Position numbers and translations under genes: made by a program
Part shown: positions 1 through 64,000 of the stretch, piece by piece
Layout: each line of letters opens with the position of its first letter
Numbering within the stretch: position 1 is the first letter of the stretch
NCBI GenBank assembly: GCA_001650895.1
Contig: LXYH01000030.1
Coordinates: 1 to 64,000 of the forward strand
Source of the DNA: Rhodobacteraceae bacterium EhC02
GTDB taxonomy: Bacteria > Pseudomonadota > Alphaproteobacteria > Rhodobacterales > Rhodobacteraceae
Direction: 5' to 3'
Length of the DNA stretch: 64,000 nucleotides
The notes under the pieces: generated by a model
Seen by the model: the letters and a program-made list of their open reading frames with translations, nothing else
Database searches by the model: none
Told to the model about the DNA's origin: nothing

Positions 1-36
1 ATGCGGCAGCCCCTCCCCGAAAACGGAGCATCTGCC

Positions 37-912
37 ATGACCCTTTCCCCCCAGCGCAGCGCCCCCCTGCCCGCCGCCCCCGGCGTCGGCTACAAGGCGC
101 AGCATTACAGCGACATCATCGCCGATGCCCGCCCCGTTGGCTGGCTGGAAATCCACGCCGAGAACTACATGGGCGACGGTGGCCGCCCCATCGCGCAGTT
201 GCGCCACCTGGCGGAACGCTTTCCCATCTCGGTGCATGGCGTGGGCCTGTCCATCGGCGGCGAAGGCGCGCTGGACCCCGACCATCTGGCGCGGCTCAAA
301 CATCTGTGCGACTGGCTGAACCCCGCCAGCTTTTCCGAACATCTGGCCTGGTCAAGCCATGACAGCGCCTTTCTGAACGACCTGCTGCCCCTGCCCTATA
401 CCGATGCCACCCTGTCGCGCGTGGCCGATCACATCGACCAGGTACAGGATGTGCTGGGCCGGCGCATGCTGCTGGAAAACCCCTCCAGCTACCTTGCCTT
501 TGCGGACAGCACATGGTCGGAACCCGATTTCCTGCGCGAACTGACCCGCCGCACCGGCTGTGGCCTGCTGCTGGATGTGAACAATGTCTTCGTTTCCGCC
601 ACCAACCTCGGTTTCGATCCGCGCGGCTACGTGGATGCCTTCCCGCTGGACGCGGTGGGCGAGATCCATCTGGGCGGCCATGATACCGATCAGGACGATC
701 ACGGCGCGCCCCTTCTGATCGACAGCCATGGCGCGCCCATCGCCGACCCGGTGTGGACGCTGCTCGATCATGTGCTGGCCGCCTCGGGCCCGCGCCCGGT
801 GCTGGTGGAATGGGACAATGACGTGCCGGCCTGGCCCGTGCTGGCGGCAGAGGCGCGGCGCGCCGCACAGGCGCTGGCCCGGCTGAACCCCGCGCTGCGG
901 GCAGCGTCATGA
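37..912 (+). CDS. MNIO-family (DUF692, BufB-like) multinuclear iron oxidase
   Basis: This 291-residue protein is a DUF692 member, now called MNIO: multinuclear non-haem iron enzymes that modify cysteines or other residues of ribosomal peptides, for example methanobactin and bufferin precursors. The TIM-barrel metal ligands are visible: HAEN near 40-43, HGVG near 67, SEH near 100, EN near 147, DVNN near 180, HLGGH near 211-215 and EWD near 258. The open frame extends to base 1, but I start at 37 because GGAG lies 9 bases upstream. It overlaps the DUF2063 gene by ATGA, and DoxX follows the same way. This three-gene order matches bufferin operons, whose short secreted precursor (DUF2282 or similar) is normally just upstream and would be outside the window. 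Family assignment is firm; the substrate is inferred. Confidence 0.9.
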
Positions 913-1670
913 CCGGCCTGATCGACGATTTCCTGCCCGCGCTGATGGACCCGGCGCGCCCGGTGCCCGCAGGTCTGCAAGATGGCCAGGGCCGACCGGC
1001 GGGACGTCGCTTCAACGTGTATCGCAACAATGTGACGACATCCTTGATTGCCGCCCTCGAACAGGGGTTTCCCGCCGTCGCGAGGCTGCTGGGCGCGCAG
1101 AACTTCGCCGGTCTGGCGCGCGCCTTCGTGCAGGCCAATCCGCCCGCATCGCGGCTGATGATGCATTATGGCGCGGGTTTCCCGGAATTTCTGGAACACA
1201 CCGCGGCGCGCGCGCAGATGGGCTATCTGGGCGATGTTGCGCGGCTGGAACTGGCCCTGCGCAGGTCCTATCACGCCACCGATGCCGCACCGCTGGACCC
1301 TGCCACGCTGGGCGATATCCCGCCTGCACGGCTGGACGCCACGACATTCACCCTCGCCCCGGCGGTCGAACTGATCCGGTCGCCCTGGCCGCTGCATGCG
1401 ATCTGGACCTATGCCCTTGTCCCGGACAGCCCCAAACCCGCACCACAGGCACAGGATGTCCTGATCACCCGGCCCGGTTTCGATCCCGTGGCGCAGCCCC
1501 TGCCCCCCGGCGGTGCCACCTTCGTCGCGGCACTGATCGCAGGGGCAAGCCTTGGCGCCGCCCATGATGCCGCACTGGCCGAGGCAGCCGATTTCGACCC
1601 GACCACGATCCTTGGCCTGCTGATCGCAGGCGGCGCCCTGACCGGCCTGAAAGACGAGACAACACCATGA
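909..1670 (+). CDS. DUF2063 (BufC/HvfC-like) partner protein of the MNIO enzyme
   Basis: The 253-residue protein carries the N-terminal DUF2063 domain, described in databases as a putative DNA-binding domain. The typical motif [10 protein letters not shown] is at about 34-43, followed by a helix of the form [17 protein letters not shown]. In MNIO clusters this protein is the partner that recognises the precursor peptide for the DUF692 enzyme, rather than a DNA-binding regulator. Its start overlaps the stop of the upstream enzyme and its stop overlaps the DoxX start (ATGA at both junctions), so the three are translationally coupled. Family membership is clear; the partner role comes from knowledge of the family. 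Confidence 0.86.
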
Positions 1671-2218
1671 ACACATTGATCCGCCTGCATGACCGCGCCT
1701 TCACCGGGCTGGAGCGCGCAGAATGGCTGCTGCCCACCCTCGCCCGACTTGTCTTTGCGGGAGTCCTTTTGGGCTATTTCTGGGCCTCGGGCCTGACCAA
1801 GCTGGGCGACGGTCTGGCCGGCATCTTCCAGCCCTCCCTCGGGGCCTATGCGCAGATCTTTCCCCGCGCGATGGAGGCTGCGGGCTATGACATCAGCCAG
1901 TTCGGCCTCTGGCACAAACTGGTGGTTCTGGCGGGCACTTGGGCCGAATTCATCCTGCCGCTGATGATCGTCCTGGGGCTGATGACGCGGCTGGCCGCAC
2001 TGGGCATGATCGGCTTCGTCATCGTGCAGACCCTGACCGACCTGATCGGCCATGGCGCGCTGGCCCAGCCCGCAACGCTGGGGGCATGGTTCGACCGCAT
2101 CCCGGACACGCCGATTCTGGATCAGCGCGCCCTGTGGTTCGTGCTGCTGATGGTGCTGGTGGTCAAGGGGGCGGGGGCGCTGTCGCTGGACCGCATCCTG
2201 ACCCGCGCGACCCGCTGA
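1667..2218 (+). CDS. DoxX-family inner-membrane protein
   Basis: A 183-residue membrane protein with four predicted hydrophobic segments (about 23-43, 81-100, 102-122 and 155-172), the size and layout of DoxX proteins. The motif FWASGLTKLGD after the first segment is typical of DoxX members found behind DUF692-DUF2063 pairs. It is the last gene of the coupled operon, starting inside the stop of DUF2063. DoxX proteins are thought to act in membrane redox chemistry; in bufferin operons one is often present, possibly helping oxidation during peptide modification or export. The exact role is inference. Confidence 0.86.
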   Translation: MNTLIRLHDRAFTGLERAEWLLPTLARLVFAGVLLGYFWASGLTKLGDGLAGIFQPSLGAYAQIFPRAMEAAGYDISQFGLWHKLVVLAGTWAEFILPLMIVLGLMTRLAALGMIGFVIVQTLTDLIGHGALAQPATLGAWFDRIPDTPILDQRALWFVLLMVLVVKGAGALSLDRILTRATR

Positions 2219-2587
2219 TCAGAAATGGGCCTTGGGCTCGTCCGGCTTGCCGGCGGCCAGCGCCAGCAGGCCGCCCACAAGGCAGAACCCTACGGGGAAC
2301 ATGGTAAAGACGTTGAAGCCGAAGGCGTAATACATTCCGCCCGCCGACAGCAGCAGCAATATCCCGCCCCAGAGCGCGCGCACCTTGGCCATCGCGCCGC
2401 CCGCAATCGCCAGCAAGGGCGACAGGAAGCTGGCCATGCGGATCACCTCGATATTGGCGACCTGCTCGAACAGGCCCTCGATCTCGCCATAGCGGGCGAC
2501 GGCCTCGGTATAACCATAGCTGAAGAACCCGACCATCATGGCCATGATCCCGCCGATGATCCCCAGCAATTGGGCCGCGTTGCGCAT
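2219..2587 (-). CDS. Small four-helix membrane protein, function unknown
   Basis: A 122-residue protein of largely hydrophobic sequence with about four membrane segments (5-25, 50-65, 68-88 and 92-112). A good AGGAGG-type ribosome site precedes the ATG. It resembles the DUF4064-like small membrane proteins but I cannot assign it with certainty. It converges with the DoxX gene: the stops abut at 2218/2219 with no room for a separate terminator. It may be co-transcribed with the ArsC-like gene whose stop lies 24 bases upstream of its start. No catalytic motif is visible. Confidence 0.7.
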   Translation of the reverse strand: MRNAAQLLGIIGGIMAMMVGFFSYGYTEAVARYGEIEGLFEQVANIEVIRMASFLSPLLAIAGGAMAKVRALWGGILLLLSAGGMYYAFGFNVFTMFPVGFCLVGGLLALAAGKPDEPKAHF

Positions 2588-2611
2588 GACGTTTCCTCCT
2601 GTGTCGCAGGC

Positions 2612-2950
2612 TCAGCCCAGCAGGGCCGCCTGCACATCCTTGTCCCAGCCCAGATGGAGCGTGCCGTCATCCGCCACGATCAGCGGGCGCTTCATCAACG
2701 CGGGATGTTCGGCCAGCAGCGCCAGCGGATCGCGCGCGCGCTGATCCTCCGACAGCCCCCGCCAAGTGGTCGAGGATCGGTTCACCAGCCTGTCACCAAA
2801 TGTCGCATGGGCCCGTGCCAGCAGATCGGCGGGCACGCCCGCGCCGCGCACATCCACGAAATCCACGCCCGGCAAGGCCTTGATTGCCTTGCGGCAGGTG
2901 TCGCAGGTCTTCAGTCCGTAAAGGGTCATCCTTGCCTCGCAATCGGTCAT
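2612..2950 (-). CDS. ArsC/Spx-family thioredoxin-fold reductase (YffB-like)
   Basis: The sequence MTLYGLKTCDTCRKA at the N-terminus is the ArsC/YffB signature, a thioredoxin-like fold with a nucleophilic cysteine. Here there is a CxxC (CDTC), plus a C-terminal P-L-I segment (KRPLIV) that matches the family's substrate loop. At about 112 residues it is the usual size. I start at 2950, preceded by GAGGGG; the next ATG, at 2929, is also possible and gives 105 residues. Members reduce arsenate or glutathionylated targets; the YffB branch has no proven substrate, so arsenate reductase should not be assumed. No arsenic resistance genes are nearby. Confidence 0.85.
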   Translation of the reverse strand: MTDCEARMTLYGLKTCDTCRKAIKALPGVDFVDVRGAGVPADLLARAHATFGDRLVNRSSTTWRGLSEDQRARDPLALLAEHPALMKRPLIVADDGTLHLGWDKDVQAALLG

Positions 2951-3046
2951 CTGCCCCTCAATACCGCCGAAACCGGTCAAGTTCACGGGTGTTTTTCTTG
3001 ATTTTTACAAAAGCCGTGCAATCTTTTTGCCATGCGCGCCGCGCAG

Positions 3047-3065
3047 CGTGGCTGGGACAGCCACG
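3047..3065 (+). other. Hairpin in the cspA 5' leader
   Basis: CGTGGCT GGGAC AGCCACG forms a perfect 7-bp stem with a 5-base loop, ending about 31 bases before the cspA start codon. Cold-shock mRNAs are known to use leader structure to control translation, so a regulatory leader is possible. The stem does not cover the ribosome site (AAGGAG near 3081), so any effect would have to be indirect. Confidence 0.4.
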
Positions 3066-3096
3066 GTAACGATCGAATGTGAAGGAGACACGGGAC

Positions 3097-3303
3097 ATGC
3101 CCAACGGCACCGTGAAGTGGTTCAATACGACGAAAGGCTACGGGTTCATCGCCCCCGAAGACGGCGGCAAGGATGTTTTCGTTCATATCTCCGCGGTCGA
3201 GCGGTCCGGCCTGACCGGCCTCGCCGACAATCAGAAGCTGACCTACGAATTGCAGGAAGGTCGCGACGGGCGCCAGATGGCGGCCAATCTCAAGCTTCTG
3301 TAA
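3097..3303 (+). CDS. cspA: Cold-shock protein, CspA family
   Basis: A 68-residue single cold-shock domain. RNP1 is seen as KGYGFIAP (about 13-20) and RNP2 as DVFVHIS (about 28-34), so it is a single-stranded RNA/DNA-binding OB fold. Start at 3097 follows GAAGGAG at a good distance; an in-frame ATG at 3079 lacks one. These proteins act as RNA chaperones in cold or stationary phase. The gene is monocistronic with its own AT-rich upstream region and a leader hairpin. Which Csp paralogue it is cannot be told from the window. Confidence 0.95.
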   Translation: MPNGTVKWFNTTKGYGFIAPEDGGKDVFVHISAVERSGLTGLADNQKLTYELQEGRDGRQMAANLKLL

Positions 3304-3311
3304 CGGCGCCA

Positions 3312-3328
3312 GACGGCATCACGCCGTC
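3312..3328. terminator. Short hairpin between convergent cspA and DUF2177 genes
   Basis: GACGGC ATCAC GCCGTC gives a 6-bp stem 9 bases after the cspA stop. There is no clear T-run on either side, so it may be a weak or Rho-assisted bidirectional terminator. Confidence 0.35.
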
Positions 3329-3353
3329 ACCGACCGCAGATCAGCACGGCAGA

Positions 3354-3752
3354 TCAGGTGAGGGCGCGGGTGATCACCACCCCCGCCCAGGCCGAAACGC
3401 CCGTCAGGACCGCGCCCCAGGTCAGGTCCACGGCGACCATGTGCCAGTGCCAATCCCGGAGCGTCGCGTAATTGGTGAACTCGTAGGTGCCGTAGGCCAT
3501 GGCGCCCAGGACCGCGCCCCCGATCAGCGCGGCCATCGGCGCCGCGTCGCGCAGGGCGGGCAGCGACACGAAATAGAGCAGCCCCCCCACGTAGAACAGA
3601 TAGAACACCGCCGCAGGCCCGATGCGGATCGGTTCGGCCAGCAGATCGCCCAGATGCGTCTCGAACAGCGGTTTGAGGACGCGCGTCAGCATGATCGCAT
3701 CAAGGATCAGGAAGACGGCGGCGGTCGAGACATAGAGGATGACGAGTTGCAC
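3354..3752 (-). CDS. DUF2177-family membrane protein
   Basis: A 132-residue protein with four hydrophobic segments, matching DUF2177. Conserved features are the LDAIMLTRVLKPLF stretch near the first helix, the YLFYVGGLLYF helix, and TYEFTNYATLRDW near the end of helix 3. I use GTG at 3752 because AAGG lies about 10 bases upstream and the product then begins directly with the first helix. The longer ATG frame to 3935 runs through repeat A and is not credible. Function of the family is unknown; it is probably in the inner membrane. Confidence 0.82.
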   Translation of the reverse strand: MQLVILYVSTAAVFLILDAIMLTRVLKPLFETHLGDLLAEPIRIGPAAVFYLFYVGGLLYFVSLPALRDAAPMAALIGGAVLGAMAYGTYEFTNYATLRDWHWHMVAVDLTWGAVLTGVSAWAGVVITRALT

Positions 3753-3833
3753 GGATGGGCTGCCTTTCGCTTTGGTTGAAAGGGATACGGCCAGGGTTGC
3801 GTTTTGGATGAAAGACAGCGCCACCCGCCCCAT

Positions 3834-4000
3834 CCCGCGCGGTCGCCGACACGCGGGGTGGCGAACCCGCCTTTGTGAGAGGCAGTTTATCCCTGCCCAG
3901 TCATCGAGCCTAAGTTCGTGCCGCAACGGTCGCAAAATCGCCGCCCCAGGGGGCGGGTCGGCGATCGCGCGGCGGCGCTACGCGCCTTGTTCCGCGCGGG
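3834..4000. repeat. Dispersed palindromic repeat A, copy 1
   Basis: This 167-base stretch is closely similar to 52158-52327. Shared blocks include GCGCGGTCGCCGACACGCGG, GGCAGTTTATCCC, GCCCAGTC and TCGGCGATCGCGCGGCGG. Both copies begin with CCCGCGCGG and end with CCGCGCGGG, an inverted terminal repeat, and carry subterminal inverted arms (CGCGCGGTCGCCGAC against GTCGGCGATCGCGCG). There is no coding gene inside. This looks like a non-autonomous or REP/MITE-like intergenic element. It sits between the DUF2177 gene and the AT-rich gene at 4025. Confidence 0.8.
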
Positions 4001-4024
4001 AGGTTGTAACAAAGCAGCTAAAGT

Positions 4025-5050
4025 CTATTCAGCCTGAGTTTGCCCAGATCCAAAGTTTTTCGGGGTTAGTCCCATAACTGGCACTGGTAGAATGCTGCGA
4101 TCTTCATTCTTCAAGTACCCAGAATCATGAGGAGAGTAGATTGCACCAGCTGCATACTGCAAAACTACGTCTTTTGTTTCGAAGGTACCTGCTGCTTCCG
4201 CCAGTGTCGTATATGTCATCAATGCATTCTGTCTATGACGGTTAGTCACTTCGTTATGCTTATGAGCCTGATAAATCTTGACACATTGCGCCATCGAAAA
4301 CGCCAACACCGCGAAAACTAGCAATTTACTCGCAGTTATCTGAACAGCCTCCATCAAAGAATCTGATGCAAGGACATCCCAATATGGGAAAAACATCGTA
4401 AGCGCTGAGTAAAACAGTAGCAAAGCGGCACTCAAAACCGAAGCCCACAACCACTTAAACGCTGCCTTGCCGTGTCGTTCTGCTTCGTCTTTGAAATATT
4501 TAGCTTGCTGAGTTACTCCTTGCTCTGCGGCCGCGTCTTTTACCAGCTGCAGTACTTTTTCTGCCTCGCGAGATACTTGATCCAATTCTGCTTGAATCAT
4601 TTTGTTTTCGTCGCGAATAGACTGAACGGCGCCACGAGCTTCTGCTGTGAGCGCATTAAAATCAACCGTACGTGCAACTGCGAATGAAATAAGCAACTGC
4701 AGCTTCTCTAAATATTCATCATGCGCCTGCTTTATTTGGTTTATTAAATTCTCTCGTCGAGAATTAAAATCACCATCTGCCGGCTTTATAGACGCAACCT
4801 CATCAAAAAGCCTGTAAACAGACTTACACCAAGATTGAACTTGCTTTTTCTGCTGAAAGGTAAATTCATTAATGGAATCAGCAGGGAGCTTTCGAAAAAC
4901 ACTAATTAATCGCCGAGCGGGCTCAACAGCTTCAGAAAAATCCGACTCTACACCAAGCCGTGTACTTTGCCTCAAATCACTAGCGTCAAATTTCTGAACT
5001 CTCTCCAAGTCGGCAATTACGTCTTCAATAACAATTGTGTCTTCCGACAT
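4025..5050 (-). CDS. AT-rich, probably acquired coiled-coil membrane protein of unknown function
   Basis: A 341-residue protein. Residues 1-100 are charged and helical, and about 105-190 look like a coiled coil. Two hydrophobic helices follow at about 200-222 (WLWASVLSAALLLFYSALTMFF) and 238-258, then a soluble tail of about 80 residues. The tail has a striking pattern, NRHRQNALMTY, then ETKDVVLQYA and a final SGYL, which I recall from other uncharacterised bacterial membrane proteins but cannot name. GGGAGT precedes the ATG. Base composition is visibly richer in A+T, with many AAA/TTT runs, unlike every neighbour, and repeat A copy 1 abuts its 3' end. Acquisition by transfer is the best explanation. 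I do not assign a function. Confidence 0.75.
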   Translation of the reverse strand: MSEDTIVIEDVIADLERVQKFDASDLRQSTRLGVESDFSEAVEPARRLISVFRKLPADSINEFTFQQKKQVQSWCKSVYRLFDEVASIKPADGDFNSRRENLINQIKQAHDEYLEKLQLLISFAVARTVDFNALTAEARGAVQSIRDENKMIQAELDQVSREAEKVLQLVKDAAAEQGVTQQAKYFKDEAERHGKAAFKWLWASVLSAALLLFYSALTMFFPYWDVLASDSLMEAVQITASKLLVFAVLAFSMAQCVKIYQAHKHNEVTNRHRQNALMTYTTLAEAAGTFETKDVVLQYAAGAIYSPHDSGYLKNEDRSILPVPVMGLTPKNFGSGQTQAE

Positions 5051-5093
5051 TTAGAAAATACTCCCACAAAAGTACGCTTATCTCTTTAAACCC

Positions 5094-5999
5094 TCACCCC
5101 AAGGTATCGATAAACTCCCGCCATTCGCCCTTGCTCATGCCGGAATTCTCCTGCGTGACATCCTCGCCCTTCAACATCCGGCGCACGCAGTCCAGCGCGG
5201 TCGCGCTCATCGTGGCGCCACCCATGCGGTAATCCTCGAAGGCCTTGTAGGCGAATGGCACCCAGTCGGCGACCACCTTGCAGATCGCATCGGCATAGAC
5301 GCGGATCTCGTATTGCGCATGGGCATCCGCGCGCAGGCGCAGGAAATGCAGCAGGTTGTGCAGATCCACCTTCCAGTACCACTGGGTATAGATATTCGCA
5401 GGCAGGTTCATCCGTGCCAGCTCGCGCGCAAGGCCCAGCTGGCCGTCTTGGCTGATCATCGCCTCGTAATGGTCATAGGCGCGGTTCGCGTCGGTCTTGA
5501 GGATCTCCAGCACGCGGGCGGCCTCTTCGCCTTCCAGCGCGGCACCGCGGCCCTGATTATTGACCACCGATTGCGCGGCCAGATGTTCGGGCGCGGGGAT
5601 ATAGAATTCGCGGTCCAGGATCGAATAGCGCGCGGAATATTCGTTCACATTCGCCGTCCTGTGCCGAATCCACTGCCGCGCCACGAAGACGGGCAGTTTC
5701 ACGTGCAGCTTGACCTCGCACATCTCGAACGGGGTCGAATGCCAGTGCCGCATCAGGTAGCGGATCAGCCCTTCGTCATTCTGCACCGATTTCGTGCCCT
5801 TGCCGTAGCTCACGCGCGCAGCCTGGCAGATGGCCGCATCGTCCCCCATGTAGTCGATCACGCGGACAAATCCGTGATCCAGCACCGGGATCGCGGTGTA
5901 GAGATGTTTCTCCATGCCCGGCGATACCGCGCGAAGGGTCGGCTGCGCCTGTGCGCGCTGTGCGTCAACCTCGGCCTGCTGGTCTGGGGTAAGCGGCAT
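5094..5999 (-). CDS. thyX: Flavin-dependent thymidylate synthase ThyX
   Basis: This enzyme makes dTMP from dUMP using methylene-tetrahydrofolate and FAD/NADPH. The ThyX motif [15 protein letters not shown] (family pattern RHRxxxxxxxS) is present near residues 110-124. The 301-residue length is slightly longer than small ThyX proteins but usual for Rhodobacterales. I start at 5999, preceded by AAGGAG; the open frame continues upstream to 6146 without a ribosome site. No thyA is in the window. Links to folate metabolism are through folD, fhs and purU elsewhere here. Confidence 0.96.
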
Positions 6000-6216
6000 G
6001 TCGAAGCTCCTTGATAGGGTGTCTGAGTCGGGGGCAACTATATCTTGAGGATGCCACCCACGGAAACCACAATAGTAAGATGGTTGTCCGGGCGCCGCAC
6101 CGTGTTTTTCGATGCCACGCGCCGGGAATTTTTCCATCTTCGCCACGTGGGTCGTTGACTTTGCCGCGGTGCCACGGGACTCTTCTGCTTAAACCAAGTC
6201 TTTCGAGGGCGGCATT

Positions 6217-7182
6217 ATGAAAAAGTTATTGGGCATCTGCGTGGCAAGTGCATTTCTGGCCGGCTGCAGCGGCAACCCTTTCACGCCGATACTGTCCGAT
6301 GACGCCCCCGTGGTCGAGGATCAGCCGGCCGCCCCCGTGCCCGATCCGTTTTCCAGCATCCCCGCCTCGCTGGCCAACAACCTGCAATCGGCCACCTATG
6401 ACGCCGATGCAGGAACGCTGGTGCTGCGGCTGACCTCGCTGAACAACGGAACGCTGGATGCGACCTACAACCGGACGCCCGCGCTCGACCGCCCCGGCTA
6501 CCTGGCCTACACGCTGCAGGACGACCCGCTGGACCGGCATGTGACGGCCATGGTGGCGCGCAGCGCGGATGCCGGGAATTCGGTGCAGGCCGGTGTCGCC
6601 TCGGATGGCGGGCAGTTCAACACCTTCTTCGCCGGCGGCTTTTACGAGCGTAACGATCCCGGCAGCACCTTCGTCAAGCCGACCTCGGGGCTGGTGTCCT
6701 ATGCTGGCAGCTATGCGGGCCTGACCAATGTCAACGCGCCCGGCGATCAGTTGCTGCCGGTCGATCCGGGGATCGACTCCGCCGCCCGGCCCGCGCAAAG
6801 CGCGCAGACGGTGGGCACGATCTTCCTGAACGTGGATTTCGCGAACAACACGATCAACGGGACGATTTTCGACAGATCGCTGATCCAGTATGGGTCCGCC
6901 CTGCCCGACCTGGCGCTGCGCGTGGGCGGCGTGAATGCCGATGGCACCTTCTTCGGCGACACGGTGAACTATCGCGGCGTGCCCGAACGCGACATCGGCG
7001 ATTACGGCGGCATTTTCGGCGGTGCCGATGCCTCGGCCGTGGGGGGTGTGGTGACCCTGACCGAATTCGACGGCGAGACCAACAGCCTTGGCTTCGAGGC
7101 AGAGCGCGAGACGGGTGTCTTCGTCCTCAGCCGCTGTGGCGCCGCCGGATCCGATCCGGTGCTTTGCGCCGATGTCAACTGA
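6217..7182 (+). CDS. Surface lipoprotein, likely Slam substrate (transferrin-binding-protein-like)
   Basis: A 321-residue lipoprotein: MKKLLGICVASAFLAGC has a type II signal peptide with lipobox LAGC (Cys17). The mature part is glycine-, aspartate- and threonine-rich with alternating beta pattern. Its second half (GTIFLNVDFANNTINGTI, then GGIFGG, ending with GVFVLSRC) resembles the C-terminal eight-stranded barrel of TbpB-like lipoproteins. The last codons overlap the start of the Slam gene (7172), so the two are translationally coupled. Slam proteins move such lipoproteins to the cell surface, so this is the probable cargo. The ligand is unknown; iron, haem or another factor would be a guess. 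Confidence 0.82.
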   Translation: MKKLLGICVASAFLAGCSGNPFTPILSDDAPVVEDQPAAPVPDPFSSIPASLANNLQSATYDADAGTLVLRLTSLNNGTLDATYNRTPALDRPGYLAYTLQDDPLDRHVTAMVARSADAGNSVQAGVASDGGQFNTFFAGGFYERNDPGSTFVKPTSGLVSYAGSYAGLTNVNAPGDQLLPVDPGIDSAARPAQSAQTVGTIFLNVDFANNTINGTIFDRSLIQYGSALPDLALRVGGVNADGTFFGDTVNYRGVPERDIGDYGGIFGGADASAVGGVVTLTEFDGETNSLGFEAERETGVFVLSRCGAAGSDPVLCADVN

Positions 7183-8611
7183 ACCAAGACGCCGCCACCG
7201 CGCCGCCGCGCTGATCCTGTCGCTGCTGCTGGCAGCACCCGCACTGGCCCAGACCAGCCAGCCCGCGCAGCCCCCTGGCGCCGAAGTCACCCTGAGCCTT
7301 GACCAGGCCCGCGGCGTGGCCGCGGCGGCCCTGCAACGGGGTGATGCGGGCCTGGCGCTGCAGATCGGCCAGGGCCTGTTGCAGGCCGATGCGCAGGATC
7401 CGTTGGCCCATTTCATCATCGCGCAGGCCCTGCGGCAACAGGGCCGGACACGCGAGGCGCGGCAAGCCGCGGCGCTGGCCTATCGCTTTGCCAAGACCGA
7501 TATCCAGAAATTCGAAGCGGCGCAGCTGGCCGCGCGGCTGTCGGTCGATGCCGGGCAATTCACCCGCGCCCAGCTTTGGTTGCGCCGCTCGCTGCTGCAT
7601 GCCCCGGATCCGGCGATGCGGCCGCGGATCGAGCAGGATTTCCGCCAGGTCCGCGCCATGGACCCACTGGAGTTTCGCCTGCGGCTGTCCCTCGCGCCCT
7701 CGTCCAACGTGAACAACGGCAGCGACAGCCCCTATGCGCTGATTGATGGCGTGCCGGTGATCGGGCTGCTGGACGGCCTGTCGCAGGCGCTGTCGGGGGT
7801 CACGGGCACGGCGGACCTGTCGCTGGGCTACAGGCTGCAGGGCACCGAAGCCGGGGAAACCCAGGCCCTTTTTCGCGCCTATGGCAGCCGGGTCTGGCTG
7901 GATGACAGCGCGCGCGACCTTGCCAACAGCTTTCCGGGCGCTGATGTGTCGAATGACGACTTCTCGTTTGCCCTGCTCGAGGCGGGTTTGCGCCATGCGC
8001 AGCGCACAGGCGCGGGGGCCGGCACCGGCTTTGTCGCGATCGAAGGCGCGGCGGGGCGCAGCTGGTATGGCGGCGATCCCTACCAGAGGTATCTGCGTCT
8101 GGGCCTGACGCGCGGGCTGAAACTGTCCGAGGCCACGACCCTCTCGCTGGGGATCGAGGCCGAGCGGCGCAGTTTCGAGGAGGGTGTCAACCAGCCGATC
8201 GAAACCCTGGGCCTGCAGGCCAGCCTGGGCTACCGGATTTCCAACGGGGATCGCATCAGCCTGTCCCTGGCCTGGCGCGACAGTGACAGCGACACGCGCA
8301 ACGCGGTCTCGACCCGCCGCACGGCCTTTCTGCGCTACGACATGGCCCGGCCTGTCGGCCCCGCCCGCCTCAGCTTTACCCTTGGGGCGGGGGAAACCCT
8401 TTACCCCGATTATGCGGTGGGGTTCATCGCCGTGCCGGGGGGGCGGCAGGACGATGCGGTCTTCGGCAGTGTCGACATTCTGTTTCAGGATCTTGACTAT
8501 GCGGGATTTGCGCCCACCCTCACGCTGCGGGCGCAGAAGACGCGTTCGAACTTCAGCCGTTTCGACGCCAGCGAACTGGCGGTTTCCTTTGGCATCAGGT
8601 CCCTGTTCTGA
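7172..8611 (+). CDS. Slam-type surface lipoprotein assembly modifier (outer-membrane barrel)
   Basis: The 479-residue protein has a signal peptide (hydrophobic AAALILSLLLAAPALAQ), a TPR-like helical domain at about 35-165 with repeated A-x-x-L-G/A patterns, and a long C-terminal beta-barrel of about 290 residues with alternating strands, ending in phenylalanine. This is the Slam (DUF560) architecture used in type XI secretion. ATG at 7172 overlaps the end of the lipoprotein gene by 11 bases. The barrel begins with LRLSLAPSSNVNNGSD, a typical first-strand sequence for Slam. It acts in the outer membrane to export the paired lipoprotein. The longer frame from 7088 is rejected because it runs deep into the upstream gene. 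Confidence 0.84.
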   Translation: MSTEPRRRHRAAALILSLLLAAPALAQTSQPAQPPGAEVTLSLDQARGVAAAALQRGDAGLALQIGQGLLQADAQDPLAHFIIAQALRQQGRTREARQAAALAYRFAKTDIQKFEAAQLAARLSVDAGQFTRAQLWLRRSLLHAPDPAMRPRIEQDFRQVRAMDPLEFRLRLSLAPSSNVNNGSDSPYALIDGVPVIGLLDGLSQALSGVTGTADLSLGYRLQGTEAGETQALFRAYGSRVWLDDSARDLANSFPGADVSNDDFSFALLEAGLRHAQRTGAGAGTGFVAIEGAAGRSWYGGDPYQRYLRLGLTRGLKLSEATTLSLGIEAERRSFEEGVNQPIETLGLQASLGYRISNGDRISLSLAWRDSDSDTRNAVSTRRTAFLRYDMARPVGPARLSFTLGAGETLYPDYAVGFIAVPGGRQDDAVFGSVDILFQDLDYAGFAPTLTLRAQKTRSNFSRFDASELAVSFGIRSLF

Positions 8612-8658
8612 CAGGGTGTCGCAGGATGAACAGTACGGCCAACTGAAAAGGGAATGAC

Positions 8659-9087
8659 ATGACGATCCGATATCTTCACACCATGGTGCGGGTGAAAGAC
8701 CTGGAAAAGACACAGGCTTTCTTCGAACTGCTGGGGCTGGTCAAGACGCGCCACTATGACAACGAGGCCGGCCGCTTTTCCCTGGTGTTCATGGCCCCGC
8801 CCGGCCAGGAGGAATGCCCGGTCGAGCTGACCTACAACTGGGACGGCGACGATGGCCTGCCTGCGGACAGCCGCCATTTCGGGCATCTGGCCTATGAGGT
8901 GGACGATATCCACGCCATGTGCCAGCACCTCATGGACAATGGCGTGACGATCAACCGCCCGCCGCGCGACGGGCGCATGGCCTTCGTGCGCAGCCCCGAC
9001 AATATCTCGATCGAGTTCCTGCAGAAGGGCGCACCGCTGACGCCGGCCGAACCCTGGATCAGCATGCCCAACATCGGGCACTGGTAA
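8659..9087 (+). CDS. gloA: Glyoxalase I-like (VOC-fold) lactoylglutathione lyase
   Basis: A 142-residue glyoxalase/bleomycin-resistance fold. Metal-ligand positions expected for glyoxalase I are visible: His in YLHTMVRV (residue 7), Glu in CPVELTYNW, His in HFGHLAYEV and Glu in ISIEFLQ. It converts the hemithioacetal of methylglyoxal and glutathione to S-lactoylglutathione. AGGGAA precedes the ATG. The gene follows the Slam gene by 47 bases on the same strand but is probably a separate function; the vWA-like gene starts 10 bases after it. Confidence 0.88.
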   Translation: MTIRYLHTMVRVKDLEKTQAFFELLGLVKTRHYDNEAGRFSLVFMAPPGQEECPVELTYNWDGDDGLPADSRHFGHLAYEVDDIHAMCQHLMDNGVTINRPPRDGRMAFVRSPDNISIEFLQKGAPLTPAEPWISMPNIGHW

Positions 9088-9097
9088 CGGCGCGGGC

Positions 9098-9835
9098 GTG
9101 GCCGGGCCTTTTGCCTTGCGCGGCATCCTTGCCGCGGGACTGGCCCTGGCGGGGGCTGGCGGGGCTACGGCGCAAGAGCCCTGCCGCCTTGCGCTGCTGC
9201 TGGCGATGGACATCTCCTCCTCGGTGGATCCGCTGGAGGATGCGCTGCAGCGCGGGGGCCTGGCCCAGGCCCTGCGCGCCCCCGAGGTGGTCGAGGCGAT
9301 CCTGTCCCAGCCGGATCGCCCCGTCGCCCTGGCCATGTTCGAATGGAGCGGCCGGGTCCAGCAGGACATGGTGCTGCCCTGGGTGATGCTGCGCGACGCG
9401 GCGACCATCGGCGCGGTCGCGGACAGGATCGCGTTCAGCCGGCGCAGCTATGCCGAATTCTCCACCGCCATCGGCCATGCGATCGAATATGCCCATGACC
9501 TGTTCCGACAAGGACCCGCCTGCGATGCGCGCGTGCTGGACATCTCGGGCGACGGGGTCAACAACGACGGCTTCGGTCCGACCGCCGCCTATGACGCTTT
9601 CGATTTCTCGCAGATTACCGTGAATGCCCTGGTCATCGAGGTGCAGGAAGCGGGCACGGATCATGGCATCACCGAGGGCGCGGACACCGGGCTTGCCGAT
9701 TATTTCCGGCAGATCGTGATCCGGGGGCCGGGCAGCTTTGTCGAAGTGGCTGCCGGGTTCGAGGATTTCGAACGTGCGATGCGCCGCAAGCTCTTGCGCG
9801 AACTCGAGGTGCGGATCGGCCTGCTGTCGCGCTGA
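9098..9835 (+). CDS. Exported DUF1194 von Willebrand A-like protein
   Basis: A 245-residue protein with an N-terminal signal peptide ending near ATAQ and a vWA-like fold. The MIDAS-like motif DISSSVD is at about 38-44, and a second acidic motif DISGDGVNN near 150 matches DUF1194. It starts at GTG 9098, 10 bases after the glyoxalase stop. These periplasmic or surface proteins are common in Alphaproteobacteria, without a proven function; metal-dependent protein binding is expected from the fold. Confidence 0.85.
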   Translation: MAGPFALRGILAAGLALAGAGGATAQEPCRLALLLAMDISSSVDPLEDALQRGGLAQALRAPEVVEAILSQPDRPVALAMFEWSGRVQQDMVLPWVMLRDAATIGAVADRIAFSRRSYAEFSTAIGHAIEYAHDLFRQGPACDARVLDISGDGVNNDGFGPTAAYDAFDFSQITVNALVIEVQEAGTDHGITEGADTGLADYFRQIVIRGPGSFVEVAAGFEDFERAMRRKLLRELEVRIGLLSR

Positions 9836-9857
9836 TTCCCCTTTGCCGTTCTGCCGG

Positions 9858-9895
9858 TTTCTTCTTGCCGCAAATATCCCCGCCGGAGGCATCCC
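9858..9895. repeat. Dispersed repeat C, copy 1
   Basis: TTCTTCTTGCCGCAAATATC continuing into CCCGCCGGAGGCATCCC. It matches copies at 14473-14512, 22171-22207 and, for the left part, 57862-57883. It lies between the convergent DUF1194 and ldtR genes. Confidence 0.85.
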
Positions 9896-9913
9896 GCGTT
9901 CGCCCCTTGCACA

Positions 9914-10411
9914 TCAGTAGATATAGCGGATCTGATCGGCCCAATAGCGTTCCACCCGGCGCAGTGCTGCGGTGATATCCTCGATCCCGTCGGGCCCCAG
10001 GACCCCGCGGCTTTCCAGCCCTTCGGCGTGGCGGGCGAACAGCCCCCCCACCACATCGCGGATCTCGCGCCCGCGTGGGGTCAACCTGACGCGCACCGAT
10101 CGGCGATCGATCTCGCAGCGCTGGTGGTGCATGTATCCCATTTCCACCAGTTTCTTGAGGTTGTAGCTGACATTGCTGCCCTGGTAGTAGCCGCGCGTCT
10201 TCAACTCGCCCGCGGTCACCTCGTTATCACCGATATTGAACAGCAGCAGCGCCTGAACGGCGTTCACCTCCAGCATGCCGACGCGTTCGAATTCGTCCTT
10301 GATCACGTCCAGCAGAAGCCGATGAAGCCTTTCGACCAGCGACAGCGCTTCCAGATAGCTGCCCATGAAACCGGTACGCTGTCCGGTGGCCAGGGTCTTG
10401 TGCAGGGTCAT
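9914..10411 (-). CDS. ldtR: LdtR-type MarR-family winged-helix regulator
   Basis: A 165-residue protein that strongly resembles LdtR of Rhizobiales. Shared blocks are YLEALSLVERLHRLLLDVIK at about 20-39, QALLLFNIGD, RGYYQGSNVSYNLKKLVEMG (recognition helix) and DRRSVRVRLTPRG (wing). LdtR was described as an activator of an L,D-transpeptidase gene and of osmotic-stress tolerance in Liberibacter and Sinorhizobium. CGGAG lies 8 bases before the ATG at 10411. It is transcribed leftward, as is sdhE 122 bases upstream, but the AT-rich gap suggests its own promoter. Targets are not in view. Confidence 0.85.
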   Translation of the reverse strand: MTLHKTLATGQRTGFMGSYLEALSLVERLHRLLLDVIKDEFERVGMLEVNAVQALLLFNIGDNEVTAGELKTRGYYQGSNVSYNLKKLVEMGYMHHQRCEIDRRSVRVRLTPRGREIRDVVGGLFARHAEGLESRGVLGPDGIEDITAALRRVERYWADQIRYIY

Positions 10412-10533
10412 GGAAAACTCCGACGATTTGTTCTTTCGTCAGGGACCATGCAGCACAAAGACCAATAACAGGTTAAACCCGTTCGGAAATTCCTAAAATG
10501 CCACGAAAATGGCGGATGGCACCGGGGACGGCC

Positions 10534-10833
10534 TTAGCGCTGGACGGCGCCACCCTGTCCGGCCAGCATGTCGCGGATGCGTGCGACAAGCGGGGCAAAG
10601 GTCTCGGGCGGCTCCTGCACGCCGCTCACCCAGTAGTAAAGATCGTGATCGTTCTCGCGCAGCAACGCGTCATAGCTGTCCAGCAACGCATCATCCAGAC
10701 CAGCAAGGTGCAGTTCGGCAAAGCGCGACAGGATCACATCCATTTCCTTGATGCCCCGCCGCATGGATCGCATGGCAAGCCGGCGAAGCCGTGTCTCGCG
10801 CGGTTCGCCCACGGGGGCCTGTTCGATCAGCAT
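10534..10833 (-). CDS. sdhE: SdhE, FAD assembly factor of succinate dehydrogenase
   Basis: A 99-residue DUF339 protein. The diagnostic segment RRGIKEMDVILSRFA contains the RGxxE motif needed for FAD attachment to SdhA. The rest is the short helical bundle of the family (YDALLRENDHDLYYWVSG). It acts in the cytoplasm on the flavoprotein subunit of complex II. Its start is one base from the stop of the HTH gene upstream, so the two are co-transcribed. No sdh genes are nearby, as is usual. Confidence 0.92.
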   Translation of the reverse strand: MLIEQAPVGEPRETRLRRLAMRSMRRGIKEMDVILSRFAELHLAGLDDALLDSYDALLRENDHDLYYWVSGVQEPPETFAPLVARIRDMLAGQGGAVQR

Positions 10834-10834
10834 C

Positions 10835-11266
10835 TCACTCGCCTTTCAATTTTGTCCGCAGGCTTTTCTCAAGCCGCCCCAGACGGTCCGCCGCGGCGCC
10901 GATCTGGGTCTTCAGGTCGCGAATCTCGACCAGCAGGGCGTTGATATCGGGCGCGATCGGGGTCTCGTCAACCGGGGCCGCGACGCCCTCTCCCTCACCG
11001 GTCAGCAACCAGATGATCGACACGTTCAGAAGACCCGCCATCATCGACAGCTTGTTGGCGCGCGGCTCGGACAGGTCATCCTCCCATCCGCGCACGGTGC
11101 CGATCTTCACGCCAAGCCTGCGGGCCAGCTGTTTCTGGCTCATTCCTGCCGCTTCGCGCGCTGCGGCGACGCGGTCGCCGAAGGTCGCCGTATCGGGGCC
11201 GTACCAGTTTTCTTCAAGATCGGGCTGCGTGTTCATCGCGTCGCTGGCTGGCTGGTCCTGTGTCAT
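10835..11266 (-). CDS. XRE-family helix-turn-helix regulator with C-terminal coiled coil
   Basis: 143 residues. After a variable N-terminus, an XRE HTH spans about 30-85, with AREAAGMSQKQLARRLGVK then GTVRGWEDDLSEPRANKL. The last 40 residues form a heptad-like helix (INALLVEIRDLKTQIGAAADRLGRLE), probably for dimerisation. ATG at 11266 is preceded by GGGAGAG; the open frame extends upstream but would collide with the divergent aminotransferase gene. It sits directly in front of sdhE. Target genes are unknown. Confidence 0.82.
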   Translation of the reverse strand: MTQDQPASDAMNTQPDLEENWYGPDTATFGDRVAAAREAAGMSQKQLARRLGVKIGTVRGWEDDLSEPRANKLSMMAGLLNVSIIWLLTGEGEGVAAPVDETPIAPDINALLVEIRDLKTQIGAAADRLGRLEKSLRTKLKGE

Positions 11267-11316
11267 TTCTCTCCCATCCGCCGATCGTGCTTGATCGGGC
11301 TTTGGCTGCATCCTAA

Positions 11317-12558
<1,242 letters not shown>

Positions 12559-12579
12559 GGCAGGAAAGGTACGGATGAC

Positions 12580-12984
12580 ATGGCAGGCGAGCTTCCCGAT
12601 TACTATTTCCGTGTCCGCGAGAACGGGGCGCTTGTCTACCGTGTCGATACCGAGAACCGCCAGCGCCGCATCGAGATGGACCAGATCGCCACGATCAACA
12701 TCCGCAACGGCGAGGTGAAACCCCATGGCGACCGCCGCCTTTCGGATGCGGACATGGAGGCGATCACCGGATGGATGGCCCAGCGCACCGCCCTTCTGGC
12801 CGCGCGCGAGGTGGATGATATCCTGCGCGCGGTGGATCACCTCAACCTGACCGCGCAATGGGTCCAGACCCGCGCCACGGACGAGCAGCTGGATGCGGTC
12901 ACCGATACGCTTTTGCTGGCCATGCATGACCTGCGCACCGTGCTGGTGCGCAAGAAGGCCGACCGCCTGATGAAGGGCGAATGA
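12580..12984 (+). CDS. Conserved hypothetical protein (134 aa)
   Basis: A soluble, charged 134-residue protein. The N-terminal 50 residues read like a small beta-sheet (YYFRVRENGALVYRVDTE), and the rest is helical with LDAVTDTLLLAMHDLRTVLVRKKADR at the end. AGGAAAGG stands 11 bases before the ATG. It follows the aminotransferase on the same strand by 21 bases and may share its transcript. I recognise no functional family. Confidence 0.65.
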   Translation: MAGELPDYYFRVRENGALVYRVDTENRQRRIEMDQIATINIRNGEVKPHGDRRLSDADMEAITGWMAQRTALLAAREVDDILRAVDHLNLTAQWVQTRATDEQLDAVTDTLLLAMHDLRTVLVRKKADRLMKGE

Positions 12985-12994
12985 GCGCGCAGCC

Positions 12995-14368
12995 CTAACC
13001 GCGCGCGCTCAGCCGGGGCAGGATCACCCCCCAGAAGCGCCACATCATGAACAGCCCGGCACCCGCCAGCCCCACGGCCAGGCCCAGCCAGACGCCCACA
13101 CCGCCCCAGCCAAAGACAAAGCCCATCACATAGGCCACGGGCATGCCAACCGCCCAGTAGGACAGCGTGGCGATGATCATCGGCACCCGCGTGTCCTGCA
13201 CGCCCCGCAGCAGGCTCAGCGCCATGACCTGCGCCGCATCGGCCAGCTGGAACAGCGCCGCCGCCGCCAGAAGCACCACGCCGATGGCGATGACGCCCGC
13301 GCGGTCCGGCTCGTCGGGCGACAGGAACAGGCCCATCAGGACCTCGGGCATGGTCAGGAACACGACCACCGTCAGCGCCGCAAGGCCCAGCGACAGCGCC
13401 ACCACCACCGCCGCGCCCAGCCGCAGCCCGCCCCAGTCCTGCACGCCCAGCGCGCGGCCCGCGCGCACCGTCGCCACATTGCCCAGGCCCAGGTGGATCA
13501 TGAACACCAAAGACGCGATCTGCAGCGCGATCCCATGCGCCGCCAGCGGCAGCGTGCCCAGCCAGCCCATCATGATGGAGGCTGCGGCAAACAGGCCCAC
13601 CTCGGCCAGCGTGGTGATGCCGATGGGCCAGCCCAGCCGGAACACCTGCCCGAAGGCCTCCCAATCGGGGCGCCAGAAGCGGATGAACAGCGCATGTTCC
13701 CGTGTCACGATGGCGGCATAGATCGCCAGCAGCCCCAGCGACACGAAATGCACCGAGACCGAGGCCCAGGCCGCCCCCACGATCCCCATCTCGGGCGCGC
13801 CCCAATGGCCGAAGATCAGCGCATAATTCACGATCACATTGACCACGACCGCGCCGATGGTCACCCACAGGACGACCTGCGTCCGTTCCAGCGCCGCAAG
13901 GTAGGATTTCAGCACCATCACCAGCAGGGCGGGAAAGATGCCCCAGCCTGCCACGGCCAGATAGCGGCTGGCCTCGCGTGCGATCTCCTCGGTCTGGCCC
14001 AGCATCAGCAGGATCGGCTCGGACCAGATCATCAAGGGCATCGACAGCGTGCCGAACAGGATCGACAGCCACATGGCCATGCGCGTCACACGCCGCACCT
14101 GCTGGCTTTGCCCGCCCGATTCCGCCTCGGCCACCATCGGCATCACGGCCCAGGCGAAGCCCGATCCGAACAGGAACAGCACGAAGAACACCATCCCCGC
14201 CAGCACCTGCGCCGCCAGCGCCGTCACATCGTACCACCCCAGCATCAGCGCATCCGTCAACGAGATCGAGAATTGCGCCACATGGCTCAGGATCAGCGGC
14301 AGCCCCAGCACGCCAATCGCGCGCATGTGCTGCGAGGTGGTCAGGGGAACAGGGGTCATGTCACTCAT
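12995..14368 (-). CDS. MATE-family multidrug/metabolite exporter (NorM-like)
   Basis: 457 residues with twelve predicted membrane helices in two MatE halves. Typical sequence is LPLILSHVAQFSISLTDALM in helix 1, and the second half starts near LGWPIGITTLAEVGLF. It exports cationic compounds with Na+ or H+ exchange. I start at 14368; a second in-frame ATG three codons later (14359) is possible. The open frame continues to 14701 through repeat C and lacks a ribosome site. It converges with the hypothetical gene, with only 10 bases between stops. A second MATE gene of a different subgroup is at 46663. Confidence 0.9.
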   Translation of the reverse strand: MSDMTPVPLTTSQHMRAIGVLGLPLILSHVAQFSISLTDALMLGWYDVTALAAQVLAGMVFFVLFLFGSGFAWAVMPMVAEAESGGQSQQVRRVTRMAMWLSILFGTLSMPLMIWSEPILLMLGQTEEIAREASRYLAVAGWGIFPALLVMVLKSYLAALERTQVVLWVTIGAVVVNVIVNYALIFGHWGAPEMGIVGAAWASVSVHFVSLGLLAIYAAIVTREHALFIRFWRPDWEAFGQVFRLGWPIGITTLAEVGLFAAASIMMGWLGTLPLAAHGIALQIASLVFMIHLGLGNVATVRAGRALGVQDWGGLRLGAAVVVALSLGLAALTVVVFLTMPEVLMGLFLSPDEPDRAGVIAIGVVLLAAAALFQLADAAQVMALSLLRGVQDTRVPMIIATLSYWAVGMPVAYVMGFVFGWGGVGVWLGLAVGLAGAGLFMMWRFWGVILPRLSARG

Positions 14369-14472
14369 GCCCAAGGGCGTAGCGCTGCAAGGTGAAACGC
14401 GCAAGACGAACCACGCGGCAGGGGCCAGGGGGCGGCAACGACAAGGCGCCCCCCCTTCACCGCGCCGCCGTA

Positions 14473-14512
14473 TTCTTCTTGCCCCAAATATCCCCGCCGG
14501 AGGCATCCCCGG
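14473..14512. repeat. Dispersed repeat C, copy 2
   Basis: TTCTTCTTGCCCCAAATATC then CCCGCCGGAGGCATCCCCGG. It lies in the 184-base gap between the divergent MATE and lipase-like genes. Confidence 0.85.
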
Positions 14513-14552
14513 TCCGCCCCCGCGCTGCCGCTTCAGGAAAATCTTGATCTGC

Positions 14553-15635
14553 ATGGCCCGGCGTGCCAGCCTGCCAGGACAGCCGCCTTCCTGTCGTGAT
14601 ACCTGTACGAGTGAAACATTGTCCCAAGGTCCTTGCCCGAAAACCCTTTTCGCCCTTCTGATCTGCCTGCCCCTGCTGGCGGCCTGCGGCGCCGTCGTCA
14701 CCCCGATCGCCTATCTGAAACAAAAGGACCGGATCACGGAACCGGTGATCGGACAGGACCCCTTCATCCAGGAGGTGGCTGCCCGGTTCGGCTTCATGGC
14801 CGTGCTCTCGGAAATGGTCTATTACCGGAAACCGGCCGTCAATGACCGGCCCTGCGAGGCCCCCGCGACCCATGCCGGCATGCTGAAGCTGCCCGCCGGC
14901 AAGCAGGGCAAATGGACCCGCGCCGCGAATATCCCGGGCGTCAATTTCTGCCTCGACGATCCCAGCGGGGTTTTCTACGAAACCTTCCTTTATACCACCC
15001 CCGACAACATGGTGCGCGAAGCGGTCATCGTCTTTCGCGGCACCGAAGGCCCCAGCCTGCGGGACTGGAGCGCGAACCTCTTCAATGTCACAGGGATCGA
15101 ACCGGCGCAGTATCGCCGCGCGCGGCAAGAGCTTGAAAAGGTGTTCGAGGCGTTCGAAAAACCGCGCTACAAGGACGCTGCGATCCACGCGGCAGGGCAT
15201 TCGCTAGGCGGGGGGCTCGCCCAGCAGGCGGGCTACCGGTTTTCCCGGATCAAGACGGTCTACGCCTTCAACAGCTCGCCCGTGACCAACTGGACATGGC
15301 TGGCCTGGGACAATCAGATCACCCAGAACTGGCCCGTGATCTACCGCCTCTTTCACACGGGCGAGGCGCTCGACCCGATCCGCAACGCGGCCACGGCGAT
15401 CACGACAACCCGCTTCAACCGCTATGACATCGGCATCCAGCTAGAGGAAAAATCCCGCATCGGCGGCCACGCCATGGATATCATCGCCTGCGGCCTGGCC
15501 CGGATCGTGGCCGAGGCGGGGCGCAAGGATAATGCCCATGGCTATACGGCGCATTATGCCGGGCGAGATGTCTATGATGGCCCCTTCTGCGCCGCCTACC
15601 GCAAGACCGAAATCGGCACGCCCGACCAGTCATAG
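14553..15635 (+). CDS. Class 3 lipase-like lipoprotein
   Basis: Up to 360 residues. A hydrophobic stretch LFALLICLPLLAAC contains a lipobox (LAAC), so the mature protein is probably a lipoprotein. It is an alpha/beta hydrolase of the lipase class 3 type, with FRGTEGPSLRDW (oxyanion/D region) and nucleophile elbow AAGHSLGGG. Candidates for the catalytic Asp and His lie in EALDPIRN and GGHAMD. The start is uncertain: ATG 14553 gives a long leader before the signal peptide, while TTG 14619 would give a short normal one. No clear ribosome site favours either. Substrate is unknown; membrane lipid or ester hydrolysis is likely. Confidence 0.75.
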   Translation: MARRASLPGQPPSCRDTCTSETLSQGPCPKTLFALLICLPLLAACGAVVTPIAYLKQKDRITEPVIGQDPFIQEVAARFGFMAVLSEMVYYRKPAVNDRPCEAPATHAGMLKLPAGKQGKWTRAANIPGVNFCLDDPSGVFYETFLYTTPDNMVREAVIVFRGTEGPSLRDWSANLFNVTGIEPAQYRRARQELEKVFEAFEKPRYKDAAIHAAGHSLGGGLAQQAGYRFSRIKTVYAFNSSPVTNWTWLAWDNQITQNWPVIYRLFHTGEALDPIRNAATAITTTRFNRYDIGIQLEEKSRIGGHAMDIIACGLARIVAEAGRKDNAHGYTAHYAGRDVYDGPFCAAYRKTEIGTPDQS

Positions 15636-15680
15636 CAGCCCCGCGCGGGTGCTCGCAGTCAGCTCAGGGCCTGGACCACC

Positions 15681-15754
15681 CGTTAAAAAACCCCTAACGC
15701 GGCCGCGTAACCCCTTGAAATCCCTCGTGCCGCGAAATGTCCCATCATGGGACA
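15681..15754. repeat. Dispersed repeat B, copy 1, with GTCCCATCATGGGAC palindrome
   Basis: This stretch matches 52400-52474: GTTAAAAAACCCC, GCGGCCGCGTAACCCCTTGA, CGAAATGTCCCATCATGGGA. It ends with the palindrome GTCCCAT-C-ATGGGAC at 15739-15753. Read on the minus strand, both copies give a similar peptide (SHDG-F, then GLRGR). It is located about 70 bases before the helicase gene. Confidence 0.75.
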
Positions 15755-15824
15755 GGCCCGGTGGCGCCCTTGCGGGCCCATCTCCCCCTAGCCGCGCGGC
15801 CTCGCATGCCCTACCTCTGGCGGC

Positions 15825-18236
15825 ATGACCGCGACCACCCTGCCCCCCATCATCACCGACTGGTTCCAGGCCAAGGGCTGGGCGCCGCATCCGCATCAGC
15901 TGGACATGCTGGCGCGGGCCGATGATCCGGCGCTGCTGTTGATCGCGCCCACGGGCGGGGGCAAGACGCTGGCGGGCTTTCTGCCCACGCTGGCCGATCT
16001 TGCCACGACGGATCACAAGGGCCTGCACACCCTCTATGTCTCACCGCTCAAGGCGCTGGCCGCCGACATCAAGCGCAACCTGCAAACGCCCGTGGCCGAG
16101 ATGGGCCTGCCCCTGCGGATCGAGGATCGGACCGGCGACACCTCGGCCCATGCCAAGCGCCGCCAGCGGGCCGATCCGCCGCATATCCTGCTGACCACAC
16201 CGGAAAGCCTGGCCCTGATGACCAGCTACGAGGATGCCCCCCGCATCTTCGCCGGGCTCAAACGCATCGTGGTCGATGAAATTCATGCCCTGGCCGAAAG
16301 CAAACGCGGTGATCAGCTGATACTGGCGCTGGCCCGTCTCCAGCAGCTCTGCCCCGATCTGCGCCGCGTGGGCCTGTCGGCCACCGTTGACGACCCCGCC
16401 GCCATCGCCCGCTTTCTGGCGCGGCACCCCGATCCCTGCCCGATCCTGACCGCGGATCCCGGCCCCGATCCCGATATCGCGATGCTGACCACGGACCAGC
16501 CACCGCCATGGGCCGGTGGCGGGGCCGCCTATGCGATCCCTGCCGTTCTGGAACAGGTCAAGGCGCACAACACCACGCTGATCTTTCACAATACCCGCGC
16601 CCAGGCCGAGATCTTCTTTCACAACCTGTGGCTGGCCAACGAGGATGCGCTGCCCATCGGCATCCACCACGGCAGCCTGGACCGCGAACAGCGCGCGCGG
16701 GTCGAGGCGGCGATGGTGGCCGGCCAGCTGCGCGCCATCGTCTGCACCGGCAGCCTTGATCTGGGCATCGACTGGGGCGATGTGGACCTGGTGATCCAGA
16801 TCGGCGCGCCCAAGAACGTCAAGCGACTGGTGCAACGCATCGGGCGAGCCAATCATCGCTACAACGCGCCGTCCAAGGCGCTTCTGGTGCCCGCCAACCG
16901 GTTCGAAGTGGTCGAATGCCTTGCCGCGCTCGAGGCCGTCAAGGCCCATGACCTGGATGGCGAGGCGCGCGGGCCGGGGCCGCTGGACGTGCTCTGCCAG
17001 CAGATCCTGATCGCGGCCTGCGCCGGCCCGTTTGAGGCCGACACCCTTTATCAAGAGGTCACCACCACCGGCGCCTATGCCACGCTGGCCCGCGCCGATT
17101 TCGACGCCTGCCTCGATTTCATCGCAACCGGCGGCTATGCCCTGCGCGCCTATGACCGCTGGCAGCGACTGATGCAGCGCCCCGACGGGCTGTGGCAGCT
17201 GCGTGATCCCCGCGCGGCGCGCCAGATCCGCATGAATATCGGCACGATCCAGGACACCGACACGCTCAAGGTCCGCTACAGGCGCAATCGCGGCGGCAAA
17301 CCCCTGGGCGAGATCGAGGAATCCTTTGCCGCCACCCTCACACCCGGCGACACCTTCCTGATCGGCGGGCAGATCGTGCGCTACGAGGGGCTGCGCGAGA
17401 TGACGGTCGAGGTCAGCCCGGACCCCGGCCGCAAGCCGAAGATCGCCACCTTCATGGGCACGAAATTCGCCACCTCGACGCAGCTCAGCACGCGCATCCT
17501 GCGGATGCTGCAAGCGGATGACTGGCCCGCCCTGCCCGGTCACACGCGCGACTGGCTGGCCCTGCAGCGCCGCGTCAGCCGCCTGCCGGAACCGGGCCGC
17601 CTGCTGATCGAAAGCTTCCCCCATGACGGGCGCGAACATGCCTGCGTCTATGGCTTTGCCGGGCGCAACGCGCAACAGACGCTGGGCCTTCTGCTGAGCA
17701 AGCGTATGGAAGAGATGGGGCTTGATCCCTTGGGATTCGTCGCCACCGATTACGCCACGCTGATCTGGGGCCTCAGGCCCCTGACCGATGCCGCAGGTCT
17801 GCTTGATCCGCAACAGCTGGAGAATGGGCTGGAGGACTGGTTCAAGGGCAATGCCGTGATGAAACGCACCTTCCGCGCCTCGGCCACCATCGCGGGGCTG
17901 ATCGACCGTATCAGCGCGGGGCAGCGCAAAAGCGGGCGGCAGGCGACGTTTTCCTCGGATATCCTCTATGACACGCTGGTCAAATACGACCCCGATCATC
18001 TGCTATTGAAGATCACGCGGACCGAGGCGATGCGCGGCCTCGTCGATTTCGGCCGGGTGCGCGAGATGCTGGACCGGGTGGGCGACCGGATCGACCTGAT
18101 GCGCCTGTCACGCCTCACGCCCTTCTCGGCGCCCCTCTTCCTCGAGATGGGGCGCGTCCCGGTCGAGGGGCAGGCCCGCGAACGCCTGATGGCCGAGGCC
18201 GCAGATGCCCTCATGCGCGAGGCCGGGTTAAGCTGA
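15825..18236 (+). CDS. Ligase-associated DNA-damage-response DEXH helicase (Lhr-like)
   Basis: 803 residues. Superfamily 2 motifs are in order: APTGGGKT (about 42-49), VSPLKALAADIKRN, TTPESLALM, VDEIHAL (DEIH), GLSATVDD and the motif VI region QRIGRANH. A C-terminal Lhr-type domain follows (DUF4415-like winged helix and barrel region). The length matches the bacterial 'ligase-associated' Lhr group (about 800), not the 1500-residue Lhr. The pdeM gene follows 41 bases downstream, the hallmark partner. The usual ATP-dependent ligase and beta-lactamase-fold exonuclease of this module are not adjacent here. Confidence 0.93.
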   Translation: MTATTLPPIITDWFQAKGWAPHPHQLDMLARADDPALLLIAPTGGGKTLAGFLPTLADLATTDHKGLHTLYVSPLKALAADIKRNLQTPVAEMGLPLRIEDRTGDTSAHAKRRQRADPPHILLTTPESLALMTSYEDAPRIFAGLKRIVVDEIHALAESKRGDQLILALARLQQLCPDLRRVGLSATVDDPAAIARFLARHPDPCPILTADPGPDPDIAMLTTDQPPPWAGGGAAYAIPAVLEQVKAHNTTLIFHNTRAQAEIFFHNLWLANEDALPIGIHHGSLDREQRARVEAAMVAGQLRAIVCTGSLDLGIDWGDVDLVIQIGAPKNVKRLVQRIGRANHRYNAPSKALLVPANRFEVVECLAALEAVKAHDLDGEARGPGPLDVLCQQILIAACAGPFEADTLYQEVTTTGAYATLARADFDACLDFIATGGYALRAYDRWQRLMQRPDGLWQLRDPRAARQIRMNIGTIQDTDTLKVRYRRNRGGKPLGEIEESFAATLTPGDTFLIGGQIVRYEGLREMTVEVSPDPGRKPKIATFMGTKFATSTQLSTRILRMLQADDWPALPGHTRDWLALQRRVSRLPEPGRLLIESFPHDGREHACVYGFAGRNAQQTLGLLLSKRMEEMGLDPLGFVATDYATLIWGLRPLTDAAGLLDPQQLENGLEDWFKGNAVMKRTFRASATIAGLIDRISAGQRKSGRQATFSSDILYDTLVKYDPDHLLLKITRTEAMRGLVDFGRVREMLDRVGDRIDLMRLSRLTPFSAPLFLEMGRVPVEGQARERLMAEAADALMREAGLS

Positions 18237-18277
18237 TCCCCTTGCCTTGAACCCGGCCCGGTGCCATCACCCATGCC

Positions 18278-18940
18278 ATGACCCATCACGCCTTCACCCT
18301 GGCCGGGGAGACCCTGCATGCCCTGCCCTCGGGCGCGCTTTACTGGCCCGCGCAGGCGCTGCTTGCCGTGTCCGACCTGCATTTCGGCAAATCGGAACGG
18401 CGCGTGCGGCACGGCGGCATGGCCCTGCCCCCCTATGAGGCGCAGGACACGCTGACCCGGCTGCAGACCGATCTCGAGGCGACGCGCGCCAGTACCGTCA
18501 TCTGCCTTGGCGACAGTTTCGACGATCTGGCCGCACAGGACGGCCTGCCCGATGAGGCGCGGCTGTGGATTGCACGGCTGCAAGCGGGGCGGCGCTGGAT
18601 CTGGGCCGAGGGCAATCACGATCCCGGTCCCGTCGATTTGGGCGGCACCCATCTGGCCGAGTTGCACCTGCCGCCCCTGACCTTCCGCCATATCGCCGCG
18701 CCCGCGGCGCAGGCCGAGATTTCGGGCCATTACCATCCGAAGGCGCAATTGCGCACCCGCGCAGGCACAGTCAGCCGTCCAGCGTTCCTGATCGACAGCG
18801 CCCGCGTGATCCTGCCGGCCTATGGCACCTACACGGGCGGCTTGCGCAGCACGGACAAGGCGCTGGGCGCGCTCATGGGGCCGGGTGCGATTGCGGTTCT
18901 GACCGGGCGGCAGGCGGTCGCGGTGCCGATGCCACGCTAG
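18278..18940 (+). CDS. pdeM: Ligase-associated DNA-damage-response endonuclease PdeM
   Basis: A 220-residue calcineurin-like metallophosphoesterase. Metal-binding motifs are DLHFGK (about 33-38), GDSFDD (about 75-80), GNHDP (about 111-115) and GHYHPK (about 149-154). The family occurs next to the Lhr-like helicase, as here. Members are described as phosphodiesterases/endonucleases in a DNA repair set. Both genes read rightward and probably form an operon of two. The C-terminus converges with the LytTR gene, with 14 bases between stops. Confidence 0.92.
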   Translation: MTHHAFTLAGETLHALPSGALYWPAQALLAVSDLHFGKSERRVRHGGMALPPYEAQDTLTRLQTDLEATRASTVICLGDSFDDLAAQDGLPDEARLWIARLQAGRRWIWAEGNHDPGPVDLGGTHLAELHLPPLTFRHIAAPAAQAEISGHYHPKAQLRTRAGTVSRPAFLIDSARVILPAYGTYTGGLRSTDKALGALMGPGAIAVLTGRQAVAVPMPR

Positions 18941-18954
18941 GCATCGGGGCGCCC

Positions 18955-19764
18955 TCAGACAAGGCCCGCCTCTTCCAATGCGGGGCGATACTTGCGACTG
19001 ACCGGAACACGGGTTCCACAGTTCAGCCGCAGCAACAGCCTGCCGTTCCGGCGTTCCACCTCGTCCACGACGACGTTGGCAACCCAATGCGACCGATGCG
19101 TGACAAGCCCCGGGATACCGTCCATCTCGTCCACGGCATCGGCAAATCTCATCCGGATCTGGTAGCTGTCCTTTTCGGTGAAGACCGTCACGAAATGGTT
19201 CATCGCCTCGATCCGCCGGATCGGACCGGGATCATCCTCGGCGATGCGACGGGCCAGACGCGGCTTGCCCACCATCGTGTCGGTCATCGACAAGGGCGGG
19301 ACGGGGAAAGCGCCGCTTTGCGAGCGTTCGAACGTCGCCATCCTTGCCCAGTCGAACACCAGTTTGCGGCAGGCGAAAATGACCAGGCTGACCAGCATCA
19401 CGTTCACGATGACATGAAGGAAATCCCGCCAAGCCAGGCTGATGTCGAAAAACAAAACGGTCCAGCCATAGGCTATCGGTGAAAACAGGGCCGTCATGAC
19501 CGCGGAATCAACCAGAATGGCCAAGGCCTTCGATGAGTCCTTGGCAAAACCGTAGACCAGTTTTTGCGCCAGCGTCGCCACAAAGATCGAAAACACGACA
19601 ACCCCGCCCCAGTAGAGCAGGCGTTCTTCGACGGTAAAGCGTGTCAGGGTATCAAAAGGCCCGGTGATCACCGTACCCACGACGGCCAGAAGGCCGAAGG
19701 AAATGTTCCCCGGAAGCAACAGGGAACGCGCAGCGGCCTGTATCGCTTTCAGAACAAATAACAA
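18955..19764 (-). CDS. Membrane-anchored LytTR-domain transcription regulator (1)
   Basis: 269 residues: four hydrophobic segments in the first 140, then a LytTR DNA-binding domain in the last 100. The latter contains RIEAMNHFVTVFTEKDSYQIRMRFADA and THRSHWVA. I choose the TTG codon at 19764, which has GGAGGG 8 bases upstream and leads into the first helix; the ATG frame to 19902 adds an implausible leader. The second LytTR protein at 20356 has the same layout, including the TGPF(D/Q)T motif after helix 1. A membrane-sensing regulator is likely; signal and targets are unknown. Confidence 0.82.
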   Translation of the reverse strand: MLFVLKAIQAAARSLLLPGNISFGLLAVVGTVITGPFDTLTRFTVEERLLYWGGVVVFSIFVATLAQKLVYGFAKDSSKALAILVDSAVMTALFSPIAYGWTVLFFDISLAWRDFLHVIVNVMLVSLVIFACRKLVFDWARMATFERSQSGAFPVPPLSMTDTMVGKPRLARRIAEDDPGPIRRIEAMNHFVTVFTEKDSYQIRMRFADAVDEMDGIPGLVTHRSHWVANVVVDEVERRNGRLLLRLNCGTRVPVSRKYRPALEEAGLV

Positions 19765-19912
19765 TGGGGTATCCCTCCACGCACACTCGTCAAAAATATA
19801 GGATGTACCTTGTACCTGACCACCGGACAAATTCAAAAATTGCCAGCTTAAAACAGGTACAATGTAGTAGGCCCATGTGCCGCGCCGACATGAGCAGGAC
19901 AAGAACAGACAG

Positions 19913-20344
19913 ATGGATCAGGCGATTACCGACCGCATAGCAGGCAGCTTCGGCACCCAGACCATGATGCAGACCATTGGCGCGAGGCTGGCCAGCGTCA
20001 CCCCCGGCGAGGTCCGGATCGAGGCGCCCATTCTTCCCGGCATGCGCCAGCAGCAGGGGTTCGGCCATGCAGGATTGACCTTTTCGCTGGGCGACAGTGC
20101 CGCGGGCTATGCCGCGTTGAGCCTGATGCCCGCGGATAGCGACGTGCTTACCGCCGAGATCAAGATCAACCTGCTCGCCCCGGCCCGGGGCGATCTTCTG
20201 ATCGCCACGGGACGGGTGATCAAACCGGGGCGACGCCTGATGGTGGTCGGCGCCGATGTGCATGCGCTGCAGGATGGCAAACTGACCCTGATCGCTGTGC
20301 TGCAAGGCACGATGATCCCGGTCTCACCCTCTGGCGCGTCGTAA
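19913..20344 (+). CDS. PaaI-like hotdog-fold acyl-CoA thioesterase
   Basis: 143 residues of hotdog fold. GFGHAGLTFSLGDSAAGYAAL holds the conserved helix region of PaaI/YbgC-type thioesterases, followed by strands ending ALQDGKLTLIAVLQGTM. ATG 19913 leads directly into the domain (MDQAITDRIAG). It is transcribed rightward between two leftward LytTR genes. Expected reaction is hydrolysis of acyl- or aryl-CoA thioesters; the natural substrate cannot be told. Confidence 0.85.
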   Translation: MDQAITDRIAGSFGTQTMMQTIGARLASVTPGEVRIEAPILPGMRQQQGFGHAGLTFSLGDSAAGYAALSLMPADSDVLTAEIKINLLAPARGDLLIATGRVIKPGRRLMVVGADVHALQDGKLTLIAVLQGTMIPVSPSGAS

Positions 20345-20355
20345 CCGGGGCCCTG

Positions 20356-21126
20356 TCAGCGCGCCGCGCGGGACGGGATCAACCCGCTGCGTTCCACGTC
20401 CGGCCGCGCGCCACGGCTGACGGGCACTTCGCTGCCGTCCGACATCAGCAGAACATCGCGCCCTTCCCGGCGCAGGTGCCCCGTCACCTCGGCAGGCATC
20501 ACCCAATGCGAACGGTGGACCCTGATCCCGTCAGTGCCGGCCAGCAGCGCCTCGGCATCGGCCATGCGCATCAGGATCAGCGCCTCGCCAGCCGCCGTGA
20601 CCACCGAAAGGTAATGATCCTTCGCCTCCATCCGGATCAGGCGCCCCCGTTTTTCGGGCGGCAGGCGCTCCATCAGGGCGGTGACCGGATCGTGGCTGGC
20701 AGCCTCCACAGGCCGTGGCACAAGCAGTATCAACAGCTTGTCGGCCAGTTCGACCAGATAGCTGATCGCCACCACCACGCCCAGCAACCACAGGTAATCC
20801 GGCCAGCCCCGCCAATGGGGAAAGACCGCAAGGTTCAAGGCCTGCAACAGCCCTGCGAACACGACCGAGAATGGCAACCAGCCCAGCACCCGCCAGATCG
20901 CCGGCCGGGCTGCAAGCAGGTGCATCTGCCACAGGCTCAGGCCGATCGACAGCCCCACAACGAAGCCCCAGTAGATCAGGCGCGGAAACGGGGCCAGCAG
21001 ATCAAAGGTCTGGAACGGCCCGGTGATCGCTGCCGTGGCGGTGATCAGCACCCACAACCCCAAGGGGAACGCCAGTGCGGGGCGGTCTTTCAGCGTCGCG
21101 ATCAATCGGGTCAGGAAGGCAGTCAA
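20356..21126 (-). CDS. Membrane-anchored LytTR-domain transcription regulator (2)
   Basis: 256 residues with about four membrane helices (16-36, 46-64, 78-98 and 108-128) and a C-terminal LytTR domain. Its key blocks are RLIRMEAKDHYLSVVTAAGEAL, MRMADAEAL, RVHRSHWVM and VPVSRGARPDV. Same architecture as the regulator at 18955, so they are paralogues. It converges with the thioesterase, stops 11 bases apart. Such membrane LytTR proteins are frequent in Rhodobacterales; no ligand is known. Confidence 0.86.
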   Translation of the reverse strand: MTAFLTRLIATLKDRPALAFPLGLWVLITATAAITGPFQTFDLLAPFPRLIYWGFVVGLSIGLSLWQMHLLAARPAIWRVLGWLPFSVVFAGLLQALNLAVFPHWRGWPDYLWLLGVVVAISYLVELADKLLILLVPRPVEAASHDPVTALMERLPPEKRGRLIRMEAKDHYLSVVTAAGEALILMRMADAEALLAGTDGIRVHRSHWVMPAEVTGHLRREGRDVLLMSDGSEVPVSRGARPDVERSGLIPSRAAR

Positions 21127-21227
21127 GAATGCGATCTCCGGGGCGAGTCGGGCCCGTCTGGGCGTTGAGGCGCCCGGAACATCGCATGCTATTGTGATGC
21201 TGAAAATACGACTTAATTGCCGCAGGC

Positions 21228-21257
21228 CCTGCGGCGGACGATTGCGCCCGCCGCAGG
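21228..21257 (-). terminator. Strong hairpin after folD
   Basis: CCTGCGGCGG ACGATTGCGC CCGCCGCAGG is a perfect 10-bp GC stem with a 10-base loop, beginning one base beyond the folD stop on the minus strand. There is no T-run after it, but its position suits a Rho-independent-like or RNA-protecting 3' structure. Confidence 0.5.
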
Positions 21258-21258
21258 A

Positions 21259-22152
21259 TCAGGCCGTCAGGCCCTCGGGTTCCGGCAATCCGTTGGCGCG
21301 GCAGCAGGCGGTCACGGTATTGGCCAGCAGGCAGGCGATGGTCATCGGCCCCACCCCGCCCGGTACCGGCGTGATCGCGCCCGCCACGGCGACGGCGCTG
21401 CCGAAATCCACATCGCCCACCAGCCGCGTCTTGCCCTCGCCCGCATCGATCCGGTTGATGCCCACGTCGATCACGGTCGCGCCCGGCTTGATCCAGTCGC
21501 CCGGCACCATCTGCGGCCGGCCGACCGCGGCCACGACGATATCGGCGCGCCGCACCACGCCCGGCAGATCGCGCGTGCGCGAATGCGCGATTGTCACCGT
21601 GCAGCTTTCGCCCAGCAGCAACTGCGCCATCGGCTTGCCCACGATATTGGATCGCCCGATGACCACCGCCTCCATCCCCGACAGATTGCCGTGATGGGCG
21701 CGCAGCATCAGCAGGCAACCCAGCGGCGTGCAGGGCACCATCGCCTTCTGTCCCGTCGCCAGCAGACCGACGTTGGAGATGTGAAAGCCGTCCACATCCT
21801 TGGCCGGGTCGATCGCATTGATCACCAGGTCCGAATCCAGATGATCCGGCAGCGGCAGTTGTACAAGGATTCCATGCACTTGCGGATCATTGTTCAGATC
21901 TTGAATCACCTTCAGAAGCGTCGCCTCATCGGTGTCCACGGGCAAGCGATGCTCGAAGGATCGCATGCCGACCTCGACCGTCATCTTCCCCTTGGATCGC
22001 ACATAGACCTGGCTGGCCGGATCCTCGCCCACCAGCACCACCGCCAGTCCCGGCACCAGGCCATGATCCGCCGCCAAGGCGGCGACATGCCCCGCCACCG
22101 TGTCGCGCAGCCCCGCCGCGAATGCCTTGCCGTCGATGATGCTGGCCGTCAT
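21259..22152 (-). CDS. folD: FolD, methylene-tetrahydrofolate dehydrogenase/cyclohydrolase
   Basis: 297 residues, normal size. Interconverts 5,10-methylene-, methenyl- and 10-formyl-tetrahydrofolate. Motifs: YVRSKGKM with the catalytic Lys, [20 protein letters not shown] of the nucleotide-binding domain, and [10 protein letters not shown] near the C-terminus. ATG 22152 is preceded by GAGGAG. It follows fhs by 63 bases on the same strand, so the two probably form an operon handling formate and one-carbon units. Confidence 0.97.
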
Positions 22153-22170
22153 GCCCCGCACTCCTCGTAT

Positions 22171-22207
22171 CTTCTTGCTGCAAATATCCCCGCCGGAGGC
22201 ATCCCCG
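22171..22207. repeat. Dispersed repeat C, copy 3
   Basis: CTTCTTGCTGCAAATATCCC then CGCCGGAGGCATCCCCG. It fills most of the gap between fhs and folD and is therefore transcribed (as the complement) within this operon. Confidence 0.85.
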
Positions 22208-22215
22208 GCGGCCCT

Positions 22216-23892
22216 TCAGAACAGGCCTTCGATCTGGCCCGCGTCGTTCAGCCGGATCGCTTCGGCGCTGGGAACGCGCGGCAGGCCCGGCATGGTCATG
22301 ATCTCGCCGCAGATGACCACGACAAACCCCGCCCCCGCACTCAGGCGCACTTCGCGCACCGGAACCGAATGGCCCACCGGCGCGCCCCGGCGCCCCGGAT
22401 CGGTGGTAAAGGAATACTGCGTCTTGGCCATGCAGACCGGCAGATGGCCGTAGCCGGCCTCTTCCCATTCCTTCAGCTGCGCGCGGATCTTGGCATCGGC
22501 CAGCACCTCGTCGGCGTGATAGATGCGCTTGGCGATGGTCTCGATCTTCCCCAGCAGCGACATCTCGTCGGGATAGAGCGGTGCGAACTGCGCCTTGCCG
22601 CTTTCGGCCAGGGCCACGACCTTGCGCGCCAGATCCTCGGCGCCCGCGCCGCCATCGGCCCAATGCTTGCACAGCACCGCCTCGGCGCCCTGCTCGGCCA
22701 CGTAATCGCGGACCGCCTGCACCTCGGCCTCGGTGTCACCTGCGAAATGGTTGATCGCAACCACGACCGGCACGCCGAAGGATTTGACGTTGCCGATATG
22801 GCGGCCCAGGTTCGGACAGCCCGCCCGCACCGCGTCCACGTTTTCCGCGCCCAGATCGGCCTTGGCCACCCCGCCGTTCATCTTCATCGCGCGTACGGTC
22901 GCCACGATCACCACCGCATCGGGCGCGATCCCGGCCTTGCGGCACTTGATGTTCATGAACTTCTCGGCGCCCAGGTCAGCACCGAAACCCGCTTCGGTCA
23001 CCACGTAATCGGCCAGTTTCAGCGCCGTCGTGGTGGCGATGACCGAGTTGCAGCCATGGGCGATGTTGGCGAAGGGTCCGCCATGCACGAAGGCGGGGTT
23101 GTTTTCCAGGGTCTGCACGAGGTTGGGCTGCATCGCATCCTTCAGCAGCACCGTCATCGCGCCATCGGCCTTGATGTCGCGCGCGAAGATCGGCTTGCGC
23201 TCGCGCGTGTAGGCCACGACGATATCGCCGAGGCGGCGCTCGAGGTCATCGAGGTCGGTCGCCAGGCACAGGATCGCCATGACTTCTGACGCGACGGTGA
23301 TGTCAAACCCGGTCTGGCGCGGAAAGCCGTTGGCGACCCCGCCCAGGCTGACCACGATATCGCGCAGCGCGCGGTCGTTCATGTCCATGACGCGGCGCCA
23401 GACGATGCGGCGCTCGTCGATCTCAAGCTCATTGCCCCAGTAGATATGGTTGTCGATCATCGCCGACAGCAGGTTGTGCGCCGAGGTGATCGCGTGGAAA
23501 TCGCCGGTGAAATGCAGGTTCATCTCTTCCATCGGCACGACCTGGGCATAGCCGCCCCCCGCGGCCCCGCCCTTCATGCCGAAACAGGGGCCAAGGCTGG
23601 CCTCGCGGATGCAGACGGCCGCCTTCTTGCCGATGCGGTTCAAACCGTCGCCCAGGCCCACCGTGGTGGTGGTCTTGCCCTCGCCCGCAGGCGTCGGGTT
23701 GATCGCCGTCACAAGGATCAGCTTGCCATTGGGGCGATCCTGCACGGACGAGATGAAATCCTGGCTGATCTTGGCCTTGTCATGCCCATAGGGCAGCAGA
23801 TCCGCCGCCGGGATGCCCAGCTTGGCACCGATGTCCTGGATGGGTTGCTTGCGCGCGTCGCGGGCGATCTCGATGTCGGATCTGAACGTCAT
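22216..23892 (-). CDS. fhs: Formate-tetrahydrofolate ligase
   Basis: 558 residues. Makes 10-formyl-tetrahydrofolate from formate, ATP and tetrahydrofolate. The ATP site [18 protein letters not shown] is at about 66-83, with [18 protein letters not shown] and the formate/THF region [13 protein letters not shown] further on. ATG 23892 has GAGGGA upstream. With folD it links formate to methylene-tetrahydrofolate; purU at 51248 does the reverse hydrolysis. Roseobacters use this set in oxidation of methylated compounds and serine/glycine balance. Confidence 0.97.
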
Positions 23893-24040
23893 TTGGTTTT
23901 TCCCTCTTTCGGCCGGTTCGGCCGTCCCTACCTTGGCTATACAGGGGCTGTGCCCTCGGAAAGGTCGTGATTCCGACATTTGGACTGCGGCTTGCGGCCT
24001 TGTATGCCACCGCATGCGTTTTGCAACCTGATCGCCCGCC

Positions 24041-24643
24041 TCAGCCCCGGCGCGCGGTCTCCAGATGGGCCCAGGCGCGCTGATCCGGCACATGCAGGCG
24101 CAGTTCGTCACCCAAGGCGATGCGCCCTTCGCGCTGCACCCAGGCGGTGACCCCGCGCCGCCCTTCGGCAGCGGGCTTGAACAGCTTGCCCTGCCCCGGA
24201 TGCACCGTGTCCAGGCTGCGCGCCGGCAGAATGCAGGGCCGGTTCTGCATGTCGACGACCAGCGTCGCGCCCGATGGCGCCTGCAGGCGCGACGAGGGCG
24301 GCAGATGGCTCAGGTCCGGGATCCCCTCGATCACGATCGACGCGCCCAGCCGCGCAGGGTCCAGGCTGTCCAGCCCCATCTTCGCGACGATCTCGGCCAT
24401 CTCCTCGACCGAGATGATCGACAGCTGACGCTCGTTCGCGATGGGCGTGCCCTTCGGATGCTGCGAGGTCACGCGCGAGCAGGAGGCGCGCGTGCGCCCG
24501 CCATGCACCGATCCCGCGATCCCCTCGAAGGTCAGATCAAGCGCCTGGCGCGGTTCCGCCAGCAGGGCCTTGCGGTCCTCGGATGTCACGACACCCAGCC
24601 ATGAGATACGGGCGCTGAACGCGGTCGGTTTGAGGGCGGGCAT
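24041..24643 (-). CDS. MOSC-domain protein
   Basis: 200 residues with a MOSC beta-barrel. The conserved segments are [15 protein letters not shown], the ERQLSIIS strand, and the cysteine-containing [12 protein letters not shown] that would carry the sulfur/molybdenum ligand. MOSC domains occur in molybdenum cofactor sulfurases and in enzymes reducing N-hydroxylated compounds. ATG 24643 follows AAAGGA. It is 67 bases downstream of corA on the same strand. Exact activity unknown. Confidence 0.82.
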
Positions 24644-24710
24644 GGCGATGGGTCCTTTCACAAACAAAACAGAGGCGACTCGCCACGCAAGACGCCGGGA
24701 TGAGCGGACA

Positions 24711-25736
24711 CTAGAGCCAGCCTTTCCGTTTGAAAAACAGATAGGGCAGGATCGCCGACAAAACCATCGCCCCCAGCGCCAGCGGATAGCCATAGGGTGC
24801 TGCAAGTTCGGGCATGCGCGCGAAATTCATCCCGTAGATCGACGCGATCAGCGTCGGCGGCAGGAAGACGACAGCCGCGACCGAGAATATCTTGATGATA
24901 CCGTTCTGCTGGATGTTCAGAAGGCCAAGCGTCGCCTCGAGCATGAAGCTGACACGGTGGGATTGCGCCTCGGCATAATCGATCAGCGAGGTGATGTCGC
25001 GCAACAGGCGCTTGTCGCGCCCGTTCAGACCAAGGGCCTGATGATGCGGGGCGGGCACCTGGCCGTCAGCCGCGGCGGCCAGTTCCCTGTGCGCCGACAG
25101 GCGCATCTGCGCCATGTGGCTGACGATCCTCTCGATCGTCACAAGGCTGTCCTGCAGGCGCGAGTTCAGCTCTCCGTGATGGCCGATCTGCGCGATGACC
25201 GCCGACAGATCGACACCCCGCGCGCCCCGCGCCTTGCCGGCGACAGCGGGCTGGAAGATCTGGCGGCTCAGAAGGTCCAGCCGCCGGCTTTCGGCCTCCA
25301 GGATGTCGCCCCCGCGATCGACCATCACCTCCATCAGGGTCATCAGCATGCGGATCGGCGTGGTGCAATCGGCCTGCATCCCCGCCGCGCGTTGCGGCAC
25401 ATTGCTCAACGAATAGGGGCGGTGATAGCGGATCGTGACCACCCGGCTTTGGGTCAGAACGAAGGTCACGGGTTCCATGACCGGGTCGGGTGTGTCGGCC
25501 CCTGCCAGCACGTTGGCCGTCAGGAACTGGATCCCGTTCTCGGAATAGATGCGCGCCGAAGGTTCGATGCCCCGCATCTCGTCGCGCGTGGGAAGATCAA
25601 TGCCCAGTTCCAGCTCGACCGCCGCCTCCTCCTCTGGGGTGGGGGCCAACAGATCGGTCCAGACCGCGCCCAGATCGGATCCGGGGGCCGCAACCAGACG
25701 CCCGGTCTCAGGCTCATGCAGGTAATCGTGGCGCAT
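24711..25736 (-). CDS. corA: CorA-family divalent cation transporter
   Basis: 341 residues. A long cytoplasmic alpha/beta N-terminal domain precedes two C-terminal membrane helices. The signature YGMNF stands at the end of the first helix (IASIYGMNFARM, near 305-315), giving the Mg2+ selectivity filter GMN. It ends with the positively charged KRKGWL typical of CorA. It imports Mg2+ (also Co2+/Ni2+) through a pentameric channel. CGGAG precedes the ATG, and a short hexamer repeat lies about 15-38 bases upstream of it. Confidence 0.93.
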   Translation of the reverse strand: MRHDYLHEPETGRLVAAPGSDLGAVWTDLLAPTPEEEAAVELELGIDLPTRDEMRGIEPSARIYSENGIQFLTANVLAGADTPDPVMEPVTFVLTQSRVVTIRYHRPYSLSNVPQRAAGMQADCTTPIRMLMTLMEVMVDRGGDILEAESRRLDLLSRQIFQPAVAGKARGARGVDLSAVIAQIGHHGELNSRLQDSLVTIERIVSHMAQMRLSAHRELAAAADGQVPAPHHQALGLNGRDKRLLRDITSLIDYAEAQSHRVSFMLEATLGLLNIQQNGIIKIFSVAAVVFLPPTLIASIYGMNFARMPELAAPYGYPLALGAMVLSAILPYLFFKRKGWL

Positions 25737-25750
25737 GGTGCGTCTCCGTT

Positions 25751-25772
25751 GTCGCTGTCGCTGTCGCTGTCG
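25751..25772. repeat. Short tandem hexamer upstream of corA
   Basis: GTCGCT is repeated three times plus a partial fourth unit, 15-36 bases before the corA start codon. Its length could vary by slippage, changing leader length but not reading frame. Confidence 0.7.
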
Positions 25773-25924
25773 GGCACAGGTTAAGGGACGGCACGTATCG
25801 CAGCAAGGCAAGCGGCGGCAGGACGGAACCGCGCATCGCGCCTGCACATAAATGCCCCGGAGCGATCTTCACCGCGCCGCTATGTTGCGTCACTAGGCGT
25901 GCGGAACAGCAGGGTAGACGGCAA

Positions 25925-26539
25925 ATGGTTTTCGGGTTTCGGCGCAAAGCGGTGGACAGCATCTCGGACCGAGCGTGGCAAAAGACGCTGGCCTTCTAAC
26001 AGCATGGCCAGCATGTCAGCCAGATCAAGCATGGCACGATCCTGCATCCGAAGACGAACCCGCAGCACTATCCCGGTGTGACGCAAGAAGACTGGATGGC
26101 TATCGGGCAATATGACCTGATGGCGGATATCGTGCGGACGGCTGGCGCCGACCGGATCGAGGATGTGACAGGCCCCTACCGGACATTCCTGCACCTGATC
26201 GCCGTCACCGCCGTCGCGGATGTCGCGGGTTTCGCGGCGGCGATGGCGCAGGCCCCGGCCGGCATGGCCGAACAGTTGCGCTCGGTCCGCGCGGGATGGG
26301 CCACGGCACGCTTGGCGCCGATGCCCCGCGCCCTGCCCGGCGAAAGCGGCAAGATTCTGCTGGCCCGGCTCAATCGGGGGATGACGGTTTCGGCGGCCTA
26401 TGCCCTTGGTCTGGCGCAATTGCGCTCTGGCAGCTTCGTGGACAATGCCACGCAGCATTTTCTGCTGCCCTATGCGGTGCAACGCTACCGCGCAGTGGCG
26501 GCGAAGACCTCCGGCTTCTGGCAGACCGCACCCGAATAA
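25925..26539 (+). pseudogene. Unknown protein gene interrupted by an in-frame TAA
   Basis: From ATG 25925 the frame reads 24 codons (MVFGFRRKAVDSISDRAWQK to AF), then meets TAA at 25997-25999. The same frame continues open without another stop for 179 codons to 26539. The joined product would be 204 residues. Translation just after the stop (QHGQHVSQIKHGTILHPK) is protein-like, and no good start with a ribosome site is found downstream; GTG 26078 has none. Either the gene is broken by a one-base nonsense change (for example TAC to TAA), or a shorter product starts at 26078. The second half is an ordinary Ala-rich helical protein that I cannot place in a family. Confidence 0.6.
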
Positions 26540-26576
26540 ACGGGGCTGACCCACCCGGAGCGCGCGGGGCTGAGAC

Positions 26577-27355
26577 TCAGACCGTCAGGGTAAAGAACAT
26601 CCGCCGGAACGGGAAAAGCACCGTGCCATCGGCGGCGGCGGGATAGACCTTGTCCATCACCGCCTCATAAGCGGTGATCAGCCGCGTCTGTTCCGCAGCG
26701 CTCAGCGCGGCCAGGATCGGCCGGGCATAGGTTGTCTCGGTAAAGCGCCGCACGGGGTGGCCATCTTCGCAAGCATCAAGTTGCTGATAATATTCGGTTT
26801 CCCACAGGCTGAGCTCGCCCAGAGGCGACAGAAGCCGGTGATATTCGGCCGGGCGCAGGACGCCGGGGCCCTGCTGCGGATCGACGCGGCCGGGAAACAG
26901 CTCCTCGGCCAGCGACAGCCAGAGGCGGTGCGACGGCGCGTTGTTCTGATGCGGCACCTGCACGGCCAAGGTGCCCCCCTTGGTCAGCATCCCGGCTAGC
27001 CGCGGAATGAGGCTGGCGTGATCCGGCAACCAGTGCAGCACGGCGTTGCAGAAAATCAATGCGGGCGGCGCACCGTCGGGGGACCATGTGGCGATATCCG
27101 CCTGCCGCAAGCTGTCATAAAGGCCAAGGGCCTCTGCCTCGGCCAGCATCGCGGGCGAGCTGTCGATGCCCGTGACGGGCCTGCCGCGTGTTGCAAGGGC
27201 GGCGGCAGCGGCACCATTGCCGCAGCCCAGGTCGATGACCGGCCCGGGCGGCAGCGGGCCAAGCGCGCGCAGAAGATCCATCGCGGGGCGCAAGCGCAAA
27301 CCCCGGAACCTGCTGTAGGTCCCGGGGTTCCAGTCGTTATCAGGCGCGGCTGACA

Positions 27356-27356
<1 letters not shown>
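26577..27356 (-). CDS. tam: Trans-aconitate 2-methyltransferase-like SAM enzyme
   Basis: 259 residues with a class I SAM-methyltransferase fold. Motif I is VIDLGCGNGAAAAAL (about 40-54), the acidic residue that binds the ribose is in VTGIDSSPAML, and motif IV is FCNAVLHWLPDH. The opening DWNPGTYSRFRGLRLRPA and the overall layout match Tam, which methylates trans-aconitate. Its start shares one base with the stop of ftsH (TAATG), so it is read as the distal gene of the ftsH unit. Substrate by similarity only. Confidence 0.85.
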
Positions 27357-29266
<1,910 letters not shown>

Positions 29267-29346
29267 GGCATGTCTCCCACAAATCTTGCGGCCCGTGGCA
29301 AGATGCGACGAACCATAGCCGTAAAATAGGCAACAAATGGTTTACT

Positions 29347-30609
29347 TCAATGCGAAAGCGCCGTGTCGTGAAAATCCGCGACAATCCGCGCGATCCAACC
29401 CTGGCCCCACCCGGCCAGCGGCGCCGCGACAAGCCTGTCGCCCCGCCAGATCGCGGGCGACGCCAGAAGCGATGCACGCGCCCGGCCCGTTTCACGCCAA
29501 TCGGGGCAAAGCCGCAACCCCGCCTCGCCCAGGGCGGCAAGGCACAAGGCGGGATCATGCGGCCCCTCCAGCCGCCAACGCCCATCCCAGACGGCATCCG
29601 TGGCGCAGCGCAGATCGCGTACAGCGTTGAATTCGCGAAAGATTCGCAAACCGCCCCGCTCTTGCCGCAGAATGCAGCCCATCAGGGTGCGCTGCCCGTC
29701 CATGCCACCTTCTGCAAGCAATGACAGGATATCTTCGCGCCGGGGGGGATAGGCGGCCGTTCCGACCCAGACCAGCGCCGCAACCAGAATACGGCGGCGC
29801 AGGTCCAGCGGATGCGCTGCAAGACCATCCCAATCCACGACCAGATCGCCGTGATCCTGACGCACCATGCTTTGTGACAATCCCGCCGCGCAGGCGTCAA
29901 GCGCGTCGCGCGCCTCGTCCATGTGCTGCGACACGCGTGCCAGCGTCGCGGCATCGATGCCCAGAGGGGCCAGCGCCGCAAGCGCCGCGCGGGCACGCAC
30001 CCTTTCGAAGCGGCTGTCGTCATTGGACGGATCTTCGATCCAGTCCGCGCCGATGCCGCGCAGAAAGGCACGCAGCGTGGCGCGGTCGGTCCCCAGCAGC
30101 GGGCGGCACCAGGTCACGCCGTTGCGCGGAAACCGCGCGGCCATGCCGGACAACCCGTCCACACCGGCCGTGCGCGCAAGGCGCATCAGGAAAGTCTCGG
30201 CCTGATCGTCGCGCGTATGCCCCAGAAGGATCGTGCCGATCCCTTGCGCCCGCGCCCAATCGGCGATCAGGGCGTAACGGGCGGCGCGGGCCCTTGCCTG
30301 CAGGTTGCCCTGCCCGTCCCAGCCTTCCCAGCGCAGGGTGTCATGTGGCACCCCCAGCGCCTTGCAGATCGCGGCCACGCGCGCGGCCTCATGGGCGCTT
30401 TCGGCACGAAGCCCGTGATCGACCGTCACCGCATGCAGCGGTCTGCCGGAACCGGCAGCCACCGAGTGCGCAAGATGCAGCAATGCAACCGAGTCCCCGC
30501 CCCCCGATACGGCAAGGGCAATCGCACCGGGATCCGCGTTCTCGATCGCCAGCAACACGGCCGTGCGGGCTGCGGCTGCACCGTCAGCAGCCCCCTGGCT
30601 CAAAGGCAT
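29347..30609 (-). CDS. tilS: TilS, tRNA(Ile)-lysidine synthase
   Basis: 420 residues. The ATP pyrophosphatase loop SGGGDSVALLHLA is at about 35-47, and the second region LGHTRDDQAETFLMRL with MRPL-like WCRPLLG follows. It changes C34 of the CAU-anticodon isoleucine tRNA to lysidine, an essential step. It overlaps ybgF by 10 bases and precedes ftsH, the standard order in Rhodobacterales. Confidence 0.95.
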   Translation of the reverse strand: MPLSQGAADGAAAARTAVLLAIENADPGAIALAVSGGGDSVALLHLAHSVAAGSGRPLHAVTVDHGLRAESAHEAARVAAICKALGVPHDTLRWEGWDGQGNLQARARAARYALIADWARAQGIGTILLGHTRDDQAETFLMRLARTAGVDGLSGMAARFPRNGVTWCRPLLGTDRATLRAFLRGIGADWIEDPSNDDSRFERVRARAALAALAPLGIDAATLARVSQHMDEARDALDACAAGLSQSMVRQDHGDLVVDWDGLAAHPLDLRRRILVAALVWVGTAAYPPRREDILSLLAEGGMDGQRTLMGCILRQERGGLRIFREFNAVRDLRCATDAVWDGRWRLEGPHDPALCLAALGEAGLRLCPDWRETGRARASLLASPAIWRGDRLVAAPLAGWGQGWIARIVADFHDTALSH

Positions 30610-31490
30610 CCAAGGCGCGCGCGCGCCTCTTGCGCGGGGACGACGCTGGCGGATTGCGGGAAGCGAAATCCGACCTCCTGCAAGGTGGTGCAGGCTTCCT
30701 GCGTCTGGCCCAGACGTCCCAGCGCCTCGCCCAGAAGGAACAGGGCCTCAGGCGCCTGCGGACCGGTCTGATCGGTCGTGAAGGCCGACAGATAGGCGCG
30801 CGCGGCACCGCGCACGTCGTCCAGCTGTGCCAGGGCCTTGCCCCGGTTCACATCGGCCTCGGCGCTCAGCGGTCCGCCCGGATAGGTCTCGTTAAAGGCC
30901 GCAAAGAGGTCCGCGGCGCTGCGAAAGTCACTTGACGCGAGCGCCGCCGCCGCCCGCTCGAAATCAGCGCGTTCACTGACGGCCAGTTCGGTCTCTGGCG
31001 CGGCCAGGGTCGGGGCCGGCTGCAACGGCGCGGCGATCTGCCCCGTCGTGGCCGGTGCCGTGCCGCCGCCCAGTGTCGTGGTCTGACCCAGCTTGCCGAT
31101 GTCGCACCCCGGCTCCAGCTCGCAGAGGCGGAATTCCAGGTCGCCCAGACGGGTCGTGCCGTCGGACACGATGGCATTGATGCGGAATTCCAGCTCCTCG
31201 GTCTTGCGGGTCAGGCGTTGCAGTTCGCTTTCCATCAGGCCGACACGGTCCAGAACGCTGCCGCCGGGGATGGTGACCCCCGGCGCGCCGGTGGTGGACA
31301 ATTCACGGCGCAGGCGCTGCACCTCGACGAAAAGGACCGACATTTCCTGCCGGATATCCGCCAGGGTCTGGCTGTCCTGCGCCGGGGCAGCCTGCGGCAG
31401 CGCCAGGCCAAGGCCCAGAGCGGCGGCCATGACGGCCAAGCGCAGGTGGTTGGGGATCAGCCCCAGCCGGGATGCAGCGCGATACGTCAT
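30600..31490 (-). CDS. cpoB: YbgF/CpoB, Tol-Pal system periplasmic coordinator
   Basis: 296 residues. A signal peptide ends around AAPAQD (about 38). A trimerising coiled coil follows (about 42-110: IRQEMSVLFVEVQRLRREL to LEFRINAIV), then a linker and three TPR-like repeats in the last 125 residues (FERAAAALASSDFRSAADLFAAF onwards). It coordinates outer-membrane constriction with peptidoglycan synthesis. It comes 13 bases after pal and overlaps tilS. Confidence 0.93.
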   Translation of the reverse strand: MTYRAASRLGLIPNHLRLAVMAAALGLGLALPQAAPAQDSQTLADIRQEMSVLFVEVQRLRRELSTTGAPGVTIPGGSVLDRVGLMESELQRLTRKTEELEFRINAIVSDGTTRLGDLEFRLCELEPGCDIGKLGQTTTLGGGTAPATTGQIAAPLQPAPTLAAPETELAVSERADFERAAAALASSDFRSAADLFAAFNETYPGGPLSAEADVNRGKALAQLDDVRGAARAYLSAFTTDQTGPQAPEALFLLGEALGRLGQTQEACTTLQEVGFRFPQSASVVPAQEARARLGCL

Positions 31491-31503
31491 GAATGCCCCC
31501 CGA

Positions 31504-32019
31504 TCAGCCGGACAGGCCGGCCGAGATCACGGTCACGGCGCGGCGGTTCTGGGAATAGCAGGCCTCGTCGCTGCACAGCTCGATGGGGCGTTCCTTGCCA
31601 TAGCTGATCACCCGCAGGCGACTGGAGGCCACACCGCGCGAAATCAGGTATTCCTGCACGGCATTGGCACGGCGCGCACCAAGGGCAAGGTTGTACTCGC
31701 GCGTGCCCTGCTCGTCCGCATGGCCTTCGATGATGGCGACATAATCGGTGTTGGTCATCAGCCACTGCGCCTGACCGTCAAGAACCGCCTGGTACTGCGG
31801 CGTGATCGAAGACTGGTCGACCGGGAACAGCACGCGATCACCGATCGTCTGCTGGAAATAGAGCGGCGACCGCGGGTCGGACGCGCTACCGGGTGCGCCG
31901 ATACCGCCGATACCGCCCGCGCCACCGGCCCCGCCTGCGCTGTCGAAACGGTCGGGATTGGTGCAAGCGGCCAGCGCGAGAACCGATGCAAGGATAATGC
32001 CGCGCGAAAGAAGTGCCAT
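31504..32019 (-). CDS. pal: Pal, peptidoglycan-associated lipoprotein
   Basis: 171 residues. Signal peptide with lipobox LAAC, a Gly-rich spacer (GGAGGAGGIGGIG), and an OmpA-like domain with the peptidoglycan-binding pattern EGHADEQGTREYNLALGARR. I start at 32019 (MALLSRG) with GAGG upstream, rather than at the longer frame to 32049. It is anchored in the outer membrane, binds peptidoglycan, and is bound by TolB. Confidence 0.96.
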   Translation of the reverse strand: MALLSRGIILASVLALAACTNPDRFDSAGGAGGAGGIGGIGAPGSASDPRSPLYFQQTIGDRVLFPVDQSSITPQYQAVLDGQAQWLMTNTDYVAIIEGHADEQGTREYNLALGARRANAVQEYLISRGVASSRLRVISYGKERPIELCSDEACYSQNRRAVTVISAGLSG

Positions 32020-32122
32020 GGAAGATGCCTCGTTTTTGTTGTGTGTCATCTGGGTTTGCCTGTGTCTGTTCCGTTCTTAGCATAATCGCGGGGCCAAGGG
32101 AATCGATGCCCGCGCGATCGGC

Positions 32123-33442
32123 TTATCTTTGCAACGGGGACCATGCCGGATCGGATGCCCCGCCCTCGGTCCTGATCTGCTTGAGGTTGCGCCCCGAGAT
32201 GTCCACGGAATAGAGCGAAGCCGCCCCGGACTCGCCTTGCGTCTCGCGGGTGAACATGATCACGCGGCCGTTGGGCGACCATGTGGGGCCCTCATCCAGG
32301 AAGGATGCGGTCAGCAGGCGCTCTTCGGATCCGTCGGTGCGCATCACGCCGATATGGAACCGGCCCTTGGATTGCTTGGTAAAGGCGATCAGGTCACCGC
32401 GCGGCGACCAGACGGGCGTGCCGTAACGGCCCTGCCCAAAGCTGATGCGCTGCGGCTCGCCGCCATTCGCGCTCATGATATAGAGTTGCTGTGTGCCGCT
32501 GCGGTCGCTTTCAAAGACGATCCGGCTGCCGTCGGGGCTGAAGCTGGGCGCGGTCTCGATCGAGGGTGTCGATGTCAGACGCGTGGTCGCGCCCGAATTG
32601 ATGTCCATCCGGTAGATGTCGGTATTGCCGCCGGTCGTCAGCGAATAGACCACCGTGTTGCCGTCGGGGGCAAAGCGGGGCGCAAAGCTCATCGTGCCTT
32701 CCTGCGTTGGCAGGGCGCGCCGCCCGACCGAAGCAACATCCATCACGTAGATGCGCGGAAACCCGGATTCGTAGCTGGTGAACAGGATGCGGTCCCCCGT
32801 GGGCGAAAACCGCGGTGCCAGCACGATGGCGTTGCTGTCGGTCAGATACTGCACGTTTGCGCCGTCATAATCCATGATGGCCAGACGCTTGCGGCGGTCG
32901 TCCTTGGGGCCGGTCTCGGCCACGTAGACCACGCGGCTGTCGAAATATCCGCCCTCGCCCGTGATCCGGCTGTAGACCGCATCGGCCACCTTGTGCGCCA
33001 TGCGCCGCCAGCCGGCCTGCGTGCCGTTGAACTGCAGACCATCGCCAAGCTCCTGCCCGGCAAAGACGTCGTAAAGGCGGAACTTGACCGCGATCGACCC
33101 GTCGCCCCCGACGCTGACCGCGCCCGAGATCAGCGCCTGCGCGTTGATGGCCCGCCAGTCGGCGAATTGCACGGGGCTGTTGAAACTGGTGATCTGGCTG
33201 ATGAAAGCATTGGACGGGATCTCGCGGAACAGGCCTGTTCCGGTCAGGTCCTCGGCCACAACCCGCGAGATCGCCCGCGCCAGTTCCGCCGCAGCGGCGT
33301 TCTCGGCCACGAAATCGGGATTGGCGAAGGGCAAGGGCTCGATCACGCCCTCGGTGATCTCGATGCGCAGAGGGCCGGTCTGAGCCGCCGCCGGCATGGC
33401 AAGAACGACCAGGGCCGCCAGCAGGGTCAACACACGTGTCAT
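32123..33442 (-). CDS. tolB: TolB, periplasmic beta-propeller of the Tol-Pal system
   Basis: 439 residues. A signal peptide ([15 protein letters not shown]) is followed by an N-terminal alpha/beta domain and a six-bladed propeller with WD40-like repeats ([58 protein letters not shown]). Its ATG shares one base with the tolA stop (TAATG). A 103-base gap separates it from pal. Confidence 0.97.
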
Positions 33443-34587
33443 TATCTGATCCTCATGTTCTCGGGATTGAACGTCATTTCGATTTCGCGCCACTGGGCGT
33501 ATTTGTCCCGCGGCAGGTTGAAGCCACTGGCCCCGCAGCGGATGATCGCGCGGCGCGCGGATTCAAAGGCCTGGCGTGCGGCGGCCTCTGACCCGCCATC
33601 ATAGCTGAGCATCCTGAGGGTCTCGTTCATGGGACGTCCATCTTCGGACATCGAGACCGCGACGACAACCGTTGTGCGCAGGGCCTCGGAGGACAGCGAT
33701 CCCACGTTCCAGCATTGCTGCACGGCCACGCGCAGCGCGTCACGCTCGCCCGAGGTCATGGGCGGCCCGCTCTGCCCCGCCGGGGTCGGTGTCGCGGGTG
33801 CCGCACCCTCAAGCGCCTGGCGCAGCGCGTCATTGACCGCGTCAGAGGTCGAAGGCTGCTGCACCGCGGGTTGCTGCGGGGCGGGCTGCGGCGTCGGCTG
33901 TTCGCGCGGGGCTTCAGCCACGGGTTCGGGTCGCGCGGGACGGGTGCGGGGGCGCACTGACGTCGTCGGCGCCGCCGAAGGGGGCTCTGTCGCCTCGGTC
34001 ACGATCTGGGTTGTCGCTTCCTCCGGCGCGCCGGCTTCGGCCTCTTCGCGTGGCGTCTCGGCGGCCTCGTCCGGCACGACCTCCTCGGTCACGGTATCGG
34101 CCACGCGAGTGTCCGGCTCGGGGGCGGCCACGGGTTCGGGGGCCACGCGCTCGGCCGGGCGCGGCACGGGGCGCGACGAATTGTCAGGCGCCAGAACGAC
34201 CTGTTCCTGCGGCGGCGGGGCCAGAACGGGGGCGGCATCCGACACCTCGGCAGGCTGCGGCGGCAAGGCCTCTGCGGACTGCGGCACGGGATCGGGCGGC
34301 GGCGCTTCGGTCACCTGCGGCTGGACCGGCTGCGGCGGCGTGGGGTCGGGCTGGCTTTCGGCAGGCGGCGGCGCCTCCTGCAGGGCGGGCGGCGGCGGCA
34401 CGGCCACATCGGTCGTGGCCTCCGGCGGCTGGACAGCGGCCATCATCGCCTCGAACTCGGCCCCGGAAATGACGGACACCTCCGTTACCTCAAAGGGTTC
34501 CGGGGTGGAGTTGAACATGCCGCCAAACAGCACGAACAGGATCAGGGCGATATGCCCGGCGCCAGAAATGTAATAGCCGATCCGCAC
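33442..34587 (-). CDS. tolA: TolA, envelope-spanning Tol protein with Pro/Glu-rich linker
   Basis: 381 residues. One membrane helix (about 8-26, [16 protein letters not shown]) is followed by a 230-residue linker very rich in Pro, Ala, Glu and Thr. The C-terminal domain (about 290-381) has the [21 protein letters not shown] pattern of TolA domain III. The E. coli linker is an Ala/Lys/Glu helix; here it is proline-rich and should be extended. It links TolQR in the inner membrane to TolB-Pal. Stop overlaps tolB. Confidence 0.9.
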
Positions 34588-34595
34588 GGCGCCCC

Positions 34596-35090
34596 TCAGT
34601 TGCCCTGCCCGGCGGGCTGGCTTCCATCAAGGGAAGGCCCGCCAAGATCGGTCACCAGACCGATGTTGGAAAAGCCACCACGGTTCAGCGCGCCCATCAC
34701 CGTGACCACCTCGGCATAGGGCACCGCGCCATCCGCGCGCAGAAAGACGCGGTCACCCTCACGCTCGGCGGCAATGGCTTGCAGGCGCGGAACCAGCTCG
34801 TTCAGGGGCACTTCGGTCATCATGATCATGACCTGCCCATCGGCCGTCATGGTGATGCTCAGCGGCTCTTCCTGCTCGGCGGGCAGCGATGTGGCGGCCG
34901 TCTTGGGCAATTCCACCGGCACGCCGACCGTCATCAGCGGCGCCGCGACCATGAATATGATCAGAAGCACCAGCATCACGTCCACGAAGGGCGTGATGTT
35001 GATCTCGGACACGACACCGGCGCGACCTGCACCGCGCCGCCGTCCCCGGCGCGATCCGCCACCACCGTTCTTGACGACACCCGCACCCAT
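34596..35090 (-). CDS. tolR: TolR, proton-channel subunit (ExbD family)
   Basis: 164 residues. After a basic, Gly/Arg-rich N-terminus (SRRGRRRGAGRAG), one membrane helix carries the essential Asp (INITPFVDVMLVLLIIFMVAAP, Asp about 37). A periplasmic domain follows. With TolQ it turns proton-motive force into movement of TolA. It lies 3 bases after tolQ and 8 before tolA. Confidence 0.95.
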   Translation of the reverse strand: MGAGVVKNGGGGSRRGRRRGAGRAGVVSEINITPFVDVMLVLLIIFMVAAPLMTVGVPVELPKTAATSLPAEQEEPLSITMTADGQVMIMMTEVPLNELVPRLQAIAAEREGDRVFLRADGAVPYAEVVTVMGALNRGGFSNIGLVTDLGGPSLDGSQPAGQGN

Positions 35091-35093
35091 CGC

Positions 35094-35789
<696 letters not shown>

Positions 35790-35888
35790 AAGCCTGCTCT
35801 TGGTGTCGGCCGCTTTTGCGGTCCATTTGGCAGGCAAACTACCTTAGTTGAAAGGGGAAGGCCAACACATCTGCGTCATTCGATCACG

Positions 35889-36275
35889 TCAATGCAACAT
35901 ATGGCGGATATTTGCCGGCATACGGGCAGGATGGCCGGTGTCTGTGATCACGACAACCGTCACGACGGCATGAAAGAGCCGATCCTCGCCGCGCTTGACC
36001 ACCTGGTCCATCACAAGCCGCGCACCGGTGACCTGCACCACCTCGGTCTCGACGACAAGTTCGTCATCCAGACGCGCGGGCATCAGATAGTCGGCCTCGA
36101 CCCGGCGCACCGCGAACACGAGGCCGTTTGCCTTCATGGCGTTCTGGTCGATCCCCAGTCCCCGCACCCAGTCGCTGCGCGCGCGTTCGATATAGCGCAG
36201 GTAATTGGCGTAATAGACGATCCCCGCCATGTCGGTGTCCTCATAGTAGACGCGGATCGGCAGGGTATGGGGCAT
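35889..36275 (-). CDS. ybgC: YbgC, Tol-Pal-associated acyl-CoA thioesterase
   Basis: 128 residues, hotdog fold with the 4-hydroxybenzoyl-CoA thioesterase signature VYYEDTDMAGIVYYANYLRYIERARSDW, in which Asp13-type residue and the Y-Y-x-N-Y block are visible. It hydrolyses short-chain or other acyl-CoA and is nearly always placed before tolQ, as here. ATG 36275 follows AAGGA; a longer frame to 36338 has no ribosome site. bhcD ends 66 bases upstream, so read-through from the bhc operon is possible. Confidence 0.94.
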   Translation of the reverse strand: MPHTLPIRVYYEDTDMAGIVYYANYLRYIERARSDWVRGLGIDQNAMKANGLVFAVRRVEADYLMPARLDDELVVETEVVQVTGARLVMDQVVKRGEDRLFHAVVTVVVITDTGHPARMPANIRHMLH

Positions 36276-36341
36276 GGGTTGGTCCTTCGGATCAGGATGG
36301 TTCGGGCCAAACTTGACCACAAACCACCCCGACCGCAAGGC

Positions 36342-37316
36342 TCAGAGCGTCACGGCCGCACCCAGGCCCCGCTCCTGCGCGCCGCGCATCGCCACATGCG
36401 CCACGGCCAGATCCTGCAGGCCGACGCCAGTGCCGTCGAAGACGGTGATCTGATCGGCGCTGGTGCGCCCCTTGTGGGTGCCGTTGATCACGGCACCGAT
36501 GGGGGTGATGTCACCCTCGCTGATCAGCCCCGCACCTATGGCATGCTGCGCCTCGCCAATGGTGACGGATTGCGCCACCTCGTCGGTAAAGACCGAGGCC
36601 GCCGCCAGCAGGTTGGCATCCACCTCCTGCTTGCCCTTGGTGTCGGTGCCCATGCAGGCCACATGCGTGCCCGGCTTGATCCAGTCCCGCATCATCAGCG
36701 GCTCGAAGGCCGAGGTGATGGTGATGATCACATCCGCCGCCGCCCCCAGCGCCTCGCGCTCGACCGCCTCGAAGGGCAGGCCCAGTTCGGCCGCGACCGC
36801 GGCCAGCTTGGGCAGCATCTCGGGATGGGGGTTCCAGGCCAAGACCTTTTCGAACTTGCGCTGGCGCACCGCCGCGCGCAGCTGGAAGGCGGATTGATGC
36901 CCCGCCCCCACCATGCCGAGAACCCTGGCATCGGGCCGCGCCAGATGGGCAATCGACACCGAAGACGCTGCCGCCGTGCGGATCGCCGTCAGGTAATTGC
37001 CACCCACCAGCGCCTGCAACTGGCCGGTATCGGGGTCGAACAGGAAGATGGTGGACTGATGATTTGTCAACCCGCGCGCCATATTGCCGGGCCAAAACCC
37101 CCCTGATTTCACGCCAAGCGCCATGCCGGCCTTGTCAAAACCCGACTTGAAGCCGTAAAGCGCGTCCGCATGGCCCAGCGCCTCGCGCACCACCGGAAAG
37201 TTGCGCGCATCGCCCCGCGCCATGGCGGCGAAGACACCCTCGACCGCCGTAAAGGCGGCCTCGGGTGTCACGACCTGGGCGCAGACATCCTCGGGGATGA
37301 TCAGCAGTTCGGGCAT
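36342..37316 (-). CDS. bhcD: BhcD, iminosuccinate reductase (ornithine cyclodeaminase/mu-crystallin family)
   Basis: 324 residues. The ornithine cyclodeaminase family is clear from the Rossmann motif VLGMVGAGHQSAFQL (about 131-145), the GVKSGGFWPGN region near 70 and HVACMGTDTKGKQE near 222-235. In the beta-hydroxyaspartate cycle this protein reduces iminosuccinate to L-aspartate with NAD(P)H. Assignment rests on its place directly after bhcA, bhcB and bhcC: it starts one base after the bhcC stop. Alone it would be called ornithine cyclodeaminase; context makes BhcD much more likely. Confidence 0.9.
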   Translation of the reverse strand: MPELLIIPEDVCAQVVTPEAAFTAVEGVFAAMARGDARNFPVVREALGHADALYGFKSGFDKAGMALGVKSGGFWPGNMARGLTNHQSTIFLFDPDTGQLQALVGGNYLTAIRTAAASSVSIAHLARPDARVLGMVGAGHQSAFQLRAAVRQRKFEKVLAWNPHPEMLPKLAAVAAELGLPFEAVEREALGAAADVIITITSAFEPLMMRDWIKPGTHVACMGTDTKGKQEVDANLLAAASVFTDEVAQSVTIGEAQHAIGAGLISEGDITPIGAVINGTHKGRTSADQITVFDGTGVGLQDLAVAHVAMRGAQERGLGAAVTL

Positions 37317-37317
37317 A

Positions 37318-38481
37318 TCAGAACGCCTTGCCGCGCGCCGAGACGGGCCACAGGGTTTCGACCTTGCCGTTCCGCACGCCGACATACCAGTCATGCACGT
37401 TGCAGGTCGGATCGCAGTGACCGGGGACAAGGCGCAGCTTGTCGTTGACCTTGAGCACACCATCAGGGTCGGCCACGACACCATGTTCATCCGAGCATTT
37501 CACATAGGTCACATCGGTGCGGCCGAAGATCACCGGCAGCCCGCTGTCCACCGACTGCGCCTTGAGGCCGGCGTCCACGATGGCCTTGTCTGCCTTGGCA
37601 TGGGACATCACGCTTGTCAGGATGAACAGCGCGTTTTCCCACTCGCCCTGATCGATGCGCTTGCCGTCCTTGTCCAGGATGCGGCCGTAATCGGCATCCA
37701 TAAACGCGTAGGATCCGCACTGCAGCTCGTTGTAGACGCCCGAATTACCTTCGAAGTAGTAGCTGCCGGTGCCGCCGCCGCCGACGATGTCGCATTCCAG
37801 ACCCTCGGCCTTCAGCCCCTCGACCGCGTCACGCACCTGCGCCACAGCGATGTCGATCTTGGCCTTGCGGTCATCGTAGTTGTCCATGTGCTGCATCGCG
37901 CCCTGATAGGCCTGAAGCCCGGCGAATTTCAGCCCCGGCGCCGCGTCGATCGCCTTGGCGATCTCGATCACCGCAGGCGTGGTGGTGACACCGCAACGCC
38001 CTGCCCCGCAGTCGATTTCCACCAGGCATTCGATCTGCGTGCCATGACGCACGGCGGCAGCCGACAGATCGGCCACGTTGGTCACATCATCCACACAGCA
38101 GATCGCGCGCGCGCCCAGCTTGGGGATCCGCGCCAGACGGTCGATCTTGGCCGGGTCGCGCACCTGGTTGCTGACCAGCACATCCTTGATGCCGCCACGG
38201 GCGAACACCTCGGCCTCGGACACTTTCTGACAGCAGACGCCGCAGGATCCGCCCAGGCTTTCCTGCAGCAGCGCGACATCGACCGATTTGTGCATCTTGC
38301 CATGCACCCGGTGACGCACGCCCATATCCTTGGCGAATTTGCCCATCTTGGCGATGTTGCGCTCCAGCGCGTCCAGATCGAGGATCAGGCAGGGCGTCTG
38401 GATCTCGGATTCATCCATGCCGATGGCGGCCGGAATGTCATAACCGACTTCCAGGTCGGACAGGTTCACATGCTTGTTCAT
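37318..38481 (-). CDS. bhcC: BhcC, beta-hydroxyaspartate aldolase (D-threonine aldolase-like)
   Basis: 387 residues, fold type III PLP enzyme (alanine racemase N-terminal barrel plus D-serine dehydratase-like C-terminal domain). The PLP lysine is in VRHRVHGKMHKS (about 55-66). A C-terminal metal site His/Cys pair is seen in VPGHCDPTCNVHDWY. In the cycle it condenses glycine and glyoxylate to (2R,3S)-beta-hydroxyaspartate. It is the third gene of the operon, 11 bases after bhcB. The aldolase family is clear; the specific reaction is inferred from the full gene set. Confidence 0.92.
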   Translation of the reverse strand: MNKHVNLSDLEVGYDIPAAIGMDESEIQTPCLILDLDALERNIAKMGKFAKDMGVRHRVHGKMHKSVDVALLQESLGGSCGVCCQKVSEAEVFARGGIKDVLVSNQVRDPAKIDRLARIPKLGARAICCVDDVTNVADLSAAAVRHGTQIECLVEIDCGAGRCGVTTTPAVIEIAKAIDAAPGLKFAGLQAYQGAMQHMDNYDDRKAKIDIAVAQVRDAVEGLKAEGLECDIVGGGGTGSYYFEGNSGVYNELQCGSYAFMDADYGRILDKDGKRIDQGEWENALFILTSVMSHAKADKAIVDAGLKAQSVDSGLPVIFGRTDVTYVKCSDEHGVVADPDGVLKVNDKLRLVPGHCDPTCNVHDWYVGVRNGKVETLWPVSARGKAF

Positions 38482-38492
38482 CGCGTTTCTCC

Positions 38493-39455
38493 TCAGCCCT
38501 TGAACCAGGGCAGTTTATCCATGTCGACGTTGCCGCCGGTGATGATGACGCCGATGCGCTTGCCGGCAAAGACGTCGGGGTTCTTAAGGATCACGGCCAG
38601 CGGCACGGCGCAGCTGGGTTCGATCACGATCTTCATCCGCTCCCATGTCAGCTTCATGGCCGCGATGATCTCGTCCTCGGTCGCGGTCAGGATATCGGTC
38701 ACATGGTTGGACACGTAGTGCCAGGTGTTTTCCTTGAGCGGCACCTTCAACCCGTCGGCCACCGTCACCGGCGCATCGTCGGCGATGATATGCCCGGCGC
38801 GGAAACTGCGTGCCGCATCGTCCGCGTTCAGGGGCTCCGCCGCATAGATCTTGACGCCCGGCGCGGTGCTGGACACGGTCAGGCAGGTACCCGAGATCAT
38901 GCCGCCGCCGCCGATGGGGGCCACGACCCCCTCGATCCCGTCGACCTGCTCCATCAGTTCGCGCGAACAGGTGGCCTGCCCGGTGATCACGCGCAAGTCA
39001 TTGTAGGGATGCACGAATTCCGCGCCGGTTTCGGCCACGACCTGTTCGAACACTGCCTCGCGGCTGCTGGTCGAGGGCTCGCATTCCACGATCCGGCCAC
39101 CATAGCCGCGCACGGCGGCCTTCTTGGCCTCGGGTGCGGTGCGCGGCATGACCACGGTGCAGGGAATGCCCCGCCGCCCTGCCGCATAGGACAGCGACAG
39201 CGCATGGTTGCCGCTGGAATGGGTGGCGACGCCACGCTCCAGCTTGTCCTCGGACAGGCCGAAAACCGCGTTGCAGGCACCACGCACCTTGAAGGCGCCC
39301 GCCTTCTGGAAGTTCTCGCATTTGAAATGCAGATCCGCACCGGTCAGGTCGTTCAGATAGCTCGAGGTCAGGACCGGCGTGCGGTGGATATAGGGACGGA
39401 TGCGGTCATGGGCCGCGATCACATCGTCGAAGGTCGGATAGATCATGTCTTTCAT
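38493..39455 (-). CDS. bhcB: BhcB, beta-hydroxyaspartate dehydratase (serine/threonine dehydratase family)
   Basis: 320 residues, fold type II PLP enzyme. PLP lysine in KAGAFKVRGACNAV (about 51-64), the SSGNHALSLSYAA loop (about 80-92), the glycine-rich phosphate loop IGGGGMISG, and a C-terminal ITGGNVDMDKLPW. It removes water and yields iminosuccinate from beta-hydroxyaspartate. The size equals serine racemase/hydroxyaspartate dehydratases without a regulatory ACT domain. It starts 7 bases after bhcA. Confidence 0.92.
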   Translation of the reverse strand: MKDMIYPTFDDVIAAHDRIRPYIHRTPVLTSSYLNDLTGADLHFKCENFQKAGAFKVRGACNAVFGLSEDKLERGVATHSSGNHALSLSYAAGRRGIPCTVVMPRTAPEAKKAAVRGYGGRIVECEPSTSSREAVFEQVVAETGAEFVHPYNDLRVITGQATCSRELMEQVDGIEGVVAPIGGGGMISGTCLTVSSTAPGVKIYAAEPLNADDAARSFRAGHIIADDAPVTVADGLKVPLKENTWHYVSNHVTDILTATEDEIIAAMKLTWERMKIVIEPSCAVPLAVILKNPDVFAGKRIGVIITGGNVDMDKLPWFKG

Positions 39456-39462
39456 GGCACCC

Positions 39463-40653
39463 TCAGGCTGCGGATTTCAGGACAACAGAGCGCGAGGCGC
39501 GGAAATGGTCCTGCGCGGCGGCAACACCCGATCCCAGACGGACCGGATAGTTCAGATCGGCCATGGCCATTTCGATCCCGGCAAGGCCCGACAGGACCAT
39601 GACATCGGTCAGCATGCCCAGGTGCCCGATGCGGAAGGCGCGCCCGTTCATCTGGCCCAGCCCCACCCCGAAGGACAGGCCATAGGCGGAAAACACGTGT
39701 TCAGTCAGGGCGTTGCTGTCAAAGCCCTTGGGCACGTAGATGGCGCTGACCGTATCGGAATAAAGATCGGGCGACTGCGCCACCAGGTCCAGCCCCCAGG
39801 CACGGGTCGCGGCGCGCACACCCTGCGCCAGCCGCGTGTGGCGGGCATAGACATTGTCCAGCCCTTCCTCGAACAGCATCTTCAGGCTTTCGCGCATCCC
39901 GTAGATCAGTTGCAGCGGCGGGGTATAGGGAAAGCCGCCCTTGGCGTTGCTGGTCATCATGTCGCGGAAATCAAAGAAGGTGCGCGGCAGTTTCGCGCCT
40001 TCCATGTGGTCAAGCGCCTTGGCGCTGACCCCCAGGATCGCCATGCCGGTCGCCAGCATGAAGCCCTTTTGCGATCCCGCGACCGCGATATCCACGCCCC
40101 AGGCGTCCATCTCGAAGGGCATCGACGCCAGGGAGCTGACGCAATCCACCATCAACAAGGCCGGGTGGCTGGCCGCATCCATCGCGGCGCGCACGGCGGC
40201 GATGTCGGATTTCACGCCCGTGGCGGTTTCGTTATGCGTGACCAGCACCGCCTTGATCTTGCGGGCGGTATCGGCGCTCAGCGCCGCCTCGAACCGATCC
40301 GCGGGCGCCCCTGCACCCCAATCGCATTCGATGATCTGCACGTCCAGACCGTGGCGCTGGCACATGTCGATCCAGCGGTGCGAGAACATGCCGTAGCGCG
40401 CCACCAGAACCGTGTCGCCCGCTGACAGCGTGTTGCTGATCGCCGCCTCCCAACCGCCGGTGCCGCTGGCGGGGAACGTGATGACACGGCCCGTGGTCGT
40501 GCCGAAGACGCGCTTGGTGTCCTCAAGCACGGGCGCCAGGGTTTCAACGAAATCCGGGGCCCGGTGATCGCGGGTCTGCACATGCATCGCAAGACGCAGA
40601 CGGTCGGGGATATTGGTCGGTCCGGGAATGAAAACAGGATTCTGGTCAGACAT
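39463..40653 (-). CDS. bhcA: BhcA, L-aspartate:glyoxylate aminotransferase
   Basis: 396 residues, class V aminotransferase of the serine-glyoxylate type. FIPGPTNIPDRLRLAMH opens the protein; the PLP lysine is in VAGSQKGFMLATG (about 195-207), and the C-terminal Arg for substrate carboxylate lies in GRAFRIGHLGML. It transfers the amino group of aspartate to glyoxylate, giving oxaloacetate and glycine, which closes the cycle. ATG 40653 follows GGAGGAG. It is first of bhcABCD and divergent from bhcR. Without context it would be annotated serine-glyoxylate aminotransferase. Confidence 0.93.
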   Translation of the reverse strand: MSDQNPVFIPGPTNIPDRLRLAMHVQTRDHRAPDFVETLAPVLEDTKRVFGTTTGRVITFPASGTGGWEAAISNTLSAGDTVLVARYGMFSHRWIDMCQRHGLDVQIIECDWGAGAPADRFEAALSADTARKIKAVLVTHNETATGVKSDIAAVRAAMDAASHPALLMVDCVSSLASMPFEMDAWGVDIAVAGSQKGFMLATGMAILGVSAKALDHMEGAKLPRTFFDFRDMMTSNAKGGFPYTPPLQLIYGMRESLKMLFEEGLDNVYARHTRLAQGVRAATRAWGLDLVAQSPDLYSDTVSAIYVPKGFDSNALTEHVFSAYGLSFGVGLGQMNGRAFRIGHLGMLTDVMVLSGLAGIEMAMADLNYPVRLGSGVAAAQDHFRASRSVVLKSAA

Positions 40654-40867
40654 TGTCGCTCTCCTCCAAGGATCATCCGAACATACCACAGTTGCCCCAT
40701 TCCACAATTTTCTCAAAACCCTTTTTCATTTATGAATCGAAAATCACTAGCCATTGTTTATATTAGTTTTTTTCGTTTTCAAAAAATTTTTCCATTCCAT
40801 TATTGAAAATATTTTTCATAAGTGGTCTTGTGCTGCACGGCAGCATGATCAGCAGGGAATCACACAG
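40654..40867. promoter_or_regulatory. AT-rich divergent bhcA/bhcR control region with two dyads
   Basis: This 214-base gap is far richer in A+T than its surroundings. Two inverted repeats stand out: TTCAT-TT-ATGAA at 40725-40736, about 72 bases before bhcA, and TGAAAA-TAT-TTTTCA at 40804-40818, about 50 bases before bhcR. Both contain TTCA/TGAA half-sites and are candidate BhcR operators. IclR-type BhcR is known to bind the bhc promoter and respond to glyoxylate. Confidence 0.6.
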
Positions 40868-41689
40868 GTGGCACAGGCGGAACGCAAGGCACGGGGGCGG
40901 CCCAAGTCACCCTTCACGGATACGGGCAGCCAGACGATGCAGGCGCTGGATCGCGCGCTGGGGGTGCTGAATGCGCTGGCGCGGCTGGAACGCGCCTCGC
41001 TCACGGATCTGTCGCTGGCGCTTGGCATTCCCACCGCCACGACCCATCGCATCCTGACCACGCTGCAAAAGCACCGTTTTGCCGAACTTGACGAGGCCAC
41101 GCAGGACTGGATGGTCGGGATCGAGGCGTATCGCACCGGCGCCTCCTTCCTGAAACGGATGAACCTGGCCGATATCAGCCGCCCCGTAATGCGCGCCCTG
41201 ATGCAGGCCACGGGCGAGACCGCGAACCTCGCCATCCGCGACGGGGCCGAAGTGGTGTTCATCGGCCAGATCGAAACGCCCAACCCGATCCGCGCCTTCT
41301 TCAACCCCGGCACACGCACGCCGATGCATGCCTCGGGCACCGGCAAAGCGATCCTGGCCACCCTGCCCGAGGATCGCCTGCGCGCCCTGATCCAGTCCTC
41401 GGGCCTGCCCGCTTTCACCGACAGCACCCTGTCCACGCCTGCCGCCCTTTTCGCCGATCTGGAACAGACGCGCGCGCGGGGATGGTCCTTCGATCAGGAG
41501 GAACGCCATATCGGCATGTCCTGCATCGGTGCCGCCATCTTCGACGCGCAGGGCCAGGCCGTGGGCGGCGTGTCGATTTCCGGACCATCGGCGCGCTTCG
41601 ATACCCGCAGCAGCCTTGATTATGGCCGCCAGGTCGCCGAGGCCGCGGCCGAGATCACCCGCGCCCTGGGCGGTCGCGTGCCCGCCTAA
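40868..41689 (+). CDS. bhcR: BhcR, IclR-family regulator of the beta-hydroxyaspartate cycle
   Basis: 273 residues. Winged-helix HTH at about 30-90 (LTDLSLALGIPTATTHRILTTLQ is the core) and a C-terminal IclR effector domain with ASGTGKAILATLPEDRL and ERHIGMSCIGAAIFD. It starts at GTG 40868, with AGGGA upstream; the longer frame runs into the promoter region. It is divergent from bhcABCD, the same arrangement as in Paracoccus denitrificans, where BhcR controls the cluster and senses glyoxylate. Confidence 0.9.
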   Translation: MAQAERKARGRPKSPFTDTGSQTMQALDRALGVLNALARLERASLTDLSLALGIPTATTHRILTTLQKHRFAELDEATQDWMVGIEAYRTGASFLKRMNLADISRPVMRALMQATGETANLAIRDGAEVVFIGQIETPNPIRAFFNPGTRTPMHASGTGKAILATLPEDRLRALIQSSGLPAFTDSTLSTPAALFADLEQTRARGWSFDQEERHIGMSCIGAAIFDAQGQAVGGVSISGPSARFDTRSSLDYGRQVAEAAAEITRALGGRVPA

Positions 41690-41692
41690 CCC

Positions 41693-42334
41693 CTATTGCG
41701 ATTGCGCCGCCTGCAGCCGCGCCTGCAGGCGCAGCGCATGGACGGGATCGCGCGCCACCACCGGCATCACCGGATCATAGGCCGCGCGGATCAGCCCCGC
41801 GATCTCGGGGCGCAGGATCGTGCGCCCCTCCAGCACGGCAAGGGGCGAGCGGTCGCGAAACGCCGTGTCCGACCATAGCAGGATGGTCTGCACCACCTGT
41901 GACAGCGCCAGCACATCGGCCGATACCGCCGACAGCGCCTCATCCATCCGCAGGAACACGAAACTGGCCTTGATGCCCCCATCGGCATCGAAGCGGAAAA
42001 TGCGGTACTGATTGGCATCCACGGCCTTCAGCTTTGCCACCAGCGGCACAAGGTCGGGCACCAGCCGGTCAAGATTGGGGACTTCGGGCAATTCATCCCA
42101 GTCGCGGAAGAAAAACACCATCAGGTTCGCGCCCAGTTCGGGATCGGTCTCGGCCATCTTGTGTCCTGCCAGCGCCACAACCGCCTCAAGCGCGCCCTTG
42201 ACGATCTTCAGCGTGTCCTCTTCAACCCCGAAGACCACAGGCGCGATCGGCCTGCCCCAGCGGGCAAAAGCATAGGACCCGTCGGCGCGGGTGAACAACG
42301 CCTCGACTTGCCCGACCGTCAACGCCTCAGCCAT
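41693..42334 (-). CDS. Conserved hypothetical protein between ruvB and the bhc cluster
   Basis: 213 residues, soluble, mixed alpha/beta, without a motif I can name. FARWGRPIAPVVFGVEEDTL near 23-42 and NLMVFFFRDWDELPEVPNL near 70-88 look like conserved blocks. Proteins of this kind are found between ruvB and ybgC in related bacteria, from memory. It starts 46 bases after ruvB on the same strand and converges with bhcR, 3 bases between stops. Confidence 0.7.
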   Translation of the reverse strand: MAEALTVGQVEALFTRADGSYAFARWGRPIAPVVFGVEEDTLKIVKGALEAVVALAGHKMAETDPELGANLMVFFFRDWDELPEVPNLDRLVPDLVPLVAKLKAVDANQYRIFRFDADGGIKASFVFLRMDEALSAVSADVLALSQVVQTILLWSDTAFRDRSPLAVLEGRTILRPEIAGLIRAAYDPVMPVVARDPVHALRLQARLQAAQSQ

Positions 42335-42380
42335 GCCGCGCCCCTTCCTTCATCGTTCCGAAACTCCTCAAGACCCCGCC

Positions 42381-43400
42381 TCAGCCAAACAGATCGGCCT
42401 CGCGTTTGGGCGCATCCAGCCCCAGATGGGTCCAGGCCTTCTGCGCCAGCATCCGCCCGCGCGGAGTGCGCTGGATCAGGCCCTGCTGCAACAGGAAGGG
42501 TTCGATCACCTCTTCCAGCGCGTCGCGGCTTTCCGACAGGGCCGCCGACAGCGTCTCGATCCCCACCGGGCCGCCGCCGTAATTCTCGGCGATCAGGCGC
42601 AGGTAACGCCGATCCGCCCCATCCAGCCCCAGATGATCCACACCCAGCCGTGTCAGCGCGTAGTCGGCAATCTCGCGCGTGACGCGGCCATTGCCCTCGA
42701 TCAGGGCGAAATCCACCACGCGGCGCAGCAGCCGGCCCGCGATGCGCGGCGTGCCGCGCGACCGGCGCGCGATCTCCATGGCACCGCCTTCTTCCGCGGG
42801 CGCACCCAGCAGGCGGGCATTGCGCACCACGATCTCGTAAAGCTCGGCATCGGTATAAAAGACCAGCCGCGTCGGAATCCCGAAACGGTCGCGCAAGGGC
42901 GTGGTCAGCAGCCCCATCCGGGTCGTCGCCCCCACCAGCGTGAAGGGCTGCAATTCGATGCGCACGGTGCGCGCGGCGGGGCCTTCACCGATCACCAGGT
43001 CCAGCTGGAAATCCTCAAGCGCCGGATACAGCACCTCTTCCACAGCGGGGTTCAGACGGTGGATTTCGTCGATGAACAGCACATCGCGGGCTTCGAGGTT
43101 GGTCAGGATCGCCGCCAGATCGCCCGCCTTGGCCAGAACCGGGCCGGATGTCATCCGAAAGCCAACCCCCAGTTCGCGCGCCATGATCTGCGCCAGCGTG
43201 GTCTTGCCCAGACCGGGGGGGCCATGAAACAGCGTGTGATCCATCGCCTCGCCACGCTGGCGGGCGGACTGGATGAAGACCCGCAGGTTCGCGCGAGCCT
43301 CGGCCTGGCCGATGAACTCGTCCAGACCCTGCGGACGCAGGGCGCGGTCATTGTCCTCGGGCTGGCGTTCGGGGTCCAGGATCGGATCGGGCTGTGTCAT
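42381..43400 (-). CDS. ruvB: RuvB, Holliday-junction branch-migration ATPase
   Basis: 339 residues, AAA+ motor. [11 protein letters not shown] near 22-32, Walker [13 protein letters not shown] (about 60-71), Walker [13 protein letters not shown], arginine-finger region [16 protein letters not shown] winged helix closes the C-terminus. It starts 3 bases after ruvA. With RuvA it drives branch migration, and RuvC resolves the junction. Confidence 0.97.
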
Positions 43401-43403
43401 CTC

Positions 43404-44096
43404 TTACCCTTTCGGGGCCAGCGCCTTGAGGGCGGCGCGGATCAGGGCGGCGGCCTCGGCCTCGGGGGCATCGGCGGCGGCGCGGGCCACGGCCCCTGCG
43501 GCATCACCGGGGGAATAGCCCAGGTTCGTCAGGGCCGACAAGGCATCCGATTGCGCGGCGGCACTGCCCGAGGGGCGCGCGGGTGCCGCAGGCTTGCGCG
43601 GTGCGGGCGCGGGTGCGTCATCCAGAACCTCGCCCTCGGGCGTTGCAGGCGCCGTGCCCATGGCGGCGGCCAGTGTGCCGCCCATCGCCATGACGCCAGG
43701 GGCCTTGTCCTTCAACTCGATCACCACGCGCTGCGCGGTCTTGGGACCGATCCCCTTGGCGGCCTTGATCGCGTTGATATCGCCCAGCATGATCGCGCGG
43801 CTGACGCCTTCGGCCCCCAGCGCGCCGAGGATCGCCAGCGAGGCCTTGGCCCCCACCCCCTGCACACCCATCAGCAGGCGGTGCCATTCCTTTTCCAGCA
43901 GCGTCGGAAAACCGTAAAGCTGCATCAGGTCCTCGCGCACCACCATGTCGGTGTAAAGCGCCACGACATTGCCCGGCCCCGGCAGGGCGGCCAGCGTCCG
44001 GTCCGAGCAATAGACAAGGTATCCCACGCCCGCCACGTCGATCAGCACGTGATCCTCGGTGCGGTAGTCGATGCGGCCCGTCAACTTGCCGATCAT
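43404..44096 (-). CDS. ruvA: RuvA, Holliday-junction binding subunit
   Basis: 230 residues, a little longer than the E. coli protein because of a Pro/Ala-rich linker (about 140-175). N-terminal OB fold ([21 protein letters not shown]), helix-hairpin-helix pair [13 protein letters not shown] and [13 protein letters not shown], and a C-terminal UBA-like domain ([16 protein letters not shown]) that contacts RuvB. Start overlaps the ruvC stop by 4 bases (ATGA). Confidence 0.97.
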
Positions 44097-44602
44097 GCGC
44101 TGGCCTTTCGGATTGCATTCGCAAGAGCGCTGCCGGCCGCGCCGTGATGGGCGTGACAGATAGCAATGGCCAGCGCATCGGCGGCATCGGGTCCGGTCAG
44201 CACCACGCCGGGCAATTGCATCCTGACCATGTGCTGCACCTGTTCCTTGGCGGCATGGCCCACGCCCACCACGGTCTTCTTGACCGCATTGGGCGCATAT
44301 TCGGCGACATCAAGCCCCGCCTGCGCCGGAACCAGCAGCGCGATCCCGCGCGCCTGCCCCAGCTTCAGCGTGGCAACACCATCCTTGTTGACGAAAGTAT
44401 GCTCGACCGCGGCGGTGTCGGGGCGGTATTGCGCCAGCACATCGGTCAGTTGCCGGTGCAGCGCCAGCAGGCGCAGCGACAGATCGTCCCCCGCCGAATG
44501 ACAGATGCCATTGGCGACATGGGACAGGCGGCTGCCATCGACATCGATGATGCCCCAGCCAAGGTTCCTCAAGCCGGGATCGATCCCCAAAACCCGCATC
44601 AT
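44093..44602 (-). CDS. ruvC: RuvC, Holliday-junction resolvase
   Basis: 169 residues. RNase H-like fold with the first catalytic Asp in [14 protein letters not shown] (Asp8), Glu in [12 protein letters not shown] (about 67), and the C-terminal acidic pair in [18 protein letters not shown]. First gene of ruvCAB. A LexA-like half-site pair lies 34 bases upstream of the ATG. Together the three proteins process recombination intermediates. Confidence 0.97.
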
Positions 44603-44635
44603 CTGCCCCTGCTCTGTTGCTTTTTTGATGCACTA

Positions 44636-44650
44636 GCACGAAAGGCGAAC
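44636..44650 (-). promoter_or_regulatory. LexA-like SOS box before ruvC
   Basis: GCAC-GAAAGGC-GAAC matches the alphaproteobacterial LexA site GAACN7GAAC at 7 of 8 defined bases and lies 34 bases before the ruvC start. ruvCAB is often SOS-controlled, but one mismatched half-site leaves doubt. Confidence 0.45.
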
Positions 44651-44823
44651 AAAGGCCAATCCCAAAGCTTGGGCAGGCTGCAGGGCGGCGGTGCCCGGCC
44701 ACGGGATGCTGCAACGCAGAAAATCGTCGGATACCGTCGCTTCACCATCCGAATGCGACAGAAAATGTGTCCTATTTTAGCCTTGTTTTATTGATGAATC
44801 CATCACATCCGACCCATGCAAAA

Positions 44824-44862
44824 GCCGCATAAGACCTATGCAGTCAGCCCGTCTTGTGCGGC
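44824..44862. other. Stem-loop of 12 bp upstream of the DUF1127 gene
   Basis: GCCGCATAAGAC and GTCTTGTGCGGC pair over 12 positions with one G-T or mismatch, 15-base loop. On the minus strand the stem is followed by TTTTGC, terminator-like. It could end an antisense or small RNA, or be a protein-binding dyad. Confidence 0.4.
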
Positions 44863-44895
44863 AAATAAAGGCACTCTATGTGCAGCCGCAGAAAG

Positions 44896-44916
44896 AGACC
44901 CGCACGGGTCTTGACA
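44896..44916 (+). promoter_or_regulatory. Dyad AGACCCG-CA-CGGGTCT overlapping TTGACA
   Basis: A perfect 7+2+7 inverted repeat at 44896-44911 whose last base is the first base of TTGACA (44911-44916), 47 bases before the DUF1127 start. The -10 is not obvious at 17 bases spacing, so an alternative sigma factor or activator is possible. Confidence 0.5.
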
Positions 44917-44962
44917 TCACTTGCATCAATCTACGCGCAAACGCGCAACCGAGGATTTGAAA

Positions 44963-45160
44963 ATGGCTGTTTACGACGCCCCCCGCACGACCGCCCAGGC
45001 CGCTGGCCTGACCGGCTTCTTCTCGACCATGGTCGGCGCTTTCGCCGCGTGGAACGACGCCCGTGTGACCCGCAACGCCCTGTCGCGTCTGTCGGATCGC
45101 GAACTGGAAGATATCGGCCTGTGCCGTGGTGACATCGACGTCGTGGTCAAGAACCGCTGA
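44963..45160 (+). CDS. DUF1127 small basic protein
   Basis: 65 residues. The last 35 (RVTRNALSRLSDRELEDIGLCRGDIDVVVKN) are the DUF1127/YjiS motif, with the SDRELEDIGL core. ATG 44963 has GAGGA 8 bases upstream. In Rhodobacter such proteins include CcaF1, an RNA-binding factor made under stress and sharing its transcript with small RNAs. Here a perfect terminator stands 31 bases after the stop, so the transcript is short. Role in RNA turnover or stress is inferred from the family. Confidence 0.9.
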   Translation: MAVYDAPRTTAQAAGLTGFFSTMVGAFAAWNDARVTRNALSRLSDRELEDIGLCRGDIDVVVKNR

Positions 45161-45190
45161 TCACGACGCCCGGTTCCCTGTACCGGATGA

Positions 45191-45229
45191 AAAAAGCCGC
45201 GCGTCCCCCCCAGGGTCGCGCGGCTTTTT
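45191..45229 (+). terminator. Rho-independent terminator of the DUF1127 gene
   Basis: AAAAAGCCGCGCG and CGCGCGGCTTTTT form a perfect 13-bp stem, the 3' arm ending in the T-run. The clearest intrinsic terminator in the window; by symmetry it could also work on the minus strand. Confidence 0.9.
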
Positions 45230-45297
45230 GATTTTCAGGACCACCGCGCCATCCCCCCGGCCTGCGGCAGGGTGCAGTTCAGCCCGCGTGCACGGGA

Positions 45298-45648
45298 TCA
45301 GAAATTCGGCAACTGATCGCGGATCGCGCTGGCCAATGCGGTGCTGACCGGATCCATCTGCATCACCCATGCGCCCGCGCGTTCAACCGTCGATCCCGCA
45401 CGCAGCTTGTCAAGCCGGTCCTCGTAGACGGGCTGGCCCAGGCTGGCCAGGATCAGGGCCTTGAAGCATAGCAGGCCGACGGCCAGGAACAGGAATGACT
45501 TGATGGGCAGGCGCGCACGCTTGCGGCGGGGCTTGACGACGATCAAACCGTCTTCGCCCACCACCGATACATATCCACCGGCCATATTGACGCGCTTCCG
45601 GTTGATACGCCGGATACGGTTGTCGAATTCAAAGAATGCGTCTGACAT
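45298..45648 (-). CDS. Small single-helix membrane protein, unknown function
   Basis: 116 residues. A basic N-terminal half (FDNRIRRINRKRVNMAGGYV and KPRRKRARLP) is followed by one membrane helix (about 51-68, FLFLAVGLLCFKALILASLG) and a soluble tail of 45. ATG 45648 follows GGAG. Looks like a conserved Rhodobacterales hypothetical. No function assigned; inner membrane with cytoplasmic basic part is expected. Confidence 0.72.
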   Translation of the reverse strand: MSDAFFEFDNRIRRINRKRVNMAGGYVSVVGEDGLIVVKPRRKRARLPIKSFLFLAVGLLCFKALILASLGQPVYEDRLDKLRAGSTVERAGAWVMQMDPVSTALASAIRDQLPNF

Positions 45649-45709
45649 GTCAGAGCTCCAGATATCGGCCCCCACCAACATCTTCATAAAATTACCGCCG
45701 AATTAAGGC

Positions 45710-45740
45710 AAAAATGGGGCAGCCCGCCCAGGAGGGCTGC
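45710..45740 (-). terminator. Terminator after prmA
   Basis: Read on the minus strand, GCAGCCC TCCTGGGC GGGCTGC forms a 7-bp stem followed by CCCATTTTTGCC with five T. It lies 21 bases beyond the prmA stop. Confidence 0.7.
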
Positions 45741-45760
45741 ATTTACGCCTTATTTCCGCT

Positions 45761-46627
45761 TCACTTGCGCAGAGTAAGCGTCGTCCATTCACCAATCTCC
45801 TCGCGATGGACAAGATTGATGCCGGATGCTGCATAAACCGAGATCACCTCGTCGGCCTGTTCATTCAGAATCCCCGACAGAATGGCATAGCCACCGGGAA
45901 TCAGATGCTCGGCCATTTCGGGTGCAAGCTCGATCAGCGGGCCTTTCAGGATATTGGCGAAGACCAGATCGAAAGGGCTGGCCGCCAGGATATCGGGATG
46001 GGTAAAGCCCGTCGCTTCGACGCAATGCACCCGGCCCTCCAGCGCGTTGGCCGCCACATTTGCCTCGGCCACTTCGACCGCGACCTCGTCGATATCGCCT
46101 GCAAGAACGGGGTTCGGCCAGATCCGCGCGGCCGCCATCGCCAGAACCGCGGTGCCGCATCCGATGTCGGCCACGTTCCGGCCGGTAAATCCGCCCGTAT
46201 CCAGACGGTCCAGCGCCCGCAGACAGCCTTGCGTCGTGCCGTGATGCCCGGTGCCAAAGGCCATCGCCGCCTCGATCAGCAGCGCCTCGACGCCGTCGGG
46301 CACCTTGTCGGCATCATGGCTGCCATAGACAAAGAAACGCCCCGCCACCACGGGCGACAGCTCGCGGCGCACCTTGGCGACCCAGTCGGTTTCGGGCAGT
46401 TCGGAAATGGCGAAGGGCCGCGCCCCGTGGATCGTCGCCAGCAGCGCCAGCCCGGCATGATCGGGGCGTTCGGTGAAATAGCAGGCCACTTCCCACAGGC
46501 CCGATCCATCCTCGATCTCGAAGACGCCCACGCCTTCGGGTTCGGGGGTCAGGGTCTCGACCGCCTCTCCCAGCGCCTCGGCGGGGGTCTTGCCGGTCAG
46601 GGTGGTGATCGCGGTAAAGGTGGGCAT
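45761..46627 (-). CDS. prmA: PrmA, ribosomal protein L11 methyltransferase
   Basis: 288 residues. N-terminal substrate domain, then class I methyltransferase with AFGTGHHGTTQGCLRAL (about 127-143), motif I VADIGCGTAVLAMAAA, and motif IV FANILKGPLIELAP, the FANIL-type sequence typical of PrmA. It trimethylates L11. Single gene with its own terminator; the MATE gene upstream is on the same strand 35 bases away. Confidence 0.96.
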   Translation of the reverse strand: MPTFTAITTLTGKTPAEALGEAVETLTPEPEGVGVFEIEDGSGLWEVACYFTERPDHAGLALLATIHGARPFAISELPETDWVAKVRRELSPVVAGRFFVYGSHDADKVPDGVEALLIEAAMAFGTGHHGTTQGCLRALDRLDTGGFTGRNVADIGCGTAVLAMAAARIWPNPVLAGDIDEVAVEVAEANVAANALEGRVHCVEATGFTHPDILAASPFDLVFANILKGPLIELAPEMAEHLIPGGYAILSGILNEQADEVISVYAASGINLVHREEIGEWTTLTLRK

Positions 46628-46662
46628 GGCGTCTCTCCGGTTTGCGGGTGCTGCCGCTGCGC

Positions 46663-48081
46663 CTATGTCGATGCGCGCCCGGCGTCAAGCGTGGCGGAAG
46701 GGCGCGCACCCATGCGGCGCACGAAACGCCAGCCGATCAGCCCCGCCATCAGCCCGGCCAGGATATTGGCCAGCGCCTGCCCCATGATCACGCCGCTGCC
46801 CGCATAGATCGCGCCCAGGCCGAATGCAAAGGGCGCCATCAGGATCGCATCGCGCGACCAGTTCGCCGCCGTCGCCCACAAAGGGCGGCCCAGGTTGTTG
46901 AAGGCCGCGTTCGACACGAAGAGTGCCCCGGTAAAGACAAGCGCCCCTGCCCCGTAAAACGCAAAGGTCCGCACGATCTGCGCCCCCTCGGATCCCAGTC
47001 CGAAAGAGCTTGCGATCAGGTCCGCGCTGAGGATCAGCAACAACCAGACCACGGCGGTATAGGCCAGGCAGAACTTGAGCGCATCGACATAGGCCTGCGC
47101 CACGCGGTCATATTGCTTGGCGCCGTAGTTCTGGCCGATGATGCCGCCAATCGCGCCGGACAGGGCGAAGATGCCGCCGAAGCAAACGATGGTCAGGCGC
47201 ATCACCACGCCCAGCCCCGCCACCGCACTGTCCCCATGTTCGGCCATGGCGCGCACAAGCACCCAGTTGCCGAAGGGGGTCGACACCTGCGTGGCCACCG
47301 CCGGAATGGCGATTGCCGCAAACGGTGCCATGAATGTGCGCAGATCGACCATGCTGGGCCGCGCCAGCAGGTTGCGCGAGCGGCTGACCCAGTAGAACCC
47401 CATCACCGCCATCGCAAGGCGCGACAGCACGATGGCCCCGGCCGCCCCGCTGACGCCCCAGCCCATCCAGACGATCAGGATCGGATCGACGATCAGCGCC
47501 ACGACGCCTGCCGACACGGTGACCATCATCGCCCTCCACGCCTCACCGGCCGCGCGCAGCACGGCACTGGCGCACATGCCGATGGCGACAAAGGGCAAGG
47601 ATGGCAGAGAGATGCCAAGGAAATCCGCCGCCACTTCCAGCGCCTCACCCTCGGCGCCGGTCCAGATCAGGATCTCGCGGCGGAAGATGAAGACCAGGAT
47701 CGCCAGCGCCGTCTGAAAGCTTGCGCCGTAGATCATCGAGGATGTCGCGATGCGCCGCGCCTCTTCCGGGTCGCCCATGCCCAGCGCCCGGCTGACCAGC
47801 GCCACCGCGCCGATCATCATGCCCACGGCCACGGACATCACGAAGAACTGGATCGTGCCGGCAAAACCGATGGCGGTGATCAGCACCTCGTTGTCAAGGC
47901 GGCTGATCCACCACAGGGCCAGGAAATCCACAAGGAACAGAAAGCTCAGGCCAAGCGACCCCGTCAGCGTCATCACCACGACATGACGCATGGTGGACCC
48001 GGTGACGAACTTGCCGCGTCTGTTCGGTTCGGGGGCTGCGCTTGTGTCGGTGACGGAATGGTCCATGGGTCTCTCGCTCAC
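46663..48081 (-). CDS. MATE-family efflux protein (DinF/NorM-like)
   Basis: 472 residues, about twelve helices in two homologous halves (VVVMTLTGSLGLSFLFLVDFLAL opens the first). A charged cytoplasmic N-terminus of 30 residues. Start ATG 48081 overlaps the stop of the MFS gene by 4 bases, so the two transporters are translationally coupled. Possibly exports a toxic metabolite or drug. A later ATG (48066) could also serve. Confidence 0.88.
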   Translation of the reverse strand: MSERPMDHSVTDTSAAPEPNRRGKFVTGSTMRHVVVMTLTGSLGLSFLFLVDFLALWWISRLDNEVLITAIGFAGTIQFFVMSVAVGMMIGAVALVSRALGMGDPEEARRIATSSMIYGASFQTALAILVFIFRREILIWTGAEGEALEVAADFLGISLPSLPFVAIGMCASAVLRAAGEAWRAMMVTVSAGVVALIVDPILIVWMGWGVSGAAGAIVLSRLAMAVMGFYWVSRSRNLLARPSMVDLRTFMAPFAAIAIPAVATQVSTPFGNWVLVRAMAEHGDSAVAGLGVVMRLTIVCFGGIFALSGAIGGIIGQNYGAKQYDRVAQAYVDALKFCLAYTAVVWLLLILSADLIASSFGLGSEGAQIVRTFAFYGAGALVFTGALFVSNAAFNNLGRPLWATAANWSRDAILMAPFAFGLGAIYAGSGVIMGQALANILAGLMAGLIGWRFVRRMGARPSATLDAGRAST

Positions 48082-49307
48082 GCGGCCGGGGCCGGCGCGA
48101 AGCGGGCGAATATGGTTTCATTGCCCGGCTCTGGATGGCGCGGGATCAGCAGCGCAAGGCACAAGGACACGCCCGCCATCGCCGCGGCCAGTACAAAGAC
48201 CGAACTGGGCGAGACCAGCCACAGATACCCCAGCGAGGCAGGCAGAAACACCGCCGCGATGTGGTTGATCGTAAAGGCCACCGCCGCCGTGGGGGCGATG
48301 TCGCGCGGATCGGCGATCTTCTGGAAATAGGTCTTCAGCGCCAGCGCCATCGCAAAGAACACGTGATCCATCACGTAAAGTGCTGCCGCCACCATTACGC
48401 CCCAGCCGAACCAGTAGATCCCGCCATAGCCAAGGAACACGCAGATCAGACCGAAATACTCCACGCACAGCGCCTTGCGTTCACCCCAGCGGGCCACCGC
48501 ACGGCCCAGCAGGGGGGCGGCGATCATGTTGATCACAAGGTTGATGGTGAACAGGGCCGTCACCTCGTGGACGCGGAAGCCGAATTTCTCGACCATCATG
48601 AAGCCTGCGAAAACGACGAAGATCTGCCGCCGCGCGCCCGACATGAACTGCAGCGCATAATAAAGCCAGTAGCGGCGGCGCAGCACCATTTTCTTGATCT
48701 GCGGATCGGGGGCCTCGAACTGCGGATAGGCCAGAAGCGCGAACAGCGCCGCTGCCGCCGTGATGCCGCCCGCCAGCAGGTAGACCATGTTGTAGGTCAG
48801 GCCCAGCGCCTCCCAGGTCACGATGATGCAGAGGTAGGCCACCAGCGTCGCGCCCGAGCCTGCAGCCAGCAGCCAGCCCAGCATCTGCGGCGCGCGGTCC
48901 TTGGGCAGCCATTGCAACTGCAGCGACTGGTTGACCGTCTCGTAATAGTGAAACCCGATCGAGGACAGCATGGTGATCGTCAGGATCCCGCCCAGCGTCG
49001 GAAACCACGCCGTCATCGCCGTCGCCACCCCCAGCAGGATCAGGGCCACCATGCCCAGCACCTGTTCGCGCATGAACATCAGGATGGCGATCACGCCAAT
49101 CGCCAGAAAACCGGGAATTTCGCGCACGGTATGCAGCCAGCCGATGTCGGACCCGTCGAACTGCGCCACCTCGATGACGAAGTTGTTCAGCAGCGCAGAC
49201 CATGTGGCAAAGGCGATGGGCATCGCCGCAGCCATCAGGAACAGCAGGGCCACCGGTCTGCGCCAGACCGGCAAATCCTTGGCAAGGGCAAGCGGGATAA
49301 TTTGCAT
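48078..49307 (-). CDS. Major facilitator superfamily transporter
   Basis: 409 residues with twelve predicted helices. GWLHTVREIPGFLAIGVIAILMFMREQ covers helix 2 and the loop, with a degenerate MFS loop motif, and a central basic loop KKMVLRRRYWLYY separates the halves. Substrate cannot be told. It is coupled to the MATE gene downstream. Upstream is a 100-base gap to the cupin gene on the same strand. Confidence 0.85.
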   Translation of the reverse strand: MQIIPLALAKDLPVWRRPVALLFLMAAAMPIAFATWSALLNNFVIEVAQFDGSDIGWLHTVREIPGFLAIGVIAILMFMREQVLGMVALILLGVATAMTAWFPTLGGILTITMLSSIGFHYYETVNQSLQLQWLPKDRAPQMLGWLLAAGSGATLVAYLCIIVTWEALGLTYNMVYLLAGGITAAAALFALLAYPQFEAPDPQIKKMVLRRRYWLYYALQFMSGARRQIFVVFAGFMMVEKFGFRVHEVTALFTINLVINMIAAPLLGRAVARWGERKALCVEYFGLICVFLGYGGIYWFGWGVMVAAALYVMDHVFFAMALALKTYFQKIADPRDIAPTAAVAFTINHIAAVFLPASLGYLWLVSPSSVFVLAAAMAGVSLCLALLIPRHPEPGNETIFARFAPAPAA

Positions 49308-49407
49308 GTTAACGGCTTACGCCGATTTTTCGACCAAGGCGAGAGGCAAGATAACGCATTCGCGCACAACCGCCTGTGCAGGGTTCATCACCGCGCGGGG
49401 CCGCCCC

Positions 49408-49872
49408 TCAGAGCGGCGAGAACCGGTACTCGACCTCGGAAAAACGGTCGCGCGGAAAGACATAGAGCATGCGGTACCCGTCCGGCCCCGCCACGGTGCC
49501 ATGCTCTGCATCGCCCGGGATATAAAGCGCCGTGCCCGGCCCCATCGGATTGGGCACACCGTCCACCGTCACGATCGCAGACCCTTCGAGGCCGAAATAC
49601 ACCTCGGCCGGGGCGTGGCGATGCGGCAGCAGCGTGCCACCGGGCGCGAATTCCGCGATTCCCATGACAACGCCGCCGGTCTGGGTGCGGTCGGCACAGA
49701 ACAGCGTCCGCCAGCGGACCGTACCGTAAGCAGGATCCTCGCCCCCCTCCAGCGGCTGCTCGGACGCTTCAAGGCGGATCGGCATGGCCGCCATGGCCAG
49801 CATGGCCGCGGCCAGCATCCCGGCCTGCGCGTCAGGCTGCATCCCGTCAACGGGTGTCACGATCTGATCCAT
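49408..49872 (-). CDS. Single-domain cupin protein
   Basis: 154 residues. The cupin core is LPHRHAPAEVYFGLEGSAIV (motif 1 with H-x-H and E) and PGDAEHGTV (motif 2 with His). Such metal-binding barrels include DMSP lyases (DddQ/DddL/DddW), but the residues seen here are too few to claim that activity. ATG 49872 follows AGAGGGA. It is divergent from the YeeE gene, sharing a control region that contains an FNR-like box. Confidence 0.75.
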   Translation of the reverse strand: MDQIVTPVDGMQPDAQAGMLAAAMLAMAAMPIRLEASEQPLEGGEDPAYGTVRWRTLFCADRTQTGGVVMGIAEFAPGGTLLPHRHAPAEVYFGLEGSAIVTVDGVPNPMGPGTALYIPGDAEHGTVAGPDGYRMLYVFPRDRFSEVEYRFSPL

Positions 49873-50002
49873 GCCCGCATTCCCTCTGCCGCGCGCCTCT
49901 GTCCTGAATCTGCGGATAAGGCCGCCCAAGGCGGAATTCGCAACCGATTGCGACATGGAAGTTGTCAGTTTCGACCAAAGCGCCGCTGCGGGCAGGCTGC
50001 GG

Positions 50003-50016
50003 ATGATCTGGATCAA
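50003..50016 (+). promoter_or_regulatory. FNR/FnrL-like box between cupin and YeeE genes
   Basis: ATGATCTGGATCAA matches TTGATN4ATCAA at 9 of 10 defined positions (the complement reads TTGATCCAGATCAT). It lies 60 bases before the YeeE ATG, a usual distance for activation in low oxygen. Confidence 0.6.
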
Positions 50017-50075
50017 GGACCATCCCCCCTGTTGATGGCATTGCCATGGGCAATCGGCATGACGGGAACGGAACG

Positions 50076-51137
50076 ATGGACATACTCAGCCTTGTGGAAT
50101 GGATCGGCGAAGAGCCGACGGCGGCCGTTCTTGGCCTCATGACCGGCGTGGTCTTCGGGGTGGCGGCGCAACGCTCGCGCTTCTGCCTGCGCGCGGCGGC
50201 AGTGGAATTCGCGCGCGGCCAGCTGGGCGACAAGGTCGCGGTCTGGTTGCTGACGATTTCCACCGCCATCGTCTGGGTGCAGGGTGCACAGATGCTGGGG
50301 CTGATGCGCAGCGCCGATGCCCGCATGATGGCGGTGCCGGGCAGCTGGTCTGGCGCGATCATCGGCGGGCTTCTGTTTGGCGTGGGCATGGTTCTGGCGC
50401 GCGGCTGTTCGGGGCGCCTTCTGGTGCTGGGGGCCACGGGCAACCTGCGCTCGATCGTGTCGGGGCTGATCTTTGCGGTGGTCGCACAAATGAGCATCAC
50501 GGGCTGGCTTGGCCCCTTGCGCGACTGGCTGGCAGGGCTTTGGGTCACCTCTGGCGGGCGCAACATGAACCTGTTGTCGGCGCTGCATCTGCCCGAATGG
50601 GGCGGGCTGGCCATCGGCGCGGCCATGGCCCTGCTGGCGCTTGAACTGTCGCGGCGCAACAGGATCGGGGTCTCGCGCCTTGTCTTCGCCTCGGGCGTGG
50701 GCTTTGCCGTGGCCCTAGGCTGGGTCTTGACCTTCGGGCTGTCGCAGATCGCGTTTGAGCCCGTGCAGATCGAAAGCGCCAGCTTCACCGGGCCTTCGGC
50801 GCGCACGCTGATGTTCACGCTGGACCGCGCCTCGGTGCTGGAATTCGACATCGGACTGGTGCCCGGCGTGTTCCTGGGATCGTTCCTGGCCTCGGTCTTC
50901 GCGGGCGAGTTCAAGTTCCAGGGCTTCGAGAACGAAAGCAACATGCGCCGTGCCATCTTCGGTGCGGCCCTCATGGGCTTCGGCGGGATGCTGGCGGGCG
51001 GCTGCGCCATCGGCGCGGGCGTGACCGGCGGATCGATCTTCGTGGGCACCGCCTGGCTTGCGCTTTTCGCCATGTGGGTTGGCGCGATCCTGACCGATAT
51101 GGTGGTCGATCAACAGGGCCGCGCGGTCACTGCCTGA
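50076..51137 (+). CDS. YeeE/YedE-family (DUF395) membrane transporter
   Basis: 353 residues with about nine to ten helices. Two half-repeats each carry the family cysteine motif: QRSRFCLRAA with LARGCSGRLL in the first half, and LAGGCAIGAGVTGGS in the second. YeeE/TsuA proteins carry thiosulfate or other sulfur compounds through conserved cysteines. Start at 50076 (MDILSLVEW); the 50046 ATG is possible but less favoured. Divergent from the cupin gene; probably induced at low oxygen through the FNR-like box. Confidence 0.88.
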   Translation: MDILSLVEWIGEEPTAAVLGLMTGVVFGVAAQRSRFCLRAAAVEFARGQLGDKVAVWLLTISTAIVWVQGAQMLGLMRSADARMMAVPGSWSGAIIGGLLFGVGMVLARGCSGRLLVLGATGNLRSIVSGLIFAVVAQMSITGWLGPLRDWLAGLWVTSGGRNMNLLSALHLPEWGGLAIGAAMALLALELSRRNRIGVSRLVFASGVGFAVALGWVLTFGLSQIAFEPVQIESASFTGPSARTLMFTLDRASVLEFDIGLVPGVFLGSFLASVFAGEFKFQGFENESNMRRAIFGAALMGFGGMLAGGCAIGAGVTGGSIFVGTAWLALFAMWVGAILTDMVVDQQGRAVTA

Positions 51138-51218
51138 GCCACCGCTTGAACCTGCGTCGCGCGGATGCATGCGCCTGTCGTTTCCGGGCTGTCGCGTGAT
51201 CCGGGCGGCTGATACCAA

Positions 51219-51239
51219 CCGGGCAACAGACCTGCCCGG
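51219..51239 (+). promoter_or_regulatory. Hairpin touching the purU ribosome site
   Basis: CCGGGCA ACAGACC TGCCCGG is a perfect 7-bp stem with a 7-base loop. The last two G of the stem are part of the Shine-Dalgarno GGAG (51238-51241), so folding would compete with ribosome binding. Confidence 0.4.
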
Positions 51240-51247
51240 AGAGACCG

Positions 51248-52132
51248 ATGACCCACCATGTACTGACTGTCCAATGCCCCTCGACCCGTGGCATCGTCGC
51301 GGCGATTTCCGGTTTTCTGGCCGCCAACGGCTGTAACATCACCGACAGCCACCAGTTTGACGATCCGCTGACGGGCATGTTCTTTGCACGCATGACCTTT
51401 CAGGCCGAAACCGGCGCTGCACGCGATGCGCTGCGCGAGGGGTTCGCCCCCATCGCCGAGACCTTCGCGATGGACTGGGCGATCCATGACGCATCCGAGC
51501 GGATGAAGGTCCTGCTGATGGTGTCGAACTTCGGCCATTGCCTGAACGACCTGCTCTACCGCTGGCGCATCGGGGCGCTGCCCATCGACATCGTGGGCGT
51601 GGTGTCCAATCACATGACCTATCAGAAAGTCGTCGTGAACCACGACCTGCCCTTCCACCAGATCAAGGTCACGAAAGAGAACAAACCCGAGGCCGAGGCC
51701 CGCCTGATGGCCCTGGTCGAGGAATCGGGCGCCGAGTTGATCGTGCTGGCGCGCTACATGCAGGTGCTGTCCGATGCGATCTGCCAGAAAATGTCAGGCA
51801 AGATCATCAATATCCACCATTCCTTCCTGCCCAGCTTCAAGGGGGCCAACCCCTATAAACAGGCCTATGAACGCGGCGTGAAGCTGATTGGCGCCACGGC
51901 CCATTACGTCACCGCCGATCTGGACGAAGGCCCGATCATCGAACAGGACACCGTCCGCATCACCCACGCCCAAAGCGCCGAGGATTACGTCAGCCTTGGC
52001 CGCGACGTCGAGGCACAGGTCCTCAGCCGCGCGATCCACGCCCATATCCACCACCGCGTGTTCCAGAACGGCAACAAGACCGTGGTCTTCCCCGCCAGCC
52101 CCGGCAGCTACGCCTCGGAACGGATGGGGTAA
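51248..52132 (+). CDS. purU: PurU, formyltetrahydrofolate deformylase
   Basis: 294 residues. An N-terminal ACT domain (VLTVQCPSTRGIVAAISGFLAANGCNI) and a C-terminal formyltransferase-like domain with NIHHSFLPSFKGANPYKQAY, and GATAHYVTADLDEGPIIEQD with the catalytic Asp. It hydrolyses 10-formyl-tetrahydrofolate to formate and tetrahydrofolate, balancing the one-carbon pool against fhs-folD at 21-24 kb. The gene is monocistronic. Confidence 0.96.
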   Translation: MTHHVLTVQCPSTRGIVAAISGFLAANGCNITDSHQFDDPLTGMFFARMTFQAETGAARDALREGFAPIAETFAMDWAIHDASERMKVLLMVSNFGHCLNDLLYRWRIGALPIDIVGVVSNHMTYQKVVVNHDLPFHQIKVTKENKPEAEARLMALVEESGAELIVLARYMQVLSDAICQKMSGKIINIHHSFLPSFKGANPYKQAYERGVKLIGATAHYVTADLDEGPIIEQDTVRITHAQSAEDYVSLGRDVEAQVLSRAIHAHIHHRVFQNGNKTVVFPASPGSYASERMG

Positions 52133-52157
52133 GGGAGGACCCAACGCCCGCCCCAAG

Positions 52158-52327
52158 CCCCGCGCGGTCGCCGACACGCGGGGAGGCGATGCGACCATGA
52201 TTCCGGGGCAGTTTATCCCCGCCCAGTCTTCGGACCTCAGTTCATAGCGCGACGGTTGCGACATCGCCGCCCCGGGGGGCGTGTCGGCGATCGCGCGGCG
52301 GTGCTGCGCACCTTGATTCCGCGCGGG
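52158..52327. repeat. Dispersed palindromic repeat A, copy 2
   Basis: 170 bases similar to 3834-4000, with the same terminal CCCGCGCGG/CCGCGCGGG. In this copy a further inverted arm follows at 52352-52385: CGCATCGCCACCCCGCGTGT and CGGCGACCGCGCGG, the reverse complement of 52161-52193 with one mismatch. The whole 52161-52385 block therefore has about 33-bp inverted ends. Confidence 0.8.
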
Positions 52328-52399
52328 GTCTTGGGGCTTGTGTCGCACTCCGCATCGCCACCCCGCGTGTCGGCGACCGCGCGGCCTTCTTCCTGAACC

Positions 52400-52474
52400 A
52401 TTAAAATATCCCGAGCGCGCCCGCGTAACCCGTTGAATTCCCACAATCCGCAAAATGCCCCATCATGGGACACC
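52400..52474. repeat. Dispersed repeat B, copy 2
   Basis: Matches 15681-15754, including ATTAAAATATCCC, CCGCGTAACCCGTTGAA and GCAAAATGCCCCATCATGGG. The palindrome has one mismatch here (GCCCCATCATGGGAC). It lies 15 bases from repeat A's outer arm and 13 bases beyond the priA stop. Confidence 0.75.
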
Positions 52475-52487
52475 CCCAAAGCCCCCT

Positions 52488-54677
52488 TCAGTAGAAACTC
52501 TGCGGATCGATATCGACGGCCAGCCGCAGGCTGCCCGTCAGCCTCACTTGCGCCAGCCAGCGGGTCAGCGCCGCCTGCAGGGGCGCGCCCTTGTCGGCTC
52601 GGATCAACAGACGCACCCGGTGCCGCCCCCTGATCCTTGCGATGGGGGCCGGGGCTGGCCCGTAGACCTGCGCCCCGATCTGGCGCAGCGGCCCGTCCAT
52701 CCGCGCCAGCGCCGTGCCCAGTTCGAAAGCCGATTGCGCGTCATTGGCCGAGATGATGATCCCCGCCATCCGCCCGTAAGGCGGCACCCCCGCCTGCCGC
52801 CGCTCCTCGGCCTCGGCGCACCAGAACCCTTCCTCGTCGCCCGCCAGGATGGCGCGGATCACCGGATGTTCGGGCTGATGGGTCTGCAGCAGCGCCTGCC
52901 CTCGTTTCTCGGCCCGCCCCGCGCGCCCCGCAACCTGCCGCATCAGCTGGAATGTCCGCTCGGCCGCGCGCAGGTCGGACCCTTGCAGCCCAAGATCGGC
53001 ATCGATCACCCCCACCAGCGTCAGCAGCGGAAAGTTGTGCCCCTTGGCCACCAGCTGGGTGCCGATGATGATATCGGCCCCGCCGGCCGCGATATTCTCG
53101 ATCTCGGTTTTCAGGGCGCGCGCGCTGGCATACATGTCCGACGACAAGGTGGCGACGCGCGCCTGCGGGAACAGCGCCTGCGCCTCTTCGGTCAGGCGCT
53201 CCACCCCCGGCCCCACCGGGGCCAGCTTGCCCGCGACACCGCAGGCGGGGCAGACCTCGGGCATGGGTTTCGTCTCACCGCATTGATGGCAGACCAGCCG
53301 CTTGAGGAATCGATGCTCCACCATCCGCGCATCGCAATGATCGCAGCCGATCTGATGCCCGCAGGCCCGGCACACGGTCGTGGGGGCATAGCCGCGCCTG
53401 TTGATGAACAACAGCGCCTGCTCGCCCTGCGTGATGCGCGTATTGACCGCCGCCTGCAGCGTGGGCGAGATCCAGCGGTTCGTCGGCAAGGTTTCCGCCC
53501 GCATGTCGATGGCGCGCATCTCGGGCAGGACGGCCGCGCCGAAACGATCCGTCAGCACCAGCCGGTCATATTTGCCCGCCTCGGCATTGGCCCAGCTTTC
53601 AAGGCTGGGCGTGGCCGAGGCCAAAACCACCCTTGCACCGCATATGGCCGCGCGCAGCACCGCCATGTCGCGGGCGTTGTAAAGCACGCCATCCTCCTGC
53701 TTGTACGAGGTGTCATGCTCCTCATCCACCACGATCAGGCCAAGCGCGCGGTAGGGCAGGAACAGCGCGGATCGCGCCCCGACCACCAGTTGCGCGCCAC
53801 CTTCGGCAACCATCCGCCAGATGCGGCGCCGTTCGGTGACCGTCACGCCTGAATGCCATTCGGCAGGGCGCGCGCCGAACCGTGCCTCGACCCGCGTCAG
53901 GAATTCCGCCGTCAGCGCGATTTCCGGCAGCAGCACTAGGGCTTGACGCCCCTGCCGCAGGGCTTCGGCCACGGCCTCAAGATAGACTTCGGTCTTGCCC
54001 GATCCGGTCACCCCACGCAGCAGCGTCGTGCCATAGGTGCCGCGCGCGATGGCCGCGCGCAGCGCCACGACCGCCGCCGCCTGATCCTCGTTCAGCGCCT
54101 TGCCGGGCAGCGCGGGATCCAGCGTGGGGAAGGGCATGTCGCGGGGGCTGTCCTCTTCCAGCACCGCGCCCTGGGCCGCCAAGCCCTTGACCACGCCGGT
54201 CGAGACGCCCGCCATCTCGGCCAATTCGCGCAGGGTGAAGGCCAGCCCGCCATAGTCGCGCAGCACCTCAAGCACCTTTTGGCGCGCAGGCGTCATGCGG
54301 TCGGGCGCCCCCTGCCCCAGCCGGTAAATCCGCCGCGTCGCGGGTGCATCGCCCAATCCGGGCGCACGGGTGGCCAGCCGCAGCATCGCAGGCAGCGGCG
54401 TCATCGTGTATTCGGCGGCCCGCGTCAGGAAATCCTGCATTTCCTCGCGCATCGGCGCCACATCCAGCACGCGGCTGGCATAGCGGACCTTGGCAAGGTC
54501 GAAATCGCCCTGCCCCGGCCCCCAGACCACCCCCATCACCCGGCGCGGCCCCAGCGGCACCTCGACGAAGGCCCCGGCATGACACCCCCCTTCCGGCGCG
54601 CGGTAGTCCAGCGTCCGGTCCAGCGGCTGCGTGGTCAGCACCGCGATCAGGTCGCCATGGTGGTAGAAATCGCTCAC
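52488..54677 (-). CDS. priA: PriA, replication-restart helicase
   Basis: 729 residues. N-terminal 3' DNA-end binding domain; Walker [16 protein letters not shown] box [12 protein letters not shown]; and the zinc-binding cysteine cluster [13 protein letters not shown] with VCHQCG and VCPACG. I use GTG 54677 ([14 protein letters not shown]). The open frame continues upstream to 55448 over the aldolase gene on the other strand and is not coding there. It reloads the replisome at collapsed forks. The gene is convergent with purU. Confidence 0.95.
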
Positions 54678-54767
54678 GGGGCTGCGGCTTTCGGTGAAAG
54701 GGGTTTCAGGGTTCTGCACTATGGGGTAAAGCCAAGGCAACAAAAGGCCAAGCCCCGAGGGAGCGTC

Positions 54768-55421
54768 ATGAAGTTCTTTGTCGACACCGCAGAAATCGCC
54801 GCCATTGCCGAATTGAACGATCTGGGCATGGTGGACGGCGTGACCACCAACCCTTCGCTGATCCTCAAGTCCGGGCGCGACATCCTTGAAGTGACACGCG
54901 AAATCGCCGAACTGGTCGATGGTCCGGTCAGCGCCGAGGTTGTCGCGCTCGAGGCAGAGGCAATGATCGCCGAAGGGCGCAAGCTGGCCGCCATCGCGCC
55001 CAATATCGCGGTGAAACTGCCGCTGACCTGGGACGGGCTGAAGGCCTGCAAGGTCCTGTCGGGCGAGGGTTTCATGGTCAACGTGACGCTGTGCTTCAGC
55101 GCCAACCAGGCACTGCTGGCGGCCAAGGCGGGGGCCACCTTCATCAGCCCCTTCATCGGGCGTCTGGATGACATCAATCTGGACGGGATGGAGCTGATCG
55201 AGGACATCCGCACCATCTATGACAATTACGGCTTCGAGACGCAGATCCTTGCCGCCTCGATCCGTTCGGTCAACCACGTGCTGGATTGCGCGCGCATCGG
55301 TGCGGATGTGATGACGGCCCCGCCTGAGGTGATCAAGAAACTGGCAAGCCACCCTCTGACGGACAAGGGTCTTGAGACGTTTTTGAAGGATTGGGAAAAA
55401 ACGGGGCAGAAAATCCTCTGA
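54768..55421 (+). CDS. tal: Transaldolase / fructose-6-phosphate aldolase family protein
   Basis: 217 residues, the short class of transaldolases (Fsa/TalC type). [13 protein letters not shown] and GVTTNPSLI at the start; the Schiff-base Lys is in [13 protein letters not shown] (about 86). [27 protein letters not shown] is the family signature. It transfers or cleaves a dihydroxyacetone unit of fructose 6-phosphate. The 5' region is divergent from priA. Confidence 0.94.
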
Positions 55422-55468
55422 CCCCGTGCTATAAGACCGGCAAATCAAGAAAACGACCCGAGGCAGGA

Positions 55469-56176
55469 ATGAGCACGAAACCCGGAATGGACAGCGCGCT
55501 GCGCGAAAAGATCATGGCGCAACCCGATGTCATCCTCGAGGATCGCGACCTGATGCGCGCCCTGATCGTCGCGAACGAACGGATGATGGGCGCGAATATC
55601 GTGGATCTGCGCGGCATTGCCATGGAACGTCTCGAGGCGCGGCTTGACCGTCTGGAAGATACCCATCGCAGCGTGATCGCCGCCGCCTATGACAACCTTG
55701 CCGGCACCAACCAGATCCATCGCGCGATCCTGCGGATGCTCGATCCGATGGAATTCGAAGTGTTCCTGCGTGATCTCGGCGGCCCTGTCGCCGAAATCCT
55801 GCGCGTGGACAGTATCCGGCTGGTGCTTGAATCGGTGCAGAACGATCAGGACCCGGTGGTGCAGCGCCTGGGCGAGGTGCTTCGCGTGGCGCAACCCGGC
55901 TTTGTCGCGGATTACCTCAGCGCCGGGCGCGATGCTCCGCAGCGCCAGGTGACGCTGCGCCAGATGCAGGAAGGCAGCCCCGCCATCTATGGCGACAAGG
56001 CCGGCTGGATCCGCTCCGAGGCCTGCCTGAAACTGCACTTCGGTGCCGGGCGCCTGCCCGGGATGCTGGTGATGGGGTCCGAGGATCCGCATCAGTTCAA
56101 CCCCAGCCAGGGCACTGACCTTCTTGGCTTTTTCGCCGGCGTATTCGAACGGTCCATGCGCCGCTGGCTGTCATGA
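55469..56176 (+). CDS. DUF484-family protein
   Basis: 235 residues with a GAF-like fold. The N-terminal helix MAQPDVILEDRDLMRALI and the closing segment GTDLLGFFAGVFERSMRRWL are typical of DUF484. It stands directly before xerC, with ATGA overlap, as in many Proteobacteria. The DUF484-xerC pairing suggests a shared role in chromosome maintenance, but the biochemical function is not known. Confidence 0.9.
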   Translation: MSTKPGMDSALREKIMAQPDVILEDRDLMRALIVANERMMGANIVDLRGIAMERLEARLDRLEDTHRSVIAAAYDNLAGTNQIHRAILRMLDPMEFEVFLRDLGGPVAEILRVDSIRLVLESVQNDQDPVVQRLGEVLRVAQPGFVADYLSAGRDAPQRQVTLRQMQEGSPAIYGDKAGWIRSEACLKLHFGAGRLPGMLVMGSEDPHQFNPSQGTDLLGFFAGVFERSMRRWLS

Positions 56177-57117
56177 GCCTGGTCTCGCCCGCCGCAGCCG
56201 AGGCGCTTCGCGCCTGGCTGGAGGGGCAGAAAACCCTCAAGGGGGCATCCGAGAACACGATCGAGGCATATCGCCACGACGTGCTGGATTTCATTGCATT
56301 CATGGCGGCCCATTCCGGCGCACCGCAGGGTCTGTCGGCCCTGGCACGGATCAGCGTGTCGGACATGCGCGCCTGGATGGCGCGGACCCGCAGCAGCGAC
56401 GTGGGTGCACGGTCGCTGGCGCGCAAGCTGTCGGCGGTCAAATCCTTCTACCGCTGGCTTGCCACACGCGAGGGGTTCGAGCCGACGGCGGTGCTGTCCA
56501 CACGGTCGCCCAAGTTCCAGCGCAAGCTGCCCCGCCCCCTGGCCGAGGATGCGGCGCGCGCCATGATCGACAGGGTCGAATTGCAGGCGCGCCAGGATTG
56601 GGTTGCCGCACGCGACATGGCCGTGGTCACGGTCCTTTACGGATGTGGTCTGCGGATATCCGAGGCGCTGTCTCTGACCGGCGCGGACCTGCCGCTGCCA
56701 TCTGTGCTGCGGATCACCGGCAAGGGCGGCAAGGAACGCGTGGTGCCCGTGATCCCCGCGGCGCGCGACGCCGTGGACCGCTATGCCCGGATCTGCCCCC
56801 ACCCGCTTGAGGCGGATCAGCCGCTCTTTCGTGGCGTGCGGGGCGGTGCCTTGAACCCGCGCGCGATCCAGAAGGTGATGGAACAGGCACGGCTGCAACT
56901 GGGCCTGCCCGCAAGCGCCACGCCCCACGCGATGCGCCACAGCTTTGCCACCCATCTGCTGAACGCAGGCGGCGATCTGCGGGCAATCCAGGAATTGCTG
57001 GGCCATGCCTCGCTGTCCACCACGCAGGCCTACACGGCCGTCGACACCGCGCGGCTGATGCAGGTCTATGACGCCAGCCACCCCCGCGCGGCCCATGGCG
57101 CCAAGGGGGCCGCATGA
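56173..57117 (+). CDS. xerC: XerC-type tyrosine recombinase
   Basis: 314 residues. SAM-like core-binding domain followed by the catalytic domain with Arg in YGCGLRISEAL, Lys in GKGGKERVVPV, His-Arg in HAMRHSFATHLL, and His and Tyr in LGHASLSTTQAYTAV. With XerD it resolves chromosome dimers at dif. Overlaps DUF484 upstream and pcs downstream (ATGA at both), so the three are one operon. Confidence 0.95.
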   Translation: MSLVSPAAAEALRAWLEGQKTLKGASENTIEAYRHDVLDFIAFMAAHSGAPQGLSALARISVSDMRAWMARTRSSDVGARSLARKLSAVKSFYRWLATREGFEPTAVLSTRSPKFQRKLPRPLAEDAARAMIDRVELQARQDWVAARDMAVVTVLYGCGLRISEALSLTGADLPLPSVLRITGKGGKERVVPVIPAARDAVDRYARICPHPLEADQPLFRGVRGGALNPRAIQKVMEQARLQLGLPASATPHAMRHSFATHLLNAGGDLRAIQELLGHASLSTTQAYTAVDTARLMQVYDASHPRAAHGAKGAA

Positions 57118-57812
57118 CACCGCAGATCAAGGCGCTTGGGGTACATCTTCTGACGGCCACCGGCGCCGTCTTTGCCATGCTGGCCATGCTGGCGGCCGTG
57201 GATGGCAAATGGAGCCTGATGTTCCTGTGGCTGGTCGTGGCCTTCGCGGTAGACGGGATCGACGGGCCGCTTGCGCGCAAATACGAGGTCAAGAAATACG
57301 CGGGCGAATTCGACGGCGTGCTTCTGGACCTGATCATCGACTACCTCACCTATGTCTTCATTCCCGCCTTCGCGCTGTTCAAATCCGATCTGCTGCCCGG
57401 CTGGACCGGCTGGTTCGCGATCATCGTGATCACTTTCGCAAGTGCGATGTATTTCGCCGATACGCGCATGAAAACAAAGGATAATTCCTTCTCGGGCTTC
57501 CCCGGCTGCTGGAATATGCTGGTCCTTGTGCTCTTCGCGCTTTCGCCCGATTTCTGGATCATCCTGATCCTTGTCTCGCTGCTGGCCGTGGCGATGTTCT
57601 TTCCGCTCAAGTTCATCCATCCGGTGCGCACCGAACGCTGGCGCAACCTGTCTCTGCCCATGGCGCTTGCCTGGACCTTCTTTGCGGGTTGGGCGGCCTG
57701 GGTGGATTTCCATCCGGAAAGCTGGGCGCATTGGGGCCTGGTGCTGACCTCGGTCTACCTGCTGTTTGCAGGCATCGCGCAGCAGATCATCCCGGAACGC
57801 ACGGCGCGCTGA
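57114..57812 (+). CDS. pcs: Phosphatidylcholine synthase
   Basis: 232 residues, eight helices, CDP-alcohol phosphotransferase family. The motif DGIDGPLARKYEVKK then GEFDGVLLDLIIDY holds the acidic residues that bind CDP-diacylglycerol. The length and sequence (DTRMKTKDNSFSGFPGCWN) fit Pcs, which makes phosphatidylcholine from choline and CDP-diacylglycerol in one step in Alphaproteobacteria. Last gene of the DUF484-xerC-pcs operon. Confidence 0.92.
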   Translation: MTPQIKALGVHLLTATGAVFAMLAMLAAVDGKWSLMFLWLVVAFAVDGIDGPLARKYEVKKYAGEFDGVLLDLIIDYLTYVFIPAFALFKSDLLPGWTGWFAIIVITFASAMYFADTRMKTKDNSFSGFPGCWNMLVLVLFALSPDFWIILILVSLLAVAMFFPLKFIHPVRTERWRNLSLPMALAWTFFAGWAAWVDFHPESWAHWGLVLTSVYLLFAGIAQQIIPERTAR

Positions 57813-57834
57813 GCACGCTCGATGCAACGCACAA

Positions 57835-57868
57835 GGGGCGAAGCCTGCGCTCCGCCCCCTGTTTCTTC
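57835..57868 (+). terminator. Probable terminator after pcs
   Basis: GGGGCG AAGCCTGCGCTC CGCCCC forms a 6-bp GC stem followed by CTGTTTCTTCTT. The T-rich tail is also the left end of repeat C copy 4. Confidence 0.55.
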
Positions 57869-57883
57869 TTGCTTCAAATATCC
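57862..57883. repeat. Dispersed repeat C, partial copy 4
   Basis: TTTCTTCTTGCTTCAAATAT then CC. The left half of repeat C; the CCGCCGGAGGC part is missing. Confidence 0.65.
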
Positions 57884-57915
57884 AATCACACCCGCGGCCA
57901 CGGGTGCGACGCGGC

Positions 57916-60822
57916 TCAGCCGAGTGCCGCGTCGCAACGGCCGCAGACGCCGTGATGCGCATGGCTGCCCACATCAGGCAGGATTTTCCAGCAGCGTTCG
58001 CATTTGTCGCCGTCGGCTGCGTGGAAAACCACCGCCACGCCGGGCACATCCGGCAGGGTGAAGGCGTCATCGGGTGCCGCTGCGCTGCTCAAGCCCACGG
58101 ACGATGTGATGCAGACATCCTCAAACACGACAGAACCCAAGAGTTCCAGCAGATCGGTATCGGCCACATGGACCATTGGCGCCGCTTCAAGGCTGGCGCC
58201 GATCGCCTTGGCGGTGCGCTGCACCTCCAGTGCCGCGGTCACCACGCGACGCGCGGTCCGCACACGGGCCCATTTCGCGGCCAGTTCGGCATTCAGCCAA
58301 TCCGCCGGGGTCTCGGGGATGTCCTGCAGATGAACCGAGCTGTCCTCGCCGGGGAAGCGTTCCAGCCAGACCTCTTCCATGGTGAAGACCAGCACCGGGG
58401 CCAGCCATGTGGTCAACCGGTGGAACAGGATGTCCAGCACGGTGCGCGCGGCGCGGCGGCGGGGCGTGTCCCCGTCGCAGTAAAGCGCGTCCTTGCGGAT
58501 GTCGAAATAGAAGGCCGACAGATCCACCGTGGCAAAGTTGAACACGGCCTGGAACACGCCCTGGAAATCATAGGCGGCATAGCCCGTGCGCACCTTCTGG
58601 TCCAGTTCGGCCAGACGGTGCAGCACCCAGCGTTCCAGTTCCGGCATGTCGGCAGGCGCGACACGGTCGCTTTCGGTGAAATCGGCCAATGACCCCAGCA
58701 GGAAGCGCATGGTATTGCGCAAACGGCGATACCCGTCTGCCGTGCCTTTCAGGATCTCGGGCCCGATCCGCAGGTCGGCGGTATAATCGGACTGCGCCAC
58801 CCATAGCCGCAGGATATCCGCGCCATATTGCTTGACCACCTGTTCGGGCGCCACGGTGTTGCCCAGCGATTTGGACATCTTGTTGCCCTTCTCGTCCAGG
58901 GTAAAGCCATGGGTCAGAACACCGCGATAAGGCGCGCGTCCCCGTGTGCCGCAGGCCTGCAGCATCGAGGAGTGGAACCAGCCGCGATGCTGGTCGGTGC
59001 CTTCCAGGTAAAGATCGGCCAGACCATCCTCGGACCCGTCGGCGCGGTCGCGCAGAACGAAGGCGTGGGTCGAACCTGAATCGAACCACACATCAAGGAT
59101 GTCATCGACCTTGTTCCACTCGTCCGGGTTCACGATGCCGGACAGGAAACGCTCCTTGGCGCCATCCTTGTACCAGGCATCGGCGCCCTCGACCTCGAAT
59201 GCGGCGAGGATTCGTTCGTTCACATCCGTATTCCGCAGCAGGAAATCGGGATCGGTCGGCAGCGCCCCCACTTTGGTGAAGCAGGTCAGCGGCACGCCCC
59301 AGGCGCGTTGACGCGACAGCACCCAGTCGGGACGCGCCTCGATCATCGAGAACAGGCGGTTGCGCCCCGTGGGCGGCGTCCATGTCACCAGCTGGTCGAT
59401 CGAGGTCAGCGCGCGCTTCCGGATCGTGGTGCCATAGTCGTCCTTTCCGTCGCCCACCGGCTTGTCGATGGCGGCAAACCACTGCGGCGTGTTGCGGAAG
59501 ATCACGGGCGCTTTCGACCGCCAGGAATGCGGATAGCTGTGCTTGAGCTGCCCGCGCGCGATGATGCCCTTCGCCTCGACCAGCTTTTCGATCACGGCGG
59601 CGTTCGCCTTGCCTTCCTTGCCCTTGTGATCCAGCACCTTGAGGCCGGCAAAGAAGGGCACATGGGCCAGGAATTCGGATTCCTCGCCCACGTTATGGGT
59701 CATCCGGTCCAGCCAGTTGCGCTTGACGAAGCAATCGAAGTCATCCGCACCGTGGCTGGGTGCGGTATGCACGAAACCGGTGCCGGCATCATCGGTGACG
59801 TGATCGCCGTCGATCATCGGCACGTCGTAATCCCAAAAGCCGTTCGCGCCCTCGATCCCGTGGAAGGGATGGTCCAGCGTCAGCCCGGCCAGTTCATCGC
59901 CGGTCACATCCCGCAGGCGGGTATGGGCGGTGACGCGTGCCTTGCTCAGGCATTCCTCGGCCAGCGCGTCGGCAAAAAGGTAAAGATCACCGGGGGTTGT
60001 CCAGCTTTCCTCTTGCGTTGAATCAACGCGGTACAGGCCATAAGCCAGCTTGGGATTATAGGCCACGGCCTTGTTGGACGGGATCGTCCAAGGCGTCGTG
60101 GTCCAGATCACAACGCGGGCACCGGCAAGCCCGTCGGGGGCCTGCCGGATGGCGAAGGGCACCCAGATCGTGTGGCTCTTGTGCTCGTGATACTCGATCT
60201 CGGCCTCGGCAAGTGCTGTCTTTTCGACCGGAGACCACATCACGGGCTTGGATCCCTGGTACAGCGTGCCGGTCATCAGGAATTTCTGGAACTCGGCCGC
60301 GATCACGGCTTCCGCGTGGAAATCCATCGTCAGATAGGGCTTGTCCCATGTGCCGGTGATGCCCAGGCGCTTGAACTCCTCGCGCTGGATATCGACCCAA
60401 CCTTCGGCGAACTTGCGGCATTCCTGGCGGAAGGCCACAACGTCAACATCATCTTTGTCCAGCCCCTTGGCGCGGTACTGTTCCTCGATCTTCCATTCGA
60501 TGGGCAGGCCGTGGCAATCCCAACCGGGGATGTAGCGCGCATCACGCCCCATCATCTGCTGGCTGCGCACGACCATATCCTTGAGGATCTTGTTCAGCGC
60601 ATGCCCGATGTGCAGGTGACCGTTCGCATAAGGCGGGCCATCATGCAGCGTAAAGGGTTGACGCGCGGTGGTTTTTGCCTTGTCGCGCAGGCGGTCATAG
60701 ACGCCGATCTTTTCCCAGCGGGCCAGCCAGTCGGGCTCGCGTTGGGGCAGGCCCGCGCGCATCGGAAATTCGGTGCGGGGCAGGTTCAGCGTGTCTTTAT
60801 AGTCTTGGGTTTCGGCGCTCAT
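57916..60822 (-). CDS. ileS: Isoleucyl-tRNA synthetase
   Basis: 968 residues, class I. HIGH motif in GHLHIGHALNK (about 67-77), KMSKS in GNKMSKSLGN, an editing CP1 domain (TTPWTIPSNKAVAYN), an anticodon-binding domain and a C-terminal zinc finger (CERCW and CGRC). Charges tRNA(Ile), including the CAU species matured by TilS. A monocistronic gene, convergent with pcs. Confidence 0.97.
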   Translation of the reverse strand: MSAETQDYKDTLNLPRTEFPMRAGLPQREPDWLARWEKIGVYDRLRDKAKTTARQPFTLHDGPPYANGHLHIGHALNKILKDMVVRSQQMMGRDARYIPGWDCHGLPIEWKIEEQYRAKGLDKDDVDVVAFRQECRKFAEGWVDIQREEFKRLGITGTWDKPYLTMDFHAEAVIAAEFQKFLMTGTLYQGSKPVMWSPVEKTALAEAEIEYHEHKSHTIWVPFAIRQAPDGLAGARVVIWTTTPWTIPSNKAVAYNPKLAYGLYRVDSTQEESWTTPGDLYLFADALAEECLSKARVTAHTRLRDVTGDELAGLTLDHPFHGIEGANGFWDYDVPMIDGDHVTDDAGTGFVHTAPSHGADDFDCFVKRNWLDRMTHNVGEESEFLAHVPFFAGLKVLDHKGKEGKANAAVIEKLVEAKGIIARGQLKHSYPHSWRSKAPVIFRNTPQWFAAIDKPVGDGKDDYGTTIRKRALTSIDQLVTWTPPTGRNRLFSMIEARPDWVLSRQRAWGVPLTCFTKVGALPTDPDFLLRNTDVNERILAAFEVEGADAWYKDGAKERFLSGIVNPDEWNKVDDILDVWFDSGSTHAFVLRDRADGSEDGLADLYLEGTDQHRGWFHSSMLQACGTRGRAPYRGVLTHGFTLDEKGNKMSKSLGNTVAPEQVVKQYGADILRLWVAQSDYTADLRIGPEILKGTADGYRRLRNTMRFLLGSLADFTESDRVAPADMPELERWVLHRLAELDQKVRTGYAAYDFQGVFQAVFNFATVDLSAFYFDIRKDALYCDGDTPRRRAARTVLDILFHRLTTWLAPVLVFTMEEVWLERFPGEDSSVHLQDIPETPADWLNAELAAKWARVRTARRVVTAALEVQRTAKAIGASLEAAPMVHVADTDLLELLGSVVFEDVCITSSVGLSSAAAPDDAFTLPDVPGVAVVFHAADGDKCERCWKILPDVGSHAHHGVCGRCDAALG

Positions 60823-61067
60823 CAGGGGCGTCCTTCAGTCAGCGAATTCACAATGAGGATGGGGGCGGCGCGGCAGTCCATGCGCCTTTTCCCGGCGGCC
60901 CGTGGATCCATTGGCAGGATCAGGGCGCCGGGCCGGTAATTCGCCGAGATATCGCAACTACCATATGCATGGGCGCCTTATAGGCCCATGGCCGCCAAGC
61001 GTCCAGAGGCGGGATGAGGCGATCTGCCCGCTTGCGGATCACGGGCGCAAAGGGCATCACCGGGGCC

Positions 61068-61478
61068 ATGAACAGCCCCCTTCCCCCGCGCTTCCATGTC
61101 ACCCGCCCGCAGATCGAAAGCGTGGTCGAAGAGTTCTACGACCTGATCCGCCACCATCCCGGCCTTGGTCCCGTCTTTGCAGCCCATGTCGCCGACTGGC
61201 CCGCCCATGAGGAAAAGATCACCCGGTTCTGGGCCAACGCGATCCTGCACGAGCGCAGCTATGACGGCAATCCGCAGCGGGTGCATGTGCAGGCCGGCGA
61301 TGTGCGCGCGGGTCAGTTCGAGGTCTGGCTGGCGCTGTTCGACGGGGTGCTGCGGCGCCAGTTGCCGCCCGACACGGCTGCGGCCTGGTCCGCGCTGGCC
61401 CATCGCATCGGGCGCGGCCTGCGCATGGGCGTGGCAGATCGCGATATCGGCCCCGGCGGCATTCCGCGCCTGCGATGA
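61068..61478 (+). CDS. Group III truncated haemoglobin
   Basis: 136 residues. VVEEFYDLIRHHPGLGPVF (B helix and B-E region), RFWANAILHERSYDG with the proximal-His region, and RIGRGLRMG near the end. Group III trHbs bind O2 or NO and are thought to help in NO or redox handling. Start at 61068 (MNSPLPPRF), the short frame that begins just before the globin domain. Single gene. Confidence 0.87.
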   Translation: MNSPLPPRFHVTRPQIESVVEEFYDLIRHHPGLGPVFAAHVADWPAHEEKITRFWANAILHERSYDGNPQRVHVQAGDVRAGQFEVWLALFDGVLRRQLPPDTAAAWSALAHRIGRGLRMGVADRDIGPGGIPRLR

Positions 61479-61529
61479 CCCCCGCAGCGCCCCCGGAGGC
61501 ATTTGCGGTTTATCATCCAGATCCCTGAG

Positions 61530-61546
61530 TTATCCACATATCCACA
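61530..61546 (+). promoter_or_regulatory. Tandem DnaA-box pair
   Basis: TTATCCACA (61530-61538) is a perfect DnaA box and is followed at once by ATATCCACA (61538-61546) with one mismatch. A third box-like sequence, TTGTCCACA on the minus strand, is at 61574-61582 inside the end of the next gene. They lie in the gap between two convergent genes. Confidence 0.6.
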
Positions 61547-61564
61547 GGGGATTTTCACGATCTT

Positions 61565-62608
61565 TCAATCCTTTGTGGACAAGTCCTCGCGCTGGCCGAA
61601 CAACCCGGTCAGGGCCTGGCGTACCACCCCCGTGACCGAAGGGCGCGTGGCCCTGACATAGGGCAGCGGGCGGCACACTTCGATTGCGGCGATGCCGACA
61701 CGTGCGGTCAGGGCGCCGTTCACGACACCCTCGCCGAAACGCCGCGAGATTTTCGACAAGACCCCACCTCCGGACAGCGAGCCGATCAGATCGTCACCGA
61801 TTGCCACGGCGCCGGTGGCGACCAGGTGGGTCATCACGGCGCGGGTCAGGCGCCAGCTGCCCAGCGTGCCGGACCGGCCGCCGTAGATCTCGGCAATGCG
61901 ACGGATCATGCGCAGGTTCGCCGTCAGCGCCGCCGCCACATCGGCCAGCGCGATGGGGACCAGCGCGGTCACCGTGGCGACCTGGCGGGCCGCCCCCTCG
62001 ACCTCGGCGCGGGCGGCCGCGTCAAGCGGCGCCAGAAGTTCAGATTCGGCCAGTCCCAGCAAGGTCGCGGCATCGAATTGATCGGCCTTGCGTTCCTCCA
62101 GCCGGGCACGGCCCCAGTCCAGTTCAGGCCGCGCCTTGTAAAGCCGTTCCAGCGCGCCCAGAACCTCGCGCGCCGTGCCCAGGTCTTCGGTGGCAAGCGC
62201 CGCGCGGGCGGCATGGTTCAGCTTGTCGATCCGACCGAGGCGCGCAAAGGCCGAAGCCTCGCGCAGCGCAATGGCCAGCAGAACGACCAGCAGCGCCGCG
62301 GTGATCGCCGTCACGGCATAGCCCAGCAGCGGCGCACGCGCGATCAGGCCAAGCACGAAATCCCACGCCGCAACCGAGATAACGGCCCCCAGCAGCGTCA
62401 GCGCCAGCCCCCAGAACCAGCGGGTCAACCGCGATGGGGGGCGCGCCGCCAGTTGCGCCATGCGCTGCATCGCGCGACCCTGCGGCATGTCGGTGGCGCC
62501 ATCCGCCTCGGGCACGGGCGGGGCGTTGTCGGGGCCGGCCACGGGGCGCGCATCAAGTTCGATCAGAACGGGGCCGCGCGGCCCCTGTGCGCGTGATGGA
62601 TCGCTCAT
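61565..62608 (-). CDS. ycjF: YcjF/TIGR01620-family membrane protein
   Basis: 347 residues. Two membrane helices (about 64-84 and 94-114), a coiled helical region (about 130-185), then a DUF697-like C-terminal domain (YGGRSGTLGSWRLTRAVMTHLV and SKISRRFGEGVVNGALTARVG). The family is normally placed with ycjX, as here, with a GNAT gene between them and ATGA overlaps. Function is not known; phage-shock/envelope stress links are reported for the E. coli pair. Confidence 0.88.
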   Translation of the reverse strand: MSDPSRAQGPRGPVLIELDARPVAGPDNAPPVPEADGATDMPQGRAMQRMAQLAARPPSRLTRWFWGLALTLLGAVISVAAWDFVLGLIARAPLLGYAVTAITAALLVVLLAIALREASAFARLGRIDKLNHAARAALATEDLGTAREVLGALERLYKARPELDWGRARLEERKADQFDAATLLGLAESELLAPLDAAARAEVEGAARQVATVTALVPIALADVAAALTANLRMIRRIAEIYGGRSGTLGSWRLTRAVMTHLVATGAVAIGDDLIGSLSGGGVLSKISRRFGEGVVNGALTARVGIAAIEVCRPLPYVRATRPSVTGVVRQALTGLFGQREDLSTKD

Positions 62609-63063
62609 GCGTCACTCCTTTCCCAGACCAGAAGGACATCGGGCAGGCCTTCGTCATTCGTGGATCCCTGTCCCCGCCCGTCGCCGCGCCCCGCCTCGCG
62701 GAACCCCGCGCGGGCATAGAAACGCTGCGCAGCGGTATTGGCCTGAAAGGTGTTCAGCTCAAGCCGCGTGGACTCCGCCTTGGCCGCGTCCAGCAGGTGC
62801 TGTCCGATCCCCTGCCCGCGACATTCCTGCGCCACGTAAAGCGCATGGATGAAACCTGCATGCAGCGCCATGAAGCCCGCGATGCCTTTGCCGCGCCCTT
62901 CAGGTTCGGCCACCAGAACCCAACCGCGATCCACCATCAGCCCGGCGAAGGACAGATCCTCGGCCCGCGAATAGAGGCGCGGCATCCAGGCGGTCGTGTC
63001 GATGAATTGCGACAGGATCGCCGCCACGGCGCCCGCGTCGGTGGGTTGGGCGGGCCGGATCAC
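62605..63063 (-). CDS. GNAT-family N-acetyltransferase
   Basis: 152 residues. The acetyl-CoA loop is in VAQECRGQGIGQHLLDAAK (R/Q-x-x-G-x-G/A, about 96-114), followed by AQRFYARAGFREAG. It overlaps both neighbours by ATGA (ycjX upstream, ycjF downstream). Substrate unknown. Insertion of a GNAT gene between ycjX and ycjF is unusual compared with E. coli. Confidence 0.87.
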   Translation of the reverse strand: MIRPAQPTDAGAVAAILSQFIDTTAWMPRLYSRAEDLSFAGLMVDRGWVLVAEPEGRGKGIAGFMALHAGFIHALYVAQECRGQGIGQHLLDAAKAESTRLELNTFQANTAAQRFYARAGFREAGRGDGRGQGSTNDEGLPDVLLVWERSDA

Positions 63064-64000
63064 AGCCGGTCCCCGATCAGGAACTGCGCGGCACGGTCCA
63101 GGCGGATATGCGGCGGGCCTTCGCCCGGACGCAGCGTCAGGGGGGCGGGCGCGAAATTCATCACCTTGTAATCGGCATCCAGCCAGCCTGCCGCGCCATC
63201 GCGCGCGGGACCCAGCAGGCGGTTGGGATCCTCGGGCAGATCGCCGGGATAGAATGCCGCCTGCTTGCCGGTCTCCAGCAGGGTGCCGCGCACGCAGTCC
63301 AGCGGCTTGCCCGCATGGGTGATGGTTTCCTCGACCGTCGCGCGCAGGGCGGCGATCGACATGGCGGCGGTCTGCGCCCCTGCGAAATCGGCGCGCGACC
63401 GCGCCTCGCGGGTCAGGGCCTGCATGATCGCGGTCAGGCGCGCGTGCTGGCCGTGATGCAGATGATCGGCCTTGGTCGCGGCGAAAAGGATCCGCTCGAC
63501 CCGCTTGCCCAGCAGAAGACGGGACAGGAAGGCATTGCCACCCGGGCGGAAGGCGCCCAGTGTTTCGGTCATGGCGCGGCGCATGTCCTCGACCGCGGCG
63601 GGTCCCTTGTGAATGGCGCCAAGCGCATCCACCAGAACCACCTGCCGGTCGATCCGCGCGAAATGATCGCGGAAGAAGGGTTTGACCACCTGTGCCTTGT
63701 AGGCCTCAAAGCGTCGCGCCATCTCGCGCCGCAGGGATTTGCGCGGTCCCTCGCCGTCGCCCTCGCCGGGCAGAGGCGCGAAGGTCAGCACCGGAGAGCC
63801 TGCCAGGTCGCCGGGCAGGATGAAACGACCGGGCGTGCAGTCATAGTACCCCGCCGCCCGCGCGGCCGTCAGGTAACCGGTGAAGCGGCGCGCCAGATCC
63901 TGCGCCTGCGGCTCGTGATGGGCAGCGGCCGGATCGACGCCGCCAAGGGCCGCCAGGAAATCCGCCGCTTCCAGGCGCGCACCGATCCGCGCCACGACCT
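63060..64000 (-). CDS. ycjX: YcjX-family GTPase-like protein, 5' end outside the window
   Basis: The C-terminal 313 codons of a DUF463/YcjX protein, whose full length is usually about 460-490. RRFEAYKAQVVKPFFRDHFARIDRQVVLVD with DALGAIHKG, and FAATKADHLHHGQH, are characteristic. The frame is open to the right edge, so the N-terminal P-loop is missing only because of the window boundary; GTG at 63995 is not taken as the start. First of the ycjX-GNAT-ycjF unit. Confidence 0.88.
   Translation of the reverse strand, partial: VVARIGARLEAADFLAALGGVDPAAAHHEPQAQDLARRFTGYLTAARAAGYYDCTPGRFILPGDLAGSPVLTFAPLPGEGDGEGPRKSLRREMARRFEAYKAQVVKPFFRDHFARIDRQVVLVDALGAIHKGPAAVEDMRRAMTETLGAFRPGGNAFLSRLLLGKRVERILFAATKADHLHHGQHARLTAIMQALTREARSRADFAGAQTAAMSIAALRATVEETITHAGKPLDCVRGTLLETGKQAAFYPGDLPEDPNRLLGPARDGAAGWLDADYKVMNFAPAPLTLRPGEGPPHIRLDRAAQFLIGDRL

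Follow-up and report, generated by a model that had tools for sequence, protein, structure and literature searches.

A foreign-looking gene for a two-helix membrane protein in an accessory-gene hotspot behind thyX of Rhodobacteraceae

We analysed a 64,000-nt stretch of DNA from Rhodobacteraceae bacterium EhC02 (contig LXYH01000030.1 of assembly GCA_001650895.1; hereafter the window), in which a gene for a membrane protein stands directly behind a core gene that we take to be thyX, named by recognising its protein rather than by a family search (Table 1). On the far side, the gene is followed by a GC-rich repeat, a conserved gene whose product is presumably a DUF2177 protein (called by eye) and a cspA-like gene. 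The sequence-only reading of this DNA had described an AT-rich gene unlike its neighbours, and the base composition bears this out: GC is 0.44 against 0.652 ± 0.030 in 56 other open reading frames (ORFs) of the window (z −7.1) and GC3 is 0.39 against 0.79 ± 0.05 (z −7.8). Both values lie beneath the minimum of all 56 comparison ORFs, which were called greedily within the window, a crude procedure by which part of them are probably no real genes. The gene is real and its composition looks foreign.

Table 1. Features at the thyX locus of the window (positions in the 64,000-nt stretch)
Feature	Position	Strand	Remarks
Inserted gene	4025..5050	(-)	341-aa two-TM, largely helical membrane protein; by sequence, distant relative of DUF6161 (PF19658)
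thyX (FAD-dependent thymidylate synthase; name presumed)	5094..6002	(-)	Core gene; stop codon 43 nt before start codon of the insert
Leader, thyX stop to ATG	5051..5093	(-)	43 nt
Insert extent against the empty site of G002 (L007)	4001..5093	.	Edges uncertain by about 3 nt
Dispersed GC-rich repeat with short inverted ends	3834..4000	.	Slot side far from thyX; also in L007 and L008
Far-side conserved gene (presumably DUF2177)	3354..3800	(-)	Anchor in flank comparison
cspA-like gene	3100..3303		Next after the 3354..3800 gene; anchor in flank comparison

The short leader between the two genes carries a putative ribosome-binding site, GGGAG, seen by eye before the inserted gene. A search restricted to sigma-70-type promoters returned no match between positions 3800 and 6300 (0 found; 1.7 in shuffled sequences), and co-transcription of the gene with thyX by read-through is therefore plausible. 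Because its start lies 43 nt behind thyX, the gene would be at most co-transcribed, without stop–start coupling.

Comparison with congeners showed that the gene is an insert. It occurs once in its own genome and is absent from all six other congeners, of which three have genomes at least 90% complete and two also lack a thyX match. In the sister genome G002 (L007) the site is empty: nothing separates the repeat from the 3′ end of thyX, and the window has about 1,093 nt more. Four congeners were examined at the site itself, two of which have the repeat without the gene (L007, L008) and two a different gene beside thyX (L006, L009). We read it as a gene for a ribosome-hibernation factor; a gene of this kind lies near the same place in L006, L007 and L009, and none was seen beside thyX in the window. 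The gene is thus not shared, at the same site and with the same composition, by all close relatives, and the transfer proposed from the sequence is supported by foreign composition, by the absence from the six congeners and by the empty site in one of them.

The repeat, by contrast, had been taken for a further sign of transfer, which our comparison does not support: it is present in L007 and L008, where the gene is missing, and dispersed in the genome, and is therefore no trace of the insertion. The repeat predates the insert. It had also been said to touch the 3′ end of the gene; it does lie close, yet ends 24 nt before the stop codon, so that there is no contact. Its ends are 9-bp inverted sequences, CCCGCGCGG and CCGCGCGGG (by eye), and the genome contains 15 matching stretches, eight of which span 125 or more of the 166 query positions. 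A second copy of this approximately 165-nt intergenic repeat lies at 52165–52327 of the window. We discarded the repeat as a mobile unit, since only three of the eight copies with flanks (the window, L031 and L036) adjoin AT-rich stretches; those beside the copies in L031 and L036 have a GC of 0.41–0.48.

The protein itself is conserved most clearly towards its C terminus. In an alignment of 51 sequences, six positions are invariant (F186, Q237, K242, H265, R273 and G311) and thirteen more are conserved in at least 90% (H263, N266, N270, H272, Q274, N275, A276, L277, T279, L297, A300, I304 and T310), which substantiates the C-terminal pattern noticed in the single sequence. The two-helix description likewise agrees with what we found, two hydrophobic helices behind a long helical segment: hydropathy predicts transmembrane (TM) helices at about 201–222 and 235–262, and the family average agrees. 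The loop between them is short and negatively charged and the TM flanks are weakly positive, suggesting by charge that both ends of the protein are probably cytoplasmic (N-in/C-in).

An AlphaFold2 model built from 49 sequences is all-helical (mean pLDDT 83.5, pTM 0.46), with a bundle at residues 8–128, a single long helix (131–219) that continues into TM1, a helix continuing out of TM2 (232–286), a short helix (290–305) and a low-confidence tail; given the pTM, the arrangement of the domains in the model is unsure. Neither phmmer nor a profile search against the PDB gave significant relatives, and Foldseek against the PDB gave no match at E 0.001, its best rows being long-helix axonemal proteins. 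VIA matched the N-terminal bundle to IncA (Z 10.1), Cbl (9.8), tomato NRC2 (9.7) and others; we discarded the likeness to plant immunity (NRC2), as Z values of this size are usual for common helical arrangements. The Foldseek and VIA rows listed included no SLATT or CBASS effector, a result that leaves room for a SLATT-type fold. Similar models occur in phages in BFVD (best E 1.7e-8).

Among named families, Pfam DUF6161 comes closest. The window protein matches it at E 1.5e-5 over residues 97–316, with 25 bits under a gathering score of 27 bits, and at E 0.01 it is matched by nine of the 51 relatives, the best of them at E 1.5e-5; hhalign against four DUF6161 rows, including one fragment, gave a probability of 72.5 and E 3.3e-5 over 141 columns. 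The aligned portion is the C-terminal two-TM part with its motif. DUF6161 proteins differ elsewhere: of eight matches in the order, six are frames of 428–524 aa with another N terminus by eye (the remaining two are 138 and 143 aa). Judging by sequence, the window protein is a distant relative of DUF6161 that stands outside the family by the gathering score. A literature search, mostly among journals outside subscription, found no paper on DUF6161. SLATT_1 reached 12.3 bits against 26.3 (E 0.18) with the window protein, and no SLATT family was among the 15 Pfam families listed for the 51 relatives at E 0.01. PADLOC returned one match for the window protein (E 0.031), none convincing, and matches in six of the 51 relatives (best 1.6e-5, LeoBC).

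The family is rare and widely scattered. At E 0.001 it was found in 4/394 and 4/390 genomes of two partly overlapping samples, each including the genome of the window and one weak match (L004, 29% over 155 residues; L090, E 8.1e-4 with a stop). Across a collection of 84,980 species, scanning gave 48 loci with relatives in seven phyla: Pseudomonadota (alpha, beta and gamma), Nitrospirota, Myxococcota, Thermodesulfobacteriota, Acidobacteriota, Verrucomicrobiota and Planctomycetota. Full-length relatives are mostly 324–347 aa (L067 and L079, as called, 374 and 361 aa), and the GC of the gene is lower than that of the whole locus in 47 of 51 loci (by eye). An Aeromonas relative (L082:9980-11011) is split into two open frames, perhaps because the copy is broken or the sequence contains an error.

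As in the window, the relatives in L039, L040, L041 and L044 lie directly behind thyX; we therefore examined thyX loci of the family. From 121 loci, 120 were kept (L105, in which thyX is cut at the contig end, was left out and the locus of the window was included), of which 119 extended 500 nt or more downstream. Within 600 nt after thyX, GC dropped by at least 0.10 in 59 of 119 loci, as compared with 0 of 60 before thyX. With one genome per genus and the genome of the window left out, it was present in 16/45 and an AT-rich ORF in 15/45 (45 of the 47 other thyX-bearing genomes; G034 and L105 left out). Further score-ranked loci gave 42/71 and 39/71, respectively, a sample biased towards close relatives, the 142 genomes with thyX having been ranked by score and read approximately from the highest downwards. 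In other families of the class, the drop followed thyX in 1 of 19 loci (20 of 64 other thyX-bearing genomes, from the top of the list; 19 with enough sequence), and the hotspot therefore seems particular to Rhodobacteraceae. In long regions, the drop fell within the first 1.2 kb after thyX (12/19 and 4/19 windows) and appeared in 2 of 468 windows outside 0–3 kb; these regions were hand-picked after the first survey of loci (20, with L213 left out), so that 12/19 is a contrast with the background and biased as a rate.

An AT-rich ORF on the same strand follows thyX in 55 of 120 loci and none does in the other 65. Forty of the 55 start between −40 and +20 of the thyX stop, 14 of them with the called start exactly at −4 (ATGA); starts were taken from the longest frame, and those at −31 and −40, inside thyX, are doubtful. 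Such inserts were found in all nine species examined of genus g56—eight with other inserts and the ninth (G471 = L041 = L091) with a relative of the window gene—and in 10 of 11 of genus g295. In the cases measured, homology between species breaks off at the thyX stop codon and resumes 1–82 nt past the stop of the insert, in a GC-rich, hairpin-rich block. The inserts of g56 and g295 have no nucleotide similarity among them up to their ends; what these loci have in common is thyX and the GC-rich block after the insert, both outside the inserts. Accessory genes of Rhodobacteraceae have a hotspot at the 3′ end of thyX. Our literature search, with the same coverage, returned no thyX-linked hotspot among its best-ranked results, and the main text of PMC13092281 mentions thyX 0 times.

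A gene behind thyX might instead serve thymidylate synthesis, for example as a membrane regulator of nucleotide pools, and be an old member of a thyX operon that was lost in most lineages. This would suit a quick tree in which all five copies directly behind thyX, that of the window included, fall into one group of eight rows (99% SH-aLRT; the other rows are L042, L043 and L087), and it would suit Parvularcula (L043), where the gene lies 2 nt behind a gene that we read by eye as nrdB, another nucleotide gene. We consider this origin very unlikely, as family matches are confined to 4/394 and 4/390 genomes compared with thyX in 48 of 61, unrelated genes occupy the slot in about half of the loci examined, only L039–L041 and L044 among the relatives in the scan were found beside thyX, and the composition of the window gene is foreign. 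The use of nrdB as a second hotspot or control gene was abandoned, the Parvularcula query having given three weak matches in 61 genomes.

We then characterized what else fills the slot, using 53 occupants (the 55 AT-rich ORFs minus the window gene and its relative L094). Among 25 listed of 31 Pfam families, whose members may overlap, RVT_1 was found in four occupants, AAA_15 and AAA_21 in three each, and the CAP12-PCTIR TIR domain, DUF4062, RelA_SpoT, HicA and DUF7946 in two each; single occupants had SMODS, TIR_2, HEPN, PIN_12, PIN_8, DUF4238, DUF3644, HSDR_N, HSDR_N_2, DUF4357, HATPase_c, Glyco_transf_11 and others. PADLOC matched AbiP2 (1.8e-164) and other RT models in four members (among the best 25 of 258 matches); in a search with 47 of the 53 occupants, the best 25 of 50 entries included PDC-S14, S19, S33, S34 and S35, a CBASS-type cyclase, TIR-TM and RT_UG13b. 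Different genes, often of defence type, thus stand at the same site in related genomes, the occupancy looked for in a defence hotspot. Several occupants resemble one another by eye: those of L140, L145 and L146 are similar small membrane proteins of approximately 180 aa with a pattern like NPFWLFLGIVSGALIQ, and L168 with L188, and L144 with L176, are pairs of similar unnamed proteins in the thyX slot of different genomes. The matches to DUF7946/DUF7947 may belong to one of these two pairs.

The same list bears on whether the slot is unselective, taking up small genes of any kind provided that thyX allows their expression, the window gene being a mobile stress, membrane-homeostasis or toxin–antitoxin-like gene without antiviral function. 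HicA and RelA_SpoT (two occupants each) and Glyco_transf_11 (one), among the 25 of 31 families listed for the 53 occupants, fit such a slot, integron cassettes carry many functions, and two TM helices with coiled coils also suit channels or scaffolds. The recognised domains are, however, mostly of defence type among the rows listed—an enrichment that is our judgement on that list—and the two phage-borne copies described below are placed as lysogen-protecting genes usually are. A non-antiviral role is therefore the less likely explanation, though one to be reckoned with.

Relatives of the gene also spread by integrons and temperate phages. On the Vibrio tubiashii plasmid pFP31, a relative belongs to an integron array in which attC-type sites recur between the genes; the region also has genes annotated as Hhe and AbiH. 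Aliivibrio L051 and Vibrio diabolicus L086 have 25 and 20 attC-like sites, respectively (1.25 in shuffled sequences), on both sides of the gene. Of 51 relative loci, 13 have such sites close to the gene, a count that includes some weak sites, comes without a near-gene null and misses the gene-side sites of L018, which escaped the scanner. (Of two early attC scanners, one was noisy, scoring the window at 6, below many shuffled maxima, and one so strict that it missed most Vibrio sites.) Of 49 genomes searched, 28 had an integron integrase over the cut-off, as against 0 of 14 control genomes chosen without taxonomic matching, and in L048, L062 and L074 matching coordinates place the integrase beside the relative. 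Two further relatives are on temperate-phage contigs with an integrase, one between the portal and integrase genes (L087) and one between the integrase side and the tail genes (L088). Both are oriented against the structural genes and lie between these and the integrase end, a region where genes that protect the lysogen are often placed.

Clustering of up to six neighbours on each side across 51 loci revealed no conserved partner gene; the recurrent neighbours outside the thyX group were mobility genes, namely integron-type integrases in L048, L049, L062 and L074. By eye, L070, L072, L075 and L083 have a member of one integrase-like gene cluster within six genes, a hint of island mobility as opposed to integrons, and genes like REP-associated tyrosine transposases lie beside relatives at L039:11088-11600 and in L048 and L060. 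PADLOC on 59 neighbours chosen from 107 gave scattered single matches (among the best 25 of 31 families).

Given these cassettes, the window gene might itself be one, put directly into the chromosome at a secondary site by an integron integrase. Relatives are cassettes in several gammaproteobacterial arrays, and three of them adjoin the enzyme in question. At the window locus, however, a home-made scanner of limited sensitivity found no attC-like site, the best integrase of the genome reaches 85 bits against an integron-integrase cut-off of 265, and the g56 and g295 inserts are dissimilar up to their ends. We regard such an event as most improbable. Gene transfer agents are conceivable carriers of short inserts.

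Our preferred reading is that the window gene occupies a slot at the 3′ end of thyX that is repeatedly refilled by horizontally acquired, AT-rich and often defence-type genes, and that it acts as a stand-alone phage-defence module; taken as a whole, we find this reading favoured. That the gene is a swappable, mobile one-gene module of phage defence is itself probable, because a foreign gene sits in a slot that holds successive antiviral-looking genes. Single-gene membrane proteins of this kind had been put forward, from the sequence, as candidates for defence or stress systems; this candidacy is strengthened, circumstantially, because the occupants of the hotspot are often of defence type and the relatives lie in integron arrays and on temperate-phage contigs.

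How the protein would most likely act can be suggested from its predicted structure. It would span the inner membrane twice, with cytoplasmic N and C termini; the N-terminal helical bundle and long helix (residues 8–199) would oligomerise and sense infection, and the TM helices, together with the HKHN..NRHRQNAL.TY segment right behind TM2, would form the effector, which would damage or depolarise the membrane so that the infected cell no longer supports the phage. The position directly behind thyX (with other occupants overlapping its stop codon) would permit expression without a promoter of its own. The pore or membrane-damage step is proposed from the topology, and the role of membrane(-damaging) effector is a tentative assignment.

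A membrane-damaging logic has been proposed for the SLATT effectors and the TM effectors of CBASS and Pycsar (SMODS-/SLOG-associating 2TM effectors), which have in common with the window protein two TM helices, helical cytosolic parts and no enzymatic domain. Unlike in those systems, no second-messenger enzyme adjoins the window gene (by eye), and its N-terminal helical domain is larger. Integron-borne defence cassettes, reportedly described by Darracq et al. and Kieffer et al. (both in the reference list of PMC13092281), are similar in that relatives of the window gene form cassettes of one gene in arrays of Vibrio and others; the window copy differs in being chromosomal, without attC and without an integron integrase. 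In a core defence hotspot, a fixed site at core genes carries defence genes that vary between strains. The thyX slot resembles the core defence hotspots of Pseudomonas aeruginosa, as treated in the part of PMC10250203 available to us, in being a fixed core-gene site with varying defence genes, and differs in that the Rhodobacteraceae slot mostly begins with one AT-rich gene at the thyX stop codon.

A bolder version of this reading, which we think unlikely, would make the 3′ end of thyX a dedicated immune slot, an integron-like exchange site without an integrase, with precise exchange of one gene at a time in the space bounded by the thyX stop and, opposite, by the GC-rich repeat. Translational coupling to thyX would then be part of the immune logic, linking the effector to a host thymidylate synthesis that is disturbed by phages, and the slot, integrons and temperate phages would have in common a new family of one-gene membrane effectors, with the window protein as its founding member.

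The overlap of the stop codon of thyX with the start of occupants raises the question of how immune genes are expressed without promoters. If the preferred reading is true, the thyX slot—filled in about half of the loci examined and in a third at one genome per genus, with many occupants lacking a named family among the matches listed—would be a simple, searchable source of new one-gene defence candidates in a large bacterial group, and the family of the window protein, whose hosts span seven phyla and which integrons and phages carry, would be strongly placed as a candidate for a new membrane effector that works alone.
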